From positions 1-34,637 of the forward strand of contig USPF01000022.1 of NCBI GenBank assembly GCA_900556555.1: 34,637 bases of DNA, written 5' to 3'. Shown piece after piece: positions 1-34,637 of this stretch. A program made the position numbers and the translations under genes. The DNA is from an uncultured Blautia sp. Lineage in GTDB: Bacteria; Bacillota; Clostridia; Lachnospirales; Lachnospiraceae. Each line of letters starts with the position of its first letter. Within the stretch, counting starts at the first letter, position 1. A model generated the notes under the pieces. It saw only the letters and a program-made list of their open reading frames with translations. It was not told the origin of the DNA and ran no database searches.

Positions 1-834
1 CTTCTCAAATACAAGCGTATTCTGCTTCGGAGGTTCCGGCTCTGAAGATTTGATTGCCAGAGAATATTCAATTACCTGTTTTCCTTCAGAAGTTAACTGT
101 ACATAATACGTAGTCTCTGGTTGCAATTTATCTGTACTGAACGTACTGGGTTTTCCTGAAGAATATGCGGCTTCCCAATCACCAATAAAAGTGATTGGTT
201 CTCCATATTCATCATATACGCATCCCTCTAGCCCCTCACTGTTCACTGTTTTATTGCTCAAAGTCAGGTAATAAGTAGTTCCCTGAACTTCTCCTGTTGT
301 AAAAGAGAACCAGTCATACATACCAGGATTATGACTGCCTGATACTTTCGTTCCCATAGGGAGCATTGCAGCATTGTTCTGATTAGTTCCCGGCACCAGC
401 ACACCATTCTCTGCAAGTACCGGTCCTCTTGCCTCCGTAAAGTTCCCAGCCGTCTTATATGCCGTGCTTTCACTGCCCGGATCTTTTACAATAATGGAAT
501 AATCAATCGTCTGTTCGCCTTCTGCTGACAGACAGATATAATACGTTGTATTCGGTTTCAGGTTATTGCTGGTAAAGGTACTGGGTACTCCTCCCCATCC
601 TGCCTCATCCCAATCACCAATAAAACTAAGCGTTTCTCCAAACTCGTCATATATTTTTCCCTCTAGCCATTCACTGCCTACAGTTTCATTTACCAGCGTA
701 ACCTTATAAGTAGCTCCTTCTTTCTCTCCTGTGGTAAATGCAAACCAACTGTAGCTTCCTGGGTGATACGTTCCGAATGCTTCCGTTCCCAGCGGTAAAA
801 GGATGGCATTCTCCTGATTGGTTCCCGGCACCAG
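1..834 (-). repeat. Tandem 435-bp coding repeat
   Basis: The 14-base string gttcccggcaccag occurs at 386-399 and again at 821-834, exactly 435 bases (145 codons) apart, and ccaatcaccaataaaa recurs with the same offset. The two units (400-834 and 1-399, the latter cut by the window edge) encode two near-identical domains of the lipoprotein. The exact period keeps the reading frame, so copy number could change without breaking the gene. Confidence 0.8.
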
Positions 835-1428
835 TTCTTTTCCCTGCTCTGCCTCTCTCTGACCAGACTCTTCTTCCGTAACCACTGAAACAGTTCCTGA
901 ACCGCTCATATTCTCTACCAGTAAGGTATAATCCAAAGTTTCTGCGCTTCTGGGATTCAGTCGGATATAATATGAAGTATTTTCCTCCAACTGCAAACCT
1001 GTCATGGAAGAACTTTGTCCATCTCCAGCCACATTCGTATATTTCAGTTCTGTATCTTCTCCATCAAACAAAGATGCCTGAAGCTCGCCACCATTTGAAG
1101 TTTGATTGGTAACGCTAATTTGATACGTTCCTCCGTTCTGTGTTGTCCACTTGTACCAGACTTCCTCTTCACTTTGAACAGTACCGGATTCTTCTGTTCC
1201 CTCCGAAATCACTGCTGCATTCTCTTTACTACTTCCCAACTCTATTTTTTCTGCCTTCTCTTCTTTCTTCTTACCACTATCCGATTTTTTCCCTGATGCT
1301 GAATCTGGCTCCTTTTCTAATGTCTCTAATCCTTCTTGGTCTGGCAGTTTTCCTGCATCCTTCCCACAAGCGGAACATGTCAGCACTGCGGTCAACCCCA
1401 AGACCAGCACCCATCTCGTTTTTCTCAT
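1..1428 (-). CDS. Repeat-containing surface lipoprotein (C-terminus beyond window)
   Basis: The reading frame is open for 476 codons from an ATG preceded by AGGAGG and runs off the left edge, so the protein is incomplete. The N-terminus is a short basic stretch, a hydrophobic segment and a CSACG sequence, so Cys21 is the likely lipidated residue. A Lys/Glu/Ser-rich linker (about 22-65) follows. Then come three beta-sandwich-like units (about 66-170, 199-310 and 344-455), each with a W(Y/F)xF/W core, a SLFD/IYDEFG/VYDEYG strand and a TTYYI-type strand before a Tyr-Ser-Leu ending. This resembles bacterial pre-peptidase C-terminal (PPC) domains. Units two and three are near copies; the first is divergent. 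Function is unknown; it probably sits on the outer face of the membrane. It lies 58 bases after the membrane-linked sigma factor gene and may be a target or partner of it. Confidence 0.75.
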   Translation of the reverse strand, partial: MRKTRWVLVLGLTAVLTCSACGKDAGKLPDQEGLETLEKEPDSASGKKSDSGKKKEEKAEKIELGSSKENAAVISEGTEESGTVQSEEEVWYKWTTQNGGTYQISVTNQTSNGGELQASLFDGEDTELKYTNVAGDGQSSSMTGLQLEENTSYYIRLNPRSAETLDYTLLVENMSGSGTVSVVTEEESGQREAEQGKELVPGTNQENAILLPLGTEAFGTYHPGSYSWFAFTTGEKEGATYKVTLVNETVGSEWLEGKIYDEFGETLSFIGDWDEAGWGGVPSTFTSNNLKPNTTYYICLSAEGEQTIDYSIIVKDPGSESTAYKTAGNFTEARGPVLAENGVLVPGTNQNNAAMLPMGTKVSGSHNPGMYDWFSFTTGEVQGTTYYLTLSNKTVNSEGLEGCVYDEYGEPITFIGDWEAAYSSGKPSTFSTDKLQPETTYYVQLTSEGKQVIEYSLAIKSSEPEPPKQNTLVFEK

Positions 1429-1461
1429 TTAAATTCCTCCTAGTTTTATTCTCTTACCTTT

Positions 1462-1490
1462 AAAGTATCTTGTTTTATTTCTAATGTCAA
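1462..1490 (-). promoter_or_regulatory. Possible promoter of the repeat lipoprotein
   Basis: On the minus strand TTGACA (1485-1490) is followed after 17 bases by TACTTT (1462-1467), a perfect -35 box with a weak -10 box. It overlaps the stop codon of the sigma-factor gene and lies just ahead of the lipoprotein start. The poor -10 means the lipoprotein may instead depend on read-through or on an activator. Confidence 0.4.
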
Positions 1491-3595
1491 GAAAGTATAT
1501 CGAGTCCACTTAAATCTGAAATACTTTTCCACTCAATAACCGTAGAATCATTACAAAACGCCTCATAGTCTGCATCTCCAAGGCGATATTCTTTCTCTGT
1601 ACCACCCTCAGTAAGTATCCCATTTTCCACACTAATCCGATAGATGGAAATGTCGCCTGTTCCCCGTGATATCGACTGCACACAGAATCCATATCCCTCC
1701 GGTGGCTGAATCGCATCAATAATCACCGTCACCTCTCCTGGAATCATCTTGAGACTACAGCCTTCTTCTTCCTGCTGACAACTATACACACGAATGTTAT
1801 TACACAAAAAAGGTCCTCCGTTATTTCCTTCTCCTACAACCAGATCCTGCACGCCGTCACCATCCATATCACAAAGAAAATAGCTATATTCTCCTGTCAG
1901 CGTTCCGACCTCCGAGGTAAATTTATATCCTTCTTCTCCATTCTGAACGGACTGTAAAACTTTTGCATAAACATCACGCATGGAAGATGTATTTCCTTCA
2001 GTCTTCTCCTGCATTTCTTTCTGTTCCCCTGCTATTTCTTCTTCAATCCTTACGATTCGGTATTTTCCATCTTCGCCAGGATGAAGCGTAGCTTTTTTAT
2101 TTTTCTGATACTCCTCCCTCCTGTCAAAATTCTTGTAATAATAAGTATAAAAAATCCTTATTTCATTTTCCTCATACTCTGACGATGTAATCTGGACACT
2201 GGCAGTATGCCCCATGGTAGACGGAATAAATACCACCTTGTCGCCCTGTACATAAGCCCCGTTTGGTGCTCCCTTTGTGTTTTCCTCGGACATCTGATAT
2301 GTAGTAAATGATGAAAGCATCCGATTGACATCTTCCAGAGAATACATATATTCCCACTGGCTGTTCGTTCCATAATATTCTATCAATCCAGACTCATTAC
2401 TTCCTCCCTCGCAGAGCAGATTGATAATTTGTACATATTCTTTTTCTGAAAATCCCTTTTCTGGAATTTCCTGAGGTCCATAAGCAAGAATATGTTCCAT
2501 TTCTTCCCGTGTGACGCCATTTCCAATCAATGCCTGATACTCTTCTTCCGTCAACTCTCGAACTTCCGGCTCTGATTCAGGAGGTATTTCCTGCGAAATC
2601 TCTGGAATGCTCTCTTTGTCAGCTTCCGGATTGGCAGGAGTCTCTTCCATCACTTCTTCTATCCGCCCTGCCTCCTGTTCTGCCGCATTCTTCTCCTGAT
2701 ATGCATGGAATACTCCCACACAAATAGCTGCACACACAACCGTAAGAGAAACGGCAGTCACCGTAAACTTTCCTACCGCAGTATGAAGAAATGCTTTTTT
2801 TACTGTGCTTCCGGCTGCCTTATCTACCGTATCTGCAACTTTCCTTCCACCAACAGAATTTCCCTTTTGTCTCTGAGTCTTGGACTGAGAAAACAATTCA
2901 GAAAGCAATTTTGTCTCCAACTGTCCCTGTCCTAATTCCAGCAATCCTTCTGCTGCCAGATATTCTGCATCTGTACGAAGAAGATACAAAAGCAACGGCA
3001 ATGGTGCCAGACCGTAGAGCTTGTATCCCTTCTTCTGCAACTCTTCCGCCCGCTTCTTAATATTCTTTCTTCCATAGTTCAATCGGGATTTTACCGTATT
3101 CTCTGAACAATTCAGAGCTATAGCAATCTCACGAATGGGAATCCCTTCAATCTCATACATCAAAATACAAACTCTCTGCTCTTCAGACAGTGCATCGATG
3201 ATTTCATGCACAAGCTCCTGGGTTTCTCTTCTTGTATAGGACAATTCCGGCTGATAGTCTGGACTCTCGTCTTCCTGTTCGTATAAAAAAGAAACATCTT
3301 CTTCCTCCTCTGTTATCTCTGAAAACAAAAGGGGATTCTTTTTTTGCAACATATTCTTTGCTGTGTTTCCAACAATCTTACCAAGCCACCCTGCAAATGC
3401 TTCTGGCTGCTCTAGCGTGTCCAATCTTGAAAATGCTTTCATATATGCTTCCTGCAATACATCCTGTGCCGCATCTTCGTTCTTCATATATTGGAGGGCT
3501 AAATAGTATTTACTTTTATAAGTTGTTTCATATAAGAAACAATATCCTTCCTCTCTGCCTTGTTTCGCTAACGCAACAGCTTCACGATAATCCAT
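1487..3595 (-). CDS. ECF sigma factor fused to a membrane helix and outside domain
   Basis: The N-terminal ~190 residues are an ECF (sigma-70 family) sigma factor. Region 2 contains NEDAAQDVLQEAYMKAF, and region 4 a helix-turn-helix with IPIREIAIALNCSENTVKSR. A ~75-residue linker leads to one membrane helix (about 277-299), then a Glu/Pro-rich stalk and an extracytoplasmic domain to residue 702. The outside part has a DMDGDGVQDLVVG segment (about 576-588) like the calcium loops of FG-GAP/VCBS repeats. Ordinary ECF factors are under 200 residues, so this is a sigma-sensor fusion with no separate anti-sigma factor. I chose the ATG at 3595 because GGAAGAGG lies 8 bases upstream; a GTG at 3619 has no good ribosome site. 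It follows the PrsW-like protease and the zinc-ribbon protein on the same strand. The sigma and membrane calls are firm; release by proteolysis is inference. Confidence 0.88.
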   Translation of the reverse strand: MDYREAVALAKQGREEGYCFLYETTYKSKYYLALQYMKNEDAAQDVLQEAYMKAFSRLDTLEQPEAFAGWLGKIVGNTAKNMLQKKNPLLFSEITEEEEDVSFLYEQEDESPDYQPELSYTRRETQELVHEIIDALSEEQRVCILMYEIEGIPIREIAIALNCSENTVKSRLNYGRKNIKKRAEELQKKGYKLYGLAPLPLLLYLLRTDAEYLAAEGLLELGQGQLETKLLSELFSQSKTQRQKGNSVGGRKVADTVDKAAGSTVKKAFLHTAVGKFTVTAVSLTVVCAAICVGVFHAYQEKNAAEQEAGRIEEVMEETPANPEADKESIPEISQEIPPESEPEVRELTEEEYQALIGNGVTREEMEHILAYGPQEIPEKGFSEKEYVQIINLLCEGGSNESGLIEYYGTNSQWEYMYSLEDVNRMLSSFTTYQMSEENTKGAPNGAYVQGDKVVFIPSTMGHTASVQITSSEYEENEIRIFYTYYYKNFDRREEYQKNKKATLHPGEDGKYRIVRIEEEIAGEQKEMQEKTEGNTSSMRDVYAKVLQSVQNGEEGYKFTSEVGTLTGEYSYFLCDMDGDGVQDLVVGEGNNGGPFLCNNIRVYSCQQEEEGCSLKMIPGEVTVIIDAIQPPEGYGFCVQSISRGTGDISIYRISVENGILTEGGTEKEYRLGDADYEAFCNDSTVIEWKSISDLSGLDILS

Positions 3596-3737
3596 GTTTT
3601 TCACCTCTTCCTTCTCCACCTTGCTTTTTTCTCACTGATTTATAAATTTCCATTTTTACTTTTTCATCCTCCTGATATGCTTTCATATCTTTACAAAATA
3701 ATTGAATAAACCATTGAATTACATTTCCGTTCTTCAT
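3582..3737 (-). CDS. Possible 51-residue leader ORF overlapping the sigma gene
   Basis: A frame of 51 codons opens at ATG 3737 and closes with TGA 13 bases inside the sigma-factor gene, so the sigma gene's GGAAGAGG ribosome site lies in its 3' end. The product is Trp/Phe-rich at the N-terminus (VIQWFIQLF) and Lys/Glu-rich after. The ATG is only about 7 bases past the expected start of the 3751-3780 promoter, so it has no room for a ribosome site from that transcript, though read-through from the upstream genes would supply one. It could couple translation or be chance. Confidence 0.25.
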   Translation of the reverse strand: MKNGNVIQWFIQLFCKDMKAYQEDEKVKMEIYKSVRKKQGGEGRGEKHGLS

Positions 3738-3750
3738 CTGTCTCATCTCT

Positions 3751-3780
3751 CTTATACTACTAAGACTGCTCCCATGTCAA
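3751..3780 (-). promoter_or_regulatory. Sigma-A promoter ahead of the membrane-linked sigma gene
   Basis: TTGACA (3775-3780) and TATAAG (3751-3756) are separated by 18 bases on the minus strand, a near-consensus housekeeping promoter. It lies in the 210-base gap after the zinc-ribbon gene, where no terminator is visible, so the sigma gene may have both its own promoter and read-through. A GATATG/CATATC hairpin followed by AGGAGG lies in the leader. Confidence 0.6.
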
Positions 3781-3841
3781 TATTTAGTACAATTAAACTG
3801 AGATTTTTCCCGTCTTAACTTATGCTATTATTTCAAAATTT

Positions 3842-4630
3842 TCAACCCAGGCCGAGACAAGCATAAATAAGTGCATTCAGATCTAACACAGGTACCCATT
3901 CTCCATTTTCTTTTACAATATTGATTGCAAAATCCTTCACAATCCAACAGGAACTAGCCCCCGCCTCATAATAATCATCTGACGACTGTGTCAGCATTTC
4001 AGCAGCCAGCTGTGATTTATCTGAAACCAGGTCCCGGGCACCCTGCACCACAGTACCAATAAGCCCTTTGTCATACCTTGCTTTGAACAGTTCCACTGCC
4101 CGGGCTGCCACACGACCATTATCCAGATTCGCTATTCGCACATGTGCTTGATAATGACCGAACTCTACCCTTTCCACATCTATCACTTCATACTCCAGAT
4201 GGCGTATCATGGCATGATAGATATCTAGCACATCTTCTCCACTCACAAACTGGAGAAAAAAATTGGATATTGTTTCATTTCCTACAATCTGAGGTACGAC
4301 CTGTACTAAAATCTGCTCTGCCGTCTGAACATCCATGCCGTTTTGAACCTGTGCAAATTTCCCCTCTATTGTAGCTGTGATTGCCTTTTCCATCACCTTC
4401 TGATATCCAAAATACCCCACTACTAAACTGACACTCAACACAAGTGCTATCCAGAATCTTTTCTTTGACCTCGCCCGTGGTTTCCGGACTTTTTCCCTTC
4501 CAGACAGCTGTGGCTTTGCTTCCATCTGACCGTCATCCCGTTTTGAACTATCTGCTCCAAATTGTTGTCCGCAGTAAGGACAAAATTCTGCCTCAACTTT
4601 TATTTCTTTTCCGCAATTTCCACAAAACAT
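3842..4630 (-). CDS. Zinc-ribbon single-pass membrane protein
   Basis: The protein of 262 residues starts with a zinc ribbon (MFCGNCGKEI; Cys3, Cys6, Cys17, Cys20), followed by a basic Ser/Lys/Arg linker and one membrane helix at about 60-80. A ~180-residue domain follows, predicted outside the cell, that I cannot assign; it resembles DUF-type extracytoplasmic domains often joined to zinc ribbons in Firmicutes. I chose ATG 4630 because AGGAGG stands 9 bases ahead and because translation from there begins exactly at the ribbon; an upstream in-frame start at 4675 lies within the previous gene. The ribosome site overlaps the last codons of the protease gene, so the two are probably translationally coupled. 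Its ribbon resembles that of the protease. Confidence 0.8.
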   Translation of the reverse strand: MFCGNCGKEIKVEAEFCPYCGQQFGADSSKRDDGQMEAKPQLSGREKVRKPRARSKKRFWIALVLSVSLVVGYFGYQKVMEKAITATIEGKFAQVQNGMDVQTAEQILVQVVPQIVGNETISNFFLQFVSGEDVLDIYHAMIRHLEYEVIDVERVEFGHYQAHVRIANLDNGRVAARAVELFKARYDKGLIGTVVQGARDLVSDKSQLAAEMLTQSSDDYYEAGASSCWIVKDFAINIVKENGEWVPVLDLNALIYACLGLG

Positions 4631-4634
4631 ATAT

Positions 4635-5807
4635 CTATTCCTCCTGTACGTTCTTTTTTCTCTTGCTGACCTCATGTAGACCCTTGGTAATAAGCGTTAA
4701 CAAAACAATCCAAATGACAACTATACAAAAAATAAATTTGCAATAACGCATCCGAACATTCTGCTCGAATAAAGGTGAATCCCAAAAAGCATGAAGTACA
4801 ATGGGTACCCAGACAATCTTTAAAAATGTCGACTTTGCCAAAGTCTCCCAGCCAAATTCTGCTCCTTTCATTGCAAGAATGATTGCGAACCCTTCCACTG
4901 CAGCCCAAGCAATATGACCTCCCGGAGAGAGAAAACCACGCAATTTTACAATATCAAGCATCTTTATATAGAAAAAATCTAACAGATAATTCAAATCTCC
5001 TGTTGTTTGAAGTGCATTCAACACACCCTCGTTAATCCCAAAATACAATGCATATCCCACTGACTCAAAAACTGCAAAACCTGCACCTACCGCTCCACCA
5101 TACAAGATTCCATTGAGCAAATACAATTTTCCTTTATGTTTACTGATAAAATACGCACAAATCCCTATCTTACCGATTTCCTCCACAATTCCAACTACAA
5201 CCGCTCCTGATATATTAGAAATATCTGAATTTGGTGCAATTCCGAAAAGCATTAGCGTAAAAAACAAAGACGCAACCCCTCCTACAAAAAACACTTTAAA
5301 CGTCTTAATCATACTAACATTTCTTGGTACGTTCGTCTCAAAGAAAAACACTAGAATTGTTATGGGCGCAATCAAGGTTCCAATGTACGGTATATTCATA
5401 AGTGCATAGGGATTCCCCATATTCTTCCACATCAGTGTAAGGGCAAAGTAAACTATCATCAGTAAAACAAACACCCTGCTATATAACCATGGTTTTGGCC
5501 ATTCGGTTAAAATCTCTGATTCCGCAGGCGTGGTTTTGCTTGTCCCACAAATAAACAATTCTTCGGCCTCTTCCGCCGTATGATGTTTCAGCACTCCCGA
5601 AACCATATCCCTCAGATGAAGATCCAGTTTCCCTTCCCAGCCTACAAACTCATTCAGTTTAGAAGTAACTCCTCTGCTTCTTCGATTTTGCTCACCTCCG
5701 GTTTGCCAGCTCCTGTTATCCCCGGCAAAGCTCAGCCGTTCCCCACACTTGTGACAAAATTTTTGAGAGTCATCTGTAATTTCTGTTCCACATTTTTGAC
5801 AAAACAT
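4635..5807 (-). CDS. Zinc-ribbon PrsW-type intramembrane metalloprotease
   Basis: A 390-residue multi-pass membrane protein of the PrsW family (PF13367). All four family motifs are present: EEIGK (Glu209-Glu210), FE (247-248), a His in GGHIAW (His298), and HAFWD (His339, Asp343). An N-terminal zinc ribbon (Cys3, Cys6, Cys18, Cys21) and a ~75-residue cytoplasmic linker precede the first helix near 110. In Bacillus and Clostridioides PrsW makes the first cut in an anti-sigma factor, freeing an ECF sigma factor. Here no separate anti-sigma is encoded; the nearby sigma factor is itself tethered to the membrane. GAGGAGG precedes the ATG. The family is certain; the substrate is inferred from gene order. 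The ribbon fusion is seen in some clostridial PrsW relatives, and its ligand is unknown. Confidence 0.9.
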   Translation of the reverse strand: MFCQKCGTEITDDSQKFCHKCGERLSFAGDNRSWQTGGEQNRRSRGVTSKLNEFVGWEGKLDLHLRDMVSGVLKHHTAEEAEELFICGTSKTTPAESEILTEWPKPWLYSRVFVLLMIVYFALTLMWKNMGNPYALMNIPYIGTLIAPITILVFFFETNVPRNVSMIKTFKVFFVGGVASLFFTLMLFGIAPNSDISNISGAVVVGIVEEIGKIGICAYFISKHKGKLYLLNGILYGGAVGAGFAVFESVGYALYFGINEGVLNALQTTGDLNYLLDFFYIKMLDIVKLRGFLSPGGHIAWAAVEGFAIILAMKGAEFGWETLAKSTFLKIVWVPIVLHAFWDSPLFEQNVRMRYCKFIFCIVVIWIVLLTLITKGLHEVSKRKKNVQEE

Positions 5808-5890
5808 CTTTTATCCTCCTCTTGTAATTTTATTCATTTTCGCACCCATTCACAATCTGTTTAGCAACTATCTTCTTGGGTTCTATAACT

Positions 5891-5916
5891 TAGACAACTC
5901 TCGTTCTAAAAAAGTT
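5891..5916 (-). promoter_or_regulatory. Candidate ECF-type promoter before the PrsW-like gene
   Basis: The minus strand reads AAAAC-TTTTTT, then 17 bases after AAC, TGTCTA (5891-5896). This approaches the Firmicute ECF pattern (TGAAAC-TTTT, 16-17 bases, CGTCTA). An overlapping TTTAGA-17-TATAGA reading as a weak sigma-A promoter is an alternative. If ECF-type, the locus could activate itself. The rest of 5808-5984 is AT-rich with no gene. Confidence 0.35.
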
Positions 5917-5984
5917 TTATTTTTTCAAAAATTTTTTTTAATTTTTTTGTCCAAAATATATAACATATTCATCTTTTCAATCAC

Positions 5985-6027
5985 AAAAAATTTGACGGCC
6001 ACACAGCCCTAATACTGTATGACCGCC
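5985..6027 (-). terminator. Rho-independent terminator of the PBP/MBL operon
   Basis: On the minus strand a 13-pair stem (GGCGGTCATACAG with CTGTGTGGCCGTC, including a few G-T pairs) closes an 8-base loop and is followed by AAATTTTTT. It lies directly after the metallo-beta-lactamase gene. Confidence 0.85.
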
Positions 6028-6037
6028 ATCTCATGTT

Positions 6038-7189
6038 TTAAGGTTTACAATTTCCACAAGCCGTATAGCCATTATCCAAAAGTTCCTGCTTATCCCCTTT
6101 ATAATATTCTTTATTGTCCTCATCCATGGTTTTCACAGAAGCACATTCTGGCAAATGAATTTTCTTTGTATGTGCATTTAACACATAATCGCAGTCCTCT
6201 GGCCCTGCATTTTCCATGTTTCCGGCTGCTTCCTCCTGCTGGGAGTCACTGCCTCTGGTTCCCGGTGTATAATCATTACACGGCTCCTGGGCAAAGGTAA
6301 TGTCTGTTCCATTGCTGCTTATGTCTATGGTTCCTTGTTTGTCTGTACGGAACAATGGAATCTGTTCTTTCTCTAAAAGCTCCACCGTATCCTGTCTTGG
6401 ATGCCCATAACGGTTATCTGCTCCGCAGCTTATGACCGCATAGTCCGGATTTACTGCATGAAGGAAATCATCGCTCACATGGGAACCGTGATGATTCATC
6501 AGCATTATATCCGCCTGAATATCCGTTCCCCCATTTAAAATTTCCTTCTCACTCTCCAGTCCGATATCCCCTCCAATGAAAAATTCATTCTCTCCATTCT
6601 TCAAAACGATTCCTACCGAATCCTGATTTTCATCCTCATGACCATAAGCTGCAGGCGAAATAATCCGAAACGTTGCTGTTCCAAAAGTAAATTCGTCTCC
6701 TACCTTTGGATGAACGGCCTGATACTGTTTCTCTTCCACCACCTCTACATAAGACTGATAAATGGAAGAATCTGTCTCATAATCTGGTGTAATCAATTGT
6801 TTCACCGGAAATTTATGCAATGCACCGATGGCTCCTGCCAGGTGATCCTCATCAAAATGAGAAATCAGCAAATAATCTAGTTCTTTGACTCCCTGCTTTT
6901 CCAGATAGCTTACTACAAAGGAAGATGCCTTTCTGGCACCGCCATCTATGAGCATATAACGCCCCTGGGATTCCACCAGCACCGCATTTCCCTGTCCCAC
7001 ATCTAGATAATGTAGATTCAAGCTTCCCGAAGCCTGCTCCTGTTTCTCCTGTGATTCCTGCCCGGATGCCTGAGCAGTGACACTATTCACATCTTTTGGA
7101 TTGCATCCTGCCAGGCACAGCAGCAATACCAGGAAGCCTGCTGCCAGGCTCATTTTGTATCTCTTATTTCTTTGAAATCTTTGTCTCAT
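6038..7189 (-). CDS. ComEC/Rec2-like metallo-beta-lactamase lipoprotein
   Basis: A lipoprotein signal ends at LAGC (Cys29). Residues ~57-300 form a metallo-beta-lactamase fold like the hydrolase part of ComEC: DVGQGNA, the metal motif HFDEDH (111-116), GGD, NHHGSH and a late GHP. The last ~50 residues (YVLNAHTKKIH onward) match the small Cys-containing tail (PEC, then ACGNC) found in many Firmicute surface nucleases and hydrolases, similar to Ada-type metal sites. It is probably an anchored extracellular phosphodiesterase or nuclease; the substrate is unknown. It starts 21 bases after the PBP gene, with AAGGGGA ahead of the ATG, and a strong terminator follows, so the two genes form one unit. 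Confidence 0.85.
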   Translation of the reverse strand: MRQRFQRNKRYKMSLAAGFLVLLLCLAGCNPKDVNSVTAQASGQESQEKQEQASGSLNLHYLDVGQGNAVLVESQGRYMLIDGGARKASSFVVSYLEKQGVKELDYLLISHFDEDHLAGAIGALHKFPVKQLITPDYETDSSIYQSYVEVVEEKQYQAVHPKVGDEFTFGTATFRIISPAAYGHEDENQDSVGIVLKNGENEFFIGGDIGLESEKEILNGGTDIQADIMLMNHHGSHVSDDFLHAVNPDYAVISCGADNRYGHPRQDTVELLEKEQIPLFRTDKQGTIDISSNGTDITFAQEPCNDYTPGTRGSDSQQEEAAGNMENAGPEDCDYVLNAHTKKIHLPECASVKTMDEDNKEYYKGDKQELLDNGYTACGNCKP

Positions 7190-7210
7190 GGTCTTCCCCT
7201 TTGTTGTCTT

Positions 7211-9310
7211 TTATTGCATCTGATTCCAGATTTCCACATCTTTATTCACCACATAACCACTGCCGCCTCTGCCTTTGACATCTTCCACCATATTCAGCAT
7301 CAGCACCGTATCCTCCTCTGACACATCAGTATTGTACACAGCAAACCATCCCAGTTCTGTTCCGTTTTCATCCTCCTGACTGGCTTTAATTTCTGCTGTT
7401 CCGGTCTTTCCAGCCAAAGTTGCCCCTGTTACCTTAGAAGCTGCATATCCGGTTCCGTTTGGATTACTTACTACTTCTTTTAAATCCTCATAAACTGTTT
7501 TCGCTGCTTCTGGGGTAAAGACTCCTTCTGCCCAGTAAGATGCGGCTTTTCCTTCTTCGTACTCCAGATAAGGGGCAATCATATTCCCTTCATTAAAGAA
7601 TGCTGAATACATACATGCCAGATGCAAAGGGTTTACCAAAATCTGTCCCTGTCCGTATCCACTGTCCGCCAGCTGAATGTCTGATTCTATGGTTTCTGAA
7701 TTGGAATATTGGGAAGAAGTCATCCCAATATCAAAAGGAATATCCTGTCTAAAACCAAGCTTATCCAGTTGCTTTGCAAGGCTGTCTGCACCTATCTTCA
7801 ACGCTGTTTTTGCAAAGTAAATATTATCGGAATAAATCAGGGCATTTTTTAACACTGCCTGATCATAGGTATGGAGAGTGGTCACTTTATAATTTCCCCA
7901 GCTCTCATCCTTCTGCCAAGAAAGTCCGCTGGCTCCAAAATCTTCGTCTTCCGTAATGGCTCCTGTTGTCAGTCCAATAGCCCCGATAATGGGTTTAAAA
8001 GAAGAACCCGGAGCCCAGGTCTCTCTTACGCGGTTGTACATAGGCTTGTTTTCATCATTGTTCAGCACGTCCCAGGTTTCCTGAGACATCCCCACAATAA
8101 AATCCATGGCATTATAAGATGGTGTAGATACCAGTGCAAGCACTTCCCCGGAAGTAGGGTTCATCACCACAGAACAGCTTTTATCCTCCTGATATGCCTC
8201 ATATAGCTTCTGCTGCCAGCGAATGTCAATGGTCAGCTTAATATCTTCCCCGTCTTCTGCCGGTTTTACAGCAAGTGCCTGTTTTTCTTCTCCCTGCTGG
8301 TCTACAATGGCAATGCGGTAACCTTTCTTCTCTCTTAAACGCTCTTCATAGAGCTTCTCAAGACCGCTTTTTCCAATGATGCTCTGCTCATTATAGCCCT
8401 GGCCTTTCCTCTCTTCCAGTTCCTCTGCCTGAATCTGCTGCACATACCCCAGCAAGTGTGACGTACACTCCCCATAAGGGTAAACCCTGCTGTCTGCTTT
8501 TGAAATTAAAACTCCCGCATGCTCCAAAAGCTTATCCTGAATACTTCCTCCCGGCATGCTTCCGTCTTTGGCTTTATAGGGCTGGTCTAACTGCTCCTGT
8601 GTCATATTTTTCAGCGGGACAAAACTGTCATCCTGAACCCAGGAAGCATCCAGTTTGGCCTGAATAGAATCTTCTGTTGTTCCCAAAATTTCTGCCAGAG
8701 CCTTGATATCTTCTTCTGCCTGAATGTTCATTTTTCCCGGAACAAGTCCCACAGATTCAACCGTTCCTTTTCTCGCCAAAAGCACATCATTCCTATCATA
8801 AATACTGCCCCTCTCGGCTTCCACAGAAGATACACGCACCTTGTCTTCCCTTCCCAGTTCAGGGAAAATCACAGAATCCTCCCATACAAGATGCCATTTT
8901 CCCTCTTCTTTTTCAAAGAACGTATCTGTATCATATGTAATCTCCCCTGCAAGGGTATTCATACTCACCCGGTAGGACAATGGCTGGTCTTTGTCCTGTT
9001 CTTCTGGTATATCCAACTGAATGTCTGAGGCTTCAATACCTTCATATATATTTTTATTTCTGGTAACAAAATCTTCCTCGCTGATTGTTTCTTTTGAACC
9101 TTCATCCAGAAGTTCATACATTTTCTCATATTCTTTTTTCTCAATATATCCCATATATTCTTGTATTGCCTGCTCTCTGGTCTGAGCAGTTAATTTTTTA
9201 TAAAGTAAAATGCCTGCTGTTGCTGCGGATACTAAAATAACAGCACCGGCAATGGTAATGATTATCTTTTTCTGCTGTCTTTTTCTTTTTTTACTCTTTT
9301 TTTTGGTCAT
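7211..9310 (-). CDS. Class B penicillin-binding protein, MecA/PbpC-like
   Basis: A 699-residue D,D-transpeptidase that cross-links peptidoglycan outside the membrane. A basic N-terminus and membrane helix (about 16-37) are followed by an NTF2-like MecA_N domain (about 42-155, ending WEDSVIFPELGREDKVRV), a PBP dimerisation domain (about 160-320) and the transpeptidase domain. Catalytic motifs are complete: SSFK (436-439), SDN (494-496) and KTG (635-637). The layout is that of Staphylococcus PBP2a and Bacillus PbpC, which are low-affinity or accessory enzymes; resistance cannot be read from the sequence. CAGGAGG lies ahead of the ATG. The promoter carries a palindrome of BlaI/MecI/CopY operator type. 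No blaI, blaR or beta-lactamase gene is in the window. Confidence 0.93.
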   Translation of the reverse strand: MTKKKSKKRKRQQKKIIITIAGAVILVSAATAGILLYKKLTAQTREQAIQEYMGYIEKKEYEKMYELLDEGSKETISEEDFVTRNKNIYEGIEASDIQLDIPEEQDKDQPLSYRVSMNTLAGEITYDTDTFFEKEEGKWHLVWEDSVIFPELGREDKVRVSSVEAERGSIYDRNDVLLARKGTVESVGLVPGKMNIQAEEDIKALAEILGTTEDSIQAKLDASWVQDDSFVPLKNMTQEQLDQPYKAKDGSMPGGSIQDKLLEHAGVLISKADSRVYPYGECTSHLLGYVQQIQAEELEERKGQGYNEQSIIGKSGLEKLYEERLREKKGYRIAIVDQQGEEKQALAVKPAEDGEDIKLTIDIRWQQKLYEAYQEDKSCSVVMNPTSGEVLALVSTPSYNAMDFIVGMSQETWDVLNNDENKPMYNRVRETWAPGSSFKPIIGAIGLTTGAITEDEDFGASGLSWQKDESWGNYKVTTLHTYDQAVLKNALIYSDNIYFAKTALKIGADSLAKQLDKLGFRQDIPFDIGMTSSQYSNSETIESDIQLADSGYGQGQILVNPLHLACMYSAFFNEGNMIAPYLEYEEGKAASYWAEGVFTPEAAKTVYEDLKEVVSNPNGTGYAASKVTGATLAGKTGTAEIKASQEDENGTELGWFAVYNTDVSEEDTVLMLNMVEDVKGRGGSGYVVNKDVEIWNQMQ

Positions 9311-9356
9311 AAGACACCTCCTGATGAAATGATTATTTTCTATATCAGATATTTAT

Positions 9357-9385
9357 ATCTTACAACTGTAAGATAATTTTTTCAA
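9357..9385 (-). promoter_or_regulatory. PBP promoter with TACA-N2-TGTA operator-like palindrome
   Basis: TTGAAA (9380-9385) and TAAGAT (9357-9362) are 17 bases apart on the minus strand. A perfect 18-base palindrome, ATCTTACAACTGTAAGAT (9357-9374), covers the -10 box and part of the spacer. Its core TACA-AC-TGTA fits the TACANNTGTA consensus bound by the BlaI/MecI/CopY repressor family. The position over the -10 box is right for repression. Confidence 0.6.
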
Positions 9386-9397
9386 GCATTTTTCTTT

Positions 9398-9448
9398 GAA
9401 AAATACATACCCCCGTCAGAAGAAAATTCTCTTCTTGACGAGGGTATG
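9398..9448 (-). terminator. Terminator of the FKBP-like lipoprotein gene
   Basis: On the minus strand CATACCC...TTCTTCTGACGGGGGTATG folds into a long stem (arms meet at GAATT), followed by TATTTTTC. It separates the lipoprotein gene from the PBP promoter. Confidence 0.8.
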
Positions 9449-9453
9449 TTCAA

Positions 9454-10590
9454 TTATTCTTTTTCTGTTGTTTCTGTTTCTTTAATTGTAGCTGTTTTCT
9501 GGATTTTTTCGCAAACCGCATTCCACAAAACATTGTCTTTAATCTGCTCTGGTGATGCATATTGTTCCATCGTAGCTACATCAGGAAATCCACTGGAAAC
9601 AGCATATGCTTCTTTCTCTTTTTCATATTCTTTTTCTGTAAATTCCATTCCCTCTGCATCCATAAGAGCCTGTACAATAAGGTTCTGTGTAAGATACTGC
9701 TTTGCAGAATCCTCAAGTCCTTTATCAACATCCTCTTCAGAAAGTCCCTGGCTCTTCACATAGTCATCAAAGGTGATTCCAGCCTGCATCTGATACATGG
9801 AATCTAACTGTTCTTTTACAGTAACCTTTGTCTCTTCCATTAATTTTTCCGGATATTTCAGGATTTCGGAGTTCTCTACCACCAATGCAAATAAGTCTGC
9901 CTTTATTTGCCCTTCGTAATCAATATCTAAAGAAGTCTGAAGCAATTTTTTCTGTTCTTTTTTGAATTCATCTACAGTCTTGAATTCTGTATTTTCAGCC
10001 ACCCATGCATCTGTCAATTCCGGTGCAGCAGAAATCTTATTGATTTTTACTTTAAACTGTACTGCCTTTCCGCTAAGGCTCTCATTGGATTTATATGGAT
10101 CCGGGAACGTGAGGTCCAGAGTAACTTCTTCGCCCTTTTTATGTCCTACCAATCCGTCTTCAAAACCGCTGATAAATTGTCCTGAACCAATGAGTAAATC
10201 TGCTCCTGTATCTGCTCCGCCTTCAAAAGCCTCTCCATCCATGTAACCGGTATAGTCAATATTGACGGTGTCATCCTGCTGGACTGCACGGTCTTCTGTT
10301 ACCTCCACTGGCTTATACTTTTTCAAAAGCAGATAATGAATATTATTTTCCAGCACTTCTTCTGTTACTTCCTGCTTAGGAGCCTCACTAATTTCCAGAT
10401 TCTGATACTCACCTAACTTCACATAATCTTCTATATTTTCCACATCTGCTGCCACCACAAGACCTTTTTCATTTACTAATGACACTTCCTGCTGGCTTTC
10501 TTCTTTTTTATTTTCTTTATCCTTATTACATCCTGTAAACATTCCCAGAACACCAAGAGCTAACAGGATTATCGCTAATCTTTTCTTCAT
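9454..10590 (-). CDS. Trigger-factor/FKBP-like surface lipoprotein foldase
   Basis: The protein of 378 residues has a lipoprotein signal (LGMFTGC) and a central FKBP-type peptidyl-prolyl isomerase domain: VNIDYTGYMDGEAFEGG, GSGQFISGFEDGLVGHKKGE and LTFPDPYKS. A helical C-terminal part like that of trigger factor follows (ELTDAWVAENTEFKTVDEFKK onward). This is the clostridial lipoprotein form of trigger factor, likely a folding helper for secreted proteins on the outer face of the membrane, not the ribosome-bound chaperone. I chose ATG 10590 because GAGAGGAAAG stands ahead of it and the signal peptide begins there; an upstream in-frame start (10668) would add 26 residues that fall in the promoter region. 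It is transcribed alone, divergently from the small membrane protein gene. Confidence 0.88.
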   Translation of the reverse strand: MKKRLAIILLALGVLGMFTGCNKDKENKKEESQQEVSLVNEKGLVVAADVENIEDYVKLGEYQNLEISEAPKQEVTEEVLENNIHYLLLKKYKPVEVTEDRAVQQDDTVNIDYTGYMDGEAFEGGADTGADLLIGSGQFISGFEDGLVGHKKGEEVTLDLTFPDPYKSNESLSGKAVQFKVKINKISAAPELTDAWVAENTEFKTVDEFKKEQKKLLQTSLDIDYEGQIKADLFALVVENSEILKYPEKLMEETKVTVKEQLDSMYQMQAGITFDDYVKSQGLSEEDVDKGLEDSAKQYLTQNLIVQALMDAEGMEFTEKEYEKEKEAYAVSSGFPDVATMEQYASPEQIKDNVLWNAVCEKIQKTATIKETETTEKE

Positions 10591-10637
10591 TTTACACTTT
10601 CCTCTCATATTTCTTTTCAAGCTGCCCCTGCGGCTTG

Positions 10638-10665
10638 GATTGCACAACGTGCAATCATTATACCA
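10638..10665 (-). promoter_or_regulatory. Extended -10 promoter with palindrome at the start site
   Basis: The minus strand has TGGTATAAT (10657-10665), an extended -10 box without a clear -35. Immediately downstream lies the perfect inverted repeat GATTGCAC-AAC/GTT-GTGCAATC (10638-10656), which covers the likely transcription start. It may be an operator or a 5' mRNA hairpin. Confidence 0.6.
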
Positions 10666-10693
10666 CAACCTGCGGAAAAAGAAACTGTTTTTC

Positions 10694-10722
10694 TTGCCTT
10701 TTCCCTGAAAGGATGCTAAAAT
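10694..10722 (+). promoter_or_regulatory. Promoter of the small membrane protein gene
   Basis: TTGCCT (10694-10699) and TAAAAT (10717-10722) are 17 bases apart on the plus strand, 43 bases before the start codon. The promoter stands back to back with that of the FKBP-like lipoprotein. Confidence 0.65.
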
Positions 10723-10765
10723 TGTAGAAGTATGAATTTATCGAATTTTAGGAGGGTCAACACGA

Positions 10766-11221
10766 ATGGCTGGAAAAATCTTTCTAATTGTCTTGCTTGT
10801 CTTAGTCATTGTACTTGTTGTTCTATATTTTCTTGGAAAGAAAGCACAGAAAAAACAGGAAGCACAGCAGGAGCAGATGGAGGCAGCGAAACAGACTGTA
10901 ACCATGCTGATTATTGACAAGAAACGTATGCCGATCAAGGAATCAGGGCTTCCTCAGATGGTTATTGATCAGACACCGAAGCTTATGAGACGTTCTAAAC
11001 TTCCGATTGTAAAAGCAAAAATCGGACCAAGAATTATGTCTTTAGTAGCAGATGAATCTGTATATGATTTAATTCCTGTGAAAAAAGAAGTAAAAGCGGA
11101 AGTAAGCGGCATTTATATCATGGGTGTAAAAGGACTCCGTGGTCCTCTGACACCACCTGAAAAGAAAAAGGGATGGTTCAAACGCATGAAAGAAAAAGCG
11201 CTTTCTGCAAACAAATCATGA
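10766..11221 (+). CDS. Small single-pass membrane protein, function unknown
   Basis: A 151-residue protein with an N-terminal membrane helix (about 4-23), a charged Lys/Gln-rich stretch to ~42 and a compact domain (about 43-128) rich in beta-prone residues (TVTMLIIDKKRMPI, LPIVKAKIGPRIMSLV). It ends in a basic tail with GWFKRMKEKA. By the positive-inside rule the domain is cytoplasmic. I recognise it only as a type of hypothetical protein common in Lachnospiraceae. AGGAGG precedes the ATG by 10 bases. It has its own promoter and a two-way terminator, so it is a one-gene unit among envelope genes; one of only two plus-strand genes here. Confidence 0.85.
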   Translation: MAGKIFLIVLLVLVIVLVVLYFLGKKAQKKQEAQQEQMEAAKQTVTMLIIDKKRMPIKESGLPQMVIDQTPKLMRRSKLPIVKAKIGPRIMSLVADESVYDLIPVKKEVKAEVSGIYIMGVKGLRGPLTPPEKKKGWFKRMKEKALSANKS

Positions 11222-11226
11222 TATTA

Positions 11227-11270
11227 AAAAGAGCATCAAATCTCACCACCTGGGATCTGATGCCTTTTTT
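11227..11270. terminator. Two-way terminator between convergent genes
   Basis: GCATCA...TGATGC (11233-11263) with inner AATCTC/GGGATC pairing forms a stem flanked by A5 on the left and T6 on the right, so it can stop transcription from both sides. Confidence 0.88.
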
Positions 11271-11272
11271 AT

Positions 11273-12280
11273 TTATTTCGTACTTTTCCCTATCTGCTCA
11301 TATACATTGACTGCATCAGTCACATGAAAGCCCTCTGTAAACAGATTTCCATCTGCTTTTGCCGTAACCAGCATATACTTCCTGTCATTGATTTCAGCAA
11401 GGCTTGCAAGGCATAGCCCCGCAGACTCTGTATAGCCTGTTTTTCCGCCCAGAATCTTTCCACCAGTCACCTCGAAAGTATCCAAATTTTTATATAACGT
11501 GCTTTTCAGTTCAATACCCTCAGGATGTTCCTCTGTAGCTGTTGTTGTATATGTATTTGTAGTGAAAACTTTATAAAATTCCTCATTTCCCAGTGCCTTG
11601 TTGAGCAGTTCTGCTATATCTTTCACTGTAGAATAATTGTCATCATGATGAAATCCTGTCACATCTGCGAAATGAGAATTTTCCAATCCAAGTTCCTCTG
11701 ATTTTTTATTCATCAATTTCAAAAAATCCTGTTCTGTACCTGCTACATCCTTTGCAAGAGTCATACAGCAATCTCCGCCTGATGCCAAAATTGCCCCGTA
11801 AAACAAATCCTCTGCCTTCACCTTTTCACCCATATCAAACCCTGCCACAGAAGCATGATTTTCAATCAAAGTCCCCTCAATTTCGGATGGAATGGTAACT
11901 TTCTTTTGATAATCTTTGATGTTTTCTACGCCCACCAGCACCGTCATAATCTTTGTAAGAGATGCCGGATAGATTTTCTCTTCGCTGTTTTTTTCTGCCA
12001 GCACTTTCCCGGTTTTTACATCCAGTAAAATTGCACTGGCACTGTGAAGCTCACTCAAATCTACGTTGATATCCGGCAGTATGTCTTCTTCTTTTTCTGC
12101 CTTTTTTTCTTCCTGCTGTGCCTGTTTTCTGGCTTCTTCCTGTTCCTTTTTTTCTTTTTTCTTATTCCCTAATACCACAGCCCCTACAAGGATGGCAAGA
12201 AGCAGAATCCCTATTCCAATTGCCATCAGTATCATTTTCTGTCTCCGCACCTGGCGGATTCTCTCTTCTTTTTTTGTCAT
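11273..12280 (-). CDS. D-alanyl-D-alanine carboxypeptidase (S11 family)
   Basis: This 335-residue enzyme trims the terminal D-Ala of peptidoglycan stem peptides. An N-terminal anchor (about 16-38) and a Lys/Glu/Gln-rich coiled linker (40-65) precede the catalytic domain. Motifs: SLTK (107-110), SGGD (167-170, where SGN is usual) and KTG (280-282). The protein ends soon after the KTG strand, so the C-terminal PBP5 domain of longer homologues is absent. An N-terminal anchor instead of a cleaved signal fits a membrane-bound form. It is last in an operon with the Nudix and PF06541 genes; AGGGGGG lies before the ATG, 18 bases after the Nudix stop. Confidence 0.9.
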   Translation of the reverse strand: MTKKEERIRQVRRQKMILMAIGIGILLLAILVGAVVLGNKKKEKKEQEEARKQAQQEEKKAEKEEDILPDINVDLSELHSASAILLDVKTGKVLAEKNSEEKIYPASLTKIMTVLVGVENIKDYQKKVTIPSEIEGTLIENHASVAGFDMGEKVKAEDLFYGAILASGGDCCMTLAKDVAGTEQDFLKLMNKKSEELGLENSHFADVTGFHHDDNYSTVKDIAELLNKALGNEEFYKVFTTNTYTTTATEEHPEGIELKSTLYKNLDTFEVTGGKILGGKTGYTESAGLCLASLAEINDRKYMLVTAKADGNLFTEGFHVTDAVNVYEQIGKSTK

Positions 12281-12298
12281 ATTATATTCCCCCCTGCA

Positions 12299-12748
12299 CT
12301 AATATTTCAGCAGTTCTCCTTCTCCTGCCGGCTCATAAAACAGCTCGCTGATATCATCTGACAGAAACATTTCAAGATTTTTATGAAAATCTTTCGCCAG
12401 CTTGAACCTGGAAATGTCCTTCATTGGTACCCAGAAAACTTCTCCTTCTTCGGAAGACTGCAGTTCTCCCGAAAAACAGTTTGTTTTATAAAAGAATACC
12501 ATAGAACGCACTCCATTATCAAACCATTCTTTTACCCCACATAGTTTTACGTTGCTGATATCCAGACCTGTCTCTTCTTTGATTTCACGTATCACCGACA
12601 AGACCAGCGATTCACCTGGCTCTACATGACCTCCCGGAAATGTAACGCCCGGCCAGACTTTCTTACGCCTGTTCTGCATGAGAACATTTCCTTCGTCATC
12701 ATAAATCATACAGATATTCATCAGTTCCGTCATCTCATGTCCATGCAT
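12299..12748 (-). CDS. Nudix hydrolase, MutT/8-oxo-dGTPase-like
   Basis: The 149-residue protein carries a full Nudix box (GHVEPGESLVLSVIREIKEETG at about 40-61; residues R, E, EE and G in place), so it cleaves a nucleoside-diphosphate-linked substrate with Mg2+. The preceding WPGVTFPGGHV and the later EGEVFWVPMKDI match MutT/MTH1-type 8-oxo-dGTP diphosphatases, but the true substrate cannot be read. GAGAGGG lies ahead of ATG 12748, 13 bases after the upstream gene. Its place ahead of a carboxypeptidase is probably transcriptional convenience. Confidence 0.88.
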   Translation of the reverse strand: MHGHEMTELMNICMIYDDEGNVLMQNRRKKVWPGVTFPGGHVEPGESLVLSVIREIKEETGLDISNVKLCGVKEWFDNGVRSMVFFYKTNCFSGELQSSEEGEVFWVPMKDISRFKLAKDFHKNLEMFLSDDISELFYEPAGEGELLKY

Positions 12749-12761
12749 AACAAACCCTCTC

Positions 12762-14075
12762 TTAATTCCTTATTTTCGCATTTGGATAAATCCAGTCCAT
12801 CCTACTGTCATCAAAATGGTCATCCAGAAATTCTTCTACTGCATTATCTGCCTTTGGATTCTGCTGGCGGTCACTGTAACGTGCCAGTGCAAGAGACGAA
12901 ACAGCCATGTTAAACACCATAAATACAATTGCAATCCATGTGATGATTTTTCCAGGTTTCACTGGTATTTTTTCAATCCATCCCGAAAACAACGGATAGA
13001 GAATTTTTAGCCACACAACTGCCGCAATCCCCCAAAAAAAACAATACAGCAGGTTGATTCTTCCTCCCAGATTAAACGGAATCTTGCTGTAATCCCAGAA
13101 CACGGTGCCAAAGACAAGCTCTGTAAATACACTACAAATATACTCATAAGCACCGCCTAACACAGTACCTGCAATAAAAATCGTGCTGTCTCTTTTGTCC
13201 TTATATTTATACAGAAAAGCGGTAAGAAAAGCACAGCCAAGCCCCCAGACAATGCTGAATGGCCCATACACCACACTGCTCCTGCTCATCCAGACTCCCG
13301 CTGTAATCCTGCAAAAGATGGTTTCTGTAATATCTCCTAAGAAAGCTCCCAGGAAAAACAAGGCGATTAATTTATAAAAACAGCATCCCTGGGCAAAGAT
13401 TTCCGAAGACTTCTCCTTTGGCTCTTCTTTTACTTCCTGTTCCTGGCTGATATTTGGAAATGCATTTACCATACGTCTCTGGATCCTTCTGGTCAGGGCA
13501 TTTCCGAAATCATCCGTTACATCCTGTACATAATTCACAAATCTCCGCATTTTAACAGAATGATGCAGCTGCAGAATCATGGTAATACAGCATACCGTAT
13601 CCACTACCAGAAGAACTGCCAGAATGATAATGATGATATCTTCTATCTTTTGAGGAATCAGGTTCATCAGCTTCAAAAGAAACGGATTTACAAACCAAAT
13701 GCAGGCAGCTCCGGCAAGACCGAAAATCACCATGTGTATCAGGTTCAAATACCCCTGAAACTGGAATCTGGACTTACTGTAATCCCACCATTTCCGGTTA
13801 AATACATGCTCCAGAATCATACTGGTAACAAGGATGATCACAAAGGCGATGACGCTGCCTCCAAGAATCAGAAAGAATAAATGATGTTTTAACTCAGGAA
13901 GAAAGATACTGTATGCCAGTCCAATCACACCGTAAACCGGGCACAAAGGAATATTTAAAAAGCCTGTGTTGACAAAATGCTTCCTTCTCAGTGCATTGGC
14001 AACTACTCCTGCACACCATCCAAGAAAAGAATAGATGTAAAAAATCCAAAAAAGATCACTCCAGGTATAATCCAT
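12762..14075 (-). CDS. Duplicated PF06541 (DUF1113) membrane protein
   Basis: A 437-residue multi-pass protein made of two copies of the PF06541 unit, labelled putative ABC-transporter type IV in databases. Copy one (about 1-185) has FLGWCAGVV, FLNIPLCPVYGVIGL and EHVFNRKWWDYS; copy two (about 230-400) has FLGAFLGDI, SVVYGPFSIVWGLG and ELVFGTVFWDYS. A cytoplasmic linker (about 185-230) separates them. A ~45-residue acidic tail follows the last helix. No ATP-binding partner is nearby and the function is unknown. It is first in the operon leading to the Nudix and carboxypeptidase genes. Confidence 0.8.
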   Translation of the reverse strand: MDYTWSDLFWIFYIYSFLGWCAGVVANALRRKHFVNTGFLNIPLCPVYGVIGLAYSIFLPELKHHLFFLILGGSVIAFVIILVTSMILEHVFNRKWWDYSKSRFQFQGYLNLIHMVIFGLAGAACIWFVNPFLLKLMNLIPQKIEDIIIIILAVLLVVDTVCCITMILQLHHSVKMRRFVNYVQDVTDDFGNALTRRIQRRMVNAFPNISQEQEVKEEPKEKSSEIFAQGCCFYKLIALFFLGAFLGDITETIFCRITAGVWMSRSSVVYGPFSIVWGLGCAFLTAFLYKYKDKRDSTIFIAGTVLGGAYEYICSVFTELVFGTVFWDYSKIPFNLGGRINLLYCFFWGIAAVVWLKILYPLFSGWIEKIPVKPGKIITWIAIVFMVFNMAVSSLALARYSDRQQNPKADNAVEEFLDDHFDDSRMDWIYPNAKIRN

Positions 14076-14115
14076 ATTGTTCTCCTATCTGTTTTAATGT
14101 CAAATTTTGTCAAGT

Positions 14116-14144
14116 ATTGTATTACAAGACAGGAATGGTGTCAA
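14116..14144 (-). promoter_or_regulatory. Promoter of the PF06541-Nudix-carboxypeptidase operon
   Basis: TTGACA (14139-14144) and TACAAT (14116-14121) lie 17 bases apart on the minus strand, a near-consensus sigma-A promoter 40 bases before the first gene. Confidence 0.75.
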
Positions 14145-14156
14145 CCTGTGAACTGC

Positions 14157-14197
14157 TAAAAAAGACAGCACAGCCCTTTCCAGCCATACTGTCTTTC
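14157..14197 (-). terminator. Terminator of the Na/Pi cotransporter gene
   Basis: AAAGACAG (minus strand, 14190-14197) pairs with CTGTCTTT (14161-14168) around a loop with extra GGCTG/CAGCC-like pairing, followed by TTTT. It directly follows the transporter stop codon. Confidence 0.85.
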
Positions 14198-14200
14198 TAA

Positions 14201-15850
14201 TTATGCTCCTACCTTGCCAAGTCCCATTTCCTGGCCAATGTTTAAAATATGATCTCCGATTCGCTCAAAGTCGGTCAGCATTTCTGAATAGATAATGCAT
14301 CCTTCTTCAGAACAGGTTCCGTTCTGCATACGGATTAACTGTTTTTTCCGGTAATCATCTGTCATATCATCAATCTGCTGCTCAAATTTCTCGATAGCCT
14401 TCATATCCTGATTATCCTCCTGTTGGTCATGATGGATTTCACCAAGATAATCCAGGGCTTTTTTGCAGACTTCTTTCATTTCATCAATCTCTATGCGGAC
14501 TTCCTTTGAAAATGTAATTCCCTGCTTTTCAATCATTCTTGTATAACCGCAAATGTTCATGGCATGATCACCGATTCTTTCTACGTTTCCGCAGACTTTA
14601 AAAAGAGCACTGATATACTGGGAATCTCTTGGGTTGCTCTCGTTTACAAGAACCTTAGAGATGTATTTTGAAATCTCTTTGTTCAGATAATCTATGTATT
14701 CTTCTCTTTCCTGAATGGTCTCCAGGTCTGCTGTTGTACCTGCTTTCACGGCTGTGAAACTTGCCTCCACATTTTCTTTTGCCATATCAATCATTCTGTG
14801 AAGTTCTTTTTTAATACTGGTCACCGCAATAGCTGAAAGACCAATCTGTGTATCTCTCTTGGTTTCCATTGGGCGGATAAATTCCATATGCATAACATCG
14901 GCCTGCTCGTCTTGCTTCTCCGGCAGAATCCGTACAGCTGCTTTTGCCAGATAGTTTCCAAAAGGAAGCAGCAGCAGTGTAGTCACAATGTTAAATAATG
15001 TGTGCATATTTGCAATCTGTGAGGAAACATTTCCCGGTGTAAAGCTCTCCACCAGTGCGGTGAGCGGTGTTGCGATACATACAACTGTAAAAATTGCCGT
15101 ACCAATCAAGTTAAACATCAGATGAATCACTGTAGTACGTTTCGCATTCCGGCTTGTTCCGATTGCTGCCAGAATCGCTGTGATGCAAGTACCGATATTC
15201 TGTCCGAACAGCACATATACTGCATTAGACAGCCCTATAAGACCACTTCCCGCTAATGCCTGCAAAATACCGACGGATGCGGAAGAAGACTGAATCACCG
15301 CTGTAAACACAGCTCCTGCAAGAATGCCCAAGACTGGATTAGAGAATTTTGTCATCAGAGATACAAATGCTTCTGATTCCCGAAGAGGCATCATGGCACC
15401 GCTCATCATTTCCATTCCAATAAAGAGAATACCAAGTCCTGCTACAATCAAACCGTAATGATGCACTTTCTGTTTCTTTACAAAGACGATCAGTGCTACA
15501 CCTGCAAAGGCGAACAATGGTGCCAGTTCTCCTACATCAAGAGCAATCAGCTGTCCTGTAATAGTTGTACCGATATTGGCACCCATGATAATCCATACTG
15601 CCTGTTTCAGTGTCATCATACCTGAGTTTACAAATCCTACTACCATGACTGTAGTGGCGGAAGAAGACTGAATCACCGCTGTGATACCTGCACCTACCAA
15701 AACACCAAGAAAACGGTTGGCTGTCAGTTTCTCCAAAATCTGTTTCATTTTATTTCCGGCTGCAGCTTCCAGACCATTGCTCATCATCTGCATACCGTAC
15801 AGGAATAAAGCCAAACCTCCTAAAAGACTGAAAAAATCTGTAATTTTCAC
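14201..15850 (-). CDS. Na/Pi cotransporter family protein with PhoU tail
   Basis: A membrane transporter of the NptA/YjbB type: two inverted halves each with a QSSSA motif (AVIQSSSATTVMVVG near 60 and AVIQSSSASVGILQA near 190) and GANIGTTIT / GQNIGTCIT signatures. A cytoplasmic PhoU-like helical domain (about 345-545) contains two ERIGDHxxN motifs. It moves phosphate with sodium or exports it; the PhoU part probably sets activity. I chose the GTG at 15850 because GGAGG is 7 bases ahead; ATG 15865 is itself part of that ribosome site and has none of its own. It is a single-gene unit with its own promoter and terminator and no pst or pho genes nearby. Confidence 0.9.
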   Translation of the reverse strand: MKITDFFSLLGGLALFLYGMQMMSNGLEAAAGNKMKQILEKLTANRFLGVLVGAGITAVIQSSSATTVMVVGFVNSGMMTLKQAVWIIMGANIGTTITGQLIALDVGELAPLFAFAGVALIVFVKKQKVHHYGLIVAGLGILFIGMEMMSGAMMPLRESEAFVSLMTKFSNPVLGILAGAVFTAVIQSSSASVGILQALAGSGLIGLSNAVYVLFGQNIGTCITAILAAIGTSRNAKRTTVIHLMFNLIGTAIFTVVCIATPLTALVESFTPGNVSSQIANMHTLFNIVTTLLLLPFGNYLAKAAVRILPEKQDEQADVMHMEFIRPMETKRDTQIGLSAIAVTSIKKELHRMIDMAKENVEASFTAVKAGTTADLETIQEREEYIDYLNKEISKYISKVLVNESNPRDSQYISALFKVCGNVERIGDHAMNICGYTRMIEKQGITFSKEVRIEIDEMKEVCKKALDYLGEIHHDQQEDNQDMKAIEKFEQQIDDMTDDYRKKQLIRMQNGTCSEEGCIIYSEMLTDFERIGDHILNIGQEMGLGKVGA

Positions 15851-15908
15851 GTTGTTTCCTCCCATTTGGTTTACTAAAGTTTTACTTATTTTTCATTCGT
15901 ACATTACT

Positions 15909-15937
15909 TTTATACCTTTTATGAGAAGTTCCTGCAA
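15909..15937 (-). promoter_or_regulatory. Promoter of the Na/Pi cotransporter gene
   Basis: TTGCAG (15932-15937) and TATAAA (15909-15914) are separated by 17 bases on the minus strand, about 60 bases before the GTG start. Confidence 0.65.
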
Positions 15938-15963
15938 TATTTTATACAGAGATTTAACATACT

Positions 15964-16334
15964 TTACGGAGATTTAACATTGGCAGGGATATCTTTTGTC
16001 ACGACACTTCCTGCCCCGATTACCGTGTTATCGCCAATGGTGACACCCGGCATTACGATAACACCAGCTCCCAGCCAGCAGTTTCTTCCAATATGAACAG
16101 GCATGTTATATTGATATGCCTGTTCTCTCAGTTCCGGAAGAATGGGATGCCCCGCTGTAGCAATGGTTACATTTGGACCAAACATAGTGGTATCTCCTAC
16201 ATAGATATGCGTATCATCCACAAGGGTCAGATTAAAATTAGCATAAATATTTTTTCCTGACACTGAAATTGTTCCTGCATAATTTCATCATCACTTGGAT
16301 AATAAATTTCACCGGTATGCAGTTTTTCTTTCAT
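15964..16334 (-). pseudogene. Decayed sugar O-acetyltransferase (Maa/LacA-like)
   Basis: The reading begins like a maltose/galactoside O-acetyltransferase ([19 protein letters not shown] at 16334) but after ~27 codons jumps straight to a segment that is normally ~50 residues further on ([15 protein letters not shown]), in another frame. The left-handed beta-helix part with the catalytic ATAGHP is intact, then stops at DIPANVKSP where functional enzymes continue ~20 residues (VAVGNPC...). So it has an internal deletion with frameshift plus a truncated end. A 12-base repeat (gagatttaacat at 15949-15960 and 15969-15980) marks the truncated end. An intact ribosome site remains. Confidence 0.85.
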
Positions 16335-16375
16335 TTTTGAACCCCTTCGCTTTTCCTCCCCATACGCTATACCCT

Positions 16376-17323
16376 TTACAGGACAATCCCCATAAGTTCT
16401 ATCAGAATTCCCCATATTACGCTGGTTCCGTAAAGTGTTCCTGCAATCAGCAGGTTTTCTTTTGCACCTTTGTTGGTACGGAATAAAACTAAAATTCCTA
16501 CTCCTGCTCCTGCCAGAAGCCCTGCTATCATCTGTCCTACTCCAAGGATTCCGCTTAAATATAACTGTGTGATAATCACAGAAGCTGCACAGTTTGGAAT
16601 CATACCTACAAGCCCGGCTAACATTACCCCTAGCACAGGCTGATTTACGATTACATGTGCAATCTGTTCTCTTCCTACTGTTTCTACAAAAAAGCCAATA
16701 GCAAGAGAAATCAAAAAGAGAAAGAGTACAATCTGGCCTGTGTGTATCAAGGCAGAACGAAAAATACCGCCGCCTTCACAGCCACAATGGTCTTTCTCAC
16801 ACAAATCATGAATGCTTTTTTCATGGTGTTCCCCATGATGATGGTGATGACCATGTTCCTCCAAATGATCATGTTCATGATGATGCTCTCTATGTCTCCG
16901 GATATCAAAATCCGGTCTTTTTGCCTTTATTCTTCTCCATATAAAATCAATGGAAAACCCAGTAACAGCCCCTATGATCACCTTCAGAACCAGTATTTTC
17001 CAGATTACTGCTGCCGGTACAGACTCTGAAATAAAAATCGGCAGCATTTCATCTGAAGTAGAAAGAAAAATTGCAAGCAAGGTTCCCACGGAAATCACAC
17101 CGCCTGCATAAAGCCCGGATGCAGCCGCTGAGAAGCCGCACTGTGGAACCATTCCTACAACACTTCCGATAAAAGGCCCGAATCTTCCTGCTTTTTTCAC
17201 AACCTGCCTGGATGTTTCTTTCATTCTATGTTCCAGATATTCCATGGCAAGATAAGTAAGGAATAAAAAAGGAACCAGTTTTACTGTATCAAGCAATGCA
17301 TCTAAACAAATATCGATCAGCAT
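16376..17323 (-). CDS. Putative manganese/heavy-metal exporter with His-rich loop
   Basis: A 315-residue polytopic membrane protein of the ArsP_2/putative manganese transporter family (PF11449). Two repeats carry matching motifs (GMVPQCGFSAAASGLY near 57 and GMIPNCAASVIITQLY near 240). They flank a cytoplasmic loop (about 143-183) packed with His and ending in Cys (HEHDHLEEHGHHHHHGEHHEK, then CEKDHCGC), a likely metal-sensing or buffering site. Substrate assignment (Mn, As or other) is uncertain. AAGGAG precedes the ATG; the gene follows DUF1934 by 13 bases and so is third in the racemase operon. That gap is too short for a manganese riboswitch. Confidence 0.82.
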   Translation of the reverse strand: MLIDICLDALLDTVKLVPFLFLTYLAMEYLEHRMKETSRQVVKKAGRFGPFIGSVVGMVPQCGFSAAASGLYAGGVISVGTLLAIFLSTSDEMLPIFISESVPAAVIWKILVLKVIIGAVTGFSIDFIWRRIKAKRPDFDIRRHREHHHEHDHLEEHGHHHHHGEHHEKSIHDLCEKDHCGCEGGGIFRSALIHTGQIVLFLFLISLAIGFFVETVGREQIAHVIVNQPVLGVMLAGLVGMIPNCAASVIITQLYLSGILGVGQMIAGLLAGAGVGILVLFRTNKGAKENLLIAGTLYGTSVIWGILIELMGIVL

Positions 17324-17336
17324 ATGTCAACTCCTT

Positions 17337-17789
17337 CTACATGCCAAGAGAAAATTCCCCGGCATCTTTTTCTTTTACATTCACAGATATCTGACAATCT
17401 GCTGCATGTTCTGCATTGAGCTCCAGTGCATAGTCAATGAGAAGATCTAGGCTGTTTTCCTGTTCTTTTACATCAATTTTTGTAGCTGCAATTCCCATCT
17501 GAAGATTCCCAAAAGGTGTTGCATAATAAGTAAGGTTTTTCTTATTCTCTTCAAAAATCATCTGCACATTGGTCAAGCCTTTTTTCTTAACCTCCACACT
17601 GTTTGCAGAAACTTTAATGCTGTTCTTTGTTGGTTCTGTGAATCCTTCTACTCTTTCTTCAAAAAATATATAATGATGACCATTTTTAAAATAATAATCG
17701 CCTTTTGCTACTAATTCTACTTCTTCTGTATCTGCTGCTTCTCCAAGGCTTTGCAGTCCTTTAATCGTAATCAGCACATCTTTTGTCAT
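17337..17789 (-). CDS. DUF1934 (YwiB-like) beta-barrel protein
   Basis: The 150-residue cytoplasmic protein matches DUF1934, a small lipocalin-like barrel of unknown function found in Firmicutes (opening DVLITIKGLQ, middle YYFKNGHHYIFFEE, and TYYATPFGNLQMGI). It starts 2 bases after the stop of the glutamate racemase gene, whose last codons (GAGGAG) supply the ribosome site, so translation is coupled. Pairing with cell-wall genes is common for this family, but no activity is known. Confidence 0.85.
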   Translation of the reverse strand: MTKDVLITIKGLQSLGEAADTEEVELVAKGDYYFKNGHHYIFFEERVEGFTEPTKNSIKVSANSVEVKKKGLTNVQMIFEENKKNLTYYATPFGNLQMGIAATKIDVKEQENSLDLLIDYALELNAEHAADCQISVNVKEKDAGEFSLGM

Positions 17790-17791
17790 AA

Positions 17792-18613
17792 TTAAAACTC
17801 CTCTATATTAATCTGCTTCGTCATCTTCACATCATAAGGCAGGATAGAATTGGCGAATTCCTGAAAATGTTCTTCTTCATCGCTTACAAAAAAGCGGTAT
17901 GGAAATTCTTCCTCACCCTCTCCTTCGTGTTCCAGATGTTCTCTTTTTAAAAGTCTCTCAAGCTCCTTGGCTGTTTCGTAAGCCGGATTTACCAGAGTCA
18001 CCTGCTCCCCTGCCAGCTCCTTCAGCATGGATCTGAGAAGTGGATAATGGGTACAGCCCAGAATCAAGGTATCAATATCCTGATTAAGAAGTGGCTCCAG
18101 GTAGCGTTTTGCTACTTCGACAGTCACGGAATCTTTCAGCCATCCTTCTTCCACCAGGGGAACAAACAAAGGACATGCCTGGCCGATAACCTCGATCTCA
18201 GGGTCTTCTTTTTGTATCGTTGTTTTGTATAAATCGGATTTGACCGTTGCTCTTGTACCGATCAGACCGATTTTTTTATTCCTTGTTGTCTGTGCAGCTA
18301 CCTTTGCTCCCGGTTTTACTACACCAATAATCGGAATATCTATTTCTTTTTGTATGGTTTCCAATGCCAGGGCACTGGCTGTATTGCAGGCAACTACAAT
18401 TGCCTTTACTTCCTGTGTCTGAAGGAAACGGACAATCTGCCTGGAATAACGGATAACTGTTTCTTTTGATTTACTTCCATAGGGAACTCTGGCTGTATCT
18501 CCAAAATATACAATTCTTTCATGTGGAAGATTACGCATGATTTCTCTGGCAACCGTCAGCCCGCCTATTCCTGAGTCAAAAACACCAATGGGTGCATCTT
18601 TTCTCTGCTTCAT
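17792..18613 (-). CDS. murI: Glutamate racemase
   Basis: The enzyme converts L- to D-glutamate for peptidoglycan stem peptides, in the cytoplasm, without cofactor. The 273-residue protein has the N-terminal IGVFDSGIGGLTV, the first catalytic Cys in VACNTASA, YFGDTARVPYG, and the second catalytic Cys with its His in LGCTHYPLL. Length is normal. It heads an operon with DUF1934 and the metal transporter and has its own promoter. Confidence 0.97.
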   Translation of the reverse strand: MKQRKDAPIGVFDSGIGGLTVAREIMRNLPHERIVYFGDTARVPYGSKSKETVIRYSRQIVRFLQTQEVKAIVVACNTASALALETIQKEIDIPIIGVVKPGAKVAAQTTRNKKIGLIGTRATVKSDLYKTTIQKEDPEIEVIGQACPLFVPLVEEGWLKDSVTVEVAKRYLEPLLNQDIDTLILGCTHYPLLRSMLKELAGEQVTLVNPAYETAKELERLLKREHLEHEGEGEEEFPYRFFVSDEEEHFQEFANSILPYDVKMTKQINIEEF

Positions 18614-18644
18614 ATTCTAACCTCTTATTTATCGTTTATGTCTC

Positions 18645-18673
18645 ATTGTACCCTTATCTCGTTCAGAATGCAA
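18645..18673 (-). promoter_or_regulatory. Promoter of the murI operon
   Basis: TTGCAT (18668-18673) and TACAAT (18645-18650) are spaced by 17 bases on the minus strand, 31 bases before murI. No terminator is visible between spoIIR and this promoter, so read-through is possible. Confidence 0.7.
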
Positions 18674-18688
18674 GTTGAAAACCACAAA

Positions 18689-19360
18689 TTAAAACCAGCG
18701 GAACCGGAAGCGTATTGTTTTCTTTTCTTCTGGTTTTTCTAAAATTTCCAGAAATTCCTCTGTTGTCAGAACGGATTTTAAATCCTCCTTTTTCTCTTCT
18801 GTCACTACTCCATAGGTATCCTCAATAAAACACAGGCTGGGATACAGCACACACCACCAGTTATGACCTCTGGCCTCTCCGATTTTCACATTTAAAGCTT
18901 CATATTCTCCTGCCGGAAATGTACAATCCCCGTAGCTTTTCTTGGGAAAATATGTTTTTTCTACCACTGCTTTTACCGGATAATCAAATCCCTGCTCATG
19001 AACCAGCTTTTCTGCTTCCCTTTCGATTTCACCCAGATGGGTGAGTACCGCATCCTTGGTCTTCTCTAAATCTGCGTCTTTGCCCAGGATTTCTTCCAGA
19101 TATTCTACAATTCTTGTTTTTATTTTTAGCTTTAATTTCTGGTCTTCTTCTGTGTCACTGTTTGCAATCACATGAAGGCGGAAAACCTCTCCTGCAATCC
19201 CCTGCTGAATTTCCCGTTGGAGCCTTGCCTTGATTTCCCTGTTTTCTCTTTTTAACTGAACGGTATTAAGTCCTGTAAGAAAAAGTGTTCCTGCAAGCCC
19301 AATAAGAACAGATGCCAGGATCAATCTTTTATTCTGAATTTTTTCCCATATCTTATTCAT
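18689..19360 (-). CDS. spoIIR: Stage II sporulation protein R
   Basis: SpoIIR is the forespore-made signal that activates SpoIIGA so that pro-sigma-E is cut in the mother cell. The 223-residue protein has an N-terminal membrane or signal segment (about 12-30) and family motifs FRLHVIANSDTEEDQ, KLKIKTRIVEYL, YGDCTFPAGEYEAL and HNWWCVLYPSLCF. AGGAGG is 10 bases before the ATG but lies within a hairpin shared with the end of the upstream germination gene. In Bacillus spoIIR is transcribed alone under sigma-F; here it follows gerAA and gerAB-C. Confidence 0.94.
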   Translation of the reverse strand: MNKIWEKIQNKRLILASVLIGLAGTLFLTGLNTVQLKRENREIKARLQREIQQGIAGEVFRLHVIANSDTEEDQKLKLKIKTRIVEYLEEILGKDADLEKTKDAVLTHLGEIEREAEKLVHEQGFDYPVKAVVEKTYFPKKSYGDCTFPAGEYEALNVKIGEARGHNWWCVLYPSLCFIEDTYGVVTEEKKEDLKSVLTTEEFLEILEKPEEKKTIRFRFRWF

Positions 19361-19371
19361 TTTCTATGTAC

Positions 19372-19394
19372 CTCCTGATAGAATTTATCAGGAG
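19372..19394 (-). promoter_or_regulatory. Hairpin masking the spoIIR ribosome site
   Basis: On the minus strand CTCCTGATA (19386-19394) and TATCAGGAG (19372-19380) form a perfect 9-pair stem with a 5-base loop. The left arm contains the TGA stop of the upstream gene; the right arm contains five of six bases of the AGGAGG for spoIIR. Ribosomes finishing the upstream gene would open it, which would couple the two genes. Confidence 0.65.
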
Positions 19395-21058
19395 TATTGA
19401 CGGATTTCGGGTTTGTTATTCACCACAGTCACAATGGGCAGTTTGGGGATTTGCTCTTTTCTGTGCCATGCATTATACAAATCCTGAAGTGTCACTGCAT
19501 CTTTTGGTTTTCCATTCAGATTGTTTTCCAGAATACCCGTCAGAAAGTCCCCCACAGAATCCTTTCCCTGTCCATCAAGTTTCATAAGCTCCTCTGGATT
19601 TTGACAGGCGAAGACATAAATATTTCCTGCCACAGAAGGCTTTTTCTCCAGCATATCCAACAATCCCTCCAGAGCATCTTTTTCTGCCAAAATCCCCTCT
19701 CCTAAAATCAGCGTCTTTATATGGCCCATATCCAGATAATTTTTCTGGTTTTTGTTAAAATTTTCTTCTGCCTCTTTGGGTGTTTTTCCTTCATACACAA
19801 TAGCCTGTGGCTGGCTTTCCTCCGTATCTTTCTTATTTTGTCCTGTCATACCAGTAAGTTCAGGAATTCCGTATATGATCTGATATTTCCCTTGCACATA
19901 GTCAGCACTCATAGAAAGGGGGAAAATCCTCTTTTCCAGGGAAACTCCACAGCCTGACAGATATGTCAGAAAGACTAGCAAAATCCCTAAAACACCTGCC
20001 TTTTTCCAGGTTCTTTTTTTCCGCACTGCAATGCCAGCCCATATTAAAAGGACAGCAAAAACAGGGCCATAATACTTCACGGTAATATGCATAAACCACT
20101 GTACTGAAATCTTCTGATGCTGGCAGAACATAGCTGCCACAAGGATTCCAGCCGCAGACACAAAAGCTGTTTTTTCCAGTTTGATTCTCAGCAAAAGTTC
20201 ATGCTGATAAAAAAATACGCTGCCAAGGCTGAATAAAACACTAAACAGTACAGCTGCCACCCAGAACACATCCACCCGCTCCAGAAAATCTCCCGGTATC
20301 TGAATCCCTGCCATGAAATCCACCAAAGGATATTCTTTATGCTCATATCCTCCAAGACCAAAACTCCCCTGCAAAAGCAAAAGGGAAACCGCCAGAAAAC
20401 CGGAAATCAGTGTAATTCCCCCTCCCATGCTCGCCCTGGCCTCTCCTGGTTTTTCCACATTTCCAAGGGTTACGGGAAGAAATACAAATGGCAAAAAAAC
20501 GCATACCATCTTCCAGATTCCGGATGCTAACCCTTTTAGGCTAAGGCTTCCCATTTCCTGTAAATATGTGGGTTTCATCCTCAAAATCCCAAGCAAAAAC
20601 ATTCCGCCAAAAATAAAAATCAAGACAGGAAAACAGACTTCTGCCATCCGTGCTCTTCTCTCCAGCCCCTGGTGGCTTCCCAGATAAGCAGCTCCTCCTG
20701 ACAGAAGAATCACCACCCATGCCATGCTGCCCTCCACCAGAAAACGCTGGGTAATCCTCGTAATCATAAGGAGCAGATACACCCCCATCAGCCAGAGCCA
20801 GGACAGATATAACAAGATAAAAAAACGTGCTGCCGTCTTGCCCATATATTTTTCCGGATACTGAAAAACCGTCTTGATTCTCACAAAATATGTGCATAGA
20901 ATCAGGTAAACACCTGTCCCTGAAAGCACAGCCAAAATCCCCTGTCTGCCTGACAATCCCGGTATCACTGGCATCGTCAGAAATAAAATCCCCATCAGTC
21001 CTGTTACCATCTGCCTGTAAAGCTGCCTGTGGGAAATCTGAGCGTTTTCCGCATACAT
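19388..21058 (-). CDS. GerAB-GerAC fusion spore germination protein
   Basis: Residues 1 to ~345 form a GerAB-type permease of the APC superfamily (about ten helices), the germinant-binding subunit. Without a stop, a further hydrophobic segment ends in LTYLSGC (Cys370), which is the lipoprotein signal of a GerAC protein, followed by ~186 residues matching the GerAC N-terminal part (KRIFPLSMSADY, KTLILGEGILAEKDALEGLL, FACQNPEEL). A full GerAC is roughly 350-400 residues, so its C-terminal domain is missing. The start overlaps the gerAA stop by one base (TAATG), with GGAGG ahead. Receptor assembly in the spore inner membrane is expected. Confidence 0.88.
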   Translation of the reverse strand: MYAENAQISHRQLYRQMVTGLMGILFLTMPVIPGLSGRQGILAVLSGTGVYLILCTYFVRIKTVFQYPEKYMGKTAARFFILLYLSWLWLMGVYLLLMITRITQRFLVEGSMAWVVILLSGGAAYLGSHQGLERRARMAEVCFPVLIFIFGGMFLLGILRMKPTYLQEMGSLSLKGLASGIWKMVCVFLPFVFLPVTLGNVEKPGEARASMGGGITLISGFLAVSLLLLQGSFGLGGYEHKEYPLVDFMAGIQIPGDFLERVDVFWVAAVLFSVLFSLGSVFFYQHELLLRIKLEKTAFVSAAGILVAAMFCQHQKISVQWFMHITVKYYGPVFAVLLIWAGIAVRKKRTWKKAGVLGILLVFLTYLSGCGVSLEKRIFPLSMSADYVQGKYQIIYGIPELTGMTGQNKKDTEESQPQAIVYEGKTPKEAEENFNKNQKNYLDMGHIKTLILGEGILAEKDALEGLLDMLEKKPSVAGNIYVFACQNPEELMKLDGQGKDSVGDFLTGILENNLNGKPKDAVTLQDLYNAWHRKEQIPKLPIVTVVNNKPEIRQYS

Positions 21059-22551
21059 TATTGTTCCCCTCCTTTGCTTCTCAATTTTATCTGCTGTTCC
21101 TTTCTTGCATAAACCGGCCGCCTGGTAAGGAAACGGAATGGAATCCTGATGATACTGTCTCTTTCACCGCAATATCCGGCTTCTGTCTTGGCAGCAAAAG
21201 GAGACAGATAAGGAATTCCAAAGCTTTTCAGCCCTGCCAGATGACTGACGGTAAGGTAAAGTCCAAGCAAGATTCCATAAATCCCAAAACTTCCCCCAAG
21301 CAAAATGAATCCAAACTTTAACAGACGGAAAGGAGCAGAAAAACTTTCACTTGGAATCGAAAGGGAACACAAAGCCGTAATTGCCACAACCACTACCACA
21401 ATCGGGCTGACCAGATTCGCTTCTACTGCTGCCTGCCCAACAATCAGACCTCCAACAATCCCAATGGTTCCCCCTAACGGCCCAGGCATCCGTATGCCTG
21501 CCTCTCTGATGGTTTCAAAAGCAAGTTCCATAAATAATATTTCCAGCATTCCGGGAAACGGCACTCCCTGTCTTGCCTCAGAAAAAGACAAAATCAATGC
21601 TGTGGGAAGTACCTGGGTGTGAAAATTCGTCACTGCAAGATACGTTCCTGAAAAAAGCAGTGTAAAGCACACCGCCATGTAACGGATAATTCTCTGGAGA
21701 GATACGATTTCAAACCGGTTATAGGAATCTTCACTCACTTGCAGAAAATCATTGAAAACAGCCGGGAACAGGATTCCTACAGGCGAATGGTCACACAAAA
21801 GGAGAATTCTGCCGTTTAAAATTTCTGCCGCACATTTATCCGGCCGCTCTGTTGTCTGAAACTGAGGAAAAGGCGAAAGCCAATTGCTTTCTGTAAGCTG
21901 CTCAATCACACCAGAATCTAAAACGCCATCAATCACAAAGGAATCCAGCCGTTCTTCCATGTCTTCTAACAGCTCCGGGTGAACTAAATCTTCCATATAC
22001 AAGAGTTGAACCAGTGTCTGGCTTCTTTTTCCCAGTGTTTTCTGCTTCACCTTCAATCTGGTATCCCTGATTCGTTTCCGCACCAATGCAGAATTGGTTT
22101 TTACCGCATCTGTAAATCCTTCTTTGGAGCCACGCAACACTTTTTCTCTGGTAGCTTCTGATACACTTAGATTGGGATATCCTTTGCTTGAAACCTTGAT
22201 TGCTCTGGTATATCCATCCAAGAAAAATAAGGCATTCCCTGCCAACATGGACGCAAATGCCTGATCCATGGAATCCATGGGCTGGACATCTGAAATTCCC
22301 ATCCCATTGTCACGCACAAACTCCAGGATTTCATCCGCAGGCATTTCCCACATGTGATTCACCAGTTTTCCAATTACAGAGTCCTCCAGAACCATATTGC
22401 TTACAGCTACTTCTATATAAACTACCAGACAGCGGATTTTCTTCTCTTCCCCCAGTACCATGGGGCGGATAATAAAATCATCACAGTTTTTCAGCCTGTT
22501 TCTTATATACGCTTCGTTTTCCTCAATATGAGGTGAAATATCAGAATTCAT
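21058..22551 (-). CDS. Spore germination protein, GerAA family
   Basis: A 497-residue A subunit of a GerA-type germinant receptor. A large cytoplasmic N-terminal domain (about 1-280) holds IRPMVLGEEKKIRCLVVYIE, GYTRAIKVSSKGYPNLSV and REKVLRGSKEGFTDAVKTN. It is followed by about five helices with the conserved MELAFETIREAGIRMPGPLG and IPSESFSAPFR segments. It works with the next gene's product; A subunits form the ion channel of the receptor. AAGGAGG lies 8 bases before the ATG. A hairpin and a sigma-G-like promoter precede it. Confidence 0.95.
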   Translation of the reverse strand: MNSDISPHIEENEAYIRNRLKNCDDFIIRPMVLGEEKKIRCLVVYIEVAVSNMVLEDSVIGKLVNHMWEMPADEILEFVRDNGMGISDVQPMDSMDQAFASMLAGNALFFLDGYTRAIKVSSKGYPNLSVSEATREKVLRGSKEGFTDAVKTNSALVRKRIRDTRLKVKQKTLGKRSQTLVQLLYMEDLVHPELLEDMEERLDSFVIDGVLDSGVIEQLTESNWLSPFPQFQTTERPDKCAAEILNGRILLLCDHSPVGILFPAVFNDFLQVSEDSYNRFEIVSLQRIIRYMAVCFTLLFSGTYLAVTNFHTQVLPTALILSFSEARQGVPFPGMLEILFMELAFETIREAGIRMPGPLGGTIGIVGGLIVGQAAVEANLVSPIVVVVVAITALCSLSIPSESFSAPFRLLKFGFILLGGSFGIYGILLGLYLTVSHLAGLKSFGIPYLSPFAAKTEAGYCGERDSIIRIPFRFLTRRPVYARKEQQIKLRSKGGEQ

Positions 22552-22575
22552 GCTGTTTCCCTCCTTTTTTCATAG

Positions 22576-22610
22576 AAAAAGAGAGGCCAGGTGCCTCTCC
22601 TTTGCCTCTC
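22576..22610 (-). terminator. Hairpin with doubled arm between gntR and gerAA
   Basis: GAGAGGC occurs twice on the minus strand (22604-22610 and 22593-22599); either can pair with GCCTCTC (22581-22587), which is followed by TTTTTC. It looks like the terminator of ispE-gntR, with two possible stems. Confidence 0.65.
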
Positions 22611-22613
22611 TTC

Positions 22614-22642
22614 TAGTATTTCTTATTTTTCCCATTCTATTC
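22614..22642 (-). promoter_or_regulatory. Candidate sigma-F/sigma-G promoter of the ger operon
   Basis: GAATA (22638-22642), 17 bases, then AATACTA (22614-22620) on the minus strand, against the forespore consensus GNATR-N17/18-CATNNTA: one mismatch. It overlaps the gntR stop codon. The transcript would begin with the 22581-22610 hairpin, which looks like a terminator and weakens the call. Confidence 0.35.
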
Positions 22643-23302
22643 CTGATTCAGGCTTCGCATAATTGCTTTTTGCTGATTATCAATGTGTACACTCACATAA
22701 TTCTGTGCTTTGCTCTCGTCTCTTCCTCGCAAAGCCTCACAGATTGCTTTATGCTCTTCTGCTAAGGTTCTTCGTACAGCGATATCCTTTAGATATTCCA
22801 TGCGGTAGCGGTACATCTGCTCTCTCAAATTGTTTAAAAGCTGTACCAGCCTCTGATTATTTGTTGCCTGATAAATCGTGTCGTGGAATTTCACATCCAT
22901 CTCCGCCAGTTCTGTAAGGTTCCCTGACTCGATCAGGCTTTGGAAACTCCGCTCTATAGATTCCAGCTTTTCCAGTTCTTCTCCTGTAATACGTTTGCAT
23001 GCAAGAGAAATGGCCAGAACTTCCATTCCCTTTCGTACTTCCAACACGTCATTTAAGTCTCTTTCTGTAATAGAAGCAACCTTTGCTCCTTTTCTTGGTG
23101 CCATCACCACCAGGCCTTCCAGTTCCAGCTTGCGGATTGCTTCGCGGATCGGTGTACGGCTTACTCCAAGCTTATCTGCCAGAGCAATCTCCATCAAACG
23201 TTCTCCTGGTTTTAATTCACCCTTTAAAATCGCCCGGCGCAGGGTATTAAACACTACATCACGTAAAGGCAGGTATTCGTCCATTTCCATCTCCAGATTC
23301 AT
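22637..23302 (-). CDS. GntR/FadR-family transcriptional regulator
   Basis: The 221-residue protein has a GntR winged helix (about 12-75; LADKLGVSRTPIREAIRKLELEGLV, then APRKGAKVA) and a helical FCD ligand domain with the metal-binding Asp/His set (DVKFHDTIY, EEHKAICEAL and SVHI). Such regulators respond to small organic acids or sugars. The ligand is unknown. It overlaps the ispE stop by four bases (ATGA), so the two are co-translated; coupling of a GntR regulator to ispE is a gene order, not a clear functional link. Confidence 0.92.
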   Translation of the reverse strand: MNLEMEMDEYLPLRDVVFNTLRRAILKGELKPGERLMEIALADKLGVSRTPIREAIRKLELEGLVVMAPRKGAKVASITERDLNDVLEVRKGMEVLAISLACKRITGEELEKLESIERSFQSLIESGNLTELAEMDVKFHDTIYQATNNQRLVQLLNNLREQMYRYRMEYLKDIAVRRTLAEEHKAICEALRGRDESKAQNYVSVHIDNQQKAIMRSLNQE

Positions 23303-24177
23303 CTCTGATACCTCCTTCCGCCATTGTTAAATACTGTGGTAAGAAATACTGTTTTTGCCAGCCTGCTTTCCTTCAATGCCTCGCATGCATGCTCTGCTAA
23401 CAGTTTATCGTCAAATAATCCAAACACAGTAGGACCGCTGCCGCTCATAAGTGCATTTAATGCACCGTGTTCCTTCATATGATTCTTGATTTCTTCGATA
23501 ATCGGATAGCGTGGAATCGTAACGGTCTCTAATACATTTTCCATCAAATCCGCCATCTTGTACAGATTATGCCACTGAAGTGCATCCAGCATCTCGTCGA
23601 TTCTCGGATGGGCTTTTAATTCATTTGCCCTAAGATTTTCGTACACAAACTTTGTTGAAACACTGATACCCGGCTTTCCAATCAAAACATAACAATCCGG
23701 GCAGGCAGGCAGTGCACGGAGTTTATCACCAATGCCTTCTGCCAGAGCTGTTCCCCTTAAAAGACAATATGGAACATCGGCTCCGATTTTTACTCCTCTT
23801 TCCATTAAATCTTTCACAGACAGGCCTAACTGGAATAGTCTGTTGACACCTATCATTGCTGCCGCTGCATCAGAACTTCCGCCTGCCATACCTGCTGCCA
23901 CCGGAATCATCTTCTGCAAATCTACTGTTAATCCTTCTTTTACCTGAAATTCATCCATCAGCATCTTTGTTGCTTTATATACCAGATTATTTTCATTTAC
24001 CGGAACATAAGGAAGGTTCGTAGTAATCTTGATTCCTGGTTCCTCACTGATTTCCATATCTAACTGATCATACATATTAATGGTCTGCATAATCATACGA
24101 AGTTCATGGTATCCATCTGCCCGCCTGCCAAGAACATCCAGTCCCAGATTTATCTTTGCAAGTGCCCTTAATTTCAT
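23299..24177 (-). CDS. ispE: 4-diphosphocytidyl-2-C-methyl-D-erythritol kinase
   Basis: IspE phosphorylates CDP-methylerythritol in the MEP route to isoprenoids. The 292-residue GHMP kinase has AKINLGLDVLGRRADGYHEL at the start, the ATP loop PVAAGMAGGSSDAAAA (about 92-107) and a C-terminal LMSGSGPTVFGLF. CAGGAGG precedes the ATG. Isoprenoid carriers feed peptidoglycan synthesis. It is first in a two-gene unit with gntR. Confidence 0.96.
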   Translation of the reverse strand: MKLRALAKINLGLDVLGRRADGYHELRMIMQTINMYDQLDMEISEEPGIKITTNLPYVPVNENNLVYKATKMLMDEFQVKEGLTVDLQKMIPVAAGMAGGSSDAAAAMIGVNRLFQLGLSVKDLMERGVKIGADVPYCLLRGTALAEGIGDKLRALPACPDCYVLIGKPGISVSTKFVYENLRANELKAHPRIDEMLDALQWHNLYKMADLMENVLETVTIPRYPIIEEIKNHMKEHGALNALMSGSGPTVFGLFDDKLLAEHACEALKESRLAKTVFLTTVFNNGGRRYQR

Positions 24178-24237
24178 GCAAAATCCTCCTGATCTTACTT
24201 TTGTACATTGTATATTGTATCCTATTCAGTACATTTT

Positions 24238-24266
24238 ATTCTATATGAAAATCTTGTATTTTTCAA
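24238..24266 (-). promoter_or_regulatory. Promoter of ispE-gntR
   Basis: TTGAAA (24261-24266) and TAGAAT (24238-24243) lie 17 bases apart on the minus strand, just after the nuclease gene stop. No terminator is visible before it. Confidence 0.6.
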
Positions 24267-24268
24267 TG

Positions 24269-25228
24269 TCATTTTTTCACGAATTCTACAGCCTCTTCTT
24301 TGGGGAGTTGATACTTTTCCTCAATTTTTCTCAAAATATCCTCTTCTGGGATGTCCAGTTCCCTTAGAGACTCCACCAGGATAAAAATATTCTGTTCCCT
24401 TTCTTCCTGTTTTCCTTGCTGTTTTGCTGATGCTTTCATATCTTCTAAAGCCTTACACATGTTTACTTCACCTCTTTCATTCATGTATTCCTGTTTATCT
24501 GGCATTAAGTCCTGTGAACTTGTCAGAATACTAATCATATCATAAGTATCTTCCTCTAAATTGGTAAATTCTTTTTTATTATCATTCACATATTTTTCAA
24601 GCTGCTGTTGATTTTCATGCCTCTGCAAAAATCCAAATACTAATTTTGCATCCGTACACATCTCCTCTGTTCCGCGAAAACGCCTCACATCTACTATATA
24701 AATTGGATAGTTCACAACCTTATTCCGCACCACTTCAGGAATATTTTCCCAATTCAGCATATCATTCAAACATGTCGGCCCATTCCATGGTTCTTTCCCA
24801 TAATATAAAACCATTGTCAGAATAGGATTCAGTTTATCCTTTGACGAAAAACCAGAAAGGTACTCCGCTCCCGTCAAATCCTTTGCCCTTTTATGTCTTT
24901 TTTTAATATTTTGCAATTGTTCTTCATATCCAAGAAAATCATACTTCCATACCTTAATGGGCATAGCATAATGAATATCCTCTTGATTTTCTATTCCTAT
25001 CAGTGCAAAATTCACGCCAAAATCTGCCTTCTTAAATACATCCCGATATCCATAGATCTGCATTTTCTTCTTCAAACTCCCAAAGAGACCTCCTGTATAA
25101 GTATCTCTGCCACGAAGCTGGCTTCCTTTCACAATTTTCCTTCCTTGAAAAATACCTGCATTCACTATATCTGCAAACCGTGCATTATCTGCCCAAAATC
25201 TTCTGGTAACTTCATCACTCTGTCCCAT
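24269..25228 (-). CDS. Rpn/YhgA-like PD-(D/E)XK nuclease
   Basis: A 319-residue protein of the Rpn recombination-promoting nuclease / putative transposase group. The family opening ADNARFADIVNAGIF, a restriction-like core with DFGVNFALIGIENQ (acidic residues and the E-x-Q form of the motif) and AMPIKVWKYD are present. So is the typical ILTMVLYYGKEPWNGPTCLNDML segment. The C-terminal ~90 residues are charged and helical and end with a short DIPEEDILRKIEEKYQL helix pair, as usual in the family. The role in the cell is unclear. It stands alone behind 318 bases with several promoter-like sites; such genes are often multi-copy and mobile by recombination. Confidence 0.82.
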   Translation of the reverse strand: MGQSDEVTRRFWADNARFADIVNAGIFQGRKIVKGSQLRGRDTYTGGLFGSLKKKMQIYGYRDVFKKADFGVNFALIGIENQEDIHYAMPIKVWKYDFLGYEEQLQNIKKRHKRAKDLTGAEYLSGFSSKDKLNPILTMVLYYGKEPWNGPTCLNDMLNWENIPEVVRNKVVNYPIYIVDVRRFRGTEEMCTDAKLVFGFLQRHENQQQLEKYVNDNKKEFTNLEEDTYDMISILTSSQDLMPDKQEYMNERGEVNMCKALEDMKASAKQQGKQEEREQNIFILVESLRELDIPEEDILRKIEEKYQLPKEEAVEFVKK

Positions 25229-25311
25229 AAGTACATCCTCCTGCCTGTTTGTTCTATACCACAGTTTGTCTGTACAACAAAAGCAATGAACTTTTTACTT
25301 TATATATCTAC

Positions 25312-25340
25312 ATTATAAATAGAATATATACAGATAACAA
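25312..25340 (-). promoter_or_regulatory. Likely promoter of the Rpn nuclease gene
   Basis: TTGTTA (25335-25340), 17 bases and TATAAT (25312-25317) on the minus strand give a good promoter with a ~80-base leader. A closer alternative, TTGTTG-16-TATAGA with a TGG extension (25253-25280), also exists. Confidence 0.6.
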
Positions 25341-25440
25341 TACTGCTGGTATAAATTCCTGCTATTTTATTATTTGACTAATTGAAATTTTGGCGAACTG
25401 CCAACAGATATGAGAAAAGACAATCTCTCTGATTTCGTTT

Positions 25441-25469
25441 ATTCTATCATGAATTCCTTATCTTTACAA
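25441..25469 (-). promoter_or_regulatory. Second promoter-like site far ahead of the nuclease gene
   Basis: TTGTAA (25464-25469), 17 bases, TAGAAT (25441-25446) on the minus strand, about 200 bases before the nuclease start with no gene between. Confidence 0.4.
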
Positions 25470-25546
25470 CTGCTTCTTTTTCTGGAGCTGCCGCCTCAAA
25501 CTGAAATCATAAATATTCATCTAAAACGGCTGCTCCATTCCCTTCC

Positions 25547-27106
25547 TTACCGCTCCACTTTCTTCATCAAGATCAGTGTATCATACGGCTTCACATTTTC
25601 ATTTTCCAGCCCATTTAGCTGGACAATATTTTCGATTGTTGTATAGAATTTCTTGGCAATATCCCATAGAGAATCCTGCGGCTGTACCTGATATCCTACA
25701 ATTCCCGGCATACTGCACAGTTTTTCCCTGTCTAATTCATGTTCCTCGATTTCCTGAATGATTCCTGTATCCGTCTGTTCCAAAACAATCGCATTCAAAT
25801 TCATTACAATCTTCACTTCGATTTCATCACTGTCTATCATAGTGGTAGAAAGCTGCTCTAAATCTGCCCTGAGATGATAAACACAATTTTCGGTGATATT
25901 TTCTGCCTCTATGGTATGGCTGAATGGAATCATAGTCTCCATAGAATAGAATGGCATCTCATCGTCTCCTATGATATAGAGGATACGCACTTGGATAATT
26001 CCCTCTACTAAGATGCCATTCTCCACGATTTTCGTACTGTCGACTTTCACAGTTCCGTCACTGTGACAGATTTGAAGGATTTTCCCCTGGCTATTTTCTG
26101 CTTTCACACGGTCATTCACTTTACATTTTGAAAAATTCTTTACCAGTAAACTTTCCAGTTTATAATTCTTACGAATTGCCCTGCAATCTTTTACCGGGGT
26201 ATAAACATCCATTAAAAGAGAAACGTCTTCCTCCTCATAAATTTTCATTTCTAATTCTAAGGCCGTATCTACGCTGAGAATCCTGTCTTCTCCATCATCA
26301 TCTTGCTTTACTTTCAATTCGCTGTGCGGCACATTAATAATCACATTGGGAATCATATCCGGGGTGCAGCCGCTGCATTCCACCTCCTGATAAAAAGGCA
26401 CAGAATGTTCCAGCCACTGAAGAGAATTATTGTCATCATTTCCACGATAAAGGGCAAACAGAAACAATTCTCCTTTAACCCCGGTCTTATCATTCTCAGC
26501 CCGGATGTCCAGTCCACGTACTTCCACGGTATCCCACAGTAATTCATAGATATCAGGCTTATTAGAACTCAGAGCAATATCCTCTTTAATACGCATGATA
26601 TCTTTTTTATGTACTGCGGTGCTCATAATGGAGACTTCTTGTTTTTTCTGGGAAATATCACTGTCTTCCACCCCAAGTGGAATTTCCACCTGACGGAAAT
26701 CTTCCACATAAGCAGTAAAGGTCACCAGGGCTTTCATATTCAGTTTTCTGGAATTAATAAGCTGGATGCTCAAATCCTCAATGTCCCATTTCACCTGCAC
26801 CTTATCTCCGTTTTCCAGTCCTTCCAGATTCATAGTCTCTCCAATAGGAAGATTTCCCATCAGACTATATATTTTCCGCTCCGGGCCGTCACTGACGTAA
26901 AGAAGATAAACCACAAGAGCACCTGACAGATAGGCTTTTCCCTGGGAAATCTGAATATCGTCAATCTGGATTTCCCCCTTTTTCTGAATCATTCTTCCGA
27001 TATCCGGTTTGACATCTGGTACATTCAAATCCTCATCAAAGGTAATCTGGCTTACCGCCTCACATTTTCTTTCCATCATATACATTTTTTTTGTAATCAG
27101 TTCCAC
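25547..27106 (-). CDS. sipL: SpoIVA-interacting spore coat protein SipL
   Basis: A 519-residue protein with repeated DUF3794 domains (about 1-160, 160-310 and 310-460; NVPDVKPDIGRMI and the SSNKPDIYELLWDTVEVRG repeat are typical). A C-terminal LysM domain (about 469-516; GYQVQPQDSLWDIAKKFYTT) follows. This is the layout of Clostridioides SipL, which binds SpoIVA through the LysM and anchors the coat on the forespore. The start is a GTG with AAGGGG 7 bases ahead, and the opening MELITKKMYMMERKCEAV fits the family. It follows a PrcB-like lipoprotein by 15 bases and probably shares a sigma-E-type promoter with it. Confidence 0.9.
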   Translation of the reverse strand: MELITKKMYMMERKCEAVSQITFDEDLNVPDVKPDIGRMIQKKGEIQIDDIQISQGKAYLSGALVVYLLYVSDGPERKIYSLMGNLPIGETMNLEGLENGDKVQVKWDIEDLSIQLINSRKLNMKALVTFTAYVEDFRQVEIPLGVEDSDISQKKQEVSIMSTAVHKKDIMRIKEDIALSSNKPDIYELLWDTVEVRGLDIRAENDKTGVKGELFLFALYRGNDDNNSLQWLEHSVPFYQEVECSGCTPDMIPNVIINVPHSELKVKQDDDGEDRILSVDTALELEMKIYEEEDVSLLMDVYTPVKDCRAIRKNYKLESLLVKNFSKCKVNDRVKAENSQGKILQICHSDGTVKVDSTKIVENGILVEGIIQVRILYIIGDDEMPFYSMETMIPFSHTIEAENITENCVYHLRADLEQLSTTMIDSDEIEVKIVMNLNAIVLEQTDTGIIQEIEEHELDREKLCSMPGIVGYQVQPQDSLWDIAKKFYTTIENIVQLNGLENENVKPYDTLILMKKVER

Positions 27107-27121
27107 ACTAAGACCCCTTTT

Positions 27122-27532
27122 CTACTCAAAAATTACCGGCTCTTCCCGGTACTTCATCTTAATGACCAGGCATGGAAAAGAGGACTCTTCCGTCAATTCT
27201 TCTTTGCTATCCGGTCCAAGAAGTGTTGTCTGCAAATGAATGGCATTGTCCCAAAGTGATAAATCTTCAATTTGAATACTGTATCCACCTGTTTCCTGTT
27301 TTCCATATCCCTTCATCAGATACAGAAACCCTCCGTCTTGATAGGTCATCTGAAATTCTTTTTCCTGATTTTGCTCCACCAATTCCTTTACTTTTTCCGG
27401 ATAGTCTTCTTTCTTTACAACCGTATATTCTGGTTTGAGACCATCCTGTGCCCTCACCTTTTCAATACTGCATCCACACAAAAAGCAAGACATCAATGCA
27501 ATCACCAGCACTCCTGCTCCCCATTTTTTCAC
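27122..27532 (-). CDS. PrcB-like lipoprotein ahead of sipL
   Basis: The 136-residue protein has a lipoprotein signal (LMSCFLCGC, lipidation probably at Cys21) and a small beta-sandwich with TGGYSIQIEDLSL, followed by the family's CLVIKMKY-type strand. This matches the PrcB C-terminal domain (PF14343), a partner of proteases in spirochetes but of unknown role in clostridia. The start is a GTG; CAGGG is close and GAAGG further off, so translation may be weak. It is the first gene of the unit with sipL, which suggests a sporulation role (inference). Confidence 0.72.
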   Translation of the reverse strand: MKKWGAGVLVIALMSCFLCGCSIEKVRAQDGLKPEYTVVKKEDYPEKVKELVEQNQEKEFQMTYQDGGFLYLMKGYGKQETGGYSIQIEDLSLWDNAIHLQTTLLGPDSKEELTEESSFPCLVIKMKYREEPVIFE

Positions 27533-27569
27533 ATTACCCTGCCGCCTTCACTTTGCCAGTCTTATCCTA

Positions 27570-27598
27570 TATGTATGCTTATATTTCCTGGATTATAC
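27570..27598 (-). promoter_or_regulatory. Candidate sigma-E promoter for the lipoprotein-sipL unit
   Basis: GTATAAT (27592-27598), 14 bases and CATACATA (27570-27577) on the minus strand resemble the Bacillus sigma-E pattern (KMATATT, 14-15, CATACAHT), matching 5 of 7 and 7 of 8. It sits about 38 bases before the start codon. SipL is sigma-E controlled in Clostridioides. Confidence 0.45.
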
Positions 27599-27609
27599 CT
27601 TGATTTTGC

Positions 27610-27638
27610 TTGCAACTTCCTATTGTTTTCATTATAAT
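27610..27638 (+). promoter_or_regulatory. Promoter of the PlsC-type acyltransferase gene
   Basis: TTGCAA (27610-27615), 17 bases, TATAAT (27633-27638) on the plus strand: a near-consensus sigma-A promoter 35 bases before the start codon. Confidence 0.8.
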
Positions 27639-27673
27639 GGTTTACATGTATATGGAAGGAAAAGGTATGTGCT

Positions 27674-28417
27674 ATGATACGTTTTATTATTGTATGTATT
27701 TGTGTAGTTGGTTATCTGATTTTATCCATTCCCATTCTGCTGGCTGAGTGGGTTGTGGGAAAATTTAATCCCCGTGCCAAAGATATCAGTTCCCTGCGGA
27801 TTATTCAGACTGTATTCCGCTTTATTTTAAAAGTAACGGGAGCAGACATTACCATTATTGGTCACGAAAATGTTCCCAAAAACCAGGCTGTGCTCTACAT
27901 CGGAAATCACAGAAGTTTCTTCGATATTCTTCTTACCTATGTACACTGTCCTGACCTGACAGGCTACGTTGCCAAAAAAGAAATGGAGCCTATTCCTCTG
28001 CTTTCTATCTGGATGCGGTATCTCCACTGTCTGTTTCTCGACAGAAAAGATATCAAGGAAGGTATGAAAACCATTCTGACTGCCATTGAAAAAGTCAAAA
28101 ATGGTATTTCTATCTGTATCTTCCCGGAGGGAACCAGAAATAAAGGGAATGATGAGCTGGAACTGCTTCCATTCCACGAAGGCAGCTTCAAAATCGCAAC
28201 AAAATCCGGTTGTCCCATTATTCCAATGGCTATCAGCAATTCCGCTGAAATCTTTGAGAATCATTTTCCAAAGATTAAGCCTTGTAAGGTGGTTGTGGAA
28301 TACGGAAAACCGATTTATCCTGAACAGCTTTCCAAAGAGGATAAGAAACGCCTGGGGGCTTATACCCAGGGAATTATCTTAGAAATGTTGAAGAAAAATC
28401 AAGAGTTGGTGAAATAA
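27674..28417 (+). CDS. plsC: 1-acyl-sn-glycerol-3-phosphate acyltransferase
   Basis: The enzyme adds the second acyl chain in phosphatidic acid synthesis at the inner face of the membrane. The 247-residue protein has an N-terminal membrane helix (about 3-25), the catalytic NHRSFFD (HX4D, near 79-84), LDRKD, the phosphate-binding FPEGTRNKG and the later PIIPMAISNS. GGAAGGAAAAGG lies ahead of the ATG. It is a single-gene unit divergent from the sipL unit and ends at a two-way terminator shared with murF. Confidence 0.92.
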   Translation: MIRFIIVCICVVGYLILSIPILLAEWVVGKFNPRAKDISSLRIIQTVFRFILKVTGADITIIGHENVPKNQAVLYIGNHRSFFDILLTYVHCPDLTGYVAKKEMEPIPLLSIWMRYLHCLFLDRKDIKEGMKTILTAIEKVKNGISICIFPEGTRNKGNDELELLPFHEGSFKIATKSGCPIIPMAISNSAEIFENHFPKIKPCKVVVEYGKPIYPEQLSKEDKKRLGAYTQGIILEMLKKNQELVK

Positions 28418-28467
28418 AAAAGGATATGGGGCGTGCTCTCACACGGGCATCAACCATATCCTTTTTT
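28416..28467. terminator. Two-way terminator between plsC and murF
   Basis: GGATATGG (28422-28429) pairs with CCATATCC (28454-28461), with A-run on the left and T-run on the right extending the stem; an inner GTG/CAC pair lies in the loop. The layout works in both directions. Confidence 0.9.
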
Positions 28468-28479
28468 CTTATATGATGT

Positions 28480-29850
28480 TTATAATCTTTCCAGCACCTT
28501 CACCACATCTTCAAATCCCATGAAGTGAGATGCCTTAACCAAAACGGTATCCCCTTCCTGTAAAATCTTCGGAAGCTCTTTCAGCATTTTTTCTTTTGTT
28601 GCAAAATGAAGGATTGCCTTTGCCGGAGCTGCATGTTTCGCAGCTTCTGCCATATACTGTGACAATTCTCCTACACAAAGAAGCAGATCAAGATTTCTGG
28701 AAGCTGCATACACACCTACTTCCCTGTGCATTTCCACTTCGTCTTCTCCCAGTTCTCCCATATCACCCAGAATTGCCACTTTTCTTCCCATGGCATCTGT
28801 AAGGACATCCAGAGATGCCTTCATAGACACTGGATTGGCATTATAACAATCATCTACAACTGTATATTTTCCGGTTTCTATGATATGGAATCTTCCGCTG
28901 ACTGGCTGAAGACTCTCGATACCTGCCTTGATTTCTTCCAGACTAAGTCCATAGGTAAGCCCTACTGCTGTTCCCGCTAAGGCATTATAAACCATATGAT
29001 GTCCCGGAATCGGAATCAAAACAGAAAAGCTTCCCCTTTCTGTATGAATACAGCAGGAAATTCCCTTTAAACCTTCTGGTTTGATTTCATCTGCCCAGAT
29101 TCCGCTATGGTTTTCTATTCCGAAAAATACTGGTTTTATGCCTTTCACTTCTTCCACTGTCACTAACTTATCATCATCACCATTTAAAATCACATGCCCT
29201 TCCGGCTTCAGGAAATCGAAAATCTCTGTTTTTGCTTTCAGGATTCCATCTCTTGATTTTAAAAATTCCAGATGACAAAGACCAATATTTGTGATTACAC
29301 AGGTATCCGGTCTGGCTATTTTTGCAAGGCGGTGCATCTCACCAAAATCACTGATTCCCATTTCCAGCACAGCCATCTCATGCTCATCTCTCAGACGGAA
29401 TACTGTCAAAGGGAGACCCAATTCATTGTTGAAATTTCCCTGGGTCTTCAAGGTACAGTATTTTTGTGATAAAACTGCTGCAATCATTTCTTTGGTGCTT
29501 GTCTTTCCTACACTTCCTGTAATTCCCACAACCGGAATCGCAAGCTGTGCCAAATAGTATTCTGCAATGTCTTTGACTGCCTGGAGGGATGACTCCACTA
29601 AAATATAGGGATATGGCTTCTCTCCCAGCTCTTTTTCTGACAAAGTGGCAAGTGCCCCCTTCTCCATAACATCTTCTATAAAATCATGTGCATCCGCCCT
29701 GGCTCCCTTGATTGGGACAAATAAGCCGCCCTCTTCTGCCTTTCTGCTGTCTGTGAAGATGCTGCCTACTTCCTGGTTTTTCTTTTCTTCTGTTCCCACA
29801 TAAGTACCATGACAGGCTTCTGCTATATGTGCAAGTGTCAGATTTTTCAT
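28480..29850 (-). CDS. murF: UDP-MurNAc-tripeptide--D-Ala-D-Ala ligase
   Basis: MurF adds D-Ala-D-Ala to the UDP-MurNAc-tripeptide, the last cytoplasmic step of peptidoglycan precursor synthesis. The 456-residue protein has the N-terminal substrate domain, the Mur ligase ATP loop GITGSVGKTSTKEMI (near 110-125), NFNNELGLPLTVF, the VVDDCYNANPVSMKASLD segment and ILGDMGELG. GGGAGG precedes the ATG. It follows ddl by 30 bases, so the maker of D-Ala-D-Ala and its user are one unit. Confidence 0.96.
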   Translation of the reverse strand: MKNLTLAHIAEACHGTYVGTEEKKNQEVGSIFTDSRKAEEGGLFVPIKGARADAHDFIEDVMEKGALATLSEKELGEKPYPYILVESSLQAVKDIAEYYLAQLAIPVVGITGSVGKTSTKEMIAAVLSQKYCTLKTQGNFNNELGLPLTVFRLRDEHEMAVLEMGISDFGEMHRLAKIARPDTCVITNIGLCHLEFLKSRDGILKAKTEIFDFLKPEGHVILNGDDDKLVTVEEVKGIKPVFFGIENHSGIWADEIKPEGLKGISCCIHTERGSFSVLIPIPGHHMVYNALAGTAVGLTYGLSLEEIKAGIESLQPVSGRFHIIETGKYTVVDDCYNANPVSMKASLDVLTDAMGRKVAILGDMGELGEDEVEMHREVGVYAASRNLDLLLCVGELSQYMAEAAKHAAPAKAILHFATKEKMLKELPKILQEGDTVLVKASHFMGFEDVVKVLERL

Positions 29851-29880
29851 TTTTGCTTTCCTCCCAAACCACTGAAACCA

Positions 29881-30912
29881 TTACTGATATTTCTTTAAAG
29901 AAACCTCTATGAGTTTTTCACAAAGCTGTGGATAATTCATTCCAATGACCTTTGCTTCCTGTGGAATCAGGCTGGTAGGTGTCATACCCGGCAGGGTATT
30001 GGCTTCCAGACAATACATACTTCCGTCTTCTTCCATCAGAAAATCCAGTCTTGCATACGCCTGAAGATTCAAAGCCTCATAGCCTTTTTCTGCATACATC
30101 TGCATTTCTTTTGTAAGAGACGCAGACAGTTCTGCCGGACAGGTTTCCACGCAGGAACCTGCGGAATATTTGTTTTTATAATCATAAAATCCCTGTAAAG
30201 GTGCGATTTCAATGACCGGATATGCTTTTCCATCTACCACTGCCACAGAAAACTCTCTTCCTGTGATAAACTGCTCTACCACTACCTGGTTTTCATAGGA
30301 AAAAGCCTCTGCCAGTGCCATGCTATACTCCTGCTGATTGTGAGCAATGCAGACACCTACGCTAGAGCCTCCACAGCATGGTTTTACGATAACAGGAAAA
30401 TCCATTCCGTAATCTGCCAGGGAACTGCTGCAATTTTCTTTCTCTAAAGTCATTCCCTTTGGTGTCGGAATCCCCTTTGCCTCAAAGACCATCTTCGTGA
30501 TGCCCTTATCCATGGCCATTCCGCTGCTTAAAGGTCCGCAGCCGGTATATTTCACACCTAACAAGTCCAGAACAGACTGAACCTTTCCGTCTTCACCATT
30601 GGCACCGTGCAGAGCAAGGAATACAATGTCTGCTTTCTGGCACAATTCCAGAACATGTGGACCAAAGAACTCTTTTCTGGTTTTCATCACTTCTTCCAGA
30701 CGGCTGCTCTGTTCCCTCATCCAGTTTGCATCCTTCTCCACATCATATTTTTCAGGGAATACTTCCTCTCCCACAGTGTCTTTTCCAAAATAAGCATCCA
30801 CCAGCACAGCTCTGTGATTTCTCTCTCTAAGTGCCTGGCAGACACCTTGTCCTGATGAAATAGAAACTTCTCTTTCTGTACTGTTTCCTCCTGCTAAAAC
30901 TACGATATTCAT
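29881..30912 (-). CDS. ddl: D-alanine--D-alanine ligase
   Basis: The 343-residue ATP-grasp enzyme joins two D-Ala. Seen are VVLAGGNSTEREVSISSG at the start, LHGANGEDGKVQSVLDLLGVKYTG, KPCCGGSSVGV, and the C-terminal YARLDFLMEEDGSMYCLEANTLPGMT with Mg-binding Glu/Asn. Nothing points to a vancomycin-type D-Ala-D-Lac variant, and no van genes are present. AAAGGAG, inside the palindrome CCTTTGCAAAGG, precedes the ATG. It sits between the L,D-transpeptidase gene and murF. Confidence 0.96.
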   Translation of the reverse strand: MNIVVLAGGNSTEREVSISSGQGVCQALRERNHRAVLVDAYFGKDTVGEEVFPEKYDVEKDANWMREQSSRLEEVMKTRKEFFGPHVLELCQKADIVFLALHGANGEDGKVQSVLDLLGVKYTGCGPLSSGMAMDKGITKMVFEAKGIPTPKGMTLEKENCSSSLADYGMDFPVIVKPCCGGSSVGVCIAHNQQEYSMALAEAFSYENQVVVEQFITGREFSVAVVDGKAYPVIEIAPLQGFYDYKNKYSAGSCVETCPAELSASLTKEMQMYAEKGYEALNLQAYARLDFLMEEDGSMYCLEANTLPGMTPTSLIPQEAKVIGMNYPQLCEKLIEVSLKKYQ

Positions 30913-30942
30913 ATCATATTATCTCCTTTGCAAAGGTTTCTT

Positions 30943-32349
30943 TTAATTATATACCACAACAGGTACACCTTTTTCTATGTTGTTAAAAATTTTCTCTGCC
31001 TGATCATATGGCGTGTTGATACAGCCATGAGAACCATTGTTCATATAAATAGAACCGCCAAAACTGCTTCTCCAGGTTGCATCATGAATTCCCGTATTGG
31101 CGTAAAACGGCATCCAGTATGTTACAGAAGAATTATAGCCTTCTCCTACTAAAGTGGCATCTCTTTCTTTGTACATAATAGCATAAACACCTGTATGAGT
31201 ATCCCAGCCTCTGTTATGGTTTCCGGTGACAATGTCTGTGGATACCAGAAGCTGCCCATCTTTAAAAAACCACATATGCTGTCTGGAAAGACTGATTTCT
31301 ACATAAGTATTTCCGATTTCATCCTTTTCTCTCCGGTAAGCACTGTATGTATATTCTGGTGTGATAGTCTGGGATTCCCCACTTTTGATGGCATCCAGAA
31401 TCTTGGTTGTGGTGTCATTAGGTGCGATAACCCATCCATAATCCCCGCCAGACACGGTAATGGTCTCTCCATAGGCCGTAGTAAACTGTCTGGATGATCC
31501 AAAAGTATCATACTCATGCTTTAATTCCTGGACATAGGCTTTTGCTTTTTCATGGCTCAGATCAAGGCTTCCATCTTCCCCAACTACCAGCCAGTCCTTC
31601 ATCACATCTTTATTCACCACTTCCTGCCTGTCCGCAAAATCAATAGTGACTGTAACATTCAGAAATTTGTTTCCCTCTTCTTGCTGTTTTGCCAGCTTTT
31701 CATCTGTACTTAAAACTTCAGGGCTCGTATAGCATCCTGCTTCCTCCAAACTGACCTCTGATGCACCTCTTTCAATGGCATCCAGCACAACAGATTTCAC
31801 CTTTTCTTTGTCCACTTCTGTCCCCATGGTTTCCGGAATGATTTCGTATCCATTCTCTGTCACTTCCAGATGTGCATTGACAGGCTTTACCATATTTTCA
31901 TCCTGAACCACTGCAAGCTGGTCCACTGCTGCTTTTACAGCCGCTTCATCATAGGTTGTAGTGGCTGACATGGTATAATCTTTTGCATGAATAAAAGAAA
32001 GGAACCACGTAAACGGATTCTGCTGTTTTTTCAATTCCTTAATCTTTCCGTCATCCACATACTGCATTCCAATCTTGGCCGCACTAATGGTCTCTGTCTT
32101 ATCTTCCCGTTCTTTAATTACCAGCTCATAGGAAGCAATCTGGCTTGCCATGTCTCTTTCTACTTCCTTCACTGTTTTTCCTGCACTGTCCAGCCCGTTA
32201 ATCTTAGAGCCTGAGAAAAAGTGTTTGGAAAAATAAACAACTCCTCCTGCATATGCCAAAACCAGTATGAGTACATATGCCATTAAAACTCCCAGAACAA
32301 TCTTTTTTGCCTTCTTGTACTTTCCCTTCTTAGATTTCTTTTTTGCCAT
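30943..32349 (-). CDS. L,D-transpeptidase with PG-binding domain (YkuD)
   Basis: A membrane-anchored enzyme that forms 3-3 peptidoglycan cross-links or attaches proteins. A basic N-terminus and a membrane helix (about 18-40) lead to two peptidoglycan-binding-like helical/beta regions (about 55-330). The C-terminal YkuD domain has GIHDATW and SHGCINTPYDQA with the catalytic Cys; HMWFFKDGQLLVSTDIVTGNH opens it. I chose ATG 32349 (MAKKKSK) because AAGGGG is 8 bases ahead; ATG 32355 is too close to it. First gene of the unit with ddl and murF. Such enzymes often sustain growth when D,D-transpeptidases are blocked, but that is not tested here. Confidence 0.92.
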   Translation of the reverse strand: MAKKKSKKGKYKKAKKIVLGVLMAYVLILVLAYAGGVVYFSKHFFSGSKINGLDSAGKTVKEVERDMASQIASYELVIKEREDKTETISAAKIGMQYVDDGKIKELKKQQNPFTWFLSFIHAKDYTMSATTTYDEAAVKAAVDQLAVVQDENMVKPVNAHLEVTENGYEIIPETMGTEVDKEKVKSVVLDAIERGASEVSLEEAGCYTSPEVLSTDEKLAKQQEEGNKFLNVTVTIDFADRQEVVNKDVMKDWLVVGEDGSLDLSHEKAKAYVQELKHEYDTFGSSRQFTTAYGETITVSGGDYGWVIAPNDTTTKILDAIKSGESQTITPEYTYSAYRREKDEIGNTYVEISLSRQHMWFFKDGQLLVSTDIVTGNHNRGWDTHTGVYAIMYKERDATLVGEGYNSSVTYWMPFYANTGIHDATWRSSFGGSIYMNNGSHGCINTPYDQAEKIFNNIEKGVPVVVYN

Positions 32350-32412
32350 ATACATTTCCCCTTATTACTGAAAACCTACAACTTCAAATTGTATCATATG
32401 CATTTCCTGAAA

Positions 32413-32442
32413 ATTATACCATACTTTTTTCCATATTACCAA
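32413..32442 (-). promoter_or_regulatory. Promoter of the L,D-transpeptidase-ddl-murF operon
   Basis: TTGGTA (32437-32442), 18 bases, then TATAAT (32413-32418) preceded by TGG (extended -10) on the minus strand. Confidence 0.7.
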
Positions 32443-32491
32443 GAATTAATAAAAAGTTCATAACCTGCCCCAGAAGATAGACAGATACGCC

Positions 32492-32526
32492 AAAAGGGCA
32501 CTGCGACTTGCTCACAACACCCTTTT
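32492..32526 (-). terminator. Terminator of the aminotransferase gene
   Basis: AAAAGGG and CCCTTTT (plus coordinates 32492-32498 and 32520-32526) close a ~15-pair stem with several G-T pairs and a GCAAG loop. The T-run is inside the stem, a common clostridial form; it may act in both directions. Confidence 0.75.
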
Positions 32527-32548
32527 CACCTTCTATATTTCTCTGTTT

Positions 32549-33835
32549 TTAGTTTTCTTCCAAAAGTTTATCAATGCTTACCAGCTTCACACTGAGCACA
32601 AAGATTTCTGTTGCTGCTTCTAATTCTTCTACCGTAGGAAAACTTGGTGCAATACGGATGTTCCTGTCCTGAGGGTCTTTTCCATATGGATAAGTAGCCC
32701 CTGCATCTGTCATTTTCACCCCTGCCTGGGCTGCCTTTGCTACGATTTTCTTAGCACAGCCTTCCAGGGCATCAAAAGAGATAAAATAACCTCCGTTTGG
32801 TTTTGTCCAGGTACCAATCTCCGCACCTTCCAGATCTCTGTCCAGAATCTTCTCTACCATCTCAAATTTTGGCCGGAGAATCTCCGCATGTTTCTTCATA
32901 TGCTTGTGCATACCCACGATTCCGCCGAAGAAACGCACATGACGAAGCTGATTAATCTTATCATGACCAATGGTCTGCACAGCCATATGTTTTCTGAATC
33001 CTTCCAGGTTTCTTGTGGAAGCTGCAACGGCTGCGATACCGGAGCCAGGGAAGCTGACCTTTGATGTAGAAACAAATTTGTATGCCAGGTCTGGATTTCC
33101 TGCCTTTTCACATTCATCCAGAATCTCCAGAAGGAAATCCTGTTTGTCATCATACAGATGATGGATGCAGTAAGCATTATCCCAGAAAATACGGAAATCT
33201 TCTGCCGCAGGTTTTAACCTTGCGAAACGCTTCACAGTTTCTGCTGAATAGGTGATTCCCTGAGGATTAGAATATTTCGGCACACACCAGATTCCTTTGA
33301 TTGCCGGGTCTGTGCTTACCAGTTCCTCTACCATATCCATATCCGGACCGGTAGGTGTCATAGGCACATTAATCATCTCAATCCCAAAATATTCTGTGAT
33401 ACGGAAATGTCTGTCATAACCCGGCACAGGACAGAGGAATTTCACCTTATCCAGCTTGCACCATGGTGTACTTCCGCATACACCGTGAGTCATAGAACGT
33501 GATACCGTATCAAACATAATGCTAAGACTGGAATTGCCAAAAATAACAATATTATCAGGAGTCACTTCCGTCATTTCCCCAAGCAGGCGTCTTGCTTCTG
33601 GAATACCGTCCATAACACCATAGTTACGGCAGTCCACTCCTGTCTCGCATTTTAATTTATCTGTGCTTTTTAATTCTTCCATCATATCCATGGCCAGTTC
33701 CAACTGTTTCTTAGATGGCTTGCCTCTGGACATATCCAGATTTAATCCTTTTGCTTTTACTTCTTCAAACTGCTGCTCTAACTCGGCTTTCATGGCCTGT
33801 AACTGTTCTTTGCTAAGTTCTCTGTACGGTGTCAT
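32549..33835 (-). CDS. PLP-dependent aminotransferase, aspartate-type
   Basis: The 428-residue fold-type I aminotransferase matches the PF12897 group, the aspartate aminotransferase subclass found in Actinobacteria, Firmicutes and others. Seen: DMSRGKPSKKQLELA (helical N-terminus), YGVMDGIPEARRLLGE, GNSSLSIMFD, the CVPKYSNPQGITYS segment and IFWDNAYCIHHL. The PLP lysine is in STSKVSFPGSG, and NIRIAPSFPT is near the end. It probably moves amino groups between aspartate or another amino acid and 2-oxoglutarate. CAGGAGG precedes the ATG. Single-gene unit with a strong promoter. Confidence 0.9.
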   Translation of the reverse strand: MTPYRELSKEQLQAMKAELEQQFEEVKAKGLNLDMSRGKPSKKQLELAMDMMEELKSTDKLKCETGVDCRNYGVMDGIPEARRLLGEMTEVTPDNIVIFGNSSLSIMFDTVSRSMTHGVCGSTPWCKLDKVKFLCPVPGYDRHFRITEYFGIEMINVPMTPTGPDMDMVEELVSTDPAIKGIWCVPKYSNPQGITYSAETVKRFARLKPAAEDFRIFWDNAYCIHHLYDDKQDFLLEILDECEKAGNPDLAYKFVSTSKVSFPGSGIAAVAASTRNLEGFRKHMAVQTIGHDKINQLRHVRFFGGIVGMHKHMKKHAEILRPKFEMVEKILDRDLEGAEIGTWTKPNGGYFISFDALEGCAKKIVAKAAQAGVKMTDAGATYPYGKDPQDRNIRIAPSFPTVEELEAATEIFVLSVKLVSIDKLLEEN

Positions 33836-33879
33836 GGCTTTCCTCCTGCTTATTTTTATGTTTTAACTCATTGAAACCT

Positions 33880-33909
33880 ATTGTATTCCAATATATGATT
33901 TTCTGTCAA
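33880..33909 (-). promoter_or_regulatory. Promoter of the aminotransferase gene
   Basis: TTGACA (33904-33909), 18 bases, TACAAT (33880-33885) on the minus strand, about 45 bases before the start codon. The 33910-34006 gap holds only a weak AT-rich hairpin. Confidence 0.75.
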
Positions 33910-34006
33910 GTATTTCCTGCATTTTTATTACCTTTTTCCTGATAAAAATTGAATTTTTCTTCTTATATGCAATATTCCCTCACCTTTCTTGCAATTTGAC
34001 TTTATT

Positions 34007-34637
34007 TTAAAGCTCTCTGGTTCTCAAAAATATCTTTTTGAACAGCAACAGCAGTTCATGCATGATAAGAGGCACTGCTGAAAGAGCAAGAAGCAGCTTC
34101 CAGTCCCCAAAGGAAAGCTTCACAGTTCCAAATAAACGGACAAAATATGGAACTCCTGTTACCATCATCTGTAGTCCAAGCCCCAGGCAAAAAGCCAGAA
34201 TCATAAAAGGATTTTCCAGATGATTCATGGAAAAGAAGGATTTATTCCTATCTCTCATACCTATGGCGTGAAAAAGCTGAGATACTCCCAATACGGTAAA
34301 TGCATATGTCTGACCGCCAAGGCGGAATGCATACAGGGTAATTCCTGCAATCAGCAATCCATAAAACACCGTAAAAAACCATCCTCCATTTGCAAACAGC
34401 CCTTCCTTGGGATTTCTCGGTTTTTCTCTCATTAAGGCTTCCGTATCATTCTTATCAACGCCAAGAGCCAGGGCAGGAAGGGAATCTGTAATCAGATTTA
34501 CCCACAGGATATGACTGGCTTTCAAAGGGGTAGGAAGCCCTAGTGCTACGGCAAAAAACATGGTAATAATCTCCCCGAAATTCGATGACAGCAGGAACAA
34601 AATAGATTTTTTTATATTCACATAAATACTTCTTCCT
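34007..34637 (-). CDS. Calcium-type P-type ATPase, C-terminal part
   Basis: The frame is open to the right edge, so only the last ~210 residues are present. It enters at GRSIYVNIKKSILFLLSSNFGEI, the start of helix M5 in P2-type ATPases, and continues through WVNLITDSLPALALGVD (M6, with the Asn/Asp that bind Ca2+). PRNPKEGLF and four more helices follow, to a basic tail. This matches the C-terminal cation-ATPase domain (PF00689) of bacterial calcium-translocating pumps. The phosphorylation site and nucleotide domains lie outside the window, so the ion is inferred from M6 only. Confidence 0.92.
   Translation of the reverse strand, partial: GRSIYVNIKKSILFLLSSNFGEIITMFFAVALGLPTPLKASHILWVNLITDSLPALALGVDKNDTEALMREKPRNPKEGLFANGGWFFTVFYGLLIAGITLYAFRLGGQTYAFTVLGVSQLFHAIGMRDRNKSFFSMNHLENPFMILAFCLGLGLQMMVTGVPYFVRLFGTVKLSFGDWKLLLALSAVPLIMHELLLLFKKIFLRTREL

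Follow-up and report, generated by a model that had tools for sequence, protein, structure and literature searches.

The window, a 34,637-nucleotide stretch of contig USPF01000022.1 from an uncultured Blautia sp. (assembly GCA_900556555.1), contains on its minus strand a PrsW-family protease, a zinc-ribbon membrane protein, a small open reading frame (ORF), an ECF sigma factor and a lipoprotein, in that order. The gene that precedes them encodes a ComEC-like metallo-hydrolase and ends in a terminator-like stem-loop on the same strand (5993..6028, a 15-pair stem with a T run after it). Of four terminator-like sites in the stretch, compared to 3.0 expected, it is the only one that is not a 5-pair stem within a gene. 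Since the preceding gene is closed by this stem-loop, the prsW-to-sigma unit probably has a fresh start. A scan for consensus sigma-70 promoters gave 8 sites, compared to 11.2 expected, and there were 0 matches to Rfam. At the other end, the lipoprotein gene (1..1428, minus strand) begins 58 nt past the sigma gene, with no terminator-like site in the gap, and probably belongs to the unit. A surface lipoprotein had been reported in the first-pass annotation; one is present, but it starts beyond the region that was described and runs off the window. It has repeated beta domains and a weak PPC-like match that lies below the cut-off.

The sigma gene occupies 1487..3619 on the minus strand if read from GTG 3619 (710 aa). 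Homologues begin at the equivalent of ATG 3595 (702 aa). Its product matches Sigma70_r2 (PF04542) with 35.9 bits (cut-off 24) and Sigma70_r4_2 (PF08281) with 50.9 bits (cut-off 25.7), corresponding to sigma2 at 3338-3535 and sigma4 at 3053-3217. Models for sigma3 and region 1.1 were absent among the 14 Pfam families that match the protein at E<=1, and a structure model resembles ECF sigmas such as SigW, SigE and AlgU. With sigma2 and sigma4, and neither sigma3 nor sigma1.1, it is an ECF sigma factor. As had been claimed for it, the protein carries its own membrane helix and an outside part of about 400 residues: there is one helix at approximately residues 285-304 of 710 (285-303 in window numbering in P0001, a near-identical homologue), with about 405 residues beyond. 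A conserved helix follows sigma4 (residues 197-223), an HTxxGK motif adjoins the membrane helix (together ~2708-2785), and two domains lie outside (2030-2563 and 1490-1987). A membrane helix past residue 205 is present in all of the 120 sigma homologues listed, the best of 1497 homologous clusters found at E<=1e-10 with the window query. No match to the sigma was found in plasmids. In at least 7 of 17 sigma places in relatives a zinc ribbon is fused directly to the sigma, a count that leaves out L026, where the ribbon lies past an over-long start.

The protease gene (4635..5807, minus strand, 390 aa) encodes a member of the PrsW family (M82; PF13367, 68 bits, cut-off 23.5) with an N-terminal zinc ribbon at residues 3-21 and about 8 membrane helices. 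The first-pass annotation credited it with all the catalytic motifs, which we take to be EExxK, ExxxY, a histidine and HxxWD. All four are there, at residues 209-213 (5169-5183), 248-252, 298 (4914-4916) and 339-343 (4779-4793), and these positions are 99-100% conserved in 120 listed homologues, of which 97-98% also retain the Cys4 ribbon. The score against the PrsW equivalog model NF033739 was 36.1 bits, below its cut-off of 225. PrsW had been described as the same-strand neighbor of the sigma. The strand is indeed shared, but the gene for the zinc-ribbon protein (3842..4630, minus strand, 262 aa) lies between them. Its coupling to the protease gene is borne out, with 4 nt separating the PrsW stop from ATG 4630. 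The zinc-ribbon protein consists of the ribbon, one membrane helix and an outside domain that is probably NTF2-like. TcaA and YvbJ have a similar layout, with a cytoplasmic zinc ribbon, one helix and an outside domain, but the score against the TcaA model (NF053815) was 14.8 bits, far under its cut-off of 550.

One homologue, P0242 (376 aa), combines a partial PrsW with the zinc-ribbon protein, which raised the question of a ribosomal frameshift joining the two genes. This was dropped, since a +1 shift would be needed in the frames of the window and one base fewer in an A run is the simpler explanation. Searches with single window proteins revealed no related loci in viral contigs and 12 loci in genome contigs, mostly matching the zinc-ribbon end. 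PrsW was found in 5 unannotated phage records, which are likely to be misfiled host DNA; in two of them, labelled as Listeria and Staphylococcus phage, PrsW is solitary, with neither zinc-ribbon nor sigma neighbors.

In four other genomes, three of them shown to be without PrsW, the tethered sigma has a promoter-like element with the consensus ATAAAACTTTTT-N11/12-TGTC[TC][AT]AG just 5′ of it. In the window it lies 5′ of PrsW, rather than of the sigma, at 5889..5920 on the minus strand (ATAAAACTTTTT at 5909-5920, a 12-nt spacer, and TGTCTAAG at 5889-5896). The pattern was first spotted by eye, and a weight matrix was built from the four other genomes. The window copy scores 30.5 of a possible 31.9; the next separate site in the window scores 20.1, and the maxima were 19.6 in 20 shuffles and 21.0 in 99 background loci (1.13 Mb). 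Among held-out sigma loci, 7/11 had no match above background. Because an element of the tethered-sigma class is found 5′ of PrsW, the protease, the zinc-ribbon protein and the sigma look like a single unit under the sigma's own promoter, and 5889-5920 is predicted from sequence to be the autoregulated promoter of the whole unit. Just 5′ of the small ORF is AGTCTTAG (3760..3767, minus strand), which resembles the -10 half of the element and lacks a -35-like half; a -10-like half occurs at the matching position in G032, G474 and G779. It could be a relic or a second promoter.

The small ORF (3582..3746, minus strand; 54 aa, or 51 if the second ATG is the start) shares 14 nt with the sigma gene read from ATG 3595. 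Neither this ORF nor the promoter-like element was recorded in the first-pass annotation. Besides the window it occurs at 8 loci. Among the 8 closest loci, 7 have it ahead of the sigma, as do 2 of 15 more distant ones, among which the broken sigma place of G158 (L023) is counted. The consensus of the peptide is xxIxWFxRLxxxDMxxYxExxxKxxIYxxxRKK, and it matched no NCBIfam or Pfam family. Coding is supported by a frame test, for which the cores were aligned gap-free in the coding frame, a choice that favors that frame, and by dN<dS: of the 21 pairs, 12 were saturated for dS and the other 9 all had dS above dN.

Linkage of the genes in relatives was sought by an indirect route, as longest contigs of equal size in the match lists of the sigma, PrsW and zinc-ribbon proteins. 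Contigs of 96046 and 11185 bases were common to all three lists and those of 22471 and 6262 bases to the sigma and PrsW lists; one of 12315 bases was shared by sigma and zinc-ribbon protein, and one of 7790 bases by PrsW and zinc-ribbon protein. The sigma/PrsW count of 4 was equalled in 1 of 600 control shifts. Co-occurrence, which the earlier reading had led one to expect, thus recurs, but it is patchy: of the genomes that carry the closest sigma relatives, 6 were searched and all lack a PF13367 gene, 3 of them having the locus on a single contig of 2.6-3.3 Mb. PrsW was present somewhere in 5 of the 14 genomes with any sigma match, and no tethered sigma was seen in the 7-19 kb around 8 relatives of the window PrsW. 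The large-scale genome searches for sigma and PrsW took only the top 2-4 candidates of each genome to scoring and can therefore miss matches, and an HMM built for the analysis missed 24 of 87 PrsW loci, which makes the neighbor counts there lower bounds. In the sigma tree, the PrsW-less sigma of G779 falls in the same 24-row group as PrsW-linked ones. A label test, in which P0001 was counted as PrsW-linked on the ground that it is the protein of the window, not by a shared contig, needed 2 changes, as few as in 18 of 500 shuffles; with more rows there were 5 changes across all labels, as few as in 44 of 200 shuffles. This is not striking. The juxtamembrane stalk held no signature separating PrsW-linked from unlinked members in 20 sequences. 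PrsW, which the 6 searched genomes do without, is a lineage-specific and optional accessory of the tethered sigma.

In the SigW-RsiW-PrsW-RasP system of Bacillus subtilis, PrsW cuts a separate anti-sigma factor, RsiW. The window locus is similar in having an ECF sigma, a PrsW-family protease, a helix-anchored substrate and a presumed site-2 protease step; it differs in that the helix is part of the sigma itself and the search found no anti-sigma factor of a known family. The latter had been stated without qualification. It holds for the known Pfam families in the window proteins scanned (E<=1, E<=0.1 or E<=1e-5, depending on the protein set, with coverage of the ORFs other than three long ones and those that overlap or are short), but candidates for such a factor exist in the conserved small ORF and the zinc-ribbon protein. 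IutY (ECF243) of Pseudomonas putida, an ECF sigma fused at its C-terminus to a membrane-bound anti-sigma part, acts in iron-siderophore signaling and is released stepwise by Prc and RseP, according to the section describing it (PMC8999054). The window sigma is likewise a membrane-fused ECF factor, the comparison being one of mechanism; that section, unlike the window locus, brings in no PrsW, zinc-ribbon partner or small ORF (PMC8999054). The actinobacterial groups ECF48, ECF52 and ECF53, for example SCO4117 of Streptomyces, share the membrane helix after sigma4 with the window sigma and all 120 listed homologues. As summarized in the same source, they have a C-terminal extension of up to about 400 residues with one or two helices, which includes a carbohydrate-binding domain outside the cell in SCO4117, and PrsW does not figure in that summary, unlike in the window locus (PMC8999054). 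Their extension is also described as having a zinc-finger domain, whereas no zinc-finger family is among the 14 Pfam matches of the window sigma.

By the precedent of IutY, release of the tethered sigma by cutting is likely. In the reading we prefer, which we hold to be evenly poised between right and wrong, the order promoter - prsW - zinc-ribbon membrane protein - small ORF - tethered ECF sigma (- lipoprotein) is an autoregulated operon. The sigma's helix would tether it to the membrane, and its outside part would serve as its own sensor. Most likely it would be cut stepwise, first outside the membrane and then by a site-2 protease, after which the freed sigma would be trimmed in the cytoplasm. 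An M50 site-2 protease is present in 7/7 relatives' genomes; it is near-universal, occurring in 14/14 controls too. In the lineage of the window, PrsW most likely makes the first cut or strengthens it, and its synthesis from the sigma's own promoter would give positive feedback; the zinc-ribbon partner, with its probably NTF2-like domain, may set the place or time of cutting. Relatives without PrsW would require some other first cut. The one-component regulated proteolysis first suggested for this locus thus gains from the constant tether, the recurrent linkage and the shared predicted promoter, but it is not supported as a defined PrsW-dependent system. A self-amplifying elaboration, in which the tethered sigma drives, from a promoter type dedicated to it, the PrsW and zinc-ribbon sensor that free it, a new family of micro-proteins of about 32-54 residues from the same transcript holds or escorts the sigma, and PrsW is a plug-in that lineages place before an older stand-alone sigma, appears to us rather doubtful.

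It is also unlikely that the zinc-ribbon protein is the true partner or substrate of PrsW, as a sensor or an anti-sigma-like brake, with other proteases freeing the sigma and the operon merely shared. Besides the close coupling of the two genes, in G130 and G295 a gene for a zinc ribbon and helix comes after the PrsW relative, with no sigma in 7-12 kb; in G855 such a gene follows the sigma, with no PrsW in 19 kb; and a metal-binding part inside, one helix and a folded outside domain are the layout of a PrsW substrate. However, the cytoplasmic part has only about 55 residues, mostly disordered in the model past the ribbon, no anti-sigma Pfam family matches the protein, and a search with the full HMM turned up no copy near any of the 7 other closest sigma genes.

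That the product of the small ORF is the brake, a short peptide from the same transcript that acts as an anti-sigma factor or docks at the membrane, with the tether only positioning the sigma or letting the outside domain displace the peptide, seems improbable. Its recurrence and coding character, its position overlapping or close before the sigma start, and the moderately amphipathic nature of the peptide (hydrophobic moment 0.42-0.74, a figure that has no control) speak for it. Yet it is missing in G855 and, at E<2, in 13 of the 15 more distant tethered sigmas, it resembles no known family, and it could be a translation-coupling leader. Slightly harder still to credit is a membrane-bound sigma that is active in place and switched by a change of shape through the helix. 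Conservation extends to the post-sigma4 helix and the HTxxGK juxtamembrane motif, and PrsW is often absent, but such a sigma would presumably reach nearby promoters only, the membrane-fused ECF factor that has been studied, IutY, is freed by cutting in the account given of it (PMC8999054), and the linker is predicted to be disordered (229-349) and is poorly conserved at 246-273, unlike a signal-passing rod. A chance location of PrsW, as a protease of general function, is very improbable. PF13367 is present in 65 of 250 genomes of the family, and none of the 17 sigma places in 14 genomes of that set has a PrsW within 50 kb on the same contig, but the protease lies behind a sigma-type promoter-like element and contig sharing recurs, two three-way cases included.

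If the preferred reading is correct, gut Clostridia carry a large class of tethered sigmas, each of them sensor, anchor and transcription factor at once, and the small ORF would be a concrete missing part of the system. The patchy distribution of PrsW allows one tethered sigma to be compared with and without the protease, and the predicted promoter would let tethered-sigma regulons be read from sequence.

The unit lies on the minus strand of the window and is transcribed in the order PrsW-family protease (5807-4635, 390 aa), zinc-ribbon membrane protein (4630-3842, 262 aa), tethered ECF sigma factor (3595 or 3619 to 1487, 702 or 710 aa) and lipoprotein (1428 to past the window end). A 54-aa ORF (3746-3582, minus strand) directly precedes the sigma gene and overlaps its start. 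Pfam placed sigma2 and sigma4 at the N terminus of the sigma factor and PF13367 in PrsW, with zinc ribbons both in PrsW and in the membrane protein that follows it; the domains and gene order of the first-pass annotation were borne out. The PrsW stop is separated from the ATG of the zinc-ribbon protein by 4 nt. Ahead of PrsW, a terminator-like stem-loop (5993-6028) ends the preceding gene, and between it and the lipoprotein there are just three 5-pair stems, all intragenic, in a scan that gave 4 terminator-like sites against 3.0 expected from shuffling. Two genes ahead of the unit, at 7211-9310, lies a transpeptidase resembling PBP4(5)/PBP2a; it has a MecA_N domain and scores under the curated cut-off of each named family shown.

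Linkage in relatives was read from the longest contig of each protein cluster in metagenome protein tables. Contigs of 96046 and 11185 bases were common to the sigma, PrsW and zinc-ribbon lists, 22471 and 6262 to sigma and PrsW, 12315 to sigma and zinc-ribbon, and 7790 to PrsW and zinc-ribbon. Equal figures are taken as the same contig and do not imply adjacency, though at 6262 and 7790 bases there is little space. When lengths were moved by 1-300 in both directions (600 shifts), the four sigma/PrsW coincidences compared with a control mean of 0.54, and four were reached in 1 of 600 shifts; the three sigma/zinc-ribbon and three PrsW/zinc-ribbon coincidences compared with 0.015 and 0.017 (maximum 1 in each). 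Two cuts chosen after inspection of the data gave 4 against at most 1 (top 16 PrsW matches) and 3 against at most 2 (contigs >10 kb). Contig-sharing members are 38-82% identical to the window proteins, and their PrsW matches rank 2, 3, 9, 11 and 16 among the best 120 listed. In one predicted protein (P0242) the zinc-ribbon protein continues in frame from the end of PrsW; an A run shorter by one base would explain this.

The linkage fails in the six genomes with the closest sigma factors, G032, G041, G256, G257, G474 and G779 (47, 54, 53, 55, 50 and 46% identity, respectively), from which PF13367 is absent at E<=1e-3. In G041, G257 and G474 the sigma locus is on a single contig of 2.6-3.3 Mb, about the whole genome, and the absence is therefore not an assembly gap. 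For a further genome, G855 (45%), the 19 kb fetched around sigma contained no PrsW. The G779 sigma factor groups with those of the window, P0002 and P0004 in a 24-row group with support 95. Among 250 genomes of one family (record titled Lachnospiraceae), sigma matches at E<=1e-40 occurred in 14, at 17 places, and PF13367 in 65; both were present in 5, and none of the 17 places had PrsW within 50 kb on the same contig. M50 site-2 proteases were found in 7 of 7 genomes, and also in 14 of 14 control genomes.

Scoring the 7989 candidates with the most words in common with the query gave 1497 sigma homologue clusters at E<=1e-10; all of the best 120 listed have a hydrophobic helix past residue 205. 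Conservation peaks in the sigma part together with the helix GYKLYGxAPLPLLLYLLR that comes after sigma4; next is an HTxxGK motif immediately ahead of the membrane helix, and the linker and outer stalk are variable. The AlphaFold model (pLDDT 72.9, pTM 0.36) is confident over most of the sigma part and two outside domains (about 350-530 and 545-710), with confidence <50 at residues 229-349. Structure searches clearly matched residues about 7-205 to ECF sigmas and barely covered the outside part, with weak NTF2-like and other rows only. In a sister class of tethered ECF sigmas, a zinc ribbon is fused to the sigma itself, at the N terminus or close to it (loci L018, L020, L021, L022, L024, L026, L028, L029). 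In three genomes, small proteins with a helical-looking N terminus followed by one to several zinc ribbons (L079:7641-8453, L086:7995-8492, L089:13537-14031) adjoin tethered sigmas or lie within about 2 kb.

The small ORF was found by tblastn of all fetched loci upstream of sigma in G257, G256, G041, G474, G779, G032, G166 (C24) and G158, with no further place below E 0.05; those of G041 and G158 were recovered though neither had served as a query or been noted earlier. It is thus present at 7 of the 8 closest sigma places (the window, G032, G041, G256, G257, G474 and G779; missing in G855) and at 2 of 15 more distant ones (G166 C24, G158), 23 places in total. Over seven cores, aligned in the coding frame and so biased toward it, that frame has zero stops and a mean BLOSUM of 2.12, whereas the remaining five frames score <=0.87 with 5-16 stops. 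Differences per codon position were 303/268/396, dN/dS for G256 and G257 was 0.23/0.97, and dS exceeded dN in 9 of 9 unsaturated pairs (12 pairs were saturated in dS). NCBIfam gave no match to the small ORF, and Pfam a single insignificant one in one relative (E 0.08). Possible roles for it are those of a short anti-sigma, of a peptide for docking, or of a leader for coupling.

Regions upstream of sigma in G032, G474, G779 and G855 have in common the motif ATAAAACTTTTT - 11 or 12 nt - TGTC[TC][AT]AG. In 1.64 Mb of loci, duplicates included, the strict pattern had 9 matches at five distinct sites: these four and one upstream of PrsW in the window. Since the pattern was first spotted in the same sequences, a fairer test is given by the window score and by the held-out loci. 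With a weight matrix built from the four non-window sites, the window site scored 30.5 of 31.9, against 20.1 for the runner-up separate site in the window, at most 19.6 in 20 two-base-block shuffles, and a background maximum of 21.0 (99 loci, 1.13 Mb, mainly other PrsW loci). Four of 11 held-out sigma loci exceeded background (G041 28.3, G135 27.2, G257 22.8, G256 21.8), with sites 32-62 nt upstream of the first gene in the run ending at sigma; in the other 7 no element above background was found. We read the element as a predicted promoter of sigma itself, which in the window would have PrsW as its first gene. AGTCTTAG occurs at 3760-3767, upstream of the small ORF, without a -35-like half, and is possibly a relic of an earlier sigma promoter.

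Eight relatives of the window PrsW were found among 397 genomes; none had a sigma-HMM match within the 7-19 kb fetched. In two (G130, G295) genes that each encode a zinc ribbon plus a helix come after PrsW, and some relatives, by eye, sit amid kinase- and phosphatase-like genes. A helix-free ECF sigma occurs in 12 of 87 fetched PrsW loci (L146, L154, L158, L161, L162, L166-L169, L171, L172 and, a simpler case, L126). Many have the cassette sigma, small 2-helix protein, multi-helix protein, PrsW, 2-helix protein and large secreted or surface-like protein, which suggests a distinct PrsW/ECF system. Relatives 38-40% identical to the window PrsW occur in Staphylococcus- and Listeria-phage-labelled records (L175:3378-4625, L176:479-1618), which look like host DNA; they lack the N-terminal zinc ribbon, and neither sigma nor zinc-ribbon partner was found in the 6.5-8.5 kb fetched. 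One of the two has an N terminus that we take to be GYF-like.

Among membrane-fused ECFs, activation via proteolysis has been shown for IutY and is expected for ECF48/52/53 (PMC8999054). Compared with those, the window's fusion shows no known anti-sigma domain, has PrsW in the unit of sigma, and adds the zinc-ribbon partner and the small ORF. Among the titles and abstract openings screened, which did not extend to the main ECF classification, none dealt with this arrangement. The first-pass annotation had proposed the sigma factor itself as the substrate of PrsW. Release of sigma by proteolysis is probable; that PrsW acts on sigma itself is plausible at somewhat short of even odds. On the favoured reading, the window encodes a tethered, self-sensing sigma factor set free by cutting, and in this lineage PrsW would make the first cut, as an optional component that is inducible.
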